IMG/VR virus record: IMGVR_UViG_3300030329_006476 | Span: 39,800-103,799 of that record | Length of the DNA stretch: 64,000 bases | Reading direction: 5' to 3' (one strand) | From: a virus | Part shown: one piece after another, positions 1 through 64,000 of the stretch | How positions within the stretch are numbered: position 1 is the first letter of the stretch | How the letters are laid out: each line of letters starts with the position of its first letter | Translations under genes and position numbers: made by a program | Notes under the pieces: model-generated | Seen by the model: the letters and a program-made list of their open reading frames with translations, nothing else | Database searches by the model: none | Told to the model about the DNA's origin: nothing

Positions 1-951
1 CTTGTTTTCGATGTAGTTACGAATTGCCAAGGATGCCATATCCAACCCCCCGTCAAACGAACTATCGACAACATCCATGTCGGAGTCATCCGTCCAAAGA
101 TAGTCACGACCTTCATCCTCGTCATCCCAATCTTCACCTGCATCAACATCAGACCCATAGAGAGGCTTATTAGCTTCATAGACAGGCTTATTAATTTCGG
201 TGCGAGTATCGGTAATATCCGCAACTACGGTATACTTGCAGACCCTCAACTTTTGGAAATCGCAATCAGTTGGAACGGAAACCGCATCTTCAGGGTCAAA
301 TTCCACCACAAGCAAGCGTCCATCCTCTCCTGCCCAATTATTAGCGTAATCATAACTCCCAATATGGAGTCCATAGGAGCAATGATGGTCTCGATTGTCA
401 TCCACGCACTTGCGCTGAACCTCAATCACCTCTCCAACCCCATTAAAGATTTGATGGCGCTCGTTGGTCTTGCCCTGTACCACAAAAGTATCGGCATTGC
501 CCGTATGAGACCAGAAGTCGCCTTGAACCCCCTTGTATCCCAACACCTTACCTTCTGGAGTGTTGGGGAGAGACTTGTAGCTCAAGAACGAATACAATTC
601 ATTCACCGAATTAGCAGAGGGATTAGACTGCAAACGAGTAATGAAATTCACTAGAGGAGCAGAATCCTTCATTCCTGCACGAAGCATCTCCAATAGTTTA
701 TCAACTACAACTCCATGCAAACGATAGCCCTTGTAATAAACAATCTCGTTTTCAACCTTGATGTCGCCTTGGGCAAAATCTTCTACTGTCTTAACAATAT
801 CAAGATATTGAGGAATGTCTTCGTATCGTGCCTCAAAAATGGCATCTTTCAAAGGAGCAAAATTGGCGTTGCCTTCCCTGACGGAGTAAGGCTTGCCTTC
901 CCAGAAAACGGTGATGGAATCTTCGCTAAGTATATAAGGAACTTTATTCAT
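1..951 (-). CDS. rIIB: rIIB-like protein (partial, runs off left edge)
   Basis: The frame is open from an ATG at 951 to position 1 (317 codons) with no stop, so the gene continues outside the window. The order of conserved stretches matches T4 rIIB: a beta-rich N-terminus, a central segment with VDKLLEML and NELYSFLSYK, then SYGLHIGSYDYANNW, VVEFDPEDAVSVPTD and RVCKYTVVADIT near residues 190-260. An acidic tail follows. In T4, rIIB acts with rIIA in the membrane-linked rapid-lysis / exclusion-resistance phenotype. It lies directly downstream of rIIA, as in T4-type phages. The identification is from remembered family motifs, not an alignment. Confidence 0.85.
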   Translation of the reverse strand, partial: MNKVPYILSEDSITVFWEGKPYSVREGNANFAPLKDAIFEARYEDIPQYLDIVKTVEDFAQGDIKVENEIVYYKGYRLHGVVVDKLLEMLRAGMKDSAPLVNFITRLQSNPSANSVNELYSFLSYKSLPNTPEGKVLGYKGVQGDFWSHTGNADTFVVQGKTNERHQIFNGVGEVIEVQRKCVDDNRDHHCSYGLHIGSYDYANNWAGEDGRLLVVEFDPEDAVSVPTDCDFQKLRVCKYTVVADITDTRTEINKPVYEANKPLYGSDVDAGEDWDDEDEGRDYLWTDDSDMDVVDSSFDGGLDMASLAIRNYIENK

Positions 952-987
952 GGATTTAGTTGTTAGTTTGGTTCGATTTTTCAATGA

Positions 988-999
988 TTATGTGATACA
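988..999 (-). promoter_or_regulatory. 12-bp motif shared by the rIIA and rIIB leaders
   Basis: TGTATCACATAA (minus strand) lies 37 nt before the rIIB start. The identical 12-mer lies 28 nt before the rIIA start. A TTGACT hexamer sits upstream at 1021-1026, but the sequence 17 bp from it is not a good -10 box. The motif may therefore be an operator or part of a promoter read by another sigma factor. Confidence 0.4.
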
Positions 1000-1050
1000 T
1001 TTTGCACATTTTTATAGGATAGTCAAGAAAAAAAGTGAGGGAAGGCAAAA

Positions 1051-3369
1051 TTATTCGCCTCCCCCCACCATATCACACAAGAAAATATAGTTGAGAATAT
1101 TCTTTCCAAGGTTGTCATCTCGTAGGGATTGCCAAGAGTAAATGTTCTTGGAAAGATTAGTTAAAAGAGGGTAGGAGTCGGCTACGGCATTACATTTCTG
1201 GTTGAAATCCTCCGTAGTGGAATTGAATGGGCAATGTTTCTGTACCCACTCAGAATCAGCGGACTCCATATACTTCAGGAGGCGCTGAAGAGGCACAAGG
1301 TTGTCCGTACCTTCCAGAGTCATCAGTTCAATATCGTGCATAAGGACTCTCCACGGATGCTTTCTATCCTTGATTTCCTTCTGGAGAAGCTTGCGAAAGT
1401 CACCATTGTCCAACAGAGACGAAAGCTTTTTGTAGGAGTCCATGCTGTAGCGACTCTCGTCAAAAGAAGCAAGCCTTTGAGCGTCAAGCACCTTATCCTT
1501 ATGCTCCAAAATAAAACCCTTGGCAAAGTTTTGCTTGTACTTCTGCCAAGAGACCCAACGAGACTTGGTAAGCTTTGAGCAGTCTTTTCGGCGCACACCT
1601 ATCACCAAGGGAGGATTAACCTCCTCATTTTCATCGGCGTTTAACCTTTTAAGTTTAAAAACTCCAGAAATATCTCGGCGCAAACTCTCTAATGAGATGC
1701 ACTCTTCCTGACCCGTTCCGAATTCATCCACTACCTTATAATTTGCCAAAGGTACATAAATCAATTCCCTGTCTCCACTTTCTAGGTCATCAATAGAGTC
1801 GGTGCAATTAAGCCAATAATCGGTATTGCGTCGATGGGTTCGCCCTTCAGAATCAAACTCAAAGAAAGGAACATCCCCCCGACTTTCTCCGCTTACTGCC
1901 CGTCCACGGGACTGCAATTTAGCCTTTTCAACATCAGAAAAGTAGACAAATCGCTCCTTTTTTATCTTGGAAAAACCCATGCCCCTATCGACATCATAAA
2001 CATACTCTTCTGCCCTGTCACCATCCCAAGAGACCAAATAAATAACCTCTAGCTTATCATTCTGACTAAAAAGAGTCCTTGCCCTTAAAGCGTTGCCATG
2101 AGTAGACTTCAAGTCCTGTATCGCCAAGACTGCATTAACTTGCGGATGAATGCGAGTTACGGCAGACGAAGTTACTTTGTATCCATCAGTAGCGTCAGCT
2201 TCGTCACTTTTACGATATTCTCGTATCGTTACCTCATCCTGCCACTTATAACTCCTGTTAATATCCGAATGACTGACCGAAACACCATCCCATTCAAAAG
2301 AGTCGCTAAAAATATCTCGCAAAGAATAAGGCAACGCATTGACAACCTGCGCATAGTAGATTTTAGCATCCCATAAATCTTCTGCACCAACTAATTTTTC
2401 CTTGGCAATTTCAGCAACATCGTCCTTTAGCTGAGAAAGGATTTCGATAATCTTTGCTTGGGTCTGAGCATTATACTCCAAAGATTCACGACTATGGTGC
2501 AACTTGAGTTCACCAATATCTACTCGCACATAAAGATTGGAATGACATGCCAGTTGGTGTAATTTATCCCCCTCTTCCACCCCATCAAAATTAATGGCAG
2601 TAGCATCCAAGGGATACTTTACCCTGCCCATTAGAACCGTAGGATGGGCATGAGTCCTCTCCCAACTAGGGCGCTCATCCTGCACCATAAACCATGAACC
2701 GTCTTTTGCTTCAATAACGGTTTCCAATTCGGGAAAGAAATTTTCCTCTTCTGTGAGACCAATAAAATGAGGCAACTCATCTTGAGAAAAGAAAGTGAAA
2801 AAATCACGCACTACACCCCTAAAAGTGTCAGTATCCGTATCGACAATCGCAACCTCTACGCATAATCCATCAGCTTCATCAGAAACTTCTGAATGCAGTT
2901 TGGCGATTTGGGTATCGTCATCCTCATTAACAAAAACATTGTAAGAGGATTTGGTTCCATTGTGATAAGAAACTACAGTAAAGTTATCTCCATAAGACAG
3001 AGGCGCAAATTTGCCGATACCAAAAGCGCCGATATAATTGTTACTACCTCGCTTAGTGGACTTGCCATACTTGGAATAAAGACCAAAAACATCTTCTTCG
3101 CTCAACCCTCCCCCAAAATCCCTAACGATAAATCGAGGATTAAGAGTGGAAGGAATAGTGACTTCGATAGGACGAGTCGAATTAGCCTCGGCATTAGCAT
3201 CCAAGGCATTAGCAACCACTTCCCTGACTACTGCCAGAGGAGGATTGGAATAATTGTTGCGCAAAAGAGATGCGACATAGCGCATGTCCTCGGCATCAAT
3301 CGTGCAATTTACGGAATCGAAGTCATGCGACTGCACAACCCTCTTGGACTTGTCTTGTGTGATAATCAT
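1051..3369 (-). CDS. rIIA: rIIA-like GHKL ATPase domain protein
   Basis: The product has 772 residues, against about 725 for T4 rIIA. The N-terminal 180 residues carry a GHKL/HSP90-type ATP-binding fold: E..N..DA in VVREVVANALDANAEAN, DFGGGLS as the G1 box and GIGKFAPLSY as the G2 box. The start MIIT also matches T4 rIIA. The rest has no domain I recognise. rIIB follows 100 nt downstream. The role is inferred from T4, where rIIA and rIIB work together at the membrane during infection and counter exclusion systems. Confidence 0.9.
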   Translation of the reverse strand: MIITQDKSKRVVQSHDFDSVNCTIDAEDMRYVASLLRNNYSNPPLAVVREVVANALDANAEANSTRPIEVTIPSTLNPRFIVRDFGGGLSEEDVFGLYSKYGKSTKRGSNNYIGAFGIGKFAPLSYGDNFTVVSYHNGTKSSYNVFVNEDDDTQIAKLHSEVSDEADGLCVEVAIVDTDTDTFRGVVRDFFTFFSQDELPHFIGLTEEENFFPELETVIEAKDGSWFMVQDERPSWERTHAHPTVLMGRVKYPLDATAINFDGVEEGDKLHQLACHSNLYVRVDIGELKLHHSRESLEYNAQTQAKIIEILSQLKDDVAEIAKEKLVGAEDLWDAKIYYAQVVNALPYSLRDIFSDSFEWDGVSVSHSDINRSYKWQDEVTIREYRKSDEADATDGYKVTSSAVTRIHPQVNAVLAIQDLKSTHGNALRARTLFSQNDKLEVIYLVSWDGDRAEEYVYDVDRGMGFSKIKKERFVYFSDVEKAKLQSRGRAVSGESRGDVPFFEFDSEGRTHRRNTDYWLNCTDSIDDLESGDRELIYVPLANYKVVDEFGTGQEECISLESLRRDISGVFKLKRLNADENEEVNPPLVIGVRRKDCSKLTKSRWVSWQKYKQNFAKGFILEHKDKVLDAQRLASFDESRYSMDSYKKLSSLLDNGDFRKLLQKEIKDRKHPWRVLMHDIELMTLEGTDNLVPLQRLLKYMESADSEWVQKHCPFNSTTEDFNQKCNAVADSYPLLTNLSKNIYSWQSLRDDNLGKNILNYIFLCDMVGGGE

Positions 3370-3396
3370 TTTCTTGTGTGTTGGATTAACTGATTG

Positions 3397-3408
3397 TTAT
3401 GTGATACA
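3397..3408 (-). promoter_or_regulatory. second copy of the 12-bp rII leader motif
   Basis: TGTATCACATAA, identical to the copy at 988-999. It lies 28 nt upstream of the rIIA ATG. A TTGACA lies at 3431-3436 (minus strand), but the hexamer at 17 bp spacing is CAGACT, a poor -10. Confidence 0.4.
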
Positions 3409-3445
3409 GTCTGTCAGATTAGGAAAGTAATGTCAACAGTTTTTT

Positions 3446-3604
3446 TTATTCTACGAGACAATTCCCCTCTCCTCCTAGTAAATATCGAGCTTGCATAAGG
3501 CAATTTATCTCATGTATGTAGCGTTCCTCGTTCTCTTGAGTGTCGATTGAGTAATTTTCAATCTCTTCAATTTTTTTGTCGATTAACTCTAGTAGTTCTT
3601 TCAT
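3446..3604 (-). CDS. hypothetical small charged protein (52 aa)
   Basis: The ATG at 3604-3602 overlaps the TGA of the upstream gene as ATGA, the usual operon junction here, which supports this short frame. The product is helical and acidic (KELLELIDKKIEEIENYS near the N-terminus). No family recognised. Confidence 0.6.
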   Translation of the reverse strand: MKELLELIDKKIEEIENYSIDTQENEERYIHEINCLMQARYLLGGEGNCLVE

Positions 3605-3786
3605 GCTTTTGTCCTGTATTTACTTTCTTGAGCCTTTCTTACTTTTAAAGTGACCATCACATTAGGGTCAAAAAGAGATTGTGTCAAGCCCTTATTGCCA
3701 GTATGTGACATTTTTTTTGAAACCGTGTGAAGTTTCTCGCTTTCCTCTTTTGGGGTTACACCCTTAGTCGTTGCTTTCTTGCTCAT
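3601..3786 (-). CDS. hypothetical small basic protein (61 aa)
   Basis: A Lys/Ser/Thr-rich product beginning MSKKATTKGVTPKEE. It starts in a TAATG overlap with the gene before it and ends in an ATGA overlap with the gene after it. No family recognised. Its basic composition would fit nucleic-acid binding, which is only a guess. Confidence 0.6.
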   Translation of the reverse strand: MSKKATTKGVTPKEESEKLHTVSKKMSHTGNKGLTQSLFDPNVMVTLKVRKAQESKYRTKA

Positions 3787-3980
3787 TATTTACTTCCCCC
3801 ATTTATTTGGACATTTTCTCTTTGTTGGGCATGATAAGCTACTTCAATTTCTTTTACAACTAAGTCATTGATGTTACTTAAATCCTCTATGTCTGTATTT
3901 AGCTTTGCATCCAATATTTGTGCAATTTCCTCGGTTATCTCGTAAAACTCACTCATGCTAATTATTCCTCTTAGATTCAT
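3786..3980 (-). CDS. hypothetical small acidic protein (64 aa)
   Basis: It heads a transcription unit: the promoter at 3990-4018 ends 9 nt before this ATG. A GGAGG lies between the -10 box and the start, so a Shine-Dalgarno is available only if transcription begins unusually close to the -10. An internal ATG (residue 9) is an alternative start. No family recognised. Confidence 0.6.
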   Translation of the reverse strand: MNLRGIISMSEFYEITEEIAQILDAKLNTDIEDLSNINDLVVKEIEVAYHAQQRENVQINGGSK

Positions 3981-3989
3981 TATGCCTCC

Positions 3990-4018
3990 ACATTAAACTA
4001 ACTTTTTCAACCTGTCAA
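3990..4018 (-). promoter_or_regulatory. sigma70-like promoter
   Basis: TTGACA (4018-4013), 17-bp spacer, TAATGT (3995-3990), then 9 nt to the ATG at 3980. It overlaps the 3' end of the upstream gene. Confidence 0.65.
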
Positions 4019-4208
4019 GCACTTTTTCTTCCAAATCGTTAGCGCTTAATTCGCCAAACTCTTTTACTTCATCCAGAATACAGACCACTTTGGCGCAAAT
4101 AAACCTTTTGCCCGTTAAAAATCCTGCATCCCAATTATCCATGACGCAACCGTAGGAGGTGCGCTTATCATCTTCTTTATATGCTTCTACTATTTGGCTT
4201 GCATTCAT
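3993..4208 (-). CDS. hypothetical protein (71 aa)
   Basis: A soluble, mixed alpha/beta-looking product with Cys residues at ICAKVVC. It begins in a TGATG overlap with the upstream gene. Its 3' end carries the promoter of the next unit. No family recognised. Confidence 0.6.
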   Translation of the reverse strand: MNASQIVEAYKEDDKRTSYGCVMDNWDAGFLTGKRFICAKVVCILDEVKEFGELSANDLEEKVLDRLKKLV

Positions 4209-4471
4209 CAGAAGTTCGGCTTACTCATGTCCTTTACCAAGCTTTTCTGGCGCTTGGATTCCGATTTGTGGTCGCCATGAGTTTTAAGTCGATGTATGGC
4301 AACTTCTTCTTTAATCCTACCTGCAAGCACATCCGTCACCATCACGGTTACGGGACGATAAGTTAAACGATGGGGAAAGGTGCGATAAAGAAATTTATAA
4401 AACTTTCCACTAATTCTTCCTTGCTTTAATTTTTTGTGCAAGAATTCTCTGTATTTGCATTTAGTGTTCAT
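4208..4471 (-). CDS. hypothetical basic protein (87 aa)
   Basis: A strongly basic product (many Lys/Arg, KKLKQGRISGKFYKF near the N-terminus), which would fit nucleic-acid binding. It ends in a TGATG overlap with the next gene and begins 1 nt before the stop of the small membrane gene upstream. No family recognised. Confidence 0.6.
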   Translation of the reverse strand: MNTKCKYREFLHKKLKQGRISGKFYKFLYRTFPHRLTYRPVTVMVTDVLAGRIKEEVAIHRLKTHGDHKSESKRQKSLVKDMSKPNF

Positions 4472-4570
4472 TTAATCAGAGTCCACACTAGTGACAATTA
4501 AAAGAAAAAGCAAGACTAAAACGCACCCAATTAGAACATTTATGCCCTGAAATACTTCGGGGAAATTCAT
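4472..4570 (-). CDS. tiny single-pass membrane protein (32 aa)
   Basis: The product reads MNFPEVFQGI and then an uninterrupted hydrophobic helix of about 19 residues (VLIGCVLVLLFLLIVTSV). The ATG overlaps the TGA of the upstream gene as ATGA, supporting translation. Function unknown. Confidence 0.55.
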   Translation of the reverse strand: MNFPEVFQGINVLIGCVLVLLFLLIVTSVDSD

Positions 4571-4755
4571 TCAAAATCCTTTACGATAGTCTTGTCGAAC
4601 AATTTGTCGGAAAGATAGCGCAAGCGTCCTGCGATTATATTAAGCTCAACACTCGTAGTTTTAAAGGCGACATCAGAGTTGCATGGCGCTTTTCTAAGCA
4701 TCTTTAAGTGCGAGATTTGGTTATCCAACATACTGTATATTTCTTCTTGAGTCAT
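4567..4755 (-). CDS. hypothetical helical protein (62 aa)
   Basis: A predicted all-helical small protein (MTQEEIYSMLDNQISHLKML at the start). It is coupled to the next gene by ATGA. No family recognised. Confidence 0.6.
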   Translation of the reverse strand: MTQEEIYSMLDNQISHLKMLRKAPCNSDVAFKTTSVELNIIAGRLRYLSDKLFDKTIVKDFE

Positions 4756-4785
4756 CTCGTCATTTACTTAAAGGCGTTATATTCT

Positions 4786-5034
4786 TTATTTTCCAGATTT
4801 ATTTTCACGATTTGTGATTTTTTTAAATTTAGTGATGTCGCCACTCCACCAAGAAGGCACTTCTATAGCTTCACCCCCTCGGACTTTAATCAATTTTCTC
4901 GGCACATCATAAAAAGCATATTGTCTATTCTGCTGTTTTGCAGTCTCCTTTTGAAAGTAATAGGTTTTTGATGCAATAAAGTCCTCGTCCTTATCCAAGG
5001 AGACCAATTTATATTCATACAATTTCTTCTTCAT
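4786..5034 (-). CDS. hypothetical protein (82 aa)
   Basis: It begins MKKKLYEYKLVSLDKDEDF and has PSWWSGDITKF near residue 60. The N-terminal strand followed by a helix (TAKQQNRQ) loosely recalls the DpnD/PcfM-like proteins further along, but the match is weak. Confidence 0.6.
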   Translation of the reverse strand: MKKKLYEYKLVSLDKDEDFIASKTYYFQKETAKQQNRQYAFYDVPRKLIKVRGGEAIEVPSWWSGDITKFKKITNRENKSGK

Positions 5035-5090
5035 ATACTATAGAGGGGAGTTAGACTTATTTTTTCGGTTTTATTTTCAAGATTTGCGAT

Positions 5091-5387
5091 TTAATTCCAA
5101 TCGAAGTCTATTGAGTGAGCAAATGCCATTCTATCTTTCCAAGGTTTTCCGTATTCGTCTTGTTGAGTAGGGTCGGTAATCCTTACTATAATACTCATAC
5201 CTTCATGCAATTCCTCCCCATCGGTGGAGAATATACATTCTATATTTAAAGTGTCCGTATGTTCGATATGAACATCCTCCTTATAGTCAAGGAAGTGGAC
5301 AGGTACGGATAGACCATCTTCTACTAAATCATCTCTGATAGTCAAGTGACTACCATCATACTCCAATTCATTACATTTTACTTTCAT
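5091..5387 (-). CDS. hypothetical beta-rich protein (98 aa)
   Basis: Acidic, beta-rich, with regularly spaced hydrophobics and a C-terminal RMAFAHSIDFDWN. It stands alone between two short gaps. No family recognised. Confidence 0.6.
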   Translation of the reverse strand: MKVKCNELEYDGSHLTIRDDLVEDGLSVPVHFLDYKEDVHIEHTDTLNIECIFSTDGEELHEGMSIIVRITDPTQQDEYGKPWKDRMAFAHSIDFDWN

Positions 5388-5405
5388 GACTATTATCCAA
5401 CAAGA

Positions 5406-6014
5406 TTATACCGCAATTAACTCAAGGTCATCAACCGACTCACCAACTCCATTACGAAGAGGTACTACTTTCTCAACCAAAAATTTCCTAATAGCTTCAA
5501 GAATACTCACGACTTCCAAGAATTCACGATGAGACAAATCATGGTTAGCGCCTTGACCTGCATACGAAAAGCGATAACCTTCCCCCAACGGACAAGCATT
5601 GCCCACCGCAATCCTTGCCCAATCGCCACCATTAACCCTCTTCCATTCATAAGACTGGTGACGAGAGATTATATGAGTCAAAAGATACAAGGAGCCAAGG
5701 TTGTTACCTACACTATCTCGTCGCTCGGTAAGGTCGATAAAATCGACGCTTGCCCAAGGATAGTCGGTTTTCAAATCATTCAAGCGCACCATAACCCCTT
5801 TGCAATTGTTGGTGCTGTAATACCCACCATAACCTTTAATGGCAACACCCCCCGTTTCCTTGGCTAATAGGTCATCCCTCTCCCTTTTGGTTTTCCAAGA
5901 CATAAGGTTCTGGGGAGGCAATAGCTTTTTAGTAAGAGCATTGCGCTTAAATATAATACTATCTGGGCTGAAGTTAGTCCATTCAATGTTTTGGCTTGCG
6001 AAATAATTGTTCAT
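5406..6014 (-). CDS. hypothetical phage protein (202 aa)
   Basis: It heads an operon under the promoter at 6047-6075. An AAAGGA Shine-Dalgarno lies upstream of the ATG, so this gene has a normal leader. The product is soluble with aromatic/Gly stretches (KGYGGYYSTNN, NGGDWARIAVGNACPLGEGY). No family recognised. Confidence 0.7.
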   Translation of the reverse strand: MNNYFASQNIEWTNFSPDSIIFKRNALTKKLLPPQNLMSWKTKRERDDLLAKETGGVAIKGYGGYYSTNNCKGVMVRLNDLKTDYPWASVDFIDLTERRDSVGNNLGSLYLLTHIISRHQSYEWKRVNGGDWARIAVGNACPLGEGYRFSYAGQGANHDLSHREFLEVVSILEAIRKFLVEKVVPLRNGVGESVDDLELIAV

Positions 6015-6046
6015 GGGTTCAAGTCCTTTCTGATTAATAAAGCCCC

Positions 6047-6075
6047 ACTATAAAGAGACTTAGGTGGGATGTCAA
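6047..6075 (-). promoter_or_regulatory. sigma70-like promoter with leader
   Basis: TTGACA (6075-6070), 17-bp spacer, TATAGT (6052-6047). The start codon lies 32 nt past the -10 box, leaving a leader that carries AAAGGA. It is one of the few promoters here with a conventional 5' UTR. Confidence 0.75.
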
Positions 6076-6082
6076 GACTTTT

Positions 6083-6262
6083 TTAAATATCTTCTGGGAT
6101 AGGTACTCCAAAAGTGTTTTCCCAATCCTCACGAATTTCTATATCGGGCATATTCTCAAGTCCTTCAAACCCCTCAATCAACATATTTGTGAGGTCAAGA
6201 ATAGTCATATTCATTACCTCTAGTTGCGCCAATTCATAGCGCATATCGTCCATAGTTTTCAT
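6083..6262 (-). CDS. hypothetical acidic protein (59 aa)
   Basis: Met- and Glu-rich (MKTMDDMRYELAQLEVMNM). The ATG overlaps the upstream TGA as ATGA. The stop lies just ahead of the promoter at 6047-6075. No family recognised. Confidence 0.6.
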   Translation of the reverse strand: MKTMDDMRYELAQLEVMNMTILDLTNMLIEGFEGLENMPDIEIREDWENTFGVPIPEDI

Positions 6263-6462
6263 GTCTCTATTTCTCCATGTCTCCTTAATTCTTCAATATA
6301 ATCGTCAAAAAAAGCCAATGCAACTACATAGTCATCGCTCTCGGCGCAATGTCCATCGTTATCAAGCTGATTCATGTGCATTGCGCAACCCTCACGCACT
6401 TTCTGAAGTATATCGCCCAGAGGAATTGGGTCATGTTGCTCTATGGTGTCATATTCACCCAT
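6259..6462 (-). CDS. hypothetical protein (67 aa)
   Basis: An acidic small protein with PIPLGDILQKVREGCAMHM. It overlaps the upstream gene by 8 nt and the downstream gene by ATGA. No family recognised. Confidence 0.6.
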   Translation of the reverse strand: MGEYDTIEQHDPIPLGDILQKVREGCAMHMNQLDNDGHCAESDDYVVALAFFDDYIEELRRHGEIET

Positions 6463-6778
6463 TATGTTCCTTTAAGTGTTCTTCTGATTTCTTTAGTCCT
6501 ACTGCAAAATCCCTAACTTCCCTCAAAGCATGACAGAACTCGTCAATCTTGTCAAGGGGAATGTCAAAATTCTTCCAATAACTCTCTCCATGAGAAGTGT
6601 GAGCAGTTACCTTTACTGACCCATCAACCTCCGACTCATTATATTTGCCTATATTAGTAATAGTGAAACCCCCAAGGCGAGCAGACTCCTTGCTCCCACT
6701 CCACCAAGTATATTTGGGTTGCTCGGATTTCTTTTTGCCTTCTGCCCACTTAACTTCTTTATACATTTTTGTATTCAT
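6455..6778 (-). CDS. hypothetical protein (107 aa)
   Basis: Contains KYTWWSGSKESARLGGFTI and then a helical C-terminus. It starts in an ATGA overlap with the upstream 55-aa gene. No family recognised. Confidence 0.65.
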   Translation of the reverse strand: MNTKMYKEVKWAEGKKKSEQPKYTWWSGSKESARLGGFTITNIGKYNESEVDGSVKVTAHTSHGESYWKNFDIPLDKIDEFCHALREVRDFAVGLKKSEEHLKEHNG

Positions 6779-6942
6779 GATTCTATTTCCTTTATTTCTA
6801 CAAAGATATGATAATCATCTTGGTCTCGGCTTATTTTAAGAGTAACTGATTTGTTGTAGTCCTTCCAGAGTAATTGCTTGACGAGAGTTGTAACATTATC
6901 GTCATGTAAGCCTCCCAAGACTACTCCCACCTTATGCTTCAT
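6775..6942 (-). CDS. hypothetical small protein (55 aa)
   Basis: MKHKVGVVLGGLHDDNV followed by a beta-alpha-beta-like pattern. The ATGA overlap at 6775-6778 and the 11-nt overlap with the upstream gene support the frame. No family recognised. Confidence 0.6.
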   Translation of the reverse strand: MKHKVGVVLGGLHDDNVTTLVKQLLWKDYNKSVTLKISRDQDDYHIFVEIKEIES

Positions 6943-7114
6943 CGCTCTGAGCTAAATACTCCTCGACTGCTTGGGAAATTTCTGCTTCAATTGTCTCGTC
7001 ATCCTCCTCGTTTAATTCCATGTCGTAAGCTGAGTCCATAAAGCGCTCTGCTTCTGGATGAGTCAAGCGCCCTTCGGCGACCAACTCGGTAAGATATATA
7101 TTTACTTCATTCAT
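6932..7114 (-). CDS. hypothetical acidic helical protein (60 aa)
   Basis: The start at 7114 (MNEVNIYLTELV) is chosen because it overlaps the upstream TGA as ATGA. A further in-frame ATG at 7132 would add MERWWE. The C-terminus is very acidic (ELNEEDDETIEAEISQAVEE). Confidence 0.6.
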   Translation of the reverse strand: MNEVNIYLTELVAEGRLTHPEAERFMDSAYDMELNEEDDETIEAEISQAVEEYLAQSDEA

Positions 7115-7275
7115 TTCCCACCATCTTTCCATACTTTGCCATCTTTGTCAAGCTCGGAACTCAAAATCATGACTTTCCTATAAAATGGATACAACCAACC
7201 AAAATGATTAAAGCGCAAAAACCAACTAACCAAATCTCCCACATGATAGAGGAGTCTACTTAGAAATGTTTTCAT
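7111..7275 (-). CDS. hypothetical small protein, hydrophobic N-half (54 aa)
   Basis: MKTFLSRLLYHVGDLVSWFL followed by LNHFGW-type aromatic residues. Possibly membrane-associated. Its 3' end carries a TTGACA that may serve the next gene. ATGA junction downstream. Confidence 0.55.
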   Translation of the reverse strand: MKTFLSRLLYHVGDLVSWFLRFNHFGWLYPFYRKVMILSSELDKDGKVWKDGGK

Positions 7276-7278
7276 TAC

Positions 7279-7548
7279 TCATAATGTACTTCCATGCTCG
7301 TCATCACAAATAATTCTTCCACCCGTAGATTCGTATAACGCTTTGGAATCGCTCATAGGGACGAAAACTTTATTTAATAACATTTGTTTTTCTGATGATT
7401 TTATTTCATCTACATAACAGATATTAAAATCACAATCCATTAAAGTTTTGTATACATCTAATTCTCTAACTTTTTGTTCGGCTTCTTCTTCTGAATCAGC
7501 CTCGACTTCAAAACTATTAAAAATTTTTACTCCAACTTGGTATTTCAT
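7279..7548 (-). CDS. DpnD/PcfM-like small protein
   Basis: 89 aa. It opens with MKYQVGVKIFNSFEVEADSE followed by EEAEQKVREL, the beta-beta-alpha pattern of the DpnD/PcfM-like family (a strand pair, then an A-x-S/D-x-x-E-A helix). Related small proteins occur at 9138, 9838, 11048 and 13133. The family has no firmly known role. The assignment is by pattern only. Confidence 0.6.
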   Translation of the reverse strand: MKYQVGVKIFNSFEVEADSEEEAEQKVRELDVYKTLMDCDFNICYVDEIKSSEKQMLLNKVFVPMSDSKALYESTGGRIICDDEHGSTL

Positions 7549-8024
7549 TGTTTGTCCTCTTTTCTCTCTGTGCGTATTATGTGATGCACTTCTTCCTCAA
7601 ATTCTTCAGTACAATACCATTCTACATGCGTAACCCCCTTGAGGGTATCGCAGTCATCGTCAAAAAAGGATTTAGTTATTCCAAGTGGAGGACTCCATGC
7701 CGTTCTAAAACAATACTCTACATGAGTGTCGGATTCATTGACAATTTCTGCATCCTGAGAGTTCCATTTAGTACCCCAATTATTTAAACTCCATACATAC
7801 CAATTATTAGGCTTGCCTTCTTTGATAACAAGGTCGCCATCGACCATCTCCATGTCATCGCTATTTACTCCACCCTTCGCTTGAAACTTCTTTGAGTTTT
7901 TGGGCATAGGTATAATTTTATTAAAATCAAAGACATTATCTTTGGATTTAAATTTCTTTTTAAGCTCGGAAATTTTTTCCTTAGAAGCTTCAATTCTAAA
8001 TGTATTAGTAACCCAGTTAGGCAT
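7545..8024 (-). CDS. DUF1281-type phage protein with ferredoxin-like fold
   Basis: 159 aa. It begins MPNWVTNTFRI, then has FDFNKIIPMP and NNWYVWSLNNWGTKWN, the hallmarks of the DUF1281 / Api92-like family seen in phages and plasmids. Molecular function unknown. It overlaps the downstream DpnD-like gene by 4 nt. Confidence 0.8.
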   Translation of the reverse strand: MPNWVTNTFRIEASKEKISELKKKFKSKDNVFDFNKIIPMPKNSKKFQAKGGVNSDDMEMVDGDLVIKEGKPNNWYVWSLNNWGTKWNSQDAEIVNESDTHVEYCFRTAWSPPLGITKSFFDDDCDTLKGVTHVEWYCTEEFEEEVHHIIRTERKEDKQ

Positions 8025-8044
8025 TTTTTCTCTCCTTTTATTTA

Positions 8045-8224
8045 TTATTGCGGATAATTATGATGATGTCTTAGCTCGTCTACTTTGTCAATCACTAAAT
8101 CAAAATTATTGCAGGTGCATTCTTGGGAATCGTCTGAATCCGCAGGACACACATGGAAATCTGCGTCACGCAAATCCCTTATTTGTTGCATTATTTGTTC
8201 TAAATAAGATTCAAAATCAGTCAT
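8045..8224 (-). CDS. hypothetical protein with Cys/His cluster (59 aa)
   Basis: MTDFESYLEQIMQQ, then HVCPADSDDSQECTCNN and a terminal HHH. The Cys/His spacing could bind a metal, but this is not a known finger. It overlaps the upstream gene by 8 nt. Confidence 0.55.
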   Translation of the reverse strand: MTDFESYLEQIMQQIRDLRDADFHVCPADSDDSQECTCNNFDLVIDKVDELRHHHNYPQ

Positions 8225-8363
8225 TGTCTTTAACTTTCTTTAATATTACTGCCCATGCTTTCTCAAGCTCTTGTAGCGCTTCCTCGTTGTCTCTGCCCAC
8301 ACAATCCTCTGCATACCCCTCAAGGGCAATGTGGATAGTATCTAATGCTGATTCAATATTCAT
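8217..8363 (-). CDS. hypothetical helical protein (48 aa)
   Basis: An acidic helical peptide (MNIESALDTIHIALEGYAE). Its start overlaps the upstream TGA (ATGA) and its end overlaps the next start by 8 nt. No family recognised. Confidence 0.55.
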   Translation of the reverse strand: MNIESALDTIHIALEGYAEDCVGRDNEEALQELEKAWAVILKKVKDND

Positions 8364-8527
8364 TTCTCGTACATATAAACATAGGATTCATCTAAGCCAA
8401 CAGACCTACAATACTTCACGCATTCTTTTTCTGTTTTGAATTTTAATATTTTATTGTTGTCATCCAAGAGATATTCATTTCCGTTTATACTCACTCCATT
8501 TATTGGTCTGGCTATTACATATTTCAT
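8360..8527 (-). CDS. hypothetical small protein, possibly DpnD-like (55 aa)
   Basis: MKYVIARPINGVSINGNEYL, then a helix TEKECVKYCRSVGL. The strand-helix pattern resembles the neighbouring DpnD/PcfM-like proteins but lacks their acidic signature. ATGA coupling downstream. Confidence 0.5.
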   Translation of the reverse strand: MKYVIARPINGVSINGNEYLLDDNNKILKFKTEKECVKYCRSVGLDESYVYMYEK

Positions 8528-8530
8528 TAT

Positions 8531-8878
8531 TTATGCCTCGTACATAAAAATAGGTTTATTTGGGTCATCCATTGGCTCAAATGTCCCTGCAATATTGTAA
8601 TCAAAATGGTCTACGGCATCTTCCCAAGTTGCTCCATCGCACTCCATAATCGTAGAAATTAGCTCTTCGTAAGAATAAATTGCCCTGCCACACAATGAGT
8701 AACCATGAATTGCATTGTCGTACATTTCTCTCGGCTCAAGTAGCATGGCATCGGGATTATATTCAGCTAGTGACTCGGTAAGCCATTCTAGGCGCTCTTT
8801 GCGCTTTACCCTAAGTTCGGCAATAATATCTTGCTCTTCGTTTTGATTCTCTATATCTTTTTCGCTCATGTGACTCAT
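8531..8878 (-). CDS. conserved phage small protein (115 aa)
   Basis: The C-terminal half has YDNAIHGYSLCGRAIYSYEE, then DGATWEDAVDHFDYN and a final KPIFMYEA. This layout recurs in many phage hypothetical proteins (an AI.G....RAIY.Y block, then EEA...DYN). Function unknown. ATGA overlap with the upstream gene fixes the start at 8878. Confidence 0.65.
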   Translation of the reverse strand: MSHMSEKDIENQNEEQDIIAELRVKRKERLEWLTESLAEYNPDAMLLEPREMYDNAIHGYSLCGRAIYSYEELISTIMECDGATWEDAVDHFDYNIAGTFEPMDDPNKPIFMYEA

Positions 8879-9141
8879 GTGGCAGTTTCCTCTTGGTGAA
8901 TTTCCTTTAATTTGTTATATTCTTCTTCTCCAATCATGAACTTGGCTACATCATGGTCAATGGAGGGAAGTTCTCCATCCACGAAACCGTCTGTATCGTG
9001 AATTGAAGCAATGAACCTATCATCCTCAACGACATAAGTCAAGGTAAATCTTATTCCTCTTTCGGAATTTTCTACGATGCTCTCAGAATAGTCTATGTAT
9101 TTGCCGTGAGGGTCTGTATGATAATAGCCAAGCAGTTTCAT
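8875..9141 (-). CDS. hypothetical protein (88 aa)
   Basis: The start at 9141 (MKLLGYYHTDPHGKY) gives the ATGA overlap seen at other junctions, so it is preferred over the longer in-frame start at 9156. Beta-rich N-terminus and helical C-terminus. No family recognised. Confidence 0.6.
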   Translation of the reverse strand: MKLLGYYHTDPHGKYIDYSESIVENSERGIRFTLTYVVEDDRFIASIHDTDGFVDGELPSIDHDVAKFMIGEEEYNKLKEIHQEETAT

Positions 9142-9359
9142 TTTAATTCCTCGCAACTTAATGTTGTTCTATCTCCATGCGTATGCCTAGTATGATATTT
9201 AGATAAATCTTTTTTGTCTTCTGGAATTGGATAAAAGAGTCTATCGCATCCATATTCAGCCAACAACTCTTCCACAAGATTTTCTGCTTGGTTAGCATCT
9301 TTAGCTTCAACATCAATGTATCCGCTGAGTTCTTCCCATATTCCTACTCTATATTTCAT
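9138..9359 (-). CDS. DpnD/PcfM-like small protein
   Basis: 73 aa. MKYRVGIWEELSGYIDVEAK followed by the helix DANQAENLVEELL: the same strand-strand-helix pattern as the proteins at 7279, 9838, 11048 and 13133. Function unknown. Coupled to its neighbours by 4-nt overlaps on both sides. Confidence 0.6.
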   Translation of the reverse strand: MKYRVGIWEELSGYIDVEAKDANQAENLVEELLAEYGCDRLFYPIPEDKKDLSKYHTRHTHGDRTTLSCEELK

Positions 9360-9838
9360 GTTATATCTCCTAGTACCTTTAAAGGATTATCGAGGGTTTG
9401 GGAAATGTGGGAGTCTATTTCCTCCTCAAGACGACGAAGGCATTTTTTAGCTACATTACAGTTATTTAAGGGGGGCAAGTGTTCTTTTATTAAGTCTACC
9501 TCAAGCGAGCGGATTTCTGCAAGGGGATGCTCGCTAAAATAAATTTTATCAAAAACCTTATCCTTCTTATGGAGAGCTTTCCTTGAATGAAAATTTGTAT
9601 CCGTATTAGCCTTTCCGATATACTCTATGCTCATATAATGATTATCAATTATTTTTACCAAAAAATAAACTATACCTAGAAGTGGCGACATGGGGTGTAC
9701 GCCATATTCCTTTAACTCACCTTCTTCAGGCTTGCCCAAAAGCAGAAAATTCGTAAAGCGGGGGATGTAACGGCTTCGTTTAAGTGACAACGCCCGACTC
9801 AACATTTCTTGTCTGAACTCTTCTACATATTTTTTCAT
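9356..9838 (-). CDS. GIY-YIG-like nuclease
   Basis: 160 aa. The core reads GIVYFLVKI (GIY-like), then IEYIGKAN (YIG), an Arg/His pair in HSRKALHK, a Glu in RSLEVDLIKEH and a final PPLNN, in the order of the GIY-YIG catalytic module. The first motif is GIV rather than GIY, so activity is uncertain. No DNA-binding extension is obvious. Such phage nucleases can act in homing or host DNA degradation. Confidence 0.65.
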   Translation of the reverse strand: MKKYVEEFRQEMLSRALSLKRSRYIPRFTNFLLLGKPEEGELKEYGVHPMSPLLGIVYFLVKIIDNHYMSIEYIGKANTDTNFHSRKALHKKDKVFDKIYFSEHPLAEIRSLEVDLIKEHLPPLNNCNVAKKCLRRLEEEIDSHISQTLDNPLKVLGDIT

Positions 9839-10023
9839 TATTGCTCCTTGTCTGACTCGACGGTTATTATTGATACTTCAGCATTTTCCTTCCAAGCTGT
9901 ACTGGTTTCTGCATCGGCGTCCAATACTTTATAGGCGAACCTTTCCGCTTGCTTCTTGCTAACGGCATTAACTTCATAAACTCGGTAGGTAGTGGACTTA
10001 AATTCTACGGCATATTTTTTCAT
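9838..10023 (-). CDS. DpnD/PcfM-like small protein
   Basis: 61 aa. MKKYAVEFKSTTYRVYEVNA then SKKQAERFAYKVL and a C-terminal strand (VSIITVE), the full beta-beta-alpha-beta pattern of the family. Function unknown. Overlaps its upstream neighbour by 4 nt. Confidence 0.6.
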   Translation of the reverse strand: MKKYAVEFKSTTYRVYEVNAVSKKQAERFAYKVLDADAETSTAWKENAEVSIITVESDKEQ

Positions 10024-10289
10024 GTTAATTCTTCTATAAAATCTAAAACCTTCTTGTATTTCTTATGCACCAACCTTAACTTAACTTCCTTGGCTTTGTC
10101 AAGGTTTTTCGTCTTGTAATAAACGCATTGAGAAGAGGGGAGGTCGGGAGTCATTAATATTTGATAATATTTGTGACCATTCTTCATCCCGTAACTGGAA
10201 TAAGGAATCACCTCTTTCTTCTGGTTAGGAAGAAGTAACGCATAACTGCCTCCCTTTAATTTATTCCAACCAACCTCTAGTTCGCTCAT
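10020..10289 (-). CDS. hypothetical protein (89 aa)
   Basis: The start at 10289 (MSELEVGWNKLKGG) is chosen over the longer frame to 10394, because a promoter (10299-10327) ends 9 nt before it and the longer frame would run through that promoter. Basic C-terminus (HKKYKKVLDF). No family recognised. Confidence 0.65.
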   Translation of the reverse strand: MSELEVGWNKLKGGSYALLLPNQKKEVIPYSSYGMKNGHKYYQILMTPDLPSSQCVYYKTKNLDKAKEVKLRLVHKKYKKVLDFIEELT

Positions 10290-10298
10290 CGTCCCCCC

Positions 10299-10327
10299 AC
10301 TATGACAGAAGAACGAAAAACTGTCAA
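10299..10327 (-). promoter_or_regulatory. sigma70-like promoter
   Basis: TTGACA (10327-10322), 17-bp spacer, CATAGT (10304-10299), 9 nt to the ATG at 10289. The TGA stop of the upstream gene lies inside the -35 hexamer. Confidence 0.65.
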
Positions 10328-10602
10328 GGACTTTTTTCCCCTCCCCAAAATTTTTCTTCAGCATCGCTAATGTAATCGCACAACCATAGCCCAAAATCCC
10401 TTAAATCATAGATGAAGCGCTTTGGGTCTTCTTCGTGCAACCAAAAGTCACCTTGGCGCATGAATATTTCCATGCGAGAGGCAATCTCCTCCAGTTGGGG
10501 TACGGTCATATTGCCAAGGCAATTATCGACCAAATATTTTATTTCAGAAATTAAAAGATCAAGTTCGGGCGAATCCCATTCCCTCTCCTCTTCATTCCAC
10601 AT
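10324..10602 (-). CDS. hypothetical Trp-rich acidic protein (92 aa)
   Basis: MWNEEEREWDSPELDLLISE, then aromatic-rich helices (FWLHEEDPKRFIYDLRDFGLW). The stop TGA forms part of the next promoter's TTGACA. No family recognised. Confidence 0.6.
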   Translation of the reverse strand: MWNEEEREWDSPELDLLISEIKYLVDNCLGNMTVPQLEEIASRMEIFMRQGDFWLHEEDPKRFIYDLRDFGLWLCDYISDAEEKFWGGEKSP

Positions 10603-10792
10603 GGGGGCGAGGAGAATGCTTCTGGGGGGTTATTATAGCCTCCACAAAATCCTGCAAATAAATATTTAATTCCTTCTCCAATGCAGTAGCAATCATTTCT
10701 TGAGCCGCTTTTGACTGAAGGTTTATTTGGCAGGATTCACCTGCATCATTACACCCAAATCTTCCTAAAACTTCAAGAATTATCTCTTTCAT
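10592..10792 (-). CDS. hypothetical helical protein (66 aa)
   Basis: MKEIILEVLGRFGCNDAGE followed by an amphipathic helix (AQEMIATALEKELNIYLQD). It overlaps its neighbours by 11-20 nt. No family recognised. Confidence 0.6.
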   Translation of the reverse strand: MKEIILEVLGRFGCNDAGESCQINLQSKAAQEMIATALEKELNIYLQDFVEAIITPQKHSPRPHVE

Positions 10793-11045
10793 CGGCGTTG
10801 ATTATAGCATTTATTTGATCGGAAGTCAAGGGATTTTTCATATATTCATCGTAAGAGGATTGTGCAACTTCGGGATGTTCCGTTGCCTCAAACTTACGGC
10901 GCAACGCATTAGCTTGATCTTTAGTCATGCCAATGCGCTCGGTATAGTTTTCAAAAAGATTAAACTTGCCCTGCACCCATAAGTCCCATTCAGCTTGCGT
11001 AAAGAACCCCTGAAAAACTTCGGAAAATAAAGAGTCGTCAGCCAT
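10773..11045 (-). CDS. hypothetical protein (90 aa)
   Basis: The start MADDSLFSEVFQGFF at 11045 lies 2 nt after the upstream stop and is preferred over the in-frame ATG at 11096 inside the upstream gene. Helical (MTKDQANALRRKFEATEH). No family recognised. Confidence 0.6.
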   Translation of the reverse strand: MADDSLFSEVFQGFFTQAEWDLWVQGKFNLFENYTERIGMTKDQANALRRKFEATEHPEVAQSSYDEYMKNPLTSDQINAIINADERDNS

Positions 11046-11047
11046 GC

Positions 11048-11293
11048 TTAAGAAGCACCATGCAAGGTGATAGGCGCAAAGGGAGAAACATTCCATTCAA
11101 GCAATTTGTCCATACCTTTAACATCCTGCCATAAATCATCCACTTGAATAAAGGTAGGCTCAAACTCCGACAAGCGCACGGACGGCTCACATTGTCCCTT
11201 CAAAACTTTCTCTTTTGCTTCTTTGGAGGTTTCCGCAATAACTTCATAATTGGAGGCATGTATTTCCTTGGCGGTAACAATATATTTCTTCAT
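11048..11293 (-). CDS. DpnD/PcfM-like small protein
   Basis: 81 aa. MKKYIVTAKEIHASNYEVIA then ETSKEAKEKVLKG and a C-terminal strand (TFIQVDDL): the family's beta-beta-alpha-beta pattern. Function unknown. Confidence 0.6.
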   Translation of the reverse strand: MKKYIVTAKEIHASNYEVIAETSKEAKEKVLKGQCEPSVRLSEFEPTFIQVDDLWQDVKGMDKLLEWNVSPFAPITLHGAS

Positions 11294-11294
11294 G

Positions 11295-11666
11295 TCACGG
11301 AGTGCTTGTTTCGATTAATTCACCTGTTTTTAAATCATAAAGGAAAAGGTCGTTATGGGACATGCCGTACTCATGTAGATAGCTCCGTGCGTCACGCAAA
11401 GAACGGGTATTGTAAAGCAGGTCGTCTCTGGCATCGTTTTTATGCCTAATTTCATAACGGTAATTTACAATGCGTACCTTGTAGTCATGCCCACTATCCA
11501 TGCTGTTGCGCTCGGCATAATCGAGCGCTTCTTGCTCGGTATTAAAGATAGGCTTGATTTCAGGCATGTCCCAAGAAGGATCATACGCTTGAAAATATAC
11601 GCCCTTTTGAGGCGCAAGATTACAACCTAACGCAAACAACGGAAAAACTAAAGATATATATTTCAT
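11295..11666 (-). CDS. putative lipoprotein (123 aa)
   Basis: The N-terminus MKYISLVFPLFALGCNLAP is a short signal peptide with a lipobox ending ALGC, so Cys15 should be lipidated. The mature part shows two Thr-x-x-x-A helices (NTEQEALDYAERN and NTRSLRDARSYL), hinting at two copies of a strand-helix unit like the DpnD-type proteins nearby. Likely inner- or outer-membrane anchored in the host. Confidence 0.7.
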   Translation of the reverse strand: MKYISLVFPLFALGCNLAPQKGVYFQAYDPSWDMPEIKPIFNTEQEALDYAERNSMDSGHDYKVRIVNYRYEIRHKNDARDDLLYNTRSLRDARSYLHEYGMSHNDLFLYDLKTGELIETSTP

Positions 11667-11854
11667 TATAAATGGTGTCGGAATCCTATGCGAGCCAATT
11701 CCCGAAACTCAGCCTCTGTTTGTTTGATATAAAAAAGCATGGGGCGCAAAATCTCCTCAACCCAATAAGCGGAGGAATCATCTGGGAGGTTTGAGAGTTC
11801 AGCTATTTGAGCCTGTATCTTAACTTTTAATTTTTCTCTTTCTTTAGTAGTCAT
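11666..11854 (-). CDS. hypothetical helical protein (62 aa)
   Basis: MTTKEREKLKVKIQAQIAEL, then YIKQTEAEFRELARIG. It lies between two lipoprotein genes and overlaps both. No family recognised. Confidence 0.6.
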   Translation of the reverse strand: MTTKEREKLKVKIQAQIAELSNLPDDSSAYWVEEILRPMLFYIKQTEAEFRELARIGFRHHL

Positions 11855-12111
11855 TTTGCCCCCAAGTTAGCGTTGAGTTCTTTTTGGCGCAAATACTCTA
11901 TCTTGCCATTGGTGAGGGCATGAAGATAATCTACATAGCGTATATTTAGGGAGCGCGCCCTCGCTCTGAGGAACTCCTCATCATAGCGCTCCAGAGGCAC
12001 GGGACATTTGCTCGGGTCAATCACGGGATAATTGTGAAGAGTGTCGGCGCTTTTGTTCGGAGAAGCGCAGGATGAAAGGAGAAGTGCTAATGCGGTAAAT
12101 AGTTTTTTCAT
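11851..12111 (-). CDS. putative lipoprotein (86 aa)
   Basis: The signal MKKLFTALALLLSSCASPN has lipobox LSSC (Cys15). The mature domain is about 70 residues, rich in Arg/Glu/Leu and probably helical. The next but one gene is also a lipoprotein. Function unknown. Confidence 0.7.
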   Translation of the reverse strand: MKKLFTALALLLSSCASPNKSADTLHNYPVIDPSKCPVPLERYDEEFLRARARSLNIRYVDYLHALTNGKIEYLRQKELNANLGAK

Positions 12112-12155
12112 CTTATATTAATTATAGCAAAATTTATTAAAATTTCTACAGCGAG

Positions 12156-12230
12156 TCAGCAACCGCAGTTACCTTTGTCGAACTCCCACAAGAACCAATA
12201 AAATTCCTCAAAGTTGTCACGGTTATACAT
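12156..12230 (-). CDS. possible micro-protein (24 aa)
   Basis: An aromatic-rich 24-residue frame (MYNRDNFEEFYWFLWEFDKG, ending in CGC). Its ATG lies 8 nt inside the upstream gene. It fills an otherwise empty gap, but length alone gives little support. Confidence 0.35.
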   Translation of the reverse strand: MYNRDNFEEFYWFLWEFDKGNCGC

Positions 12231-12444
12231 CTTTCCAAAAATCAAATCCCTCCAGTTCAGGCTCCATTTCCTTCCCCAGAGGGAATAATTTAACAGACAA
12301 CCTGTCATCACGGTTGGAGATGAATAAAGACTGTCCATCAATCCTCAACCAAGCGCTTTTGCCTGTCAAGACAAAATCTTCTCCACCGTGAGAGCCATCG
12401 TTATTACCTATGGAATCATGGTTTACATCGGGCTGTATGTTCAT
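12223..12444 (-). CDS. hypothetical beta-rich protein (73 aa)
   Basis: The start MNIQPDVNHDSIGNN at 12444 avoids a 35-nt overlap with the upstream gene. Earlier in-frame ATGs at 12465 and 12483 are alternatives. A Gly/Asp-rich N-terminus precedes a beta-rich region (SAWLRIDGQSLFIS). No family recognised. Confidence 0.55.
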   Translation of the reverse strand: MNIQPDVNHDSIGNNDGSHGGEDFVLTGKSAWLRIDGQSLFISNRDDRLSVKLFPLGKEMEPELEGFDFWKDV

Positions 12445-12448
12445 TGTG

Positions 12449-13114
12449 CTATTCTGCATAATCATATTCTCCTGTTTCGGCATTAAAGGTATTTTCCAAA
12501 GTCACCTCAATATCATTAACCCTCGCCTTATGCGCAAGCCTTGAGAGGACTTGTTGGCGCAAATCATCGGGATTAGTTCCGACTTCGGCATCAACGGCAA
12601 TTATGCTGTCAACCCTGAAGTCAAAGGTAATCATCTGAGGCTGAGTCTTTTTTTCCATAATGTCCACGATTGCTTGTCGGTCATCATTCAACCACAATTC
12701 AACAATCTTGTCAATGTTTTTATCGTCTGGATTGATATTATAAGACTCTCCCTTGTGATATATCGTTCCAAAGATATAATTCTCAAAAAATTGCAAGTCA
12801 TTATCTTCGGCAAACTTCTTTGCCAGAGATAAAAAGCTATTCTCCCTAGCCTCGTCTTCAAGATACCTCCAACCTTCCTGCCAACCCTCATGGAGAGAAA
12901 TAGAAAATTCAAACATACCCTTAAGTACCAAGTCTCTCGCCCAAACATGGTCATCGCCATGCTGAATTAATTCAACGGGATGCCCCATCTTTACATACTC
13001 CCTAAGAGGACACTCCGTAAAAAAGATTTTATTAAATTCTTTATGAAGTTCTTCCGTAGACCTAGTGGTCTTGCTAGTCCTTCTAAATGTATAACCTTTG
13101 CCTTCTCCGCTCAT
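12449..13114 (-). CDS. hypothetical protein (221 aa)
   Basis: A basic N-terminus (GYTFRRTSKTTRSTEELHKE), a helical middle and a C-terminal region with a Val/Asp-rich strand (VDSIIAVDAEVGTNPDDLRQ) that recalls the DpnD-like pattern. No family recognised. Confidence 0.65.
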   Translation of the reverse strand: MSGEGKGYTFRRTSKTTRSTEELHKEFNKIFFTECPLREYVKMGHPVELIQHGDDHVWARDLVLKGMFEFSISLHEGWQEGWRYLEDEARENSFLSLAKKFAEDNDLQFFENYIFGTIYHKGESYNINPDDKNIDKIVELWLNDDRQAIVDIMEKKTQPQMITFDFRVDSIIAVDAEVGTNPDDLRQQVLSRLAHKARVNDIEVTLENTFNAETGEYDYAE

Positions 13115-13132
13115 TTTTATTTTAATTAAGAA

Positions 13133-13372
13133 TTAAGCTCCCTTGACCCATTCCTTTGACCTCCAAGCTTCTTCAAGATAGGCATCTCTGTAATCCTTGT
13201 CGCTAATTTCTAGCAACTCCCCAAGAATCGTCGTTCCACCTCCTTCTCGCAAAAGCTGTCTAGCTTCTTCTTCGGTGTCGGCATCTATCTCGTAGACACA
13301 AGTAGCAGGAACACTAAATATATAAGTATTCTTTTTGCTCAAATCCAACCTATCATTATAATTGCTTTTCAT
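13133..13372 (-). CDS. DpnD/PcfM-like small protein
   Basis: 79 aa. After a polar leader, FSVPATCVYEIDADTEEEAR and QLLREGG give the same strand-loop-helix signature (I-D-A-x-T-E-E-E-A) as the other small proteins in this array. Function unknown. Confidence 0.6.
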   Translation of the reverse strand: MKSNYNDRLDLSKKNTYIFSVPATCVYEIDADTEEEARQLLREGGGTTILGELLEISDKDYRDAYLEEAWRSKEWVKGA

Positions 13373-13387
13373 CTTTTTACCAATCTT

Positions 13388-13819
13388 TCATTGTTCGTTA
13401 TGACACTTAATCTCGCCACCTTTATAGGCAAACAAGGACTGAAAATGGTCGGTATTAATTCTAAAGAATTCTTCTTTGTCTAACTCAACTGCATAAGCAG
13501 AGCAATGCCACTCTAAAGACTCACCATCATATTCTTCGCCAAAATTTGCTTCATGCACATTAAAGTCGATTCTCTCATTAAAAGAAAACCAAGCATCGTA
13601 AGGGTCTACATCCTCCATTTGAATGTCGGGGTTATCTTCCACCGTTTTAATATGAGCCAACGCCTCTTCTATAATTTTAGATTTGGTTGCATCATCTAAA
13701 TGAAGCATTTTACTGCCCCTTAATTCCCTGTAGGGAAGGGGCGCAGGAGCAGATTTATGGTAGTCTGCCACAACTTGCTCGTATGTAGGATAATCGTCGC
13801 CTATAATTTCTTTATTCAT
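13388..13819 (-). CDS. hypothetical acidic protein (143 aa)
   Basis: Acidic and soluble, with DVDPYDAWFSFNERIDF and a Cys/His-containing end (GGEIKCHNEQ). TAATG overlap with the gene before it. No family recognised. Confidence 0.6.
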   Translation of the reverse strand: MNKEIIGDDYPTYEQVVADYHKSAPAPLPYRELRGSKMLHLDDATKSKIIEEALAHIKTVEDNPDIQMEDVDPYDAWFSFNERIDFNVHEANFGEEYDGESLEWHCSAYAVELDKEEFFRINTDHFQSLFAYKGGEIKCHNEQ

Positions 13820-14115
13820 TATTCAATGCCCCAATCTTTTCTATATTTAGCTCTTTCCTCGTCGGTGAGCTTCTCCCACCAATTCTCGTCAAAGTTTTCT
13901 GCAATAGTGTCCTTCCCGAAGCTCTCGACAGACCTACCTTCAGGCATCATGGACTGAATTACCTCCAACACTTTCTTGCCTACGCTGTCGTGTACTGCGC
14001 CCTTCTCGTCTCCAAAATTATAAGTCCACATATCTTTATCGCTACCATACCCAAACTGGATTTCGATGTAGCAATCGTCTATAAGGTCGGCTCTATCTGT
14101 TACTGGACACTTCAT
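13819..14115 (-). CDS. hypothetical protein (98 aa)
   Basis: FGYGSDKDMWTYNFGDEKG near the N-terminus and a charged helical C-terminus (WWEKLTDEERAKYRKDW). Coupled by ATGA to the macrodomain gene just upstream, so it is co-translated with it. No family recognised. Confidence 0.6.
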   Translation of the reverse strand: MKCPVTDRADLIDDCYIEIQFGYGSDKDMWTYNFGDEKGAVHDSVGKKVLEVIQSMMPEGRSVESFGKDTIAENFDENWWEKLTDEERAKYRKDWGIE

Positions 14116-14732
14116 TGCGTTCTTTCAAAGGATGATTTTTGCCAATCGGAAGGCGAGTCCTTCCCCATGCTGTCGTACTTCACAATATAGGTTTCTATCG
14201 GAGAGTCAAGAAAAATATCTTCTATAATGGCTTTTATTATTTTCCAGTTGCCTCCTGCAAGTCCGCAAGAAATGCCGTAAGGCAAGCCCAAGACTTGAGG
14301 TTGACCTGTTCCTTCCTGAATAGAGATTAAATCTTCTTGCATGGCTTTCAATGCTCGCCAAAAATATTCATAATTGACTTCTCTTTTCTTGGTGGAATAT
14401 CCCGATTGGGTGTATAGATTGTAAATGGTAACCTGAGCTAATCTGCCATGAGTTAAAGGGGCAAATTTGGTTTTTATTACTGCTTTAGAGTAGTCCCCTA
14501 TTCGTACTTTCCAGTTCCCCCCTTCATTGTATTCGTTATTGTAACACTCCCTATCCGCTTTAAAAGCTTGGGGGTAGCGCTCCTTTATTTGCTTTGCAAT
14601 ACCTGCGCCCATAACATTTTGACAATTGCAGGAGTGGGCAATAACATTGATTCCTAGATATTTGTCGGAGTCAGTTTTGCAGTAGGATGGGAAATCTAGC
14701 AGATTACCGCTGATAATGTGTATGCCGTTCAT
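14112..14732 (-). CDS. macrodomain (ADP-ribose-binding / Appr-1''-p phosphatase-like) protein
   Basis: 206 aa, one macrodomain. ISGNLLDF at the start, then INVIAHSCNCQNVMGAGIAK (the Asn and Gly-rich ligand loop) and LPYGISCGLAGGNWKII near residue 155 (second Gly-rich loop). Macrodomains bind or hydrolyse ADP-ribose and its derivatives. In a phage this could reverse ADP-ribosylation made by host defences or recycle ADP-ribose compounds; both are inferences. It heads a transcription unit whose promoter ends 8 nt before the ATG. Confidence 0.85.
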   Translation of the reverse strand: MNGIHIISGNLLDFPSYCKTDSDKYLGINVIAHSCNCQNVMGAGIAKQIKERYPQAFKADRECYNNEYNEGGNWKVRIGDYSKAVIKTKFAPLTHGRLAQVTIYNLYTQSGYSTKKREVNYEYFWRALKAMQEDLISIQEGTGQPQVLGLPYGISCGLAGGNWKIIKAIIEDIFLDSPIETYIVKYDSMGKDSPSDWQKSSFERTQ

Positions 14733-14740
14733 GGATACCC

Positions 14741-14769
14741 ACTCTATATTAAGAGGAATTCTCTGTCAA
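14741..14769 (-). promoter_or_regulatory. sigma70-like promoter of the macrodomain gene
   Basis: TTGACA (14769-14764), 17-bp spacer, TAGAGT (14746-14741), 8 nt to the ATG at 14732. The mRNA is expected to be leaderless or nearly so. Confidence 0.7.
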
Positions 14770-14946
14770 GCTTTTTTTATAATCAAGGTAGAATCCTATG
14801 GCTACGACTATATTCAAGCCACAAGAAGCTAAAATCTCATGAATGTCCTCGTAGATATTCATAGATAGATGCACATGACCTATCATCCAGAACGGGATAG
14901 CGAGGTTTTGGCTAATCCAAATCAGAGTGAAGCGCACCAACCTCAT
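14749..14946 (-). CDS. small membrane protein (65 aa)
   Basis: Two hydrophobic stretches (FTLIWISQNLAIPFWMIG and GLNIVVAIGFYL) suggest a two-pass membrane protein. It overlaps the upstream gene by 4 nt. No family recognised. Confidence 0.6.
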   Translation of the reverse strand: MRLVRFTLIWISQNLAIPFWMIGHVHLSMNIYEDIHEILASCGLNIVVAIGFYLDYKKSLTENSS

Positions 14947-15233
14947 GGACGCAAGCGCTCGGCAATATCAACAATAAAATCGTCACGATTAATTTCAACA
15001 CCCAAAATCTCCGAAGCCTTAAGAATCTGCTCGGCGGTAAGCAACGCAAAGTCAGAAACTAGAGATTGGTCGGTTATAAATGAACACCTATATCTATCGT
15101 CTTCGTAAGAAGCAGAGAAAGCAGATAAAATACTGTCAATCTCCTTCTTGAGTGCATCTGACCGCAGAGTGGGGGCGGTAGTAAAGTGTTCTTCCATAAA
15201 TTGTCGGAAATATTCACAAGTTAATTCTTTCAT
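14943..15233 (-). CDS. hypothetical helical protein (96 aa)
   Basis: Helical and acidic (MKELTCEYFRQFMEEHF). A GGAG lies 8 nt before the ATG and a promoter lies inside the 3' end of the QueF-like gene, giving a short conventional leader. No family recognised. Confidence 0.6.
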   Translation of the reverse strand: MKELTCEYFRQFMEEHFTTAPTLRSDALKKEIDSILSAFSASYEDDRYRCSFITDQSLVSDFALLTAEQILKASEILGVEINRDDFIVDIAERLRP

Positions 15234-15249
15234 ATGATCTCCAAGCTAT

Positions 15250-15675
15250 TTACATTACAATACTCCATTCTTCCGCTTTGTCAAGCCAATCTTTATATTT
15301 CTCCTTTCCCCCTCTAGCAGACCAATCGGAGTCAATAGTGAGCTTGGAAGAGATGCCTCCCCTCGGATTGAAGACCATGACCAAGCGCAACCTGTCTGGC
15401 TCATATGCCTCCATGAGATGGTCGTAAAAAATATTTATTAATCTTTCATAGGAAACCACTATATCTCTTAAATGAAAAACATATTGCTTGAGGCTTTTTA
15501 ATTCTATTATTTTTCCTTTGGGGTAAAAACTTATATAAGCATTCGCAAAGTCAGGCTGTTCCCTGACTCCAAGAAAGGTAAATTCAGGTATCTTGACCTT
15601 TATTTCGTATGCACCTTTGCTCGGGTTGGGTAAAGATTTTAGGATGCCTTTATTTATTTGGTCGTATTTTTTCAT
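15250..15675 (-). CDS. QueF-like (preQ0 reductase family) protein lacking the catalytic Cys
   Basis: 141 aa, against about 165 for single-domain QueF. Matches the T-fold QueF family: PEFTFLG at residues 30-36, QPDFANAYIS, KSLKQYVFHLRD, a conserved Glu in SYERLIN and FNPRGGISS. In QueF the motif PEFTxLCP supplies the Cys that forms a thioimide with preQ0. Here that position is Gly36, and the neighbouring Pro is also changed. The Asp of QPDF and the substrate-binding Glu77 remain. It may bind a 7-deazaguanine without reducing it, or do another reaction. No other queuosine-pathway gene is visible in the window. Confidence 0.8.
   Translation of the reverse strand: MKKYDQINKGILKSLPNPSKGAYEIKVKIPEFTFLGVREQPDFANAYISFYPKGKIIELKSLKQYVFHLRDIVVSYERLINIFYDHLMEAYEPDRLRLVMVFNPRGGISSKLTIDSDWSARGGKEKYKDWLDKAEEWSIVM
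15257..15284 (-). promoter_or_regulatory. sigma70-like promoter inside the QueF-like gene
   Basis: TTGACA (15284-15279), 16-bp spacer, TATTGT (15262-15257), then a leader of about 23 nt with GGAG before the ATG at 15233. Confidence 0.55.
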
Positions 15676-15818
15676 CAGAGGAGAATGCTGAGAATAAACC
15701 CGCAGGTTTTCAAAAACTTAAGCTCAGGCAAACGAACGAAAGTAAAAAAGCGTTGGCAATATTTCCTCGAAAGGAATCTTCCTCTATAAAGGGCATATTT
15801 GGCTGTAATGTATTTCAT
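15675..15818 (-). CDS. hypothetical basic protein (47 aa)
   Basis: MKYITAKYALYRGRFLSRKY, Arg/Phe-rich, ending in a short hydrophobic tail. A TGATG overlap with the QueF-like start supports the frame. Function unknown. Confidence 0.5.
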   Translation of the reverse strand: MKYITAKYALYRGRFLSRKYCQRFFTFVRLPELKFLKTCGFILSILL

Positions 15819-15833
15819 AAGTCTTTTATTACA

Positions 15834-16103
15834 CTACCAACTATTAAAGGTTATGTTTTCTCTATTATTTAAATGCTCTTTAATTTCTTTTAATATTTGC
15901 CTTAGAATATCTTTCTGGGCAAGTATCTTGAGTCTGCCCTCTGACCTTGGGCATTTCTCGTATTGTTTATCAAGGTTCTTAATCATATCCTCTATTATCG
16001 AACGATCAAATCTCCCCTTATAAGACCAACCTAGGTCGAAGCCTCGTTGCAGACCTTTTTGGTGAGCTTCCTCGAACTCGTTATTTATTCCATTATCCCA
16101 CAT
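15834..16103 (-). CDS. hypothetical helical protein (89 aa)
   Basis: Starts MWDNGINNEFEEAHQKG with a TGATG junction to the upstream gene, which decides the start. A GFDLGW-type glycine motif precedes a long basic helix (KILAQKDILRQILKEIKEHL). No family recognised. Confidence 0.6.
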   Translation of the reverse strand: MWDNGINNEFEEAHQKGLQRGFDLGWSYKGRFDRSIIEDMIKNLDKQYEKCPRSEGRLKILAQKDILRQILKEIKEHLNNRENITFNSW

Positions 16104-16237
16104 CACAGACCCCTCAATAAACGAGGGTCAACATAATAACCCCCAGAAGAAACGCTCTCGGTCTCATCCCACAAAGGGTCAAGGAAATTTTCCACATACA
16201 AATCCCAAATACTTTTGCCGTAGGTATCCGTATTCAT
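16103..16237 (-). CDS. hypothetical small protein (44 aa)
   Basis: MNTDTYGKSIWDLYVENFLD, then a Ser/Gly-rich end. Its start and stop both overlap neighbouring genes by 1-3 nt. No family recognised. Confidence 0.5.
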   Translation of the reverse strand: MNTDTYGKSIWDLYVENFLDPLWDETESVSSGGYYVDPRLLRGL

Positions 16238-16521
16238 TATCCTCCCTCCTCCACGCATTGCCATCCTTCTTCATAAGCCCCTTCAGGGGGCGCAGGATAG
16301 GATTCCTTGTCCTTTAAGTCAAAACCCTCGGGAACATACATCCAATGCGTCACATCGCCCGTAAGCCATCCATTCGCGCCTCCAAAGACATGACCAGTTT
16401 CAGGGCAGTAATCCACCTCAATCCCATCGTATTTTCCTGCATGAACACCCACGCCATCAAAAAAATAAAAAAGTAGCCTCTCTTTCTCAGGCACTTCGTC
16501 CTCTATATTAATCCACTTCAT
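16237..16521 (-). CDS. DUF551-type protein
   Basis: 94 aa. MKWINIEDEVPEKERLLFYF, then GVHAGKYDG, and HVFGGANGWLTGDVTHWMYV with a final Pro: the DUF551 pattern (W.....R.P......V......G.....VTHWMP.P) common in phages. Function unknown. Start and stop overlap neighbours. Confidence 0.75.
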   Translation of the reverse strand: MKWINIEDEVPEKERLLFYFFDGVGVHAGKYDGIEVDYCPETGHVFGGANGWLTGDVTHWMYVPEGFDLKDKESYPAPPEGAYEEGWQCVEEGG

Positions 16522-16777
16522 TTATAAATTTATTTAAAGTTCCTTTTTCTATATATAATTCATCCTCTAGCATAGGTATGATTGTTTCACCTATTTCTAT
16601 ATCATGATCCGCGCTCAAGGAATCAAGTAATGAAACTATACCTTTTCCTGTATTTTCCCTGCCTTCTGTACCACTAAGAAACAAGTTGTCGGCAGTTACA
16701 AGCATAAGGTCGTCAAGTTTAATGATGATTGCAGATACTGCATCTTCGGTTCCTCTTATTCCTAGTTTAATTTTCAT
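16508..16777 (-). CDS. hypothetical protein (89 aa)
   Basis: MKIKLGIRGTEDAVSAIIIK, alternating hydrophobic strands and an acidic C-terminus. A TTGACA-17-TGTAAT pair within the upstream gene (minus strand, about 16847-16875) could drive it with a leader of roughly 60 nt. No family recognised. Confidence 0.55.
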   Translation of the reverse strand: MKIKLGIRGTEDAVSAIIIKLDDLMLVTADNLFLSGTEGRENTGKGIVSLLDSLSADHDIEIGETIIPMLEDELYIEKGTLNKFINEVD

Positions 16778-16808
16778 GTCGATATTTCGCTATTTTGTAA
16801 ACATGTAT

Positions 16809-16949
16809 TTATGATCTGTCGATGAGATAAACATAAGCCTTGATTACAACATAGATACCAACGAATGTCAAGACAAATTTCCAGAAACCCATCTCTAAAA
16901 CACCTTCACTCCAAAACATTTCGGTAAAAGTCTTTACAAGGTCGCCCAT
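16809..16949 (-). CDS. small single-pass membrane protein (46 aa)
   Basis: A polar N-terminus (MGDLVKTFTEMFWSEGV), then a hydrophobic helix (FWKFVLTFVGIYVVIKAYVY). Part of a run of four membrane genes (16809-17472). The ATG directly follows the upstream TAG. Confidence 0.55.
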   Translation of the reverse strand: MGDLVKTFTEMFWSEGVLEMGFWKFVLTFVGIYVVIKAYVYLIDRS

Positions 16950-17021
16950 CTATCTCCAAAGGATCACAACAATAGCCACTGCTATCATCAACACCCAACC
17001 CCATGATATTTTATCTTCCAT
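16950..17021 (-). CDS. tiny single-pass membrane protein (23 aa)
   Basis: MEDKISWGWVLMIAVAIVVI followed by LWR. It overlaps the upstream VanZ-like gene by 11 nt and abuts the next gene. Size and hydrophobicity resemble phage membrane micro-proteins. Function unknown. Confidence 0.5.
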   Translation of the reverse strand: MEDKISWGWVLMIAVAIVVILWR

Positions 17022-17385
17022 TATTTGAAAAAAGTTTAAACACACTTACAAGCGCCAATACCCCTGCGCATCCTGCACCTATGTCATCTAAATTAAAGTG
17101 TCTATTAGGGAAGATGGCTTGAGAGCCTTCCTCAACCAACAAAAGAGACATGACCCAAAAAGCTATGCGATTAGGACAAAAACGATGCCTACAGATATGA
17201 CACATCATAAAGGCTATGGCGCCAGCACCCCAAAAATGAAGCATCTTGTCTCCCCCTGCATAAACCTCAATAGTTGTAGCTATACCCCCACCAATATTAA
17301 AAGTTTTAAAGATGGATAGACAACCAAGAAAAAAAACAAAAAGAACAAAAGCTATTTTTATTAAAATATCAACAGATTTCTCCAT
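17011..17385 (-). CDS. VanZ-like membrane protein
   Basis: 124 aa, about four membrane helices. The VanZ pattern is clear: GGDKMLHFWGAGAIAF early, then VEEGSQAIFPNRHFNLDDIG (the E..Q...P.R...D...N/G block) and a last helix. VanZ-family proteins are integral membrane proteins. The founding member gives low-level teicoplanin resistance, but most have no known activity. Flanked by three very small membrane genes. Confidence 0.7.
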   Translation of the reverse strand: MEKSVDILIKIAFVLFVFFLGCLSIFKTFNIGGGIATTIEVYAGGDKMLHFWGAGAIAFMMCHICRHRFCPNRIAFWVMSLLLVEEGSQAIFPNRHFNLDDIGAGCAGVLALVSVFKLFSNNGR

Positions 17386-17472
17386 TTACCTATTCCAGAA
17401 ATTCTTAATTATTTCAAATGTAAAAACTATAACCACAAAAGCGGCTATATAAAAAAAAGGGTCAGTCGTCAT
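17386..17472 (-). CDS. tiny single-pass membrane protein (28 aa)
   Basis: MTTDPFFYIAAFVVIVFTFE, then IIKNFWNR. It overlaps the upstream gene by 11 nt and ends 1 nt before the VanZ-like start. Function unknown. Confidence 0.5.
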   Translation of the reverse strand: MTTDPFFYIAAFVVIVFTFEIIKNFWNR

Positions 17473-17647
17473 TTTTTATCTCCATCAACTCTTTTATCCA
17501 TTTTTTGGCATCTTCTAATTCATCAAAGATTTTACCCCAATTCTTTTTGTGTGGCTTGTTGACGGCATGAAGTAATTCAACCGCCAGTTCGTTTAGTTCT
17601 TCAGCGCACTTTAAAAAAATATGTTTTTCTTCGTCACTTAGTTTCAT
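17462..17647 (-). CDS. MazG-like nucleotide pyrophosphohydrolase-like protein (small)
   Basis: The start at 17647 (MKLSDEEKHIFLKCAEE) is preferred over 17689 because it overlaps the upstream stop region. The E-E-x-x-E pattern (KCAEELNELAVELLHAVNKP) and later DELEDAKKWIKEL recall the metal-binding helices of MazG/all-alpha NTP pyrophosphohydrolases. At 61 aa it is shorter than typical members, so the assignment is tentative. Confidence 0.5.
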   Translation of the reverse strand: MKLSDEEKHIFLKCAEELNELAVELLHAVNKPHKKNWGKIFDELEDAKKWIKELMEIKNDD

Positions 17648-17915
17648 CTTGCTTGGGGAGGGAGGATAGCATGGCTCGGTAGTTTTCAACGGTTATAGCT
17701 ACCTGTAGTTCTTTGGTGAGACATTTGTCGCACTCCTTGAGATATTCTTCGCCATGATGGATTATTTGTTTAGCAGTAGCAATATAGGTTTTATTTAATA
17801 CTCTTACTTTCTCGGGAAAATACTCCGTAGGATGCTTGAGTAGGTCTCTTTTGATTAAGGTAGCGCGTTGAATGCCCTCTTCGTAAGCGTTGTAATGATG
17901 AGATAAAGTGTCCAT
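17634..17915 (-). CDS. hypothetical helical protein (93 aa)
   Basis: All-helical, with CDKC near residue 62 (EYLKECDKCLTKELQ). It overlaps the next gene by 14 nt. No family recognised. Confidence 0.6.
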   Translation of the reverse strand: MDTLSHHYNAYEEGIQRATLIKRDLLKHPTEYFPEKVRVLNKTYIATAKQIIHHGEEYLKECDKCLTKELQVAITVENYRAMLSSLPKQDETK

Positions 17916-17930
17916 GAAGCAATTTACACT

Positions 17931-18866
17931 TTAAAAAGCCTCGCATACCTCTCGACCTTTCGATGTTATTTTGCGCTTTCCGTCGATTTCCATAAGATTT
18001 TTGCTTAAAAGATATAGCTCATGGTCTCGCTGTATCGAGGTCTTGCTCATGCCTAATTTTGCGCACAAAGTGGTTAAGGTGAGCGCTCCATGATTGTGGA
18101 GCTTTTCCAGAATCTGTTTTTCGGTATAAGTAATTCCAAGAGGCAAAATGCCAACTGCATCTTGCAATGCCTTAAAATCATCAAGATTAAAATCAAACTT
18201 ATCCTTGGCTCCGCAATAAAGAGCGATTTCCTTTGCCCGTTTAACGGCGCTACGAGCATTCCCTCGGAGAGTCCCGACAATTGCCTTGAGGCAATCGGGA
18301 GGAAAGAAGGTTTCGGGAGCGCATAACTCCAAGATTTTGCCTAATTCAATATCGCTATACGGCTCAAAATCAATAACCGTCAGCCTATCCTTGAGTGGAG
18401 GAAACAATTTGTCCGACTCCGTAGTGGCAAAGATGAAAGTTTGGCGCTTAAAATCAAACTCAAAATTCATCTCATTCCAAGAGATAGTCTTGCGAGACTT
18501 CTTTTCGCTATTAAAGACTGTTAGAAACGCCTGTTCTAGGTCGGAAGGCAACTCATGAGCCTCATCGAACAAGACCACTATTTCGTTATCCGCTATCAAC
18601 GGAAGAAATATTTGCTCGAAAAACTGCTCATTATTCTTGATGGTAGAACAGTTGAGTTCCAAGAAGGGGCGCTTTGCTCCATCCTCGGTATAAAGGTTTT
18701 TGGCAAAAGCCTTGGCGAACTCGGTCTTGCCTATTCCCGCCCTTCCTGCAAAAAAGAGAAAAGGACATTGGCGAGTCTTATTGAAAGCTTCTATATAGAA
18801 GGCAAGCTTCTTTTTTACCGCCCGTTGCCCCACAAGGTCTGGAAAATATTTATCACTCATCATCAA
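17931..18866 (-). CDS. RuvB-like AAA+ ATPase
   Basis: 311 aa, a little short for RuvB (about 335). LVGQRAVKKKLAFYIEA opens the AAA+ domain. Walker A is GRAGIGKTE, Walker B is VVLFDEAHEL, sensor 1 lies in FIFATTESDKLFPPLKDR, followed by the small helical lid (RGNARSAVKRAKEIAL) and a C-terminal winged helix (LTTLCAKLGMSKTSIQRDHE). This domain order is that of the Holliday-junction branch-migration motor RuvB. No RuvA or RuvC is seen in the window. Overlaps the upstream gene by 14 nt. Confidence 0.8.
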   Translation of the reverse strand: MMMSDKYFPDLVGQRAVKKKLAFYIEAFNKTRQCPFLFFAGRAGIGKTEFAKAFAKNLYTEDGAKRPFLELNCSTIKNNEQFFEQIFLPLIADNEIVVLFDEAHELPSDLEQAFLTVFNSEKKSRKTISWNEMNFEFDFKRQTFIFATTESDKLFPPLKDRLTVIDFEPYSDIELGKILELCAPETFFPPDCLKAIVGTLRGNARSAVKRAKEIALYCGAKDKFDFNLDDFKALQDAVGILPLGITYTEKQILEKLHNHGALTLTTLCAKLGMSKTSIQRDHELYLLSKNLMEIDGKRKITSKGREVCEAF

Positions 18867-19200
18867 ATTGGGTTAAGGTGTATTCGATTTTTGACTCAAC
18901 ATCCTGAGCGTATTGAGGTTTTTGAGAATTGTCAAGAGAATTCTTGGTATTTTTTGAGGCTGACCCCTCTTTATAGCAAGACTTGCATTGCGACCGCTTC
19001 CCGAATTGCCTACGCTTATCGTTATTAAAGCAATCCAAAGGAAGAAACTCATTGCACTTACTGCACTTTTTCTTCGCCTCTAGAGCGCCTCGGATAACTT
19101 CTAGCCAAGAAGAACTAACAAGAATGGTGGCTTTTCTGCCCACATAATCTCCAAGCTCTTCGTAAGTTATTTCGGTATGTAAGGATGAATTTTTTGACAT
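18853..19200 (-). CDS. zinc-finger protein (115 aa)
   Basis: The centre holds CSKCNEFLPLDCF and RSQCKSCYKEG, a CxxC...CxxC zinc site of the kind found at the N-terminus of many HNH nucleases. No HNH core follows, so this is a stand-alone zinc-binding protein. It heads an operon with the RuvB-like gene; its promoter ends 9 nt before the ATG. Confidence 0.65.
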   Translation of the reverse strand: MSKNSSLHTEITYEELGDYVGRKATILVSSSWLEVIRGALEAKKKCSKCNEFLPLDCFNNDKRRQFGKRSQCKSCYKEGSASKNTKNSLDNSQKPQYAQDVESKIEYTLTQFDDE

Positions 19201-19209
19201 GATGCCCTC

Positions 19210-19238
19210 ACCCTACAGCATCTTCAGGGGAATGTCAA
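19210..19238 (-). promoter_or_regulatory. sigma70-like promoter
   Basis: TTGACA (19238-19233), 17-bp spacer, TAGGGT (19215-19210), 9 nt to the ATG at 19200. It overlaps the 3' end of the upstream gene. Confidence 0.65.
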
Positions 19239-19735
19239 GGACATTTATAATTTTTAACTTCTTTGTACAACAGGCGCGAGGAGCGACGATGAGATTTAAT
19301 CAAGTCCTTCGTGCTGTTGCCCAAGTCATCAATAAGCGCGGGATCAGATATTTCATGGTGAGCAGGGATGTCGTAAGGATATTCGGTATAAAATGCCTTA
19401 ATGTCCTTTATGGTATGAAGATGTTTTAAGTATAAAGCCTCTAAGTCTTTGGAGACCCTCTTTATTTGCGAAAGAAGAGTATTTCGATCTATGGGAACTT
19501 CCTCCGCATCGTATCCTTCTAGAAGAGATTGGACTTCATTTACTAACTCCGTAGGAAGCGTAGCTTCAAATGCAGGATCAGACTCCATCTGACGCATGGC
19601 TTCGATCACGGGTTGATAAAAAAACATCCGCGCCCTTTCGGCTAGGAAGGAGAACTCCTCTTCAAGCACGTTTATTTGCTGAAGATAAAAATTGTGGCTC
19701 TCCCACAAAGTATTAATTTTTTCCGAATGATCCAT
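19235..19735 (-). CDS. hypothetical helical protein (166 aa)
   Basis: Mostly helical with coiled-coil character (LTELVNEVQSLLEGYDAEEV region, then SQIKRVSKDLEALYLKHLH). No family recognised. Confidence 0.6.
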   Translation of the reverse strand: MDHSEKINTLWESHNFYLQQINVLEEEFSFLAERARMFFYQPVIEAMRQMESDPAFEATLPTELVNEVQSLLEGYDAEEVPIDRNTLLSQIKRVSKDLEALYLKHLHTIKDIKAFYTEYPYDIPAHHEISDPALIDDLGNSTKDLIKSHRRSSRLLYKEVKNYKCP

Positions 19736-19744
19736 CCTCTTATA

Positions 19745-19915
19745 TTAGATGAATTTGTGGAGGATTTCTAGCTGTGAGGTTCCTAGATATTTGCAAAAAT
19801 AAGCACAGAATTCAGTGGTCTCACGCGCATTCCATTGCCTGACGGCATCGCCCACCTCAGTATATTTACCGTCTTGCCATAGCTCGGTCAAATTCAAAAA
19901 AGAAACATTGTTCAT
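19745..19915 (-). CDS. hypothetical protein (56 aa)
   Basis: MNNVSFLNLTELWQDGKYTE, then Cys-containing helices. Its leader holds a tandem 10-bp repeat (19924-19943) and a TTGACA at 19975-19980. No family recognised. Confidence 0.6.
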   Translation of the reverse strand: MNNVSFLNLTELWQDGKYTEVGDAVRQWNARETTEFCAYFCKYLGTSQLEILHKFI

Positions 19916-19923
19916 ATAGTATA

Positions 19924-19943
19924 TTGGTTAGTATTGGTTAGTA
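19924..19943. repeat. tandem 10-bp direct repeat in a gene leader
   Basis: TTGGTTAGTA occurs twice back to back, ending 9 nt before the ATG at 19915 on the minus strand. It could be a protein- or ribosome-binding element in the leader. No function is demonstrable from sequence. Confidence 0.6.
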
Positions 19944-19951
19944 ATGAGGGC

Positions 19952-19980
19952 AATCATGCATATTTATTTAGTCCTGTCAA
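19952..19980 (-). promoter_or_regulatory. possible promoter with weak -10
   Basis: TTGACA (19980-19975), 17-bp spacer, ATGATT (19957-19952), 36 nt to the ATG at 19915. The -10 is poor, so an activator or another sigma factor may be needed. Confidence 0.4.
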
Positions 19981-20165
19981 GAGTTTTTTTCAAAAAGGTA
20001 ATCCAGAATATTCTGAACCACGGCTCCATCCTTGGTCATGATAGCCTCTCCATGCGAAAGAACGATCTTCCACATTGAATAATTTTTGCGCTCTTTTAAA
20101 TAGATTATGTGCGCGCCATTAATATAAAAGATTTCACCATTGTTGTCTGTTACTTTAAATGTCAT
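19977..20165 (-). CDS. FlbD-like small protein (62 aa)
   Basis: MTFKVTDNNGEIFYINGAHI, then WKIVLSHGEAIMTKDGAVVQ. The pattern (NG..F.IN..HI......I.L..G) resembles the small FlbD-type proteins; a LytTR-like strand is an alternative reading. It overlaps the sigma factor gene upstream by 11 nt, so the two are made together. Confidence 0.45.
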   Translation of the reverse strand: MTFKVTDNNGEIFYINGAHIIYLKERKNYSMWKIVLSHGEAIMTKDGAVVQNILDYLFEKNS

Positions 20166-20673
20166 TTGAGTTGGGGGTTATAAGTTTTCGTATTTTAGCA
20201 ATGAGGCGAGACTTATAGACGCTGACTGAAGGGGTGGGGAGGGACATCGCTTCTGCAATTTCCCTCACCGTGTGACCGTCAACCAACAAATTAAATACCA
20301 TTTTTTCTTGAGCGCCTAAGTTTCGGTCGAGGGCTTTGAGGAAGTTTACCCTTTCGGTCTTGATGATCTCTGCAAAAGGGACATCGGCGAGCCAGTCAGG
20401 ATTAAGGGGCAAGTCGGCATCAATAGGAATGGTGGAGGCATGGGAGAGGCTGTCTCGCGATCTTCGGGTTAAATAGGCTTTTATTTGAAAGCGCGCGATC
20501 CCCAAAGCCCAACTCGAAAAGGGTCGAGAGGGGTCATAAAGAGACTCTTTGTTGATAAGGACTTCATTAGACAATTGAATAACATCTTGGGCATCCGCCT
20601 CATTAAAAATGCGGCGCTTGATATACTTTTCGAGTTGGGGTTGGACTTCTTCAATGGAGGACTGATAACACAT
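20155..20673 (-). CDS. ECF-type sigma factor
   Basis: 172 aa. Region 2 lies in residues 15-80 (EADAQDVIQLSNEVLINKES, then PFSSWALGIARFQIKAYLTR). Region 4 lies in 110-160 (LGAQEKMVFNLLVDGHTVRE, then IAEAMSLPTPSVSVYKSRLI), a classic sigma70 region-4 helix-turn-helix. It should redirect host RNA polymerase to a phage promoter class. It follows a 185-aa basic protein in the same operon (TAATG junction). Confidence 0.85.
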   Translation of the reverse strand: MCYQSSIEEVQPQLEKYIKRRIFNEADAQDVIQLSNEVLINKESLYDPSRPFSSWALGIARFQIKAYLTRRSRDSLSHASTIPIDADLPLNPDWLADVPFAEIIKTERVNFLKALDRNLGAQEKMVFNLLVDGHTVREIAEAMSLPTPSVSVYKSRLIAKIRKLITPNSNDI

Positions 20674-21230
20674 TAAAAGGGAACCGCATTATTTACAACG
20701 GCGGTTTGCTTTTTCGGTTTGGCTTTCGCCTTCTTGGTGGTTTTAGTCTTCTTTTTGGTTTTTTGAGGGAGATGCCATTTATATTGCTCTAGCACGAGGC
20801 TATTGGTGCCGTAGAGGTCGTCTACAGCTAAATGAAGGGTCTCCAAAGCATAGCGAGAAAGAGTAAGGGTTCCCCAATGTTGACCCGCATCAAGACGATT
20901 GTACACCCTTAGCAGAAGCTCTTTGGCCTCATCGGCGCTCGATGGGGAGGCGAGTTCCAATAAGTCCTTCCAGTAGCGATAAGTACCTCTCTGGCGATAG
21001 CGCTTCTTTATTTCGGCCTCTCTCTTCGCTTTGGTTCTCTCCTTGGGAGGTGAGAAATCCAATTCAGTCTGTATTTGCTCTATAATGGAAGACGGAAGAC
21101 GGAAAGAGGAGTCTTCCATTTTTTGCGCATGAAGATAAACGAGATTAAGTAAGTTTTGTTGGCGACGCAAAGCCTTCTCTTTTGAAATACCGCCATTGGC
21201 TTGGCGCGCACGCTGCATGGTCATAGTCAT
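20673..21230 (-). CDS. hypothetical protein with Lys-rich tail (185 aa)
   Basis: A basic helical N-terminal half, then a Lys/Thr-rich low-complexity tail (QKTKKKTKTTKKAKAKPKKQ) typical of nucleic-acid-binding extensions. It heads the sigma factor operon with a true leader: AAAGGATC before ATGACTATG (a nearby downstream ATG is an alternative). The promoter spacer carries a palindrome. Confidence 0.6.
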   Translation of the reverse strand: MTMTMQRARQANGGISKEKALRRQQNLLNLVYLHAQKMEDSSFRLPSSIIEQIQTELDFSPPKERTKAKREAEIKKRYRQRGTYRYWKDLLELASPSSADEAKELLLRVYNRLDAGQHWGTLTLSRYALETLHLAVDDLYGTNSLVLEQYKWHLPQKTKKKTKTTKKAKAKPKKQTAVVNNAVPF

Positions 21231-21270
21231 AGTATAAGATCCTTTGAGATTAATTTATTTAAAGAAGGCT

Positions 21271-21299
21271 ATCTTAGCATGCCTTCGAGGCATTGTCAA
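21271..21299 (-). promoter_or_regulatory. sigma70-like promoter with operator-like palindrome
   Basis: TTGACA (21299-21294), 17-bp spacer, TAAGAT (21276-21271). The spacer contains the palindrome ATGCCT-CGA-AGGCAT at 21279-21293. The leader is 40 nt with an AAGGA. A repressor bound to the spacer would block the polymerase. Confidence 0.65.
21279..21293. promoter_or_regulatory. palindromic operator candidate
   Basis: A perfect 6-bp inverted repeat with a 3-bp centre filling the -35/-10 spacer of the promoter for the sigma factor operon. GAAGGC and GCCTTC form a second, wider inverted repeat just downstream. Confidence 0.5.
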
Positions 21300-21304
21300 G
21301 GATA

Positions 21305-21562
21305 TTATTTGCGCGAATTTATTTGCAAAGAAAGATGGTAGCCATCGGACTCTTTCTTTATCGTAGCATCAATTTCGGTATGTCCCCGCGTATAAATTAA
21401 ATGAGAAATAATCTGGGAAAGGCGCACGGGACTTAACCCGCCATGCACGCTTCCCTCTTTATAGGGGTCATCAGAAATAAGAGATTGTATGACAGACTTA
21501 AGCTGTTTCATGGAAAAAGGCAAATCATCTTCAGGTAGTTGACCTTTATTGAACGCAATCAT
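21305..21562 (-). CDS. hypothetical protein (85 aa)
   Basis: MIAFNKGQLPEDDLPFSMKQ, then an amphipathic region and a C-terminal strand (SDGYHLSLQINSRK). It starts next to a divergent plus-strand gene. No family recognised. Confidence 0.6.
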   Translation of the reverse strand: MIAFNKGQLPEDDLPFSMKQLKSVIQSLISDDPYKEGSVHGGLSPVRLSQIISHLIYTRGHTEIDATIKKESDGYHLSLQINSRK

Positions 21563-21585
21563 TGAATATTTGTGTATATATAAAG

Positions 21586-21759
21586 GTGAAAAAGGCTAAA
21601 ATTACCCATAAAATAACATCCGATTTTGTAATAGATTTATATAAGAAAGCCCGAGAAGAAACAGGAGAGAAAAGAGAAAACCTACTCAAGCAAGCCAAGT
21701 TTTTCAGTAAACATATAGGGAAATATTTGGCTCAAGAGGTTTCGGAATCAAGCACCTGA
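21586..21759 (+). CDS. plus-strand hypothetical protein (57 aa), GTG start
   Basis: One of only two likely genes on this strand. The region 21563-21731 has no minus-strand gene and is purine-rich on the plus strand. The product is a charged helical protein (KITHKITSDFVIDLYKKARE, then ENLLKQAKFFSKHIGKYLAQ). GTG at 21586 is taken as the start; TTG at 21562 is an alternative. Its 3' end overlaps the end of the convergent minus-strand gene by 28 nt. It could act as a regulator made against the main operons, which is speculation. Confidence 0.55.
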   Translation: MKKAKITHKITSDFVIDLYKKAREETGEKRENLLKQAKFFSKHIGKYLAQEVSESST

Positions 21760-21971
21760 CTTTCGTCCTCCCACTCGTTCGAATAAGGATTTTTCTTCTC
21801 TACGGACAACAATTTCAAGTCTGAGTTTTTAGCCTTAATGCTTTCAAGCTGAAAAGCCAGCGCTTCTTCAGGGGTAAAACAGTTATAATAATGGTAAAAA
21901 GTGCTAATATCATCGGGATATTGGCACTTAATCCTAAAATCAAAACTTCTCTCAATCTTTTTCTTCTTCAC
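21732..21971 (-). CDS. hypothetical protein, DpnD-like pattern (79 aa)
   Basis: A GTG start at 21971 is chosen. The frame upstream of it is a Pro-rich shadow of the overlapping gene. The product has a basic start (MKKKKIERSFDFRIKCQYP), then TPEEALAFQLESIKAK, a strand-then-helix pattern like the DpnD/PcfM-like proteins. Confidence 0.5.
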   Translation of the reverse strand: MKKKKIERSFDFRIKCQYPDDISTFYHYYNCFTPEEALAFQLESIKAKNSDLKLLSVEKKNPYSNEWEDESQVLDSETS

Positions 21972-22422
21972 CAGTCTTGGATAATGGGGGGAAGGGGGTG
22001 GAAATAGGGGAGGCTTCTTCAGAAGGAGGGGGAGGGTCACTATCAAGGGCGTTTTCCTTTAGCATAGCGGAAATGTCCTCCCCCAACTGTTCGAGCAGCT
22101 TAATGTACTGAGAATCCACAAATAAATGATTTTGTGCAATTGCCGCATGATAACCATCGGAATAATTGTACAGGGTATCCCCGTCTGCAAGAACGCTGGA
22201 AGCTTGCGTGCGCCCAGCCTCAAATCCCACTTGATAAGAGGCATCCTTTGTTGCCAACAACTGCTGGCCGAAATCGGCTATTTGGGCATCCTGAATATTG
22301 GATTCGAGCTGATAGGTCTCCAGTAATATCTGAAGCGATTCGCGCTTACTTGACTGGGCTTGAATAATAAATCCGCATAAAATAACGGCAGCAATCCACA
22401 GATATCTTTCATGTACTTTCAT
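21952..22422 (-). CDS. membrane-anchored or exported protein (156 aa)
   Basis: An N-terminal hydrophobic segment (YLWIAAVILCGFIIQA) acts as anchor or signal. A helical middle (SLQILLETYQLESNIQDAQI) and a Pro/Ser-rich C-terminus (DPPPPSEEASPISTPFPPLS) follow. Most of the protein is probably periplasmic. Function unknown. Confidence 0.6.
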   Translation of the reverse strand: MKVHERYLWIAAVILCGFIIQAQSSKRESLQILLETYQLESNIQDAQIADFGQQLLATKDASYQVGFEAGRTQASSVLADGDTLYNYSDGYHAAIAQNHLFVDSQYIKLLEQLGEDISAMLKENALDSDPPPPSEEASPISTPFPPLSKTGEEEKD

Positions 22423-22429
22423 ATATATA

Positions 22430-22600
22430 TTAGTATTGAGGGTTCCAGTAAATGTTTTTAAAAAGAACTAGGCGAACCTGAGGGCCTTCATCTACATCCA
22501 GCCCGATAGGCTCGCCCTCGGGAACAGCTTCCTCGCTGTCTTCATAAAAAAACTCTTCTACATCAGAAGCAAAAACTAGGTCTATCGTATTCATATTCAT
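22430..22600 (-). CDS. hypothetical acidic protein (56 aa)
   Basis: A very acidic N-terminal two-thirds (SDVEEFFYEDSEEAVPEGEP), then VRLVLFKNIYWN. Too short for family recognition. Low-charge-balance acidic phage proteins often mimic DNA or bind basic partners, but nothing specific supports that here. Confidence 0.55.
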   Translation of the reverse strand: MNMNTIDLVFASDVEEFFYEDSEEAVPEGEPIGLDVDEGPQVRLVLFKNIYWNPQY

Positions 22601-22609
22601 TATAAAGGA

Positions 22610-22867
22610 TTATTTAAACATCATAAGTTGGTTTGGGTCATATTCTTCTTCTACATCATTACTTTCTGCAACTCCGCTCGTCTTGGGTATTGGGCGCTTA
22701 GTGCGTAGCCAATTTCGCTGAGCAATCCGAACTACAAACCGCATAAATGCAAACGAGTATATTTTATTAAGGGTCACGCTGGAACCATCTTCTTCAGTGA
22801 TGGTAAAAGCTTTACCCTCCTCATCGTACGAAAACGTGGCGTATTTTAGTTCCTTAGTTATTTTCAT
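22610..22867 (-). CDS. hypothetical protein (85 aa)
   Basis: MKITKELKYATFSYDEEGKA, beta-rich start, then an Arg-rich helix (AFMRFVVRIAQRNWLRTKRP) and an acidic end. It overlaps the helicase gene upstream by 4 nt, so it is co-translated with it. Confidence 0.6.
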   Translation of the reverse strand: MKITKELKYATFSYDEEGKAFTITEEDGSSVTLNKIYSFAFMRFVVRIAQRNWLRTKRPIPKTSGVAESNDVEEEYDPNQLMMFK

Positions 22868-25149
22868 GATGGATGCTTGTTGAAAATGGTGGAATCCGAT
22901 TTTACCTCCCCGCTGATAGGCTCTGATGGATCATTGGGTAGACGTGGACGAGAAATACACACCTGACAGAGGCGCCCCTCAAAGTGAAGATCCCTTAGAT
23001 CTTGTAGGGTTTTAATCTCTAGATTGCTGTCAGCGAATGGACCGCTCTTCATATTATCTAATATCGTCTGCACATACGCGTCATCAGATATCTTTTGGTT
23101 AAAGCGTTTAGATCCAGACAGAACTGTAGCCGCTCGTTCCTCTAACTCTTCAGGAGCAAAGGGATCGCCTTTTCTGACTTTTTCAATAGTACCCTTTATG
23201 AGCGCCTTAATTTCGAAGGCGGTCTTCGTGCGAAAATAGGAATCGAAGGTATTGCGGGCGCGGATTTCTCCCCCATAAGAGGATTCCTCCATTATCGCCT
23301 TAAAGATATCTCTCTCAGTTCCAAAGGGACTTTCTGCAGAACAATACATCTGCCTTCTGCTCGCCGAATAATGCGGAGCCAAACTCTTGATATGAGGTAG
23401 GTTTCTAAGGAAATCATTGATTCCTGAAACCTGAGCATAGTTCTGAATATGCGAACCATCGTTGTCATAACGGGTAGGGCAAACAGGAAGGGCAAGCCAG
23501 TGAAATTCTTGAATTGAATTTTTAGGCTTCTTTTTTATTGCTACAACACCAGTCGCAAGATGGTGAACATGAGATTGGTCAGGATCGTCCGTCTCAAGGA
23601 GATTCAACAACTCATCACCATTACCTATAGACTGCGGATCCATACACAACTTCTCAAAACACTCTAAAGCATAGGCATTACACGTGATGACTATATTCCA
23701 GTTCTTCCGATTGTGCATGCAGAGCCTTCCGGGCAAACCTTGCACCACTGCAGCCACATTCTTATAGGCATCTGTAACCCCTACAACCCTTTCTTTAGTG
23801 CTGGCCCCAAAATTTTTGCCAGCTTTAAAGGAGTCTACCACGAGGATAAGAGTGCGACAGAAAGGGTTTCCCAACGCATGGAGCACCTTGTCCCTAATAT
23901 CTTTGGAAGCAGCAAACAAAAACTCGTCATCTATTTCCTCGAAACCTGTCTTTCCATCGCAAGCAGTAATGACACGAAGCAACCCGTCCTCAATTTCTTG
24001 ACGATATTCTCGTTGGATCACCTTATTGAGATATACGGCCACTTTTTTACCGCTCTTACTTACATTTCTATTAGCCTTCCTCACGGCCATGAAAGAAACA
24101 CCACTGGGAGGAGAGCTTAGAAGATGCTCTACATGACGCCTTACCAAGGGGGTGGACGACCACTGCTTAGAGAACCCCTTTTCTCCTTCAAGTACGCATT
24201 GGCCTCTATGAGCAGGATTCTTCTCGAGAAAGCTAATAGAGGTCTGGTGATCTATCTCGCACTTCAGGCGTAAGTCGCTTATCCCGTTATAGGAACCGCC
24301 ACCCTCTTCATGGACAGAGACCATATTGCCAAAAGCTCCCTTATTTTCATCTAAGGTTGCAAGAATAGCCTGAACAGGGGTAGCCGACACGAAAACAAAA
24401 GATGGCTTATCTAGATCTCTACGCGCTAGCGAAATAACCTTATCTGCAACCGAATCGGTACGAGTGCCATAATGGCATTCATCAAAAAAGAATCCTTTTA
24501 TGTTGGGGTACTTGGCGAGGAGCGCAGACCAATATTTTTCAAGTTTATAAAGGGAGAGGCAGAGAACGTTATCAATACCATGCCGCTTGAAAGTTTCTCG
24601 ATTATCTTCTAGAAACTCCTTATCCCTCACAAAAGGACAGTAAATAAAAAAATCGGGGGCCATCATCTCAGCCAGAGCAACTAGAGTACCTGTCTTTCCC
24701 CACATCATAGGCGCTTGAAAACCTACAGGCCTTCCCGTGCGCACATTCGTAAATATTTGCTTTGCCCTCCGAACCATTTGGTGACTCAAGAAATGGGGGT
24801 TTGAGGGAGATAGTGTCACCTTCTTTAGTAACCTTTTTCGAGCCTTAGGAGCGACAGCCTCTAGGATAAGCTTGGTTTTACTAAGATCGGCAAGACTAGT
24901 CTCATCTGAAGCGACGGCCTCGTCAGCATCAGATAGCGCTTCTTCTAGATCCACAAGTTTACTCTCTCTCGGGCCCTCCAAATCTACAAACTCATCACTG
25001 GCAAGGTAGTTTCTAAGTTTCTCTAGATGATGGGGGCCCATGGTCTTCACACCGAAGGCCTCCTTGCAAATATTCTCCAACGAAAGATTGGGAAGGGTCT
25101 TATACGCTTCTCTCACCTTGTGTTTTTCAAGTTCCGTAAGTTCGATCAT
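22864..25149 (-). CDS. SF2 helicase-like ATPase (761 aa)
   Basis: After about 130 residues of acidic N-terminus comes an SF2 core: MMWGKTGTLVALAEM (motif I, a non-standard Walker A), FFFDECHYG (DExH motif II), FVFVSATPVQA (motif III), and VVQGLPGRLCMHNRKNW (motif VI, where QxxGRxxR becomes QGLPGRLCMH). The long C-terminal region has no recognised domain. It likely remodels nucleic acid using ATP. It is a single gene under its own promoter, with a small partner gene downstream. Confidence 0.75.
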   Translation of the reverse strand: MIELTELEKHKVREAYKTLPNLSLENICKEAFGVKTMGPHHLEKLRNYLASDEFVDLEGPRESKLVDLEEALSDADEAVASDETSLADLSKTKLILEAVAPKARKRLLKKVTLSPSNPHFLSHQMVRRAKQIFTNVRTGRPVGFQAPMMWGKTGTLVALAEMMAPDFFIYCPFVRDKEFLEDNRETFKRHGIDNVLCLSLYKLEKYWSALLAKYPNIKGFFFDECHYGTRTDSVADKVISLARRDLDKPSFVFVSATPVQAILATLDENKGAFGNMVSVHEEGGGSYNGISDLRLKCEIDHQTSISFLEKNPAHRGQCVLEGEKGFSKQWSSTPLVRRHVEHLLSSPPSGVSFMAVRKANRNVSKSGKKVAVYLNKVIQREYRQEIEDGLLRVITACDGKTGFEEIDDEFLFAASKDIRDKVLHALGNPFCRTLILVVDSFKAGKNFGASTKERVVGVTDAYKNVAAVVQGLPGRLCMHNRKNWNIVITCNAYALECFEKLCMDPQSIGNGDELLNLLETDDPDQSHVHHLATGVVAIKKKPKNSIQEFHWLALPVCPTRYDNDGSHIQNYAQVSGINDFLRNLPHIKSLAPHYSASRRQMYCSAESPFGTERDIFKAIMEESSYGGEIRARNTFDSYFRTKTAFEIKALIKGTIEKVRKGDPFAPEELEERAATVLSGSKRFNQKISDDAYVQTILDNMKSGPFADSNLEIKTLQDLRDLHFEGRLCQVCISRPRLPNDPSEPISGEVKSDSTIFNKHPS

Positions 25150-25159
25150 TCTGTTTTAT

Positions 25160-25188
25160 ACAATACTATAATTTGAATTATTTGTCAA
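25160..25188 (-). promoter_or_regulatory. sigma70-like promoter of the SF2 helicase
   Basis: TTGACA (25188-25183), 17-bp spacer, TATTGT (25165-25160), 10 nt to the ATG at 25149. The -35 lies within the last codons of the upstream gene (Leu-Asp-Lys-stop). Confidence 0.75.
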
Positions 25189-25384
25189 GGTTTTTTTTCT
25201 TTAATGATTGCAGTCTTATATAGTTCTCAGCTTTCTCGAAAGCTTCGGGGTGGTATTTGCGGCACCAGTCCAGAACCCATTGCTTTACATAGATTCTATG
25301 CAAATCCTCTTCAGAAACATCAATAGAATAATGCCAGTGGGAATCGGGGCATTCCTCTCCGTCTTTGTCGCAATTGATCTTCAT
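25178..25384 (-). CDS. hypothetical protein (68 aa)
   Basis: MKINCDKDGEECPDSHWHYS (Cys/His-rich), then a helical half ending KKKNLDK. The last codons form the next promoter's -35. A Cys/His set could bind metal. No family recognised. Confidence 0.6.
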   Translation of the reverse strand: MKINCDKDGEECPDSHWHYSIDVSEEDLHRIYVKQWVLDWCRKYHPEAFEKAENYIRLQSLKKKNLDK

Positions 25385-25394
25385 TGCTCACTCC

Positions 25395-25508
25395 CTACCA
25401 GTTACAGACGATTAATATCAAAAGCATAAAGCTATAAGCACTAAAAAAGAATATCAACAATGCCTTTGTGGGGTCAAACCCTTTTGGGCGAGAGTCAGGA
25501 GCGGGCAC
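25395..25508 (-). CDS. small membrane protein (37 aa), GTG start
   Basis: A GTG start with a purine-rich GGGGGAGGG a few bases upstream. Polar N-terminus (PAPDSRPKGFDPTK), then a hydrophobic helix (ALLIFFSAYSFMLLILIVC). It fills the gap between two genes. Supported only by composition and the Shine-Dalgarno-like run. Confidence 0.45.
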   Translation of the reverse strand: MPAPDSRPKGFDPTKALLIFFFSAYSFMLLILIVCNW

Positions 25509-25576
25509 AGTTCGTCCCTCCCCCAATTAAAAAACCCCACAATTTAACCCTAGACATCCTCTAACAAAACCAAACT

Positions 25577-25605
25577 ATAATAACCAGAAAGGGGTTATTT
25601 GTCAA
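25577..25605 (-). promoter_or_regulatory. sigma70-like promoter
   Basis: TTGACA (25605-25600), 17-bp spacer, TATTAT (25582-25577). It overlaps the 3' end of the lipoprotein gene. The first good start, GTG at 25508, is about 69 nt downstream. Confidence 0.65.
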
Positions 25606-25831
25606 GGTTTTTCTTCTTTTGTTCGCGAACTTGACGAGTCCGTTCGCGCATGTATTCCATAAAGAAAAAATTATAAGCGTCTAAATCTTCGTTTTCGACA
25701 GCCACCTTGATTTCGTGCCTATAAACTTCGGCCCAATTTCGCTTGGATTCGTCAAAGAGAGTGTCAGAGGGATTGGGAGAAGGGGAAATATTGCAGCCCC
25801 CTAATAATAAAATAAACCAAAGGTTGCGCAC
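25595..25831 (-). CDS. putative lipoprotein (78 aa)
   Basis: MRNLWFILLLGGCNISPSPN has a short signal and a lipobox LGGC (Cys13). The mature part is helical and charged (RERTRQVREQKKKNLDK at the end). The final codons double as the next promoter's -35. Function unknown. Confidence 0.65.
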   Translation of the reverse strand: MRNLWFILLLGGCNISPSPNPSDTLFDESKRNWAEVYRHEIKVAVENEDLDAYNFFFMEYMRERTRQVREQKKKNLDK

Positions 25832-25870
25832 ATAATAAATTACACTTCCTTTTGGGTTTTCCCGATTATC

Positions 25871-26095
25871 CTACCAATCTGCGGGAGGTTTGGAGGGTGA
25901 AAACCATGCAATGCACCGTCGAGTTTTTGCATCTCCCTGCACCTGATTGCACTCATATCCTGCTTGAGAGAGGCGCGCTTGTAAGGCATTAAAATATTCA
26001 GCCTGAAGCGCACACTTTATTTCATAGCCCCCCGTAGGCAACTTGAAAACCGCAATTCTATCAGAGAACTCTTCGCAAATGGCGCGAGGCGACAT
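25871..26095 (-). CDS. hypothetical protein (74 aa)
   Basis: The start MSPRAICEEFSDRIAV at 26095 overlaps the upstream stop (TAATG) and is preferred over the TTG at 26110. A strand-helix-strand pattern (GGYEIKCALQAEYFNALQAR) and a Pro-rich end. No family recognised. Confidence 0.55.
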   Translation of the reverse strand: MSPRAICEEFSDRIAVFKLPTGGYEIKCALQAEYFNALQARLSQAGYECNQVQGDAKTRRCIAWFSPSKPPADW

Positions 26096-26235
26096 TATTT
26101 GCAAGCGCAATCTGTGCAGTTTTTGTCACAAGTTTCGCATCGACAAATTTTATCCCCATTGCATTTATGCGTAGGAGGAGTATGGATGCAACCACTAAAG
26201 ACAAAAAACAAACAAACTATAAGTATTTTATTCAT
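26095..26235 (-). CDS. Cys-rich small lipoprotein (46 aa)
   Basis: The signal MNKILIVCLFFVFSGC has lipobox FSGC (Cys16). The mature 30 residues hold eight further Cys (KCNGDKICRCETCDKNCTDC, then ACK), a metallothionein- or knottin-like density. It heads a unit; its promoter ends 8 nt before the ATG. A metal-binding or disulfide-rich surface peptide is plausible. Confidence 0.65.
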   Translation of the reverse strand: MNKILIVCLFFVFSGCIHTPPTHKCNGDKICRCETCDKNCTDCACK

Positions 26236-26243
26236 TGTAGATA

Positions 26244-26272
26244 ATAATAGCAGAAAAAGGATTAATAGTCAA
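26244..26272 (-). promoter_or_regulatory. sigma70-like promoter
   Basis: TTGACT (26272-26267), 17-bp spacer, TATTAT (26249-26244), 8 nt to the ATG at 26235. Confidence 0.7.
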
Positions 26273-26711
26273 GAGATTTTTGTGAAACAGGAGGGAGGGA
26301 GTCCCGCTGTGCCTTGATTTGCGCAGAGGTAAAACCATACCATGTAAGTTCCCAGAGGATATGCGCAACGGCAACCAGTGGCGACATAGAGTCTTCAAAG
26401 GTTACGGGAAGATCGATAACTTCCTCCCATAAAACGAGATCAAGTCCATAAATTTTACCACTAGAAGGAGTACGCAAAGAAACGTCAACATAAGACTCGG
26501 GGTCTCGGGCAGAAGATGAAACGGTAGAAACATCCAATTCCCAATCCTTGGAAGAGCGCCCCTCAAGATAAATTAATTCTCCGATTGCCTTACGATAGGA
26601 AACGCATAAATCCACAAGAGAATCATCTGACCTGTCAATATAGTAATGGCGGTGAAGCTCATTAAAAAGAGAGGCGAAGCTAGAGGTTCGGAGGAGGTCG
26701 CGCAAAGTCAT
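26262..26711 (-). CDS. hypothetical protein, DUF6557-like (149 aa)
   Basis: MTLRDLLRTSSFASLFNELH, then a segment VAVAHILWELTWYGFTSAQI near the end resembles the DUF6557 layout (short DLL start, Y...Y core, C-terminal LWE.T.YGF helix). Identification is from memory of the pattern. Function unknown. Confidence 0.55.
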   Translation of the reverse strand: MTLRDLLRTSSFASLFNELHRHYYIDRSDDSLVDLCVSYRKAIGELIYLEGRSSKDWELDVSTVSSSARDPESYVDVSLRTPSSGKIYGLDLVLWEEVIDLPVTFEDSMSPLVAVAHILWELTWYGFTSAQIKAQRDSLPPVSQKSLDY

Positions 26712-26941
26712 TGAAAAATAATAGGATCAAAAATGGTTGAGGGCGGCGTAACAGGCGAAAACTGATCATTCATTAGTTTTATGTACCGTCGCTGAGCGTC
26801 AATTACCTCTTGTTGTTTTATAATGGCGTCATGCTGCTGCGCACACAAGCTTTTTAACTGGTGAATGTCCTCCGACATGGCCCAAAATGCCCAAATTATA
26901 TAGGCAAAGGCGAAGATGCCGCAGAAATCAATAAGCTTCAC
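26708..26941 (-). CDS. membrane-anchored coiled-coil protein (77 aa)
   Basis: The N-terminal helix (FCGIFAFAYIIWAFWAMS) anchors a coiled coil (LCAQQHDAIIKQQEVIDAQR), followed by a Pro-rich end. The layout resembles small phage Rz-type or cell-envelope proteins, without a specific match. ATGA junction downstream. Confidence 0.55.
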   Translation of the reverse strand: MKLIDFCGIFAFAYIIWAFWAMSEDIHQLKSLCAQQHDAIIKQQEVIDAQRRYIKLMNDQFSPVTPPSTIFDPIIFQ

Positions 26942-26955
26942 TTATATAGTTACAC

Positions 26956-27135
26956 TTATTTCTTGTCGTATTTGGGGAGATAAGTAGATAAGCCGCACAA
27001 CATGGCCATAGCTAGCGAGAAAAAACAATGAAGAGGGAGGCGGGCTTTAAGAAAAAAAATCGCACACCCTAAATTTAAGAGACACATTATCAACACCCCT
27101 CTGCCGGCGGCATTTAAGTAGCGCCACGGCTTCAT
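26956..27135 (-). CDS. small two-pass membrane protein (59 aa)
   Basis: The start at 27135 (MKPWRYLNAAGRGVLIM) avoids a long overlap with the sigma-like gene. Two hydrophobic helices (VLIMCLLNLGCAIFFL and CFFSLAMAMLCGLSTYL) and a basic tail. Function unknown. Confidence 0.5.
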   Translation of the reverse strand: MKPWRYLNAAGRGVLIMCLLNLGCAIFFLKARLPLHCFFSLAMAMLCGLSTYLPKYDKK

Positions 27136-27145
27136 TGAGGGGCGC

Positions 27146-28387
27146 CTACGTACCCTCGGGCTGAGACATGTCAGCGCGAGCCTCCATGACTGCATCCACT
27201 ATCGGGAAAGGGGGATTCTTGGTTTTGGGGCGAAGCCCTATGCGAGACAACCATGCCAGCTTCGCTCGAACCTGAAAAACAGTCATCTCCAAATGCGGAG
27301 CCATATCCACCGCCGAAATGCCTGCTGAAGCCCACTCCAGAATCTGCAGGTCCTTAGCGGAAGGCTTCTTGGGGCGACGACCTAAAGCAGGAAGCCGCGA
27401 AATTAAACCATGCGAAATCAACTTTAAACAATAACCTCTAAGCTCATACAGGGGGATCTGTAGAACCGCAGAAATCCAGCGCATGGTATGCTTTTTTTTC
27501 ACAAGAGCGACTATTTGGTCGAGGTGGGGTATGTTTGGCTTTAGACAGTACTCATCGCCCCGCTTCCATGCATATTTAAGGATCTGATTGGGCGTAAATT
27601 GGCCCTTTTTAAATATTTCGGCCACCTCTCTAAAAGTATATACGCAATAATTGGCGCGAAGAAATTCATGTAGCTCTTGTTGATCCTGAGGGGTCATGCG
27701 AGGAAAAGGGCGCGGGGAATTAAAAAAATTAGAAGCAGCTGTAGACCCAGCATCAACAGAACTGCTAAACGAGTCATCTAGATAAGAAAACTTCACATTG
27801 GAACGCAGCTTTTTAGCTAAGCGCTGAAGCTGAATAGAGACTCCTTGGTGGGTCATATCGAGCTTTTCAGCTATCTCATAGGTATTTTTACCCCCTTCCA
27901 TCAAGCTTAGGATCAAGCGCTCGTTTTCCGTTAACAGCTCGGAATACTCCCGCAAAAACTTAAGAAAGTATTTGGCTCCATTCGGGCGACCCAGCTCTTC
28001 TAAATTAGGATCAATCTCACCAAGCGTTTCTACAACCAAATCAAAGGTACTTTTGGGCCCATCTTCAGTATAGTAAACTGTGTTGTCTCGATGAGCCGCT
28101 TCTTTATTCAGCTTATAATTCGAAGCAGTCCACATGACCCAATTTAAGGCAAAGCGACAAGCCATGCGGCAAAAATTATCCCAAGTAAAATCGTCGGACA
28201 GCTTAACTAAAATCTTTTCGCGGTCAGATATGAGGCGAAAATTAACCTCCCCTAAAATTTCGTCTAGGGTAAGGGGGTGAGTGTTCCGCCGTCGAGCCGC
28301 TATTATATTTCTCAAATCGCCTTGGTAGCGTTCAAGATAGGCGTCGAAAGTAGCAGATTGGTCAGTTGTAGGTGGGATATTCTTCAT
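27146..28387 (-). CDS. sigma70-family factor with C-terminal HTH extension
   Basis: 413 aa from ATG 28387 (an ATG at 28405 is in frame). A region-2-like part holds LTLDEILGEVNFRLI and FCRMACRFALNWVMW. A region-4-like HTH follows (LLTENERLILSLMEGGKNTY, then EIAEKLDMTHQGVSIQL). Unlike normal small sigmas, about 210 residues follow, with more HTH-like segments (HTMRWISAVLQIPLYELRGY; AGISAVDMAPHLEMTVFQVR). It is paired with a Fis-type regulator gene immediately upstream (26-nt overlap) and probably sets a phage promoter class. Confidence 0.75.
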   Translation of the reverse strand: MKNIPPTTDQSATFDAYLERYQGDLRNIIAARRRNTHPLTLDEILGEVNFRLISDREKILVKLSDDFTWDNFCRMACRFALNWVMWTASNYKLNKEAAHRDNTVYYTEDGPKSTFDLVVETLGEIDPNLEELGRPNGAKYFLKFLREYSELLTENERLILSLMEGGKNTYEIAEKLDMTHQGVSIQLQRLAKKLRSNVKFSYLDDSFSSSVDAGSTAASNFFNSPRPFPRMTPQDQQELHEFLRANYCVYTFREVAEIFKKGQFTPNQILKYAWKRGDEYCLKPNIPHLDQIVALVKKKHTMRWISAVLQIPLYELRGYCLKLISHGLISRLPALGRRPKKPSAKDLQILEWASAGISAVDMAPHLEMTVFQVRAKLAWLSRIGLRPKTKNPPFPIVDAVMEARADMSQPEGT

Positions 28388-29384
28388 GCCAATTAATTTT
28401 TTCATTCAAGGCATTCATATATCTATAAAGAGAGGAAGAGCTGATGCCTAAATGGGCGGCAGCCTTTGTACGACAATTCTTATGGAGACGCAGCGCCTCT
28501 ATTATTTTGGGACAAAAAGAACGGATTTTCTCCTCCCGACGCAATGCATCATTAACGCGCCGAGTCGCGCGCCTCTTTTGATTGGCTTCTTCAGAAAAAG
28601 CGTTCTTAAAAAAAACCTCCCCCTTGCGGCGCCTTGTTTCCAGCCCTTTGCGAGCCCGCCGACTGGATTCCGCAAAACTACGCGGCAAGGGGGGAATGGG
28701 ACTTGGAGCCGCATAATCATTCTCCCAATCTACTTCGGGGAAACGCTTGAAAAGAAAATATATCTTATTCCGTGACACTCCTAGCTCTTTAGCCGCTTTA
28801 GAGCGATTATTTTTATGTTTAGACAAAGCTCTAATGAGTCGATCTTTTTCCATGGATCGCTCCTCCGGATCCCATTCTACCCATTTGCCTCGATAAACCT
28901 TTTTCGCACGCTCTTCTTCGGGTAGGGAGACGCCTTTACGATGCTTAACGCACCAATTTTTATCTCCGGCCTGAAAGCCAACCTTTTTTAAAGCGGCGCA
29001 GGCTCTCGGGCTAAGTTTCTTCTCCTTAAACCCTTCCCATGGAGCCTTAAAGAGTATGTTATGGGGGTTAGGAAAGGAAGCATTGCGAATATCCTCCCAA
29101 TCTTTTAAGGTTAAAACCCTAAAGCCCTTGCGTTCGGTTCGAAAATTTTTATGAATCCAAAAACAATAAGCAGAAAACTTAAGCTTCGAAGAGGGGGAGT
29201 CTTCCTTTACCTTTGCCAGTAAAATTCTTTTAGCGCCGGCATAGGACTTGGACTTGATGATAACGCTGTAAGGATGCTTGACGCCAAGCTTATCTATTTC
29301 AATATAGCTGATGCTCCAGTACTGATGAACTGCAAATTTATGGCAACGGGCTTGGGCTTGGCTCAGTTTATTCTTTTTTCTCAT
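28362..29384 (-). CDS. regulator with two Fis-type HTH motifs (340 aa)
   Basis: The N-terminal 120 residues show a DpnD-like strand-helix (YSVIIKSKSYAGAKRILLAK), then LTLKDWEDIRNASFPN and LKKVGFQAGDKNW. Two Fis/HTH_8-type motifs follow: HKNNRSKAAKELGVSRNKIY (about 195) and HKNCRTKAAAHLGISSSSLY (about 305), each followed by a [VI][DN]WE.[ED]Y block. It is a paralogue of the 359-aa protein at 31605. Both are followed directly by a sigma-factor gene. Role inferred: DNA binding that partners the sigma factor. Confidence 0.7.
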   Translation of the reverse strand: MRKKNKLSQAQARCHKFAVHQYWSISYIEIDKLGVKHPYSVIIKSKSYAGAKRILLAKVKEDSPSSKLKFSAYCFWIHKNFRTERKGFRVLTLKDWEDIRNASFPNPHNILFKAPWEGFKEKKLSPRACAALKKVGFQAGDKNWCVKHRKGVSLPEEERAKKVYRGKWVEWDPEERSMEKDRLIRALSKHKNNRSKAAKELGVSRNKIYFLFKRFPEVDWENDYAAPSPIPPLPRSFAESSRRARKGLETRRRKGEVFFKNAFSEEANQKRRATRRVNDALRREEKIRSFCPKIIEALRLHKNCRTKAAAHLGISSSSLYRYMNALNEKINWHEEYPTYN

Positions 29385-29632
29385 TAGTCTATGATTATGC
29401 GGTTAGTATCTTCTTCCAATTCTAAATTATCCCAATAGGTATGATCATATTCACTATATTTAATATCGTCGAAAAGAATTAATTTAGTAGAATTTCGGCC
29501 GCTAGAATGGGAAACTTCATATCCTACAGCATTTCCGTCAGGAACTCTTCCGCGTCCGTTTTTATATTCAAAGCATTCATCGTAGTCATGTTCCGAATAA
29601 ACTATTTGGGTTGATTTAATGCGCGTGTTCAT
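29384..29632 (-). CDS. hypothetical protein between TnpB-like and Fis-type genes (82 aa)
   Basis: Tyr/Asp/Glu-rich acidic product (QIVYSEHDYDECFEYKNGRG, then DIKYSEYDHTYWDNLELEED). ATGA-coupled to the TnpB-like gene and overlapping the next start by 1 nt, so all three are translated together. Its acidity would suit a protein partner or inhibitor, which is not shown. Confidence 0.6.
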   Translation of the reverse strand: MNTRIKSTQIVYSEHDYDECFEYKNGRGRVPDGNAVGYEVSHSSGRNSTKLILFDDIKYSEYDHTYWDNLELEEDTNRIIID

Positions 29633-37767: not shown

Positions 37768-38195
37768 TACTCGACGCTCCAAGTAGCTAACTCTTCTGAA
37801 ACTAATTGCGCTCCGACCGATTTCCATCCGGTCCACGGCTTTTGGCCGGCTTGGTAATTGTAAAGATCTTGAGCGTAAACATATTTTACTTCCCCTATGA
37901 CGACACCTCCCCCAACAGGATCGTCAGGATGTAAAGGAGAAAGAATGAGCCCGTGAGGCTGAGAGGCCCCATGCCTTAAGATTTCTCGCAAACGCTTTTT
38001 GGCTTTACGCCCTTTCTCTCTCATTTTTTCACGCTCTTCCTTCCCGGAAATAGACCAATCAAAAACAGCAGAAGGAACATCAATTCCCGCAATCTTAATC
38101 AGCGCATTCAAACTTAATCCAAATCCGAGATTTATTACACCGAAAAAAGCATCCGAAGCCTTAATCTTTTTAAAAGATAATGGATATTCGAGCAT
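37767..38195 (-). CDS. hypothetical protein (142 aa)
   Basis: FFGVINLGFGLSLNALIKIA near the N-terminus, a highly basic middle (KEEREKMREKGRKAKKRLRE) and a Gly/Val C-terminal domain. 1-nt overlap with the gene upstream. No family recognised. Confidence 0.6.
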   Translation of the reverse strand: MLEYPLSFKKIKASDAFFGVINLGFGLSLNALIKIAGIDVPSAVFDWSISGKEEREKMREKGRKAKKRLREILRHGASQPHGLILSPLHPDDPVGGGVVIGEVKYVYAQDLYNYQAGQKPWTGWKSVGAQLVSEELATWSVE

Positions 38196-38593
38196 TAACG
38201 ATTGTACAAAGCGTTAAAAATAGATTTAGACTTAGCTCGCAAGCGCTGACTTTTCTCTTTTTCAGCCGTCGCACGGGCCGCAGCTTCCGCCTCAGCTCTT
38301 TGCTTTTCCTGTAGAGCCTCTGCAGCTTCCGTCTGCTCCTGAAGGGCTTCTTCTTTAAGGGCGGCATCCGCCGTCTCCTGTTCTTTGGTGCCCTTGGCAA
38401 CAATCAAAAACAGAATCCGCTGATCTTTATCTTGATCTACAATGTCTTGCGCATAATCTACTAAATCAAGCCATTGCGCTCGATCCACAGGACAATAATA
38501 ATCACTCTCCTTTACCTTTTCGGGTAAAGAGCTACTGGTAATAAGGGCGTATTCTAGGCTCAATTTTTCCTCCAAAATAAGGTGCAACGCCAT
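38195..38593 (-). CDS. hypothetical protein with charged Ala/Glu helix (132 aa)
   Basis: A globular 70-residue N-terminus (LLDLVDYAQ-type helices), then a long single helix of Ala/Glu/Gln/Lys repeats (EQTEAAEALQEKQRAEAEAA), similar in composition to TolA-like stalks. Function unknown. Confidence 0.6.
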   Translation of the reverse strand: MALHLILEEKLSLEYALITSSSLPEKVKESDYYCPVDRAQWLDLVDYAQDIVDQDKDQRILFLIVAKGTKEQETADAALKEEALQEQTEAAEALQEKQRAEAEAAARATAEKEKSQRLRAKSKSIFNALYNR

Positions 38594-38811
38594 TGAGGCG
38601 GATTAACGCTCAAGCGCAAGGAAGAATGATTATAAACGGACGCGCCGGCCGGCACTCCACTTAAGGCATTTGCGTACGCAGCCGAAGAGCTCGGTCCCGA
38701 TCCATGCGCGGCGCCATAAACCGCCCGAACAGCATTGGGAGGCTCCAAGGTAAACCCGCCAGTGAGCGGTGCCGCTCCTGCAAAAAAAAGGAGGGAAGCC
38801 AACCATTTCAT
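38560..38811 (-). CDS. small exported protein (83 aa)
   Basis: The signal peptide MKWLASLLFFAGAAPLTGGF is followed by a Pro/Ala/Gly-rich mature region (AAHGSGPSSSAAYANALSGV). It begins just after the DUF736 stop and overlaps the next gene by 34 nt. No family recognised. Confidence 0.5.
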   Translation of the reverse strand: MKWLASLLFFAGAAPLTGGFTLEPPNAVRAVYGAAHGSGPSSSAAYANALSGVPAGASVYNHSSLRLSVNPPQWRCTLFWRKN

Positions 38812-38812
38812 G

Positions 38813-39115
38813 TTACTGAAGGACGTCGGGAATGTCACCATCACTAGAAGATGGGCTTTCGGGCGCCGGCTCCGCGCTCGGTGCAACATCTTCGCGAGGA
38901 CGGTCTTCAAAAATACGAAAATCAGGCTGATTGTCCTTCTCCTTGAACCGATTAGAGAATACGATAACCTGATAAGTCTTCTCTTCTCCAAATTCTCCGA
39001 TGGTTATCTTGCCTGAAAGATACTTTTGGCTCTTGCCTTCGCGTCGCCACAAGGCACCAATTTCTCGCTTTTTCCAGTCATCGCTCGCACTCTTTTGTTC
39101 AGTTGTATTACTCAT
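38813..39115 (-). CDS. DUF736-like protein (100 aa)
   Basis: The core REIGALWRREGKSQKYLSGK, then VIVFSNRFKEKDNQPDFRIF, is the DUF736 pattern (IG..W.....G..YLSG......V..F.N..K....PD.RI). A Pro/Ser-rich acidic tail follows. DUF736 proteins are common on mobile elements; function unknown. It is first in its unit: the promoter ends 10 nt before the ATG. Confidence 0.75.
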   Translation of the reverse strand: MSNTTEQKSASDDWKKREIGALWRREGKSQKYLSGKITIGEFGEEKTYQVIVFSNRFKEKDNQPDFRIFEDRPREDVAPSAEPAPESPSSSDGDIPDVLQ

Positions 39116-39122
39116 AATAGGT

Positions 39123-39371
39123 CTAATTATCGTATATTTTTCTCAATTTGTCAAGGAAAATAGGTTTAGCGGCTGTGCTTAGGGAGGAATATTGTTTTTT
39201 TAAACGCTTGAAATGTTTTTTCAGCTCCGGCGTGTCAGAATTGTAACCGATTATTTTTTTTAATTCCTTTATGGAGCTTTGGTTCAAGTGTAATAGAAGG
39301 TAAGTGAAGATAATAATAGATGGCTCTCTGTCTGCGCCTCCGAGCTCAGTAACATGCTTCAGGGACGTCAC
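39123..39371 (-). CDS. hypothetical helical protein (82 aa)
   Basis: GTG at 39371 is taken as the start; the frame stays open to TTG at 39431. Basic and helical (NQSSIKELKKIIGYNSDTPE, then LKKHFKRLKKQYSSL). The upstream part of the frame is antisense to a plus-strand gene candidate, so the true 5' end is uncertain. Confidence 0.5.
   Translation of the reverse strand: MTSLKHVTELGGADREPSIIIFTYLLLHLNQSSIKELKKIIGYNSDTPELKKHFKRLKKQYSSLSTAAKPIFLDKLRKIYDN
39126..39154 (-). promoter_or_regulatory. sigma70-like promoter of the DUF736 unit
   Basis: TTGACA (39154-39149), 17-bp spacer, GATAAT (39131-39126), 10 nt to the ATG at 39115. Confidence 0.75.
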
Positions 39372-39435
39372 CTTGTACGCTTCTTGCTTTTTGCGCGCCG
39401 ATATCTTGGTTGAATGCAGGAAGAGCAGCAAAGAC

Positions 39436-39615
39436 TTGTATTACAAATGGTTGAAAACACATGGTGCGTATGATTTTATAGATGATATTATAAGAAGAGG
39501 TGAAGAATATGGCTATATAATAAGCCCCCACCGAGGAAATCTGAAATTGGATAGAATTACTGCAGAAAACCTAGGAAGAATCATCAGCTGCTTGCGGAGG
39601 AACGGGAGAGGCTGA
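39436..39615 (+). CDS. plus-strand hypothetical protein (59 aa)
   Basis: The second likely plus-strand gene. Between 39432 and 39570 no minus-strand frame looks coding, while the plus frame gives LYYKWLKTHGAYDFIDDIIR, then RGEEYGYIISPHRGNLKLDR and ITAENLGRIISCLRR, a plausible basic alpha/beta protein. TTG at 39436 is assumed; the frame is open back to GTG at 39304, antisense to the neighbouring gene. Its 3' end overlaps the end of the convergent gene at 39571. It is divergent from the gene at 39123-39371. Confidence 0.45.
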   Translation: MYYKWLKTHGAYDFIDDIIRRGEEYGYIISPHRGNLKLDRITAENLGRIISCLRRNGRG

Positions 39616-39834
39616 AGACCCACCCTCAGGAGGAGCCGCAAATAAAAGCTGCAGCGTCCCAATGAGAGAGTGATACTTATCTATCTCCTCTAGTTTTTTA
39701 TGAATTTCCGCGCCAATATCCGAATGCTCGCCAATCGCCACCGGATTATCTAGATAGATGTTCAGGTCGGCTTTAGTCTCTTCGAGACGTCCGAGATATT
39801 GTTTATAAATAGCAGATATATATTCTTCTCTCAT
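39571..39834 (-). CDS. hypothetical helical protein (87 aa)
   Basis: A helical N-terminus (EEYISAIYKQYLGRLEETKA) and a Pro/Ser/Ala-rich tail (PPEGGSSASPVPPQAADDSS). 4-nt overlap with the gene upstream. No family recognised. Confidence 0.55.
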   Translation of the reverse strand: MREEYISAIYKQYLGRLEETKADLNIYLDNPVAIGEHSDIGAEIHKKLEEIDKYHSLIGTLQLLFAAPPEGGSSASPVPPQAADDSS

Positions 39835-40082
39835 ATGGCTAAGTGTGTGTCAATCGCTTCTTCCAGAAAATCATTATGCTCCCCAATTAAGGTAGGGCCA
39901 TAACGATCTTTAATCACATTATAAAAATTAGCTTCCACAATTACAATCTTACTAGCTTTAGTATATACTTCTTCGCCGTATTTTTCAATAAAATTTTCTC
40001 TTAAACCGTTAAGTACTTCATCCGCCGGTTGCGAAAGCGCGAATTCGAAGTCAAGCGTGGAGCTGGAAAGAAGGATTAACAT
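39831..40082 (-). CDS. hypothetical protein (83 aa)
   Basis: MLILLSSSTLDFEFALSQPA, then an alternating helix/strand sequence (KASKIVIVEANFYNVIKDRY). Not membrane-spanning. No family recognised. Confidence 0.55.
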   Translation of the reverse strand: MLILLSSSTLDFEFALSQPADEVLNGLRENFIEKYGEEVYTKASKIVIVEANFYNVIKDRYGPTLIGEHNDFLEEAIDTHLAI

Positions 40083-40228
40083 TGAGAATTATTAGCGTGA
40101 GATTCGAGCGCCTTGAATAAAATATATACCGCAGCAGAGAAAAGGACAAATCCCCAAACGGCACTATTAAAGCGGGTAAGCTCAATCAAAAACCCAAAAT
40201 ATAACACAGGCAAAAGTATCTTAAGCAC
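40076..40228 (-). CDS. small two-pass membrane protein (50 aa), GTG start
   Basis: A GTG start overlapping the end of the deoxyribosyltransferase-like gene. Two hydrophobic helices (LKILLPVLYFGFLIELT and AVWGFVLFSAAVYILF). It overlaps the next start by 7 nt. Function unknown. Confidence 0.5.
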   Translation of the reverse strand: MLKILLPVLYFGFLIELTRFNSAVWGFVLFSAAVYILFKALESHANNSQC

Positions 40229-40763
40229 GGAATTCCTTTCTCAACAATCTCCATCTATCTGAGTCAATCTCTTTATCTCCATTATCTATAGCATAGAGCA
40301 TATTGACTACTTCGTCAAGAGAATTATAAATATATTTATGCGGAAGCATTCCCAGCATCCAGAGGGGGGTCTTTGATTTTCCCCCTTCCATGCTAATGAA
40401 AATAGGCTTTTTCATGCGCACTGCGGTTACAATTTCTTCGGCTGAACCCCAGCTGGCAACATCCGGAACTAGGTGAGCGATTATAAAATCACTACGGTCC
40501 ACTAGGTTTAAGTCGTAAGATCTCACCGTTTTCATTCTTTCAGTAACCCTATCATACTGCTTTGTCTTCATCCACGTTTCCATTTCTTGTCGGGATGCCT
40601 CGTCTTCTTCGACGTCTTTCATGAATGGCTTTTTGTAAGGGTCGAAGCACGTGATGTTTAACTTCAACAGTTTCTCGGTTACCTCTTGGCGCCAATCTCT
40701 GCCACTAAGGTATTGCATATGCCCAACGAGATAGGTTTTCGTTTTATACAGCAAGTTATTCAT
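40221..40763 (-). CDS. nucleoside 2-deoxyribosyltransferase-like protein
   Basis: 180 aa from ATG 40763. The longer frame runs into the promoter. YLVGHMQYLSGRDWRQEV opens a Rossmann-like fold, then DPYKKP, SDFIIAHLVPDVASWGSAEE (Asp/Glu region) and KKPIFISMEGG. This is the layout of the nucleoside 2-deoxyribosyltransferase / DUF4406 superfamily, which cleaves N-glycosidic bonds in deoxynucleosides. A role in nucleotide salvage is inferred. Confidence 0.7.
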   Translation of the reverse strand: MNNLLYKTKTYLVGHMQYLSGRDWRQEVTEKLLKLNITCFDPYKKPFMKDVEEDEASRQEMETWMKTKQYDRVTERMKTVRSYDLNLVDRSDFIIAHLVPDVASWGSAEEIVTAVRMKKPIFISMEGGKSKTPLWMLGMLPHKYIYNSLDEVVNMLYAIDNGDKEIDSDRWRLLRKEFRA

Positions 40764-40773
40764 GATGCCTACA

Positions 40774-40802
40774 ACAATACCAAAAAAGAGCGGTAATGTC
40801 AA
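40774..40802 (-). promoter_or_regulatory. sigma70-like promoter
   Basis: TTGACA (40802-40797), 17-bp spacer, TATTGT (40779-40774), 10 nt to the ATG at 40763. It lies between the ClpC-type gene and this gene. Confidence 0.8.
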
Positions 40803-40807
40803 GAAAA

Positions 40808-43273
40808 TTATTTGAAGACGGCAGAAACTTGAATCTCTCCCGCACTCTCTTTGGCTATAATTCGTTTAAGAGAAGCGGGCGCGTGATGCAGCAGTAAAGA
40901 GGCGCAAGGGTTAGTCAGGTGCGATTCGATAAGAGATTGAATAGGACGGGCGCCATCATTGGCCTCGAGGGCTTTGGCCGTTAATAATTTGATGGCCGTT
41001 TTATAAACAGAGAGTTGGACGCCTTGGCTTTTTAGTTTAGATTTTAACTCTGTTAGTTGGAGATCAATAATTTCGGCAAAATCTTCTTCTGTGAAATTCT
41101 TAAAAATCACTAAATCATCTAGGCGGTTAAGAAATTCAGGAGCGAAATGAGACTTCAGTTCATCCGTGATTTTTTCCCGAATAGAATCCGGATCGTTTAA
41201 ATTAAGAGAGCCCATAAAGCCGACGCCCGCCTTGCCTTTGGTGAATTGAGAGCCTACATTTCCCGTTAAAAGGAGAACGCAATTTTTGAAGTTGATAAGG
41301 CGCCCCATATTATCGGTGATAGTTCCTTCGTCTAGGATCTGCAAGAGCATTTGTATGACATTGGCATGAGCTTTTTCAATCTCATCAAAAAGGATAACGC
41401 TATACGGCTTTTTGCGCACTGACTCCGTTAAATGACCCGATTGATCGTAGCCTACGTAGCCGGGGGCCGACCCAATAAGTTTTGAGCTAGTGAAGCTGTC
41501 CGAATATTCCACCATATTAATATTGATAAAATTATCTTTGTGGCCAAATAAAGCTTTGGCTAAAACCTTGGCTGTGTGAGTTTTTCCTACTCCCGACGAA
41601 CCCAAAAGCAAAAATGAACCAATCGGACGGTCTTCATTCTTGAGGCCTGCACCATTCCTTAGTAAGGATTTGCAAATTCGAGAAATGGCATCTTGTTGCC
41701 CTATAATTTTCTCCAAAAGTAAGGACTCCAACGCTAAAAAGGACTCTCTGGAATCCCGGGAAATTTGCTCCACCGGAACATCAATCTTATGAGCTATGAT
41801 ACTATAAATGTCCGACGGAGAAACGTGAAAGTCTTGGGCAGAATTTTCCTTACTCCACCGGTCTAAGATCTTTTTGTAGCGAGAAAAGAGGAGCTGCTGC
41901 TCCGTAGCTAAATGGGCTTTTGCCGCTATAGACGGGGCTTCATCTTCAGCTTCCATCAGCTCTTCTAGCTTTTGCTCGATTTCCTTAGCCTCGGTGGGAC
42001 GTTTGAAATTGGCAATCTTTACCTTTGAGCCAGCTTGATCCAGAATATCTATGGCTTTGTCCGGAAGGCGACGATCATGTATATATTTGGTAGAAAGATC
42101 AATGCATAAATCTAAAGTTTCTGGCTTATAAGAGACCTGATGAAAGGTTTCATAAGTGGGTAATATCCCTTCGAGTATCTGACGACATTCAGCTTTGGAG
42201 GGTTCGTCTATATAAAGGGATTGAAAACGACGCGCTAAGGCCCCATCTTTTTCAATATGTTTTTTGTACTCGCTCGAAGTGGTGGCGCCTATACACCTGA
42301 TTTCTCCCCGCGCCAGCATTGGTTTTAAGATGTTGGCGGCGTCCATAGTGCCTTCCGCGCTTCCAGCTCCCACCAGCGTATGAAGCTCATCTATAAAAAG
42401 AATAAGGTTGGGAAGCTCTTTAACCTCTTTTATGACATTCTTTAAGCGCTCCTCAAACTGACCCCGGTATTTGGTGCCGGCAATCATAGAAGCCAAATCC
42501 AGACCAAAAATGACATGACCCAACAAGTGATCAGAACAATCAGCGCGCACAATATGATTGGCCAAACCTTCAACGAGGGCAGTCTTTCCTATGCCCGGCT
42601 CACCCAGAAGAAGGGGGTTGTTTTTGCTTTTACGACAAAGGATTTCGGTTATTTCTGCAAGAGCTTCCTCCCGACAAATAACATCAGTAAATTTACCTTG
42701 CGTGGCCAATTCATTATAATTGATAGCAAAAGATTCAAGGGCACTGGGGGTACGCTGAGATTTCTTGGAGGGAGCGCTACGCTTATTGCTTGCAGATCTA
42801 ATCTGTTTTTCGGCATTAATGAGAGCTTCGGAAGACTCAAGCATTTGAGCTTTAAGAGCTAAAGAAAGAGCTTTGGGGTCAATGGCCGCCAAATCAAAAA
42901 TCTCAGAAACTTCAGAATCCTTGTAAGAAATTAAGGAAATTAAAACATGTTCCGTAGCTACATAGGGATGCTCCAGAACTTGAGCCTCATTATAAGCATT
43001 TGAAAGAACCTCTTTGACGTCAGGAGAAAAGCGAACTTCAGAAGGTTCGGTATCCATAAGTGAAAAATCAGACTCTACGAGCGCTCTAAAGGCATCTAAA
43101 TCATAGCCTGTTACATTAAAAATCTCGCGCAGTAATCCTCGACCTTGAGATAAAAGACCAAAAAGAAGATGCCGCAAGTCTATGGTCGAATGATTGTAAT
43201 CAAGCGCGCATTCTCGGGCTTTTTTAATGGCTTCTTGGGCTCGAGGAGTAAAGTTGGGAACAGCATCCATCAT
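40808..43273 (-). CDS. clpC: ClpC/ClpA-type AAA+ unfoldase
   Basis: 821 aa, full length. A double Clp N-domain (FTPRAQEAIKKARECA; FSPDVKEVLSNAYNEAQ), a first AAA+ domain with Walker A GEPGIGKTA and Walker B LILFIDELHTL, a middle segment of about 70 residues (shorter than in ClpB), a second AAA+ domain with GSSGVGKTH and VILFDEIEKAH, and the D2-small domain. VGF in KAGVGFMGS sits where ClpA/C carry the ClpP-docking loop, so it may feed host ClpP. No phage ClpP is seen here. A phage tmRNA lies 16 kb upstream. It follows the polymerase gene in the replication operon. Confidence 0.9.
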   Translation of the reverse strand: MMDAVPNFTPRAQEAIKKARECALDYNHSTIDLRHLLFGLLSQGRGLLREIFNVTGYDLDAFRALVESDFSLMDTEPSEVRFSPDVKEVLSNAYNEAQVLEHPYVATEHVLISLISYKDSEVSEIFDLAAIDPKALSLALKAQMLESSEALINAEKQIRSASNKRSAPSKKSQRTPSALESFAINYNELATQGKFTDVICREEALAEITEILCRKSKNNPLLLGEPGIGKTALVEGLANHIVRADCSDHLLGHVIFGLDLASMIAGTKYRGQFEERLKNVIKEVKELPNLILFIDELHTLVGAGSAEGTMDAANILKPMLARGEIRCIGATTSSEYKKHIEKDGALARRFQSLYIDEPSKAECRQILEGILPTYETFHQVSYKPETLDLCIDLSTKYIHDRRLPDKAIDILDQAGSKVKIANFKRPTEAKEIEQKLEELMEAEDEAPSIAAKAHLATEQQLLFSRYKKILDRWSKENSAQDFHVSPSDIYSIIAHKIDVPVEQISRDSRESFLALESLLLEKIIGQQDAISRICKSLLRNGAGLKNEDRPIGSFLLLGSSGVGKTHTAKVLAKALFGHKDNFININMVEYSDSFTSSKLIGSAPGYVGYDQSGHLTESVRKKPYSVILFDEIEKAHANVIQMLLQILDEGTITDNMGRLINFKNCVLLLTGNVGSQFTKGKAGVGFMGSLNLNDPDSIREKITDELKSHFAPEFLNRLDDLVIFKNFTEEDFAEIIDLQLTELKSKLKSQGVQLSVYKTAIKLLTAKALEANDGARPIQSLIESHLTNPCASLLLHHAPASLKRIIAKESAGEIQVSAVFK

Positions 43274-43283
43274 TATATTTACA

Positions 43284-45875
43284 CTAGGCAGCCTTAAGGT
43301 CGCTCAGCTTCATGTAGATTTTTTCATTCATTAGGGCGCAATCTTGAGCAAAGAGAATCTCATCCCCCTTGCTGCCATAACATACTATAATACTATCTTT
43401 AGAGATCCCCGCAGGGTTTTTCTCAAGAAAATTAGTAAGCGAATTAATCCGGCGCCACCGGCCATTCTCCATCCGCGCATTACGATCCATAAGCATCACC
43501 GCATATTCTCCCACCTCATCCCTTAATATAAGCTTTAAATAGTTATTGCCGTTCCGACTTGTTCCTTTAAAGAAATCCGCAACCACCCCAATAAACCTAC
43601 CATATCTCTCCCGCTCTAAATGACGAAAGTCCAGAGAGTCTAAAAACTTTTCTCCACTCTCGTTAAAAACTTCTTTAAGGGAAATGGTGGGACTATAGCC
43701 GAGAAGCTTATTTTCGAAATACCAATTAGCGAACTTTTCATATTTCTTATTTTTTAAATAAATCTCCTTATAGGGAAGGTATTTCTTTTTGAAAGTTTCG
43801 AATCTGCTTTCCTTCATTACTGGACGGCCATCATCGCCGACTAGAGACTCGGTTACAACGGCTTGAATGGTATTCAGGACATCCCATTCATATTTGGGTC
43901 CAAGCGCCTCAAAATTACGCTTCTCCCTATCGGTCAACAGGTTGAATGCCTGTGCCTCCAGCACTAAGCGAGCTCGTTTGGACGTGTAGCCGGTTAGGGC
44001 GCCAGCTTGAATCAAAGCCGAGAGAATGCCGATGTTGAGCCCCGCTTCCTTCGCTGATAAAAAGATGTCGTATTTGGTAGGATTCGAGCTTTTGCGAAAA
44101 TCATGAAGCGCTTTTAAGGATTTTTCACTCACCCCTTTAATACTATTCAGGCCAAAGCGAATATCCCCATCTTCAAGGCGAAAATCCATGCTCGATTTTG
44201 CTAGGTCAGGGGGTAACAAATCGATCCCAAAGAACGAGAGCTCTTGACAAATCTTGCTTATCTCTTCATGGGGGGCGGGCTCGTACTTCGCCATTCGGAG
44301 CAGAGCCATAAAAAAGTTCTGCGGGTAGGTAAATTTTAGATAGGCCGTCCACGCAGCTAAGTTTGCATAAGCCACGCTATGAGATTTATTGAAAGAATAA
44401 TTGGCGCTGTCTTCGGCCACCCTCCATAAAATCTCACCTACCTCCGAATCGAGACTATGCTCTTTTACTTTGGCCTCTATCTTGGCTTGCCAAGCGGGCA
44501 TTTGATCCACCTTTTTCTTTCCTACAATACGCCTTAACTGTTCAGCTTCATCTAGGGTAAAACCAATTTTAACAGCCATCTTCATCAGTTGCTCTTGATA
44601 AAGGGGAATGCCGCCAGTATAAGAGAGTACCTCGTCATATAATTCATGCTGACTTTGGAATTCGCCGGTCTGGGAATATGTAGTATACTGATCCAAAAAC
44701 TCAAGAGCTCCCGGACGAGCGATAGCTACCACGGCACTTAACTCCTCAAGATTTTTAGGCTTGATCTTTTTGCAAACATTGAAATTAGTATGAGCCTCTA
44801 TCTGAAAGAGCCCTTGAGGATGTTCCAGCTTGCGAAAATTCTTATAGATGGAGGGGTCATTGGGGTCCACCGAAGAAATATCAAGATCTAGTTGAGTGCA
44901 CACATCATAAATGACACTCAGGGTGCGTAATCCCAAAATATCGAACTTGACCATCAGCTCGGCCACCCAATTCATGTCATAGCCCGTAACGAGAGACCCA
45001 TCATTGGTAAGTTGAACAGGGCAAATATCTTCTAACTTCTGATAAGAAATAGCAATTCCGGAAGGGTGAACCCCTGTATTCTTATGAAGGCCTTCAAGCC
45101 GTCGCGCAATGATAAAAACTTCCTTATTGGAATTGGCCCAATCCTCAAACGCCGGGGTCGTTTCGTACGCAGTTAAGAGAGGAGCAACCTTTCCGAAATG
45201 TTTGGGGATGAGATCGCTGACTATATTTACCTCTTGCTCGGAGTAATTCCCGACAATTTTACCACATTCCTTAATACATAGCTTACCGCTTAAGGTGTTC
45301 AGGGTTAAGATCTTGGCAGTTCGCCCCGGATACTTCGATTCAATGTATTCTATGACCTCCTGACGCCTTTCGTAGCTAATGTCATTGTCTACATCGGCCA
45401 ACAGTGTTCCATCCAGATAGGTCACCCCATCTTTCTCTATCTTTTTCGCGCGACTCTTGCTAACGAATCTCTCAAAGAATAAATCGTACTTAACAGGATC
45501 GACTTTTGTAACATTAATAAGATAAAGAACGAGAGAACCGGCCGCAGAACCACGGCCCGGACCGGTAGGAATATCATTAACATGGCAATAATTAAGAATA
45601 TCCCAATTGAGTAAAATGTAATCGATAAAACCCAATTCATTAAGGATTTCCATCTCCATTTCGACGCGATCAAGGTACTCCTCTTTGTTTTCGAGTTCAT
45701 TAATGCCAAGCCTTTCGATACCTTGAGAGCATAATTCTCTCAAGAATTCATAGTTTGAACAATTGCTATCGATGCCCAGTTCTTTGTAGTAGCGAGACTC
45801 AATTTTAATCTCGGGCAACCGCACCCCCGGAGGGGTAATGTCATCATAGCGGGAAAAATCATCATAAAAACTCAT
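43284..45875 (-). CDS. dnaE: DNA polymerase III alpha core (no PHP domain)
   Basis: 863 aa. Begins exactly where the polymerase core follows PHP in normal DnaE. GPGRGSAAGS (105-114) is the palm motif. Catalytic acids are Asp161, Asp163 and Asp165 in ADVDNDI, with the third in VKFDILGLRTL (Asp312). Fingers motif GYSFNKSH is present as NYSFNKSHSVAYA, followed by the HhH region and a C-terminal OB fold (GRFIGVVADFFKGTSRNGNN). The PHP domain is encoded separately at 47474-48235, with GMP reductase and exonuclease genes between. It should be the phage replicative polymerase. Confidence 0.92.
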   Translation of the reverse strand: MSFYDDFSRYDDITPPGVRLPEIKIESRYYKELGIDSNCSNYEFLRELCSQGIERLGINELENKEEYLDRVEMEMEILNELGFIDYILLNWDILNYCHVNDIPTGPGRGSAAGSLVLYLINVTKVDPVKYDLFFERFVSKSRAKKIEKDGVTYLDGTLLADVDNDISYERRQEVIEYIESKYPGRTAKILTLNTLSGKLCIKECGKIVGNYSEQEVNIVSDLIPKHFGKVAPLLTAYETTPAFEDWANSNKEVFIIARRLEGLHKNTGVHPSGIAISYQKLEDICPVQLTNDGSLVTGYDMNWVAELMVKFDILGLRTLSVIYDVCTQLDLDISSVDPNDPSIYKNFRKLEHPQGLFQIEAHTNFNVCKKIKPKNLEELSAVVAIARPGALEFLDQYTTYSQTGEFQSQHELYDEVLSYTGGIPLYQEQLMKMAVKIGFTLDEAEQLRRIVGKKKVDQMPAWQAKIEAKVKEHSLDSEVGEILWRVAEDSANYSFNKSHSVAYANLAAWTAYLKFTYPQNFFMALLRMAKYEPAPHEEISKICQELSFFGIDLLPPDLAKSSMDFRLEDGDIRFGLNSIKGVSEKSLKALHDFRKSSNPTKYDIFLSAKEAGLNIGILSALIQAGALTGYTSKRARLVLEAQAFNLLTDREKRNFEALGPKYEWDVLNTIQAVVTESLVGDDGRPVMKESRFETFKKKYLPYKEIYLKNKKYEKFANWYFENKLLGYSPTISLKEVFNESGEKFLDSLDFRHLERERYGRFIGVVADFFKGTSRNGNNYLKLILRDEVGEYAVMLMDRNARMENGRWRRINSLTNFLEKNPAGISKDSIIVCYGSKGDEILFAQDCALMNEKIYMKLSDLKAA

Positions 45876-46513
45876 ATTTCTAAATTCCAGATCAACTTTT
45901 TAAAAACTTCGTAGTTCTTCCGAATGTCATAAAGGGCATCGTGAAGGCGCTTTGGGTCAAAAGGTATCTCATATTGCTTGCAGAGGTCAATAAGCTTATT
46001 ACGCCCCTTCGCTTTGCGCAAGGAAAGCATTTTATACTGCCAATGGAGTAGGTCATCTCCCGCATTAACTTCGATTCCATTATTAATAGCCCGAGCAAGG
46101 CATAGGGTGTCGAGAAAAGTAGGCAGGTATCTGTAATCCGGAGATTGCCCAAGGAGTCGCCGGCAAATACCATGCATGTAAACATCAAAACCAAGGATAT
46201 TGTGCCCCACCTTAAGGTAAGAATCATCGTAAAGATACCTTTCGAAATGAGCCAGAGGCTGCTTGGGATCCACCGCCTTGTTATTATACTTCTCTCGTGT
46301 CCATCCGGTTACCTTGGCGGCCCCCTGAGAAACATTCAGGCCTTCCCATTTGAGCCAATAATCTTTCTCCTCGGCCACCTTCCCGTCTTCCACGGTGATA
46401 AAGGCAAGCTGCCAAGGCTTGTTGCGTAAGGAGCCCAAGTTGAGACCACAGGTCTCAAAATCAAAAAAAACATACTTTTGATCTTGTTTAAAGCGTAGGA
46501 GCTCCGTCTTCAT
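45872..46513 (-). CDS. DnaQ-like 3'-5' exonuclease (DEDDh)
   Basis: 213 aa. Exo I is FFDFETCGLN, Exo II is VGHNILGFDVYMHG and Exo III is HDALYDIRKNYEVF (His and Asp of DEDDh). It lies directly before the DnaE core with ATGA coupling and after GMP reductase, so it is probably the proofreading subunit of this polymerase. Confidence 0.9.
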   Translation of the reverse strand: MKTELLRFKQDQKYVFFDFETCGLNLGSLRNKPWQLAFITVEDGKVAEEKDYWLKWEGLNVSQGAAKVTGWTREKYNNKAVDPKQPLAHFERYLYDDSYLKVGHNILGFDVYMHGICRRLLGQSPDYRYLPTFLDTLCLARAINNGIEVNAGDDLLHWQYKMLSLRKAKGRNKLIDLCKQYEIPFDPKRLHDALYDIRKNYEVFKKLIWNLEI

Positions 46514-47487
46514 ACCTCAATATACCTTACGTTTTTAAAAGCCGCTACATTAGTCCCCCCAGCATAACTTATAGCACTCTGAAGATCTTCCGTAATCTCC
46601 TTTAGCTTGGTATCGAGGTTCATCCCGCAAGAAGGGACGTTTTTAAGCTTCCCTTCGATGTGGGTTGCAGTCTTTTTATTTTCAAAACTTGCGGATCCAT
46701 AATAAGCCTTATGCAGAACACCATTGATTTCAATAGAAGCAGAAGGGCTATCAGAACAACAAGCAAAAAGACCGCCAGCCATAACCAAATCCGCTCCAGC
46801 CACCAAAGCCTTGGCGATATCTCCATTTGAACGAATCCCTCCATCAGCAATGATGGGTATCCGTTCGTTTGCATCAAAATCAACCCTAGACGCATAACAG
46901 TCGCCACATTTTTTTATTGAGGTAAACATTGGCATGGTGAAACCCGTTTTGTCTTTCGTGGTGCAAGGGCTCCCTTGTCCAATCCCCACTTTAACATAAT
47001 CCGCACCCCATGCATAAAGGGCTACTACCGCATCAGGAGTAGCTACATTGCCCGCTATGATACAGACCTCCGGGCCAAGGTTCTCGCGCACATATCTAAG
47101 CATATCACGCATTAACTCACAATATCCATGGGCAATATCCAATGTAATAATGTCTACACGGGCGCCGGACGCTCTCAGGGAATCAACGATATCCTTGTCC
47201 CCCTTTTTGACGCCTAAGCTGATGGAGATCGTTTTCCAATTGTTTCGATTTGCATTGTCGATAAAAGATTCAATGTCAACATCAAAACGATGCATCGAGT
47301 AAAGGTAATCATTCTGGCTCAACCATTCGCACTGACGGTCCGAAACCACGGACTTCATGTTTGCGGGCATAACCGGGAGCTTATAGCGACGTCCCTTTAC
47401 GACCACAGAGGTATCGCACTCAGCGCGACTGTTGCAAACCCCGAATTCGGGAATAAGGCAAATGTCAGAATATTTAAGACCTTTCAT
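46510..47487 (-). CDS. guaC: GMP reductase / IMP dehydrogenase family enzyme
   Basis: 325 aa from ATG 47487 (the longer frame overlaps the PHP gene). A TIM barrel without CBS domains. KYSDICLIP start, MPANMKSV, AGNVATPD, and the catalytic loop VGIGQGSPCTTKDKTGF with Cys in CTT and the TG that favours GMP reductase over IMP dehydrogenase. Then PIIADGGIRSNGDIAKAL and AGGLFAC. GMP reductase converts GMP to IMP with NADPH. In the phage it would rebalance purine pools. It lies inside the split polymerase locus. Confidence 0.85.
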   Translation of the reverse strand: MKGLKYSDICLIPEFGVCNSRAECDTSVVVKGRRYKLPVMPANMKSVVSDRQCEWLSQNDYLYSMHRFDVDIESFIDNANRNNWKTISISLGVKKGDKDIVDSLRASGARVDIITLDIAHGYCELMRDMLRYVRENLGPEVCIIAGNVATPDAVVALYAWGADYVKVGIGQGSPCTTKDKTGFTMPMFTSIKKCGDCYASRVDFDANERIPIIADGGIRSNGDIAKALVAGADLVMAGGLFACCSDSPSASIEINGVLHKAYYGSASFENKKTATHIEGKLKNVPSCGMNLDTKLKEITEDLQSAISYAGGTNVAAFKNVRYIEV

Positions 47488-48235
47488 AATCCAGATAGCT
47501 TTCAAAGCAGAATTCAGGACTTCCGCAATGATCAAGATTGGGAACGTCTAGGGTTTTGGACTTGGTGGAAAAGCCGCGACCACAAATGCATTTATAGGTT
47601 TGGTAGGCTTCGAAGTCTTCACGGTTTTCATAGTAAATGCTCTTAACTAATTCTATTTTAAAAGTAGAGCCGCAATATTTTTTTACAGCCGCACGTAATG
47701 GTACGTCAATGGGGAGCAAGTTGTCTTCAATAAAAAAGGTGGGAGAAAAGTAGGAATCGTCAAGGAGGCATGGCTCTCCATAGGAAAATAGATTCTGAAA
47801 AACGAAAGAATCGTAAAAGGGAATTGCTATTTTGAGATCCTCCTCGGAATAGAGGGATTTGAGAGCAGTAAAATCAAGGCGTCCACGCCCAACTGTTTGA
47901 GCCTGAGTATAAATACGATTCAATAATCTTAGGCCTATCGAATTTTTAGCAAAAACTATTATTTTGTGACTGGAGCTTTCTTTGGGGTCTTTAGAAATAT
48001 CGTTGCACATATCCAAACGTAAACCAAATACAAAAGGAATATCAAGCTCGTCTGAACGCCTTTTAGCTTCAAGAAGTCCAATTAAGGAATCTTCCACTAA
48101 AACAAGACGCTCTAGAGAATGGCGTGACGCAATATCAAATACGCTTGAAGAGCCGCCCGAAACAACCGAAGAGGGGTTAGCTAAAGTAAGGATGCTTCGC
48201 CCAACGCTATAATGGGACTTAAATAAAGGAAACAT
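47474..48235 (-). CDS. stand-alone PHP domain of DNA polymerase III alpha, degenerate
   Basis: 253 aa. Matches the DnaE PHP domain in order: a start where the usual HLHxHYSLLDG is FKSHYSVGRSI (the first His pair is not kept), PFVFGLRLDM (where DnaE has PIIGCE), KIIVFAKNSIGLRLLNRIYT, and the C-terminal AYQTYKCICGRGFSTKSKTL. Loss of the His pair suggests no metal-dependent phosphoesterase activity; a structural role is more likely. It heads the polymerase operon; the promoter ends 6 nt before the ATG. Confidence 0.8.
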   Translation of the reverse strand: MFPLFKSHYSVGRSILTLANPSSVVSGGSSSVFDIASRHSLERLVLVEDSLIGLLEAKRRSDELDIPFVFGLRLDMCNDISKDPKESSSHKIIVFAKNSIGLRLLNRIYTQAQTVGRGRLDFTALKSLYSEEDLKIAIPFYDSFVFQNLFSYGEPCLLDDSYFSPTFFIEDNLLPIDVPLRAAVKKYCGSTFKIELVKSIYYENREDFEAYQTYKCICGRGFSTKSKTLDVPNLDHCGSPEFCFESYLDYERS

Positions 48236-48241
48236 CCCATG

Positions 48242-48270
48242 ACTCTACCATAAAAGCAGGGAAATGTCAA
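48242..48270 (-). promoter_or_regulatory. sigma70-like promoter of the polymerase operon
   Basis: TTGACA (48270-48265), 17-bp spacer, TAGAGT (48247-48242), 6 nt to the ATG at 48235: a leaderless start for the whole polymerase block. Confidence 0.75.
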
Positions 48271-48473
48271 GAGGAATCTGATGCAGATTGGTAGGGAATA
48301 TTTACCCACCGGCCGCCTTGCGCAACAAAGACCTCGCGCACTACAACCGGCTCTTTTATAGAATGAGACACGGTCTCCCGAAACATTTCTTCCGCCGTGG
48401 AAAGATCTAAAGCATTGTAGTAGCGAATATGCGGACGCTCTGACGAATCTTCATACTTAAATTTAAACTTCAT
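48267..48473 (-). CDS. hypothetical protein, strand-helix type (68 aa)
   Basis: MKFKFKYEDSSERPHIRYYN, then STAEEMFRETVSHSI and VVVREVFVAQGGRWV. A beta-alpha-beta pattern like the DpnD/PcfM-like small proteins. Last gene of the protease unit; its 3' end overlaps the next promoter. Confidence 0.5.
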   Translation of the reverse strand: MKFKFKYEDSSERPHIRYYNALDLSTAEEMFRETVSHSIKEPVVVREVFVAQGGRWVNIPYQSASDSS

Positions 48474-48483
48474 TTAGGATAAT

Positions 48484-49395
48484 TTATTCAGTGGAGGGGC
48501 GAGATGTTGGAGTTACTTTGATGAGGAAAGGTGCCGTTCTATCCAAGCTGTGATCCTTGACTCCGCTAGCACTAAAATTATTTGTCTCCACTGAATATTT
48601 TTCTATCTCCTCTAGAGAGGGGGTTTTGAGGGATGGGTCAAGAGCCCACAAAATCTTATTCTTGGCGGCCCATGCACGCATTCGCCGAATGGGAACGATA
48701 AAGTTAAAGCCTTCACCGGCCCCACGCACTAGCATCCCGACATACGTACCATCCGTTAAGAAAACTCCGCCCCCCGAACTACCCGGAAAAGCGGTAACTG
48801 TAGTCTGATCAAATTCAGACTTCCCTAACGTGCGCCCTACTTGGGCAACGATTCCCGTAGTCATGGAATTGGCGCCCATCTGCCCCAAGAGCGAACCCAC
48901 ATGAAACAAGCGCGTCCCAATAGGAATAATGGGCTCTTTCTCATTAAGATAAAAGGCGGCAGACCCTTTTCCATAATCAGTAGCCCGTACCATAAGCAGT
49001 GCTAAATCATGACCATGATCATAGTCGCTATACTTGATTACCTTCGCGTCCATTTTAATTTCCCCGACGCGTCTACCCCCTTCCACAAGCTCCTTTACAA
49101 TCTGAGCGTCCTTAAATTCAACAATTTTACGAGTGTTGCCTTTTTCGTCCACCACTTCTCGAGTGGAGCGTAAATTGTCCACTACATGAGCCGCAGTCCA
49201 AACAAAAGTAACCTTTTTTTCTTCAATTGTACGAACGATAAGAACTCCGGAACCCTCGGACTTCTTATAATCATCCTCGGCCTTAATGGTTACCGAAATA
49301 TTCTGGAGATGGGATGCTACCTTTTTCCGCTCGGCAACATCGGCTGCCAAAACAAAGGAGACGCTAAACAAGAAGGCTGTTATTATTTTTTTCAT
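48484..49395 (-). CDS. secreted trypsin-like (HtrA-like) serine protease
   Basis: 303 aa. Signal peptide MKKIITAFLFSVSFVLA, then a chymotrypsin fold: His70 in FVWTAAHVV, Asp130 in YDHGHDLALLMV and Ser207 in FPGSSGGGVF. A Pro/Ser-rich tail follows and there is no PDZ domain. Expected in the periplasm. Targets are unknown: host surface proteins, or phage lysis or assembly proteins. It is co-transcribed with a membrane protein upstream. Confidence 0.85.
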   Translation of the reverse strand: MKKIITAFLFSVSFVLAADVAERKKVASHLQNISVTIKAEDDYKKSEGSGVLIVRTIEEKKVTFVWTAAHVVDNLRSTREVVDEKGNTRKIVEFKDAQIVKELVEGGRRVGEIKMDAKVIKYSDYDHGHDLALLMVRATDYGKGSAAFYLNEKEPIIPIGTRLFHVGSLLGQMGANSMTTGIVAQVGRTLGKSEFDQTTVTAFPGSSGGGVFLTDGTYVGMLVRGAGEGFNFIVPIRRMRAWAAKNKILWALDPSLKTPSLEEIEKYSVETNNFSASGVKDHSLDRTAPFLIKVTPTSRPSTE

Positions 49396-49405
49396 ATTTA
49401 CATTA

Positions 49406-49864
49406 TTAATAAAGATTCCGAGAGACGCTAGAACGATCCGTCGACTCTAAAATCCACGCATCCAACTCATCCCTGTTCATTAAAAGCTCCGAATCAGCCG
49501 TGAGACCCATTCCATTACCAGAGGAGGAATCAGGAGGTAGCCAATGGGCAACATAAGAAAAAATACTTCCAGTAGCAAAAAGCTTACGACGAGCAACACG
49601 ATGTTCCGCAGGCTCTTCATAATCAAAAATTAAATCGGGATCCTTAACATGAGGATCGGCCTCACTGGGAACACCAACAGGCGCATCATAAGCCTGTGCA
49701 TCGTAAGTGACCTGAGGGGCTTCATTTAAAATCGTGGGAGTGGGTTGGTGGAAGAGGATGAAGACGCGAAAGAGAACCCCAAGTAAAAAATATCCACTGA
49801 CGATACTGAACAGCGAAAGCTTGGTGCCGAGTTTTTTTGTCATTGGAGAACCGCTATATTCCAC
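49406..49864 (-). CDS. single-pass membrane protein (152 aa)
   Basis: A basic start (MTKKLGTKLSLFSIVSGYFL), one membrane helix (FSIVSGYFLLGVLFRVFILF) and a Pro/Asp/Glu-rich soluble domain. GTG at 49864, 7 nt from the -10 box, or the ATG at 49843 could be the start. Its promoter carries an operator-like palindrome. It precedes the secreted protease. Confidence 0.6.
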   Translation of the reverse strand: MEYSGSPMTKKLGTKLSLFSIVSGYFLLGVLFRVFILFHQPTPTILNEAPQVTYDAQAYDAPVGVPSEADPHVKDPDLIFDYEEPAEHRVARRKLFATGSIFSYVAHWLPPDSSSGNGMGLTADSELLMNRDELDAWILESTDRSSVSRNLY

Positions 49865-49893
49865 ACTATATAATATACACTATTTAGTGTGGT
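49862..49893. promoter_or_regulatory. palindromic operator candidate over a promoter
   Basis: CCACACTA at 49861-49868 and TAGTGTGG at 49885-49892 form an 8-bp inverted repeat across the -10 box. ACACTA-TT-TAGTGT, a perfect inner palindrome, lies at about 49877-49890 in the spacer. Three related half-sites suggest binding of a dimeric repressor. Confidence 0.55.
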
Positions 49894-49900
49894 GCGTCAA
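49872..49900 (-). promoter_or_regulatory. sigma70-like promoter of the protease unit
   Basis: TTGACG (49900-49895), 17-bp spacer, TATATT (49877-49872), 7 nt to GTG at 49864. Overlapped by the palindrome above. Confidence 0.7.
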
Positions 49901-49927
49901 GTTTTATTTAGATAATAGTTAATGTAT

Positions 49928-50371
49928 TCATATCGTTTGATTGTACAGCTGAATACACTCTACTATCTTATGGTCTATTTTTTCCGGAAAATTATCTAGG
50001 GTTTCCAAGGAGAACCAACCATATTCCGAATGTTCGAAATTAAGCTTGGGCGTAAAAAGGGTGGAAGATTTGTAAACATAAAAAATAAATTCACAACTAA
50101 GACTGGGAAATCTCTTGATAAATTTAAGCTCGGAAGAAGGGACTTTTATCTCCGCTTCTTCCCACAGTTCGCGGGCTGCAGCTTGAAAGGGGGACTCCCC
50201 TTCGTCCACCATCCCTCCAAACACCGACCAATATCCCCCATACGGCACAGGACGCCCTTCGTATTCTTCGATCCGCTTTGCAAGCAATACCGAATTCTCA
50301 AAAATTATAGCTACGCCGGCCGCGCGACGAGGCAAGGAGGGGTCACAAAGAGAACTCATCGTCATCTTCAA
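49928..50371 (-). CDS. Nudix hydrolase
   Basis: 147 aa. The Nudix box GGMVDEGESPFQAAARELWE, then EAEI, fits GX5EX7REUXEEXGU. The product hydrolyses a nucleoside diphosphate linked to another moiety; the substrate cannot be read from the sequence. It overlaps the Cas4-like gene and is last in the DnaB operon. ATG at 50359 is an alternative start. Confidence 0.9.
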   Translation of the reverse strand: MKMTMSSLCDPSLPRRAAGVAIIFENSVLLAKRIEEYEGRPVPYGGYWSVFGGMVDEGESPFQAAARELWEEAEIKVPSSELKFIKRFPSLSCEFIFYVYKSSTLFTPKLNFEHSEYGWFSLETLDNFPEKIDHKIVECIQLYNQTI

Positions 50372-51440
50372 TTAAATGATGTCGCGGACATCCTTCGTAC
50401 TCTAAACGCTCAATAACATCACCCTCTTCCTGAAGCATCTTTAGTGAATCGAGATCATCTTCAAGGACTGTCATGGGGCGCCCATTGGGAAAGTTTTTTC
50501 GTTTCCCGCTTGAATCTTTCAGGACATAATAAGAGAAAGGGAACTTGAAGGAGCAGTGCCACATGGGGGTTCCGTCTTTTTTAAGTTGTCCGGGGTAGCC
50601 AGTCTTGCCGCGATTACCACAGCACAAAGGGCCACCAAAACTTTTGTCCTTAGGAAACGATTTATCGGCAGCGAAGTCCGAATGCGCCGCATCCTCGTCA
50701 AAATTTTCTAAATATTCCTGCCATTCGGTCAGTTGATACTCAAACCCCTCCAGCTCTTCATCGGATAAAGGCTCCATTCGAAGAACCCCCTCATTCCAGT
50801 CGCCTAAAAGGTCTTTGCCTAATTCAAATTTAAGAAAAAGAAATTCCGACTGTCTAAAAGAGTATTCGGGATAAAGGTGTTTGACCGCTAATGAATACAT
50901 CAAATCCTGCAAATTGTCGGTAACTTCCTTCCCTGAAAAAACTTTCTTGCTTGTTTTGAAATCGCGGATCAGGGCGGCTTTATTCCCTTCATATAAAAAA
51001 AGCTTGTCTATGAATCCATTGATATGGTACCTCTTGCCTCCATCGTCTACTCTTATATCAAAAAGCTTTTCAGAGAAAGCTTGGCTGGGAGAAATTGGAT
51101 CGGCGCCAAAATAATCATGCTCCAATCCATTTACCGTCATAAAATTTATCAATTCCAAATTATCTTTATCGTCTACTTCAAGGCGCTTGGCCAGAGTCAT
51201 GGCGAGCTTCCCTACCGCAGGAACCGAAAAAATGTCCCCCGTAGCACAGATTTTATCAAAATAAGATTGGCGATCTTCGCGAGAGAGAACTTCAAGGATG
51301 GCGTGACAAACAGTACCCCGTGAAGCACCATCATTAGTAGGGTCAGGAAGCTTCAGAGAATACTTGGCATAATATTTCCACGAGCATTCCGCCGCTGTCT
51401 TGATGCGGCTGGCGGAAAGTTTTACGGTTTTATGGCCCAT
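50343..51440 (-). CDS. Cas4/RecB-like PD-(D/E)XK exonuclease
   Basis: 365 aa. ASRIKTAAECSWKYYAKY start, RGTVCHAILE (His), INGFIDKLFL (Asp), LIRDFKTSKK (D-x-K) and NLQDLMYSLAV (QxxxY), the RecB-family nuclease order. Cys in AAECSW plus CPRHH and CCGNRG near the C-terminus could form an iron-sulfur or zinc site, as in Cas4, but spacing differs. It sits between primase and Nudix in the replication operon, suggesting DNA end processing. Confidence 0.8.
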   Translation of the reverse strand: MGHKTVKLSASRIKTAAECSWKYYAKYSLKLPDPTNDGASRGTVCHAILEVLSREDRQSYFDKICATGDIFSVPAVGKLAMTLAKRLEVDDKDNLELINFMTVNGLEHDYFGADPISPSQAFSEKLFDIRVDDGGKRYHINGFIDKLFLYEGNKAALIRDFKTSKKVFSGKEVTDNLQDLMYSLAVKHLYPEYSFRQSEFLFLKFELGKDLLGDWNEGVLRMEPLSDEELEGFEYQLTEWQEYLENFDEDAAHSDFAADKSFPKDKSFGGPLCCGNRGKTGYPGQLKKDGTPMWHCSFKFPFSYYVLKDSSGKRKNFPNGRPMTVLEDDLDSLKMLQEEGDVIERLEYEGCPRHHLIEDDDEFSL

Positions 51441-52500
51441 GAGACTTAAGGAGTTTTAGATTTTTTAAGAGGGGTAGTGATAGCTCCTTGGAAGCGGCGA
51501 GTTTATCAGCAAAAGAAATGATGGAATTAAGGGTGGAGGAAGGGGGCTTGTCTAATTTTACACTCCATTTGTCGAAATCGTCCTTATTCATTTCACCAAA
51601 ATCATTTTTAACGGGAAGGCAAATATCCACTTGACCAAAATCAAAATGACTAAAAAGCTTTAAGTAATTCTTGACGGCAGCCCGCGCTCCACGATTGTGA
51701 GACTTGTTACTGTCGTTGTTGAAGGATATGATAACCTTGGAGATATCTAAAGATAAAAGATGACACAAGAGGCGGGGGGAAATGTCCAAACCAAAAGAGA
51801 CTAATACGTTATAAAAGCCATGCTCATGAAGGTTGAGGAGGTCTCCAATACTTTCAACCACGATGACGGAACCAGCCTCTTCAATCCCTTCTTGCGTCGG
51901 AAAGGTTCCGTTGTGAGAAACATAATAGGGATACAGCCACTTACTCTTGCGGCCGATATGCTTCCACTTGGGAGCATTTGCGCGATTCGACATATCCCGT
52001 CCTGAAAATCCATGTATTTGATTTAGTTCATTATAAATCGGAAAAACAAACCGTTGATACATCTGGCCTTTTGTTGCAAGACCACCCTTGAGCGCCTTGA
52101 GCACCTCGGGGGAAATCCCCTTTTTGGTATAAAAAACATAGTGAGGGAAGAGATCTTCCAGAATGGAATCGTCGTATACTTTTTCCATTGTAACTTTTTC
52201 TTCCGCAACATGAGGATTTGAGTCTCTCTCGAAATCCGACTGAAGATAGGGGTCTATAACAGACTTGTCATTAGTTCCGAGATGAGTCTGAAGGAGTTTT
52301 TTGAACGGAAGAGGAGGTGTACCCTCGACGAAGTCTCGCCACACTCCGCTATCTTTCCAGATTTGAAGGGAGGTAGAATTATCTCCATTTCTAAAAGCTG
52401 CATGACTATGCCAATAACGACCGCGATCTATCAGCTTATAGCCAAGCTCCTCTAAAATATCCTTAATACGATCAGGGGATAAATTCATCGTCCTCTCCAT
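51430..52500 (-). CDS. DnaG-like primase with TOPRIM domain
   Basis: 356 aa. An N-terminal CHC2-like region without the Cys set (YWHSHAAFRNGDNSTSLQIW), then RFVFPIYNELNQIHGFSGRD and a TOPRIM domain with VIVVESIGDLLNL (conserved Glu). The usual DxD is NND in VIISFNNDSNKSHNRG, so only part of the metal site is kept. No C-terminal helicase-binding domain. It lies between DnaB and the nuclease (ends overlap by 11-29 nt). Probably primes phage replication. Confidence 0.8.
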   Translation of the reverse strand: MERTMNLSPDRIKDILEELGYKLIDRGRYWHSHAAFRNGDNSTSLQIWKDSGVWRDFVEGTPPLPFKKLLQTHLGTNDKSVIDPYLQSDFERDSNPHVAEEKVTMEKVYDDSILEDLFPHYVFYTKKGISPEVLKALKGGLATKGQMYQRFVFPIYNELNQIHGFSGRDMSNRANAPKWKHIGRKSKWLYPYYVSHNGTFPTQEGIEEAGSVIVVESIGDLLNLHEHGFYNVLVSFGLDISPRLLCHLLSLDISKVIISFNNDSNKSHNRGARAAVKNYLKLFSHFDFGQVDICLPVKNDFGEMNKDDFDKWSVKLDKPPSSTLNSIISFADKLAASKELSLPLLKNLKLLKSHGP

Positions 52501-54067
52501 CTATATCTGGCGCAATTCCGCCTGTTCGCATTTGAGCTGCCATGTCTCGCAAATCCCCTACTTCTTCCACTCTAAAGTTATCGATACGCAAAAGGAGTGC
52601 ATTGTCCTCACTGCGATTTGTTCCTACCGCTTCTCCGTCATCGTTTAAAGCCGGAACCAAAACAGGTTCTTGGGCACGCTTGCGATCTGGTCCAAGATGA
52701 CGATATTTGACACACTTGAGGCGATGAGTAGCACGACGATAAGAGTCTGGCTCGACCTGAAGTTCTTGATGGAGACGAGGGCGCAAAATAAAAAGATGAG
52801 AACAAAAAGAATTGATTTTATCGGACCCCGCTATAATACTGTCGTCCTCTACAATACCATCGGGACCCCGATTCCCCACGATTCCCATACGATTGCTCTG
52901 CACGCTCGTTATCATAGAAATCATCGGCTTGTTGTTAAAGCAGATCTCTCGCTGAATAAACTGCTTGAACTTATCAATCATGTCTCCAATAAGATCCCAT
53001 GAGGATTTATTGGATCCCACGGGCTCATTGGTAGTCTTAATATAATCAAAACTTAAAATCATGGGATTCCCACGGCCCACATTCCGATAATAAAAGCGGC
53101 GAGCTATCTGAAGCATTTGATCCACCGACATACCGCCGACATTAAAATAATGAAACTTGCGATCTTTCATCTTCTTAAAAGCTTTGTAGACCTTTGCCGC
53201 AGTCTGCTCTGCCGTATACTCAATCCCCGTCGAAGGGTCAACATAACCCGTTTCTCTCCATAAGCCATCTTCAATAAGGCTTAAAGGGACGCCGGAAACT
53301 GCAGCGCACATCCGCATTTGAAGTTCTAATTTGCTCATCTCCCCATTATCAAAATGCAAAATAGGGGCATGGTCATGCTCCGCCGAAACTTGCGTTACAA
53401 TATCCAGACAAAAAGTAGTCTTCCCCACTCCGGTTCGAGCGCAGACAACGGAAATATTGCCGGGCCGAAACAAAGAGCCATACATACTATTCAAATAAGG
53501 CATGTGGGGGATTAACATTCCCGCACCACGCGGATTATCTGCTAAATCCTCTATGAAATCCTCCATATCGTCATAGATGTTCTCAGGGTACAGATTGTCA
53601 TGAGAATAAAAAGAAAGCTTCTCATTATAGATCTTGTCCGCATCCTTGATAATATCTGGAAGAGTTCGAGCAGAGTCCTGCTTCATGTCGGCGCGAATGG
53701 AGCCGCAGGTATTGTAAATCTCTCGTCGAACGCTCCACCCCTTCAGTTCTTTAGCTATTGATTCAATGGAATTTTCAGCAACCTTTTTTAAAGAAAGGGA
53801 TTTTATGTAATCTCCTATCTCTATATTGTCTGGAAAGGAAATGTTTGCGGCTTTGATTCGTTCTATTAGAATAACTTCATCGAGGGCTTGACCGTCGCCA
53901 CTATCCTCAAAGCGCTTGATAAACTTAAAGATAGTTTGATGGACATAGCTGTCGTTGCCAGTATAAAAGTCGTTCTCGTTTATAAGAGCCGAAATTTTAG
54001 AATAAGCTGATGGCCACTGAATGAGCCCAGCCAGAAGCTGACGCTCAAGATCTTTAGAGTGGATCAT
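52472..54067 (-). CDS. dnaB: DnaB-like replicative helicase
   Basis: 531 aa. An N-terminal DnaB domain (LERQLLAGLIQWPSAYSKIS), then a RecA-type motor: Walker A CARTGVGKTTF, ILHFDNGEMSKLELQMRM (motif 1a), LSFDYIKTT (Walker B) and RIDNFRVEEVG at the end. It should be the hexameric replicative helicase. First in its operon: the promoter ends 6 nt before the ATG. Confidence 0.92.
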   Translation of the reverse strand: MIHSKDLERQLLAGLIQWPSAYSKISALINENDFYTGNDSYVHQTIFKFIKRFEDSGDGQALDEVILIERIKAANISFPDNIEIGDYIKSLSLKKVAENSIESIAKELKGWSVRREIYNTCGSIRADMKQDSARTLPDIIKDADKIYNEKLSFYSHDNLYPENIYDDMEDFIEDLADNPRGAGMLIPHMPYLNSMYGSLFRPGNISVVCARTGVGKTTFCLDIVTQVSAEHDHAPILHFDNGEMSKLELQMRMCAAVSGVPLSLIEDGLWRETGYVDPSTGIEYTAEQTAAKVYKAFKKMKDRKFHYFNVGGMSVDQMLQIARRFYYRNVGRGNPMILSFDYIKTTNEPVGSNKSSWDLIGDMIDKFKQFIQREICFNNKPMISMITSVQSNRMGIVGNRGPDGIVEDDSIIAGSDKINSFCSHLFILRPRLHQELQVEPDSYRRATHRLKCVKYRHLGPDRKRAQEPVLVPALNDDGEAVGTNRSEDNALLLRIDNFRVEEVGDLRDMAAQMRTGGIAPDIDGEDDEFIP

Positions 54068-54073
54068 GGGAAA

Positions 54074-54102
54074 ATGGTATCAAATTAAAGAGAAAATGTC
54101 AA
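54074..54102 (-). promoter_or_regulatory. sigma70-like promoter of the helicase operon
   Basis: TTGACA (54102-54097), 17-bp spacer, TACCAT (54079-54074), 6 nt to the ATG at 54067. The 58 bases upstream to 54160 contain only a GGGG/CCCC-rich stretch with a following T run, which might be a weak terminator. Confidence 0.75.
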
Positions 54103-54160
54103 GAAAAAAGGGGTGGGGGGAGCGATGCATAGACCGCGCCCCTTCCCTGCGTACTATAAG

Positions 54161-54421
54161 TTAATTGGATTCCCGACCATCCAAATGGTCGGCTTCCTCG
54201 GAATCAAGAAGGAATTTCTCCATCGCCTTCCGAAGTCCCATTTCGATGATTTGACTATCGGATCGGCTGTAAACCATGGGAGACCCCTCTTGATTAACGA
54301 AAGCCAATACAAAGCCTCGATTGCCATCCGTCGAACCAGAAAGATCAAAAAGTTGATTCAAGAAACTTTCCGGCAAGACAAACGGAGGGAACTCGCCATC
54401 TTCAAATTCATTAGCGCTCAT
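54161..54421 (-). CDS. hypothetical acidic protein (86 aa)
   Basis: MSANEFEDGEFPPFVLPESF, then IIEMGLRKAMEKFLLDSEEA. Acidic and soluble. It follows the PD-(D/E)XK nuclease gene and ends its operon. No family recognised. Confidence 0.6.
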   Translation of the reverse strand: MSANEFEDGEFPPFVLPESFLNQLFDLSGSTDGNRGFVLAFVNQEGSPMVYSRSDSQIIEMGLRKAMEKFLLDSEEADHLDGRESN

Positions 54422-54439
54422 ACCTTATATATACACTTT

Positions 54440-54847
54440 TTATAGGAAAACGCCAGATTCTTCAAAGGTTTTTTTATTTATTTCTTCTTCCGAAAAGATC
54501 TCCACTATCTTTATATCATTAAGGGCGCAAAAATCAAGTTTTTGTTGATCTCGACGGATCTGCCTGACGAAATTGGAGCGCCGGCCGTGAAAAAAGGGAA
54601 CGTATTTAACATGCTGTGCCCCATGTATTTCAACGGCAATTTTTTTATTTGCATTATAGAAATCAAACTTTAGGCGGGTGCCGGCAACCGGAAATTCTTC
54701 GAAGACTACATGATTGCACCAGTAGGGCTTTAAGTATTGCTTGGCCTTGAATTGAATTTTGCTACGGCTTTTAGAGTCCCACTCGATTAAATACTTTTTC
54801 GGTTTGGAAACACGCTTCTGAGAACCACTTAAGGTACGAAACTTCAT
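54440..54847 (-). CDS. PD-(D/E)XK-type nuclease (135 aa)
   Basis: A basic N-terminus (GSQKRVSKPKKYLIEWDSKS), then FPVAGTRLKFDFYNANKKI (Asp), AVEIHGAQHVKYVPFF (E-x-[HK]), QIRRDQQKLDFCALNDIKIV and EIFSEEE: the pattern of the phage/DUF559-like very-short-patch-repair endonuclease fold. A truncated copy of its N-terminus is at 57874-57978. ATGA junction with the glycosyltransferase upstream. Confidence 0.7.
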   Translation of the reverse strand: MKFRTLSGSQKRVSKPKKYLIEWDSKSRSKIQFKAKQYLKPYWCNHVVFEEFPVAGTRLKFDFYNANKKIAVEIHGAQHVKYVPFFHGRRSNFVRQIRRDQQKLDFCALNDIKIVEIFSEEEINKKTFEESGVFL

Positions 54848-55491
54848 AAAACCACCATCTTTTCATGGCCCACGCGCACTTGAGGATCTATGTGGATGTC
54901 GAACCCCTCATCCGCTGCCTTATGGCAAAAAGAAACATCTTCGGCGCAAAAATCCTTAAAGTCTCCAAAGGACTTGGTTAATGGCTCAAACCACGGATAA
55001 GGGATCTTTTCAAAAACTCCACGCTTGACCAGCATCCAGCCCATACCCACGTAATTAACGCGCATCAAATCGGTCTTGCCCTCAATATCAGCAGGCGTAA
55101 GAAAAGAAAAATGGCCATGCTTTTTAAAATGCTCTTCATCCCATGTCTCGACGCAAGGATAGGCTTCTCCCCCTTCCATTAAATATAAACCGGATACGAT
55201 GTCTTTCTCATGCGACAAAAGACGAAAAAACTGTTCGGGGGAAAAAATTACATCAGAATCTATCCACATTATGTAATCATAATCCACCTCTCCGCCAAAT
55301 GGCGCCTGAGAACGGCCACGGCGAACATCGGCCCCTAAACACATACTTCTGACATAATAAACTACGGGAGAATAGCGGCGCGACAAAATAGGGAGCACGC
55401 CCTTAAGTAAGCAGGTGTGCTGAAGATTCGACCAGCACTCTAAAAAACGCCCGGAAAAAGAAGGCCCCGGTAGGCAAAAAACTACTTTCAC
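54844..55491 (-). CDS. GT-A-fold glycosyltransferase-like protein
   Basis: 215 aa. MKVVFCLPGPSFSGRFLECW, then YIMWIDSDVIFSPEQFFRLL with the DxD-type metal motif (DSD), VNYVGMGWMLVKRGVFEKI and a final HEK. Fits a GT-A glycosyltransferase. Substrate unknown; it may use the sugar from the epimerase at 33075. ATGA-coupled on both sides (RecA upstream, nuclease downstream). Confidence 0.75.
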   Translation of the reverse strand: MKVVFCLPGPSFSGRFLECWSNLQHTCLLKGVLPILSRRYSPVVYYVRSMCLGADVRRGRSQAPFGGEVDYDYIMWIDSDVIFSPEQFFRLLSHEKDIVSGLYLMEGGEAYPCVETWDEEHFKKHGHFSFLTPADIEGKTDLMRVNYVGMGWMLVKRGVFEKIPYPWFEPLTKSFGDFKDFCAEDVSFCHKAADEGFDIHIDPQVRVGHEKMVVL

Positions 55492-56585
55492 TGACAGATT
55501 ATGTTCTTAAAATAAGAGGTCAAGAAATTAGTTAAAGCGGGATTCTCCTCCAGCAATAAACTCAATTTAGCCTCCCCTTGTATCTTCTCGGGAAATTCCA
55601 AATCGTTTTCACGTAAAAGCTCCAAGAAGGATTCGTCCGCACTAATCCATGCTCCTCGCTTATGGATATACTCCCAGCCGTAGAGCATGTCGATTACTTC
55701 CTTTTCGATCCACACGGAGGTTCCGTCCGTTCTCCCGTACCTAATAGGATAGGTCAATGTATAATTAGTTTTTTCATTCGGAGATTTTTTGACGGAAATT
55801 TTAACGTTATGTCCTAATATCTTGTTCTTTAATTTGTCTATGGGCTGAGTGGGGTTCTCCAATATCAAATCTTTTTTGAACCGAGGTTCGAATTCAAGAA
55901 TGTAGTTGGCAAAATGAAGAAGAGCGTTGCCGCCGGTTGCGCTGGTTTGGCGTACGGGCGCCTTGGTATACGGATCGAGCTTGATATCGGCACGCACTTG
56001 AGAAATAAAGATGGCCATATGCCCGCGCTTGGCAAGGGCGATGCTCATTTTTTGCATAAATTTAGCCCCGAGCAACGCGCCGCCGGCCACCTTATGGGCG
56101 TCATGAAAGTCTTTTTTCAAGTCCTCCTTCATTATTAAGCCGTCAAGAGAGTCAAGGATAAAACAATACTTGGTGTTATTGGCATTGTCCCCAACTAGAA
56201 CGCGCATTAAGTCCAAAACCGTTTCATAGATATTGCTTTCAAAGACGAAACAGTTTCCATCTTTCCAGTCATCTTCCTCGAAGGCGAAGTCAATGCCGCT
56301 TCTGGCTCGCATCTCCGAGGGGAGGCGCCCTTCGGCCTTAACGTAAAGACCTCGGGCATTCGGCATTTGGAGAAAATTTTTCATCACCTCCAAGGCTTCC
56401 GAGGTCTTACCTCCCTCGTTCATTCCCACGAAGCGATGGAGTCCGGGCCCCAATCCTCCCGCCAATTCAAAGTCTACGTTCAGGCTACCTGTAGAGACGC
56501 GATAGTCAACCGTATCTTCGTAATTGTAATGATGTTCTTTGTTTTCCTTGAGAAAGGATTTTAGGGTGTCGTTAATAGTGCTCAT
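55488..56585 (-). CDS. recA: RecA/UvsX-like recombinase
   Basis: 365 aa. VSTGSLNVDFELAGGLGPGL (RecA entry), Walker A GMNEGGKTSEA, Walker B CFILDSLDGLI, MAIFISQVRADI and QTSATGGNALLHFANYILEF (L2-like loop). A phage homologous-recombination protein for repair and recombination-dependent replication. It is second in a unit headed by an HTH protein. Confidence 0.9.
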   Translation of the reverse strand: MSTINDTLKSFLKENKEHHYNYEDTVDYRVSTGSLNVDFELAGGLGPGLHRFVGMNEGGKTSEALEVMKNFLQMPNARGLYVKAEGRLPSEMRARSGIDFAFEEDDWKDGNCFVFESNIYETVLDLMRVLVGDNANNTKYCFILDSLDGLIMKEDLKKDFHDAHKVAGGALLGAKFMQKMSIALAKRGHMAIFISQVRADIKLDPYTKAPVRQTSATGGNALLHFANYILEFEPRFKKDLILENPTQPIDKLKNKILGHNVKISVKKSPNEKTNYTLTYPIRYGRTDGTSVWIEKEVIDMLYGWEYIHKRGAWISADESFLELLRENDLEFPEKIQGEAKLSLLLEENPALTNFLTSYFKNIICQ

Positions 56586-57142
56586 GAGTCATAAAAGTCC
56601 CACGGAGTTCTCCGCTTCTTGGGACGGCGGCGCGTACGGCCGGAAGGTTGGTAGTCGTAAACAAAAGGAGTATATGAATCTTTAGCCGTAAAATCAAGGA
56701 ATTTTTGCCGTATTCGCGGCTCTCCCTTTCCCAGCCACAACAAAATGTCCTCGCGGGGATCTCCCAGATCCACATGGAGCCAGAAATCCACATTGGGATA
56801 ACGCCCGAAAAGCCTTTTGAGTATTTTGTGCTGCTTTGCAAAGCAATATTTGTTCTTCAGGCATTTTTGGCAAACTAATTTTTTTAGAATCTTTGAAGAA
56901 TAATGAGAAAAGGAAAAGGATTGGACGAAAGACTTGACGATATCAGGCTCAAGAGGGGTGCCGTCGTCCGTTTTGGCGTAGTCCGAGGGCCACTTGCCGC
57001 TTTTGAGGTTGCGATACCAATTATAGAGCGTGGGAGCCTTTAAGCCAAGGCTCGTGGCGCAATCAGCCATAGAGGCGGCGGGATCGGAATTGGAGAAGGC
57101 GGCGATTTTGGAAAGAAGATCGTTCGAAATTTTCTGCGCCAT
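56582..57142 (-). CDS. HTH protein with Cys cluster (186 aa)
   Basis: The N-terminal 50 residues hold a transposase/Psq-type HTH (ASMADCATSLGLKAPTLYNW). A Cys pair follows in LVCQKCLKNKYCFAKQHK (CxxC-x4-C), and a basic tail (GRTRRRPKKRRTPWDFYDS). It may regulate its own operon, which includes RecA. The promoter ends 5 nt before the ATG: leaderless. Confidence 0.65.
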   Translation of the reverse strand: MAQKISNDLLSKIAAFSNSDPAASMADCATSLGLKAPTLYNWYRNLKSGKWPSDYAKTDDGTPLEPDIVKSFVQSFSFSHYSSKILKKLVCQKCLKNKYCFAKQHKILKRLFGRYPNVDFWLHVDLGDPREDILLWLGKGEPRIRQKFLDFTAKDSYTPFVYDYQPSGRTRRRPKKRRTPWDFYDS

Positions 57143-57147
57143 ATCCT

Positions 57148-57176
57148 ATAGTATCATAAGTGGAATCTTTCGTCAA
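57148..57176 (-). promoter_or_regulatory. sigma70-like promoter of the recA unit
   Basis: TTGACG (57176-57171), 17-bp spacer, TACTAT (57153-57148), 5 nt to the ATG at 57142. The rest of the gap to 57268 is AT-rich with no other signal seen. Confidence 0.7.
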
Positions 57177-57268
57177 GTATCAAATCCACTGAAGGTATAT
57201 ATCGTCCACTATCAAAATCACAGCTCGGAAATTTTTTTTATTTTAAAACAAATTATAAGTTCTTGGCT

Positions 57269-57877
57269 TTATTTAATGAACATCCAGTTTCGGGAAGGCA
57301 TTTTTTCCGTAGCGCTTGTCTGATACCACCAGTCCCCATAATAGTTCAAGGATAGGTTGTATTTGTGCGCCAAACAAAATTCGTCAACGGCTTTTTTTAC
57401 CCCAAAAGTGAAGCCAAAAACTTTTTCAATATCTTTTGCATGGTAATCATCTCCCATCATAATGCCGCCATATTTCAGCTTGGGATAAAACAATTCTAGG
57501 TCCGACTTGACGCCCTCATACGAATGATTGCCGTCTATATATACAAAGTCTAAAGAATTTTTCGCAAAATGACAATGGGCATTATGAGAATATTCCCTGA
57601 TGATTTCGTATCTGCTCGACAAACCTTTTAGATTTTCTATTGTCTGGTTGTAATCCGATTGATGGTCATGAATGTTTTCATCATAAACAGATTTGTCTTG
57701 TTCTTCCCAAGGGTCAATCAAATAGAGCGTGGAATGATGCCACCCATCGAGCAAAATCTTGGAAAATTCTCCTTGCTTTACTCCGATCTCCGCGCCTATT
57801 CCATGGGGGCATAATTTATTTAACAAAGATGTTATATTGCGCCTATGACTTTCATAATAGGAGACTATTTCTTTCAT
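57269..57877 (-). CDS. class I SAM-dependent methyltransferase
   Basis: 202 aa. GIGAEIGVKQGEFSKILLDG (SAM-binding Gly loop), TLYLIDPWEEQ (acidic residue after strand 2), LDFVYIDGNHSYEGVKSDLE, then LKYGGIMMGDDYHAKD and a C-terminal WWYQT. Resembles the Methyltransf_24/TylF-like O-methyltransferases that act on sugars or small molecules. The acceptor is unknown; sugar tailoring fits the epimerase and glycosyltransferase genes. Confidence 0.8.
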   Translation of the reverse strand: MKEIVSYYESHRRNITSLLNKLCPHGIGAEIGVKQGEFSKILLDGWHHSTLYLIDPWEEQDKSVYDENIHDHQSDYNQTIENLKGLSSRYEIIREYSHNAHCHFAKNSLDFVYIDGNHSYEGVKSDLELFYPKLKYGGIMMGDDYHAKDIEKVFGFTFGVKKAVDEFCLAHKYNLSLNYYGDWWYQTSATEKMPSRNWMFIK

Positions 57878-57978
57878 GGTTTTAAAAATTCTTTTACTTT
57901 AAATTGAATTTTACTCTCTCCCTCCCAGTCAATTAAGTAACTTTTGGGCTTGGATATACGCTTAAGAGAACCAGTCAT
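57874..57978 (-). pseudogene. truncated copy of the PD-(D/E)XK nuclease N-terminus
   Basis: 34 codons reading MTGSLKRISKPKSYLIDWEG, then ESKIQFKVKEFLKP and a stop. It aligns with residues 8-41 of the nuclease at 54440-54847 (GSQKRVSKPKKYLIEW... SKIQFKAKQYLKP). It stops where that nuclease goes on to its catalytic domain. Overlaps: TAATG with the HNH gene, ATGA with the methyltransferase. It is either a remnant or a tiny expressed DNA-binding arm. Confidence 0.65.
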
Positions 57979-58556
57979 TAAGTTGCAGATCTAATTGCAC
58001 ATATGAACTTTAAAACCTGACCTTCTTTGAAGTCTCTTTTCCCTAAATTGCAAAATTGTGTTACAAATTGCACATTACCTTGTATATAACCACTTTCTGA
58101 ATTAATTCTATCCAGTGAAGCGCAAAATGGCGAGTATCTATTTTCTGCAAGAGTTGCAGGTAGCTCCATTTTTACTCCTGAAATAGCACATTTTCCATCT
58201 TGGGTTTCCCATAAATCTTTTAAGGACTCTAGTGTTATATTAAATGATTTAAATTTTGTTTTTTGAGTTTCTGTTTTGTATTTAGCTCGCCTTATAAAAT
58301 ATCTAAATGGCGAGAACTCATCTCTTTGGCTTCCTCTTATAAGGTTATCATTAGCCTTACCAGCCCATGGCTTAAGGTGCAAGTACTGTTTTTCTCCTGC
58401 ACCTAAAGCCGCCTCTTTAAGGCTTTTATAGAACTTATAATCAGGATTAATGCTAATTCTTCTAGTATATTCGCTTTTGTCTTTCCAGAAATACTCTCCT
58501 GAGTGCGCGCATTTTAATTTAACATGTTTTCTTCCTTTGATTTTCTTTTCTTCCAT
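57978..58556 (-). CDS. HNH-type endonuclease, homing-like
   Basis: 192 aa from ATG 58556; the frame further upstream is tmRNA sequence. The C-terminal 80 residues carry WETQDGKCAISGVKM, ASLDRINSESGYIQGNVQFV and TQFCNLGKRDF, the degenerate HNH (SLDRID....GY..GNVQ.V....N..K) of free-standing phage homing nucleases. A basic N-terminal part may contact DNA. It sits right after the tmRNA and before a truncated nuclease gene, a setting typical of an inserted mobile gene. Confidence 0.75.
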   Translation of the reverse strand: MEEKKIKGRKHVKLKCAHSGEYFWKDKSEYTRRISINPDYKFYKSLKEAALGAGEKQYLHLKPWAGKANDNLIRGSQRDEFSPFRYFIRRAKYKTETQKTKFKSFNITLESLKDLWETQDGKCAISGVKMELPATLAENRYSPFCASLDRINSESGYIQGNVQFVTQFCNLGKRDFKEGQVLKFICAIRSAT

Positions 58557-58598
58557 ATAAAATATATACACAATTTTTGGTGGAAGTGGAGGAAAAAA

Positions 58599-58999
58599 TG
58601 GTGGAGGTGGCGGTAGTCGAAACCGCGTCCTGAGCATCTTCAAACAAACACATCTACAAGCTTAGTCAATTTTTTTTATAGTTATGATATTGACATCCAA
58701 CTTCTTGTTTCAATTATTGGCAGTTTGTGATACAAGCAAACTTTTGTCTGTTTTTGCAGATGGATGACCCCTTGTCCCCTTTATCTGCGTCAAGAAGCAA
58801 GAGGTAGCGGGTGTTTAAGCCGCTAGGGCAAGCTTGCGGCCCTTGAAGCCGAAACGCTTCGCAGCGAGACGGTTCTTGAAACCTAAAGCTCTAACACGGT
58901 TTTTGTTGCCATGTACAACTTTGCGCCTTTTTTCGAAGCCGGGCGCCTCTTCGACTTGCAGTGCATGAATCCAACCCCAGTCGAATCCATTACACCCCC
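58599..58999 (-). ncRNA. ssrA: tmRNA (transfer-messenger RNA)
   Basis: 401 nt, complete. The 5' end GGGGGTGTAATGGATTCGAC matches the conserved tmRNA start. The 3' end has a T-arm (GCGGT-TTCGACT-ACCGC) and ends CACCTCCACCA. The 7-bp acceptor stem GGGGGUG/CACCUCC keeps the G3-U70 alanine identity pair. Pseudoknot 1 is CGAAG/CTTCG plus GCGCC/GGCGC. Helix 5 (TAGCGG/CCGCTA) encloses the tag stop. Near the 3' end GACTAAGCTTGTAGATG matches the bacterial consensus. It rescues stalled ribosomes and tags nascent proteins. CCA is encoded. Own promoter at 59024-59052. Confidence 0.95.
58815..58910 (-). other. tmRNA tag reading frame (31 codons plus stop)
   Basis: The resume codon is placed at GGC (58910-58908), 12 nt after pseudoknot 1, as in E. 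coli tmRNA. The tag reads GNKNRVRALGFKNRLAAKRF, then GFKGRKLALAA and a TAA stop. The LALAA end is the normal ClpXP-type degron. The tag is much longer than the common 8-20 residues and has 10 Lys/Arg and no acid. The exact resume codon is inferred. Confidence 0.8.
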
Positions 59000-59023
59000 A
59001 TAAATTTTTCAAAGAACAATAGT

Positions 59024-59052
59024 AGTATACACCATTCATTCTTTTTTGTCAA
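59024..59052 (-). promoter_or_regulatory. sigma70-like promoter of the tmRNA
   Basis: TTGACA (59052-59047), 17-bp spacer, TATACT (59029-59024). Transcription should start near 59017, leaving about 18 nt to be trimmed from the mature 5' end at 58999. The -35 lies in the last codons of the lipoprotein gene. Confidence 0.85.
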
Positions 59053-59392
59053 GCTTTTTGAACCATTGGCGAAATTTCTCCCACCATGAGCCACAGCATG
59101 GGCAAACCTTTTCCTTGAGAAAACGAGCGGCGCGACGCCCGTAAGCAATGACCGCGTCATACTTCGCAACCAAACAAATGAGCGCCACAAAACCCCCGAG
59201 TATTACAAAGATCACCCATGCGGAGGTATCCGGCGAGGCATAAAGAGGGGCCTCCGCAGCCTCTATGACTTCAGCGGCCGACAAAACTCCTTCAAGCTCA
59301 TCGGGAGGGACGTCGGCAGGAGTAGAGAAACGTTTTTTCGAGCTTACGCAGGAAAACAGAAACAGGGGTAGTGCAATTATTATTTTTTTCAT
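59036..59392 (-). CDS. putative lipoprotein with membrane helix (118 aa)
   Basis: The start at 59392 (MKKIIIALPLFLFSCVSSKK) is chosen: lipobox LFSC, Cys15. A periplasmic acidic stretch is followed by a second membrane helix (SAWVIFVILGGFVALICLVA) and a basic tail with CPCC. The start overlaps as ATGA with the stop of the -1 frame extension of the upstream gene, tying the two together. Confidence 0.7.
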   Translation of the reverse strand: MKKIIIALPLFLFSCVSSKKRFSTPADVPPDELEGVLSAAEVIEAAEAPLYASPDTSAWVIFVILGGFVALICLVAKYDAVIAYGRRAARFLKEKVCPCCGSWWEKFRQWFKKLDKKE

Positions 59393-59583
59393 GAACATCT
59401 TATTATACGAGTTTTATACTGAAAATCAAGTGGAATAGGAGTAGTGCTGGTAGTACTGGTGGTCGTGGTAGTACTGGTGGTGGTAGTACTGGTGGTGGTA
59501 GTACTGGTCGTACTGGTACTGCTTGTACTGGTGCTAGTTGTAGTTGTGCTAGTTGTGCTAGTAGTGGTGGTTGTTGTCGTTAA
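59389..59583 (-). other. -1 frame Thr/Ser-rich extension of the membrane protein
   Basis: Reading in the -1 frame from the A10 run gives Leu, then 47 codons in a row that are all Thr (ACN) or Ser (AGY), then PIPLDFQYKTRIIRCS and TGA. The stop (59391-59389) overlaps the ATG of the lipoprotein gene as ATGA. The codon-phased composition and the junction indicate real coding, reached by ribosomal frameshifting or transcriptional slippage (or a homopolymer error in the assembly). Confidence 0.75.
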
Positions 59584-60680
59584 TTTTTTTTTTCTATGTG
59601 AGAAGACAATTTTTCATAGGAGGCGGCACGCGCCTGCCGAAAGTTCATGTTGGCGGCAAGAAGCATCACCACGGCAAGGGGGTCGAATACGAAAACAAGA
59701 ATAAGAATAACCGCTCTTACGGCCTCCGCCAAGACTACGTTGTCCACGCCGAAGTCTTCTATGAGGGCGGCAATGTACTTGATTGGCCCAACCTCAACCT
59801 CCAAGCCGTCCAGCACCGATTGAAGTTCGAACTTCTTGGTCTCGAAGCCATCGACGCGGCCATAAGCGTCGCGAATATTATTTTCATAAGCGGATACGTC
59901 GGGCGCTACCGAGGAGACGGAACCACTGTCTTGAAAGGATTCGAGCCGAGCGCGAATGGCCGCAATCTTTTCATCGGCCAGCTGTCGCGAAGCGCTTATC
60001 TTGGTTTCGATCTCCGTCTTTTTAAGGGCAATGGACTCACGGGCACCCTTTTGGCGCTCCGCCAATTCCTCCAGCTTCTTTTTCTTACCGCTGAAGATAC
60101 CCCCCGGAGCAGCGGCCACGGCGCCCACCTCGGCATCAAGAGTGGAAAGTTGTTCGTTCAGGCGGTTCAGGGCGTCCTCGTCATACTTGACCGAAGCAGA
60201 AAGGGATTGCTGGATTTCAGTTATTTTGCGCTGTTCCAGTTCAATGTTGCCGTCCGTGCGCTCGACAGCGGAAGAAGCGGACTCTTCCACGCGATCAATC
60301 AATCCTTGCTGGCGCTGGATATAGGCATTTTCATTACTGATCTTATGTTCGATCTGAGATAATTGATTGGTAATGTGGCTGACTTCCCGCTGTTGTTCAA
60401 TGTGGGATTTGCTCAAGAAGCCGAAAATACCCATGCTCGTAATGCCGATGAGCACGACCACGGCAACCGTCAAATAAAACTTGAGCATTCGCGGTGCCAG
60501 CTTCCAATTGTGATGAAGCCAACTGGCGCACACCAACTTCCCGACCTCGAGGGAGGTTCCCATGATTACGATGGGCCAGAAGGCGCCGGGAAAGATCGTC
60601 GTAAGGCCCGCTATGCTAAAATAAATCGCGACCCCCGAGATACTTAACGCGGACGTCAGGATCAAATAGGGCAACAGCAT
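59580..60680 (-). CDS. coiled-coil membrane protein, zero-frame product (366 aa)
   Basis: N-terminal membrane helices (LILTSALSISGVAIYFSIAG; FWPIVIMGTSLEVGKLVCAS; LTVAVVVLIGITSMGIFGFL), a coiled coil of about 200 residues, and a C-terminal helix with VFDPLAVVMLLAANMNFRQA. This layout recurs in large phages as an unannotated structural or membrane protein. The frame ends HIEKKN-stop at a run of ten A. A -1 shift there adds a 63-residue Thr/Ser tail. TAATG junction with the small gene upstream. Confidence 0.8.
   Translation of the reverse strand: MLLPYLILTSALSISGVAIYFSIAGLTTIFPGAFWPIVIMGTSLEVGKLVCASWLHHNWKLAPRMLKFYLTVAVVVLIGITSMGIFGFLSKSHIEQQREVSHITNQLSQIEHKISNENAYIQRQQGLIDRVEESASSAVERTDGNIELEQRKITEIQQSLSASVKYDEDALNRLNEQLSTLDAEVGAVAAAPGGIFSGKKKKLEELAERQKGARESIALKKTEIETKISASRQLADEKIAAIRARLESFQDSGSVSSVAPDVSAYENNIRDAYGRVDGFETKKFELQSVLDGLEVEVGPIKYIAALIEDFGVDNVVLAEAVRAVILILVFVFDPLAVVMLLAANMNFRQARAASYEKLSSHIEKKN
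59584..59593 (-). other. A10 slippery run at the frameshift site
   Basis: Ten consecutive A (minus strand) spanning GAA AAA AAA AAT TAA. Slippage by -1 (or one extra A in the mRNA) gives AAA TTA ACG and enters the Thr/Ser frame, bypassing the TAA at 59582-59580. Confidence 0.7.
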
Positions 60681-60832
60681 TAGTTTTTCTTTTTCTTCTT
60701 GTCGTATTGACTATAGCAGACCGCAGCGCGTTGTTTGCCGTCGGGAAATTCCTTTTTGGTGACCGAGTCGGACATGCAGCGAGTCATGAAGTCCTTTCGT
60801 TTCTCGCCGTTGCTCTTTGTAGGTAAAGGCAT
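60680..60832 (-). CDS. conserved phage small protein, capsid-region type (50 aa)
   Basis: MPLPTKSNGEKRKDFMTRCM, then EFPDGKQRAAVCYSQYDKKK. This PLP...E....F..RC.....EFPD..QR.AVC..Q signature is very common in phages, often beside or fused to head-maturation proteases. Function unknown. TAATG junction with the next gene. Confidence 0.7.
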   Translation of the reverse strand: MPLPTKSNGEKRKDFMTRCMSDSVTKKEFPDGKQRAAVCYSQYDKKKKKN

Positions 60833-60855
60833 AGCACTTAAGCGCCGGAATAAAG

Positions 60856-64000: not shown

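Follow-up and report, generated by a model that had tools for sequence, protein, structure and literature searches.

A phage-encoded tmRNA with a long, strongly basic tag, and a family of phage tmRNAs whose long charged tags appear to be kept by selection and swapped between phages

The window, a 64,000-nucleotide stretch that forms part of a 103,799-base IMG/VR virus record, carries on its minus strand a one-piece tmRNA gene of an uncultured phage that is probably marine. ARAGORN and the Infernal search of Rfam agree on a full-length tmRNA at 58599-58999, and the match to RF00023 (138.4 bits, E 4.2e-54) exceeds the gathering threshold of 47 bits and covers the whole model (positions 1-374 of 374). 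The acceptor stem contains the alanine identity pair G3-U70, and the 3' CCA is present in the gene. The features of the locus and of the ClpC region, each with the evidence for it, are as follows.

58599..58999, minus strand: phage-encoded one-piece tmRNA (ssrA), mature, CCA encoded (ARAGORN; RF00023)
59024..59052, minus strand: sigma-70 promoter match TTGACA-17-TATACT, 11/12, about 24 nt upstream of the mature 5' end
58922..58954, minus strand: pseudoknot 1, separated by 12 nt from the resume codon, like E. coli (sequence and Rfam alignment)
58911..58915, minus strand: UACAU, the frame-setting upstream sequence, with U at -5 and A at -4 (sequence; same in relatives)
58815..58910, minus strand: tag reading frame GNKNRVRALGFKNRLAAKRFGFKGRKLALAA plus stop (ARAGORN; relatives; amino-acid selection)
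58854..58886, minus strand: 11-codon segment LGFKNRLAAKR, a feature of class B that 20-residue relatives such as GNKDRVRAFGFKSPKLALAA (L304) lack
58818..58832, minus strand: C-terminal LALAA degron, invariant in class B (class-B comparison)
40808..43273, minus strand: phage ClpC/ClpA-type unfoldase of 821 residues with a VGF ClpP-docking loop (Pfam; alignment)
43284..45875, minus strand: DNA polymerase III alpha-type gene, directly upstream of clpC, which served as control

Other genes of the window encode two sigma-70-like phage proteins (20158-20673 and 30985-31668), an IMP dehydrogenase / GMP reductase-like protein (46513-47535) and, in the replication gene region, a trypsin-like peptidase (48487-49395). 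Next to the tmRNA region, at 59438-59575, is simple sequence made up of repeated GGT/AGT/ACT triplets.

Position 77 of the tmRNA is the last base of the 3' arm of pseudoknot 1; the 12 bases AAAGUUGUACAU come next, and then GGC. The same 12-nt gap between pseudoknot 1 and the resume codon is known for E. coli; the A at position -4 relative to the resume codon fixes the frame (the A86 rule), and U at -5 and A at -4 are known determinants (PMC2481249). The sequence UUACAUGGCAACAA occupies the identical place in relatives with 20-residue tags, and the resume codon, the UA at -5/-4 and the first eight tag residues are conserved across relatives. U at -5, which our frame search preferred without requiring it, is found in 82 of the 84 distinct tmRNAs of the family described below; every bona fide member also has an in-frame codon that fits the spacing and the A at -4, a count that is not independent evidence because A at -4 (and U or C at -5) was a condition of the search itself.

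Read from this codon, the tag GNKNRVRALGFKNRLAAKRFGFKGRKLALAA occupies 58818-58910 and is followed by a stop at 58815-58817; it has 31 residues, of which ten are Lys or Arg and none is Asp or Glu, and its C-terminus consists of the small hydrophobic residues LALAA, the best-conserved part of class B. The background consisted of 84 distinct tags obtained by scanning viral contigs for a general tmRNA pattern, with lengths of 9-31 residues (median 13) and charges of -5 to +4 (median -1), the +4 tag being a doubtful second call where an ordinary tag had been read from the same locus. The charge of +10 lies outside this range, whereas length alone lies at its edge. The first-pass annotation had described the tag as unusually long and strongly basic with a standard LALAA end, and this description is borne out. 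It had also named a resume codon further downstream, with a short tag, as the alternative; this is excluded by the 12-nt spacing, the A at -4 and the selection on the whole peptide, and the resume region is conserved as described above. A chance open frame is excluded by the codon-position pattern and the off-frame controls given below. The tag seemed to resemble ribosomal protein bL34, but it gave no Pfam or PDB sequence match at E values up to 10, in searches whose HMMER filters are weak for so short a query.

Relatives were collected with a DNA signature of the second pseudoknot region, GACGCAGATA N12-22 ATCTGCA N2-4 CAG, which occurs in 97 viral stretches versus only 19 stretches in about 85,000 genome assemblies. 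Of these 19, two are tmRNAs of this kind and lie on contigs of MAGs classified as Halobacteriovorax and Proteobacteria, and nearly all the others have no recognisable tmRNA 5' end. The Halobacteriovorax MAG also contains two other tmRNAs with different tags, so that its binning is doubtful. A further member of the family (L382, G095:C10:7415-7784) was noticed on another contig of a Woesebacteria MAG; its acidic 21-residue tag, GESYNSNPELLPFEEELAMAA, falls outside the classes listed below. The signature is that of 14 full tmRNAs which an Rfam scan had found in 50 phage contigs; 49 of these contigs share a helicase or methyltransferase with the window, and one came from the general tmRNA pattern. 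Two near-identical phages each have, about 13 kb from the full tmRNA, a sub-threshold tmRNA-like match of 108 bases that spans both model ends (G013:C1:15308-15415, L223; G010:C1:26219-26326, L224), possibly a tRNA or a remnant of the tRNA-like domain. A search for close cultured relatives gave only weak matches to phage records, with identities of at most about 34% for the polymerase and 24% for the helicase.

The resulting family comprises 106 phage tmRNA loci with 84 distinct tmRNAs and 59 distinct tags, which were sorted by eye into classes according to length, start and charge.

Class A: 19-21 residues, charge -3 to +7, for example GNKSRIKAYSPKSESLALAA
Class B, that of the window: 31-33 residues, charge +10 to +12
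Class C: 38 residues, charge +7 to +9, AKSKLINGLLDRFNPAKKVASRKVVTRKSVAHQVAAVA
Class D: 34-41 residues, charge -9 to -11, GEGYDSIEELLEAAREEYDNLVQFEQAEELEMVA

One tag of 27 residues falls outside these classes. Nearly all of the 59 tags end in LALAA, AVAA, AAVA, MAA or MVA, and the G3-U70 pair is present in 74 of the 75 members that end in CCA. A promoter-like TTGAC-type box lies at the same distance as in the window in many relatives of classes A1, B, C and D; it was not found at that distance in the A2 and A3 relatives. In this family no tag that ARAGORN outputs exceeds 32 residues; all members of classes C and D receive a wrong or truncated tag or no call at all. ARAGORN was used in a huge-phage survey (PMC7162821) and in a phage survey (PMC9004378); longer tags would therefore be missed there, and surveys based on this program will have overlooked the 34-41-residue tags of such phages.

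Selection on the peptide was assessed with the ten distinct class-B tags of 31 codons. In the tag frame the variable sites are distributed over the three codon positions as 7/6/21, with a pN/pS of 0.21, compared with 1.18 and 1.84 in the two off frames. Classes A and D have a similar codon-position skew; in class C, represented by four distant sequences, the signal is weaker (pN/pS 0.67). Aligned with L304, L295 and L278, class B matches class A tags such as GNKDRVRAFGFKSPKLALAA except for the 11-codon segment. Within this segment 9 of the 11 codons vary but only 3 of the 11 residues do, all conservatively, and Lys and Arg are invariant. These comparisons of codons indicate that the extension of the tag is kept by amino-acid selection. 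The segment might be a partial copy of the second half of the tag, arisen by internal tandem duplication, which the repeat scores do no more than suggest: 10 of 500 peptide shuffles reach the observed score, and most of the nucleotide scores fall inside the upper range of those from codon shuffles.

A tree of the tmRNA with its tag removed requires 9 changes of tag class, versus 50 in shuffles; the number is 13 on the ClpC tree and 14 on the polymerase tree, where shuffles average 17.7 and 17.8. Since fewer changes are needed on the tmRNA tree than on the trees of phage genes, the tmRNA moves largely as a unit between phages. Individual pairs of phages illustrate the same pattern. L004 has, after its tmRNA, a methyltransferase with 88% identity to that of the window, yet the tag of L004 belongs to class C. 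ClpC proteins with 80% identity to each other occur in two phages whose tags have charges of +1 and -9. The trees and these pairs suggest that it is largely whole tmRNA genes with different tags that are exchanged between phages; long tags, positive or negative, thus appear as real elements that are kept by selection and swapped. The choice of host adaptor is a possible driver of this swapping.

The ClpC of the window (P0001) has all the expected Pfam domains (Clp_N, AAA, AAA lid, AAA_2 and D2-small). A hydrophobic-GF loop docks ClpP, and the motif [VILMF]GF was found in 38 of 39 aligned phage ClpC sequences, as VGF in the window. Neither SmpB nor ClpP was found in the 103.8-kb record, which may be incomplete. 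Among 50 related contigs, nearly all of them tmRNA-bearing, ClpC is present in 34, ClpP in one and SmpB in none, absences that carry little weight because IMG/VR contigs are often fragments. The contig of L377 (G037:C1:63578-64045), with a class-C tag, is unlike the other 49 in having a tmRNA, a ClpC and a ClpP-like protease together. ClpC directly adjoins the polymerase in nearly every contig examined and also occurs in relatives where no tmRNA was detected; it is therefore a core gene of the group and no proof of a partner for the tag, although the window ClpC is a possible one. ClpC was found in 1 of 11 phages with A2 or A3 tags, and its presence showed no significant association with long tags (13/16 versus 20/33, Fisher p 0.20).

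From the RNA, its reading frame and tag, the family, the amino-acid selection, the promoter match and the ClpC with its docking loop, we infer the charging, SmpB use, tagging, degradation and role of the extension that make up the following model, which we favour by a modest degree. A sigma-70 promoter of its own would drive the phage tmRNA, the host would charge it with alanine and supply the SmpB that binds it, and the RNA would enter ribosomes that stall during infection. Translation would restart at GGC, so that a 31-residue phage-specific peptide is added, and the terminal LALAA would serve as a degron for a ClpP-based protease, either host ClpXP or ClpAP or the phage ClpC docked on host ClpP. 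The extension would most likely act as a longer engagement handle and an extra contact site for the unfoldase or an adaptor, exchanged between phages along with the tmRNA cassette. This role is the least certain step of the model, and it is favoured by the amino-acid constraint together with the precedent of Mycoplasma, where the tag is co-adapted to Lon. In a bolder and more tentative form, which we hold to be possible but somewhat improbable, a large group of uncultured phages would carry exchangeable tmRNA cassettes whose long charged tags of 31-41 residues, either basic or acidic, are phage-specific address labels, re-routing the products of stalled ribosomes in the infected cell to a protease or location chosen by the phage, with each class matching its own host adaptor or phage partner.

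Several other explanations have been weighed against this model. The tag might simply be tolerated in ordinary trans-translation, with only LALAA mattering and the extension drifting in composition as a neutral spacer. Such a spacer would agree with the wide variation of length and charge across classes, with the conservation of LALAA above the rest of class B, and with the published remark that tmRNA activity suffers little when the tag template is changed (PMC2481249); we nevertheless consider it unlikely, given the pN/pS of 0.21, the few residue changes in the inserted segment and a charge that stays between +10 and +12 throughout the ten distinct tags of class B. The conserved Lys and Arg positions, with ten positive charges over 26 residues and a second basic class in C, could point to retargeting of tagged proteins to nucleic acid, ribosomes or membrane rather than to better proteolysis, and RNA or ribosome binding had indeed been proposed in the first-pass annotation. 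A role specific to charge is disfavoured because homologous genes, some in close relatives, have acidic tags of 34-41 residues or near-neutral tags of 20; the ClpC pair with tags of +1 and -9, the failure of the tag to find anything among Pfam and PDB sequences, and the degron-like C-terminus of all classes speak against it as well, and we regard it as distinctly doubtful. The annotation is thus partly supported as a whole, and on our analysis a different protease or adaptor appears to be the better of its ideas.

A specific reading of the tag by the phage's own ClpC, the two co-evolving as a private degradation pathway on host ClpP, would account for the conserved docking loop, the frequency of ClpC in the group and the phage in which tmRNA, ClpC and ClpP occur together. 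Co-evolution of tag class with ClpC is unsupported, since the ClpC tree fits the tag classes no better than the polymerase tree, ClpC occurs without a detected tmRNA and it is missing from most phages with A2 or A3 tags; with the 80%-identical ClpC proteins paired with very different tags, we judge such private matching quite unlikely. Finally, tmRNA fragments can be picked up by phages at integration sites, and the tmRNA might be a host gene captured by chance or decayed, and not in use. Acquisition of this kind is also discussed in PMC9004378, but the complete structure, the G3-U70 pair, the promoter, about 100 related phage copies and a tag under selection make it highly improbable here.

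Phage tmRNAs are already known; what the present family adds is a tag that itself appears to be selected, long, highly charged and swapped as a cassette, and whose function is for that reason directly testable with a reporter. If the extension steers proteolysis, such tags would be ready-made orthogonal degrons. The window tmRNA shares with bacterial tmRNA (RF00023) the one-piece full length, G3-U70, CCA, the spacing from pseudoknot 1, the A at -4 and LALAA; it differs in its tag (31 residues and +10, against background medians of 13 residues and -1 in the 84 tags from viral contigs) and in belonging to its own phage lineage with the GACGCAGATA...ATCTGCA core. Bxz1-like mycobacteriophages, Bacillus phage G, Streptomyces phages and the OM43 phage Melnitz likewise carry a tmRNA in a tailed phage, and the parts of the sources consulted (PMC4131195, PMC9004378) describe no long, highly charged tag classes for them. 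The annotated tags of Streptomyces phages have 11-13 residues and are near neutral, unlike the window tag, and the tmRNA of Melnitz is two-piece whereas that of the window is one-piece. The extended ssrA tag of Mesoplasma and Mycoplasma, which is read by Lon (PMC9382460, PMC3985003), resembles the window tag in being longer and altered in its recognition region, a change that is linked there to a change of protease. The C-terminus of those tags is AFA, and their hosts are without ClpXP, whereas the window tag ends in LALAA and its phage has ClpC and not Lon. Bacillus phage SPO1 also manipulates host ClpP-based proteolysis, as proposed here, but does so with an adaptor-like protein that acts on host ClpCP (PMC6873191), whereas the present phage would use an unfoldase of its own together with a degron.
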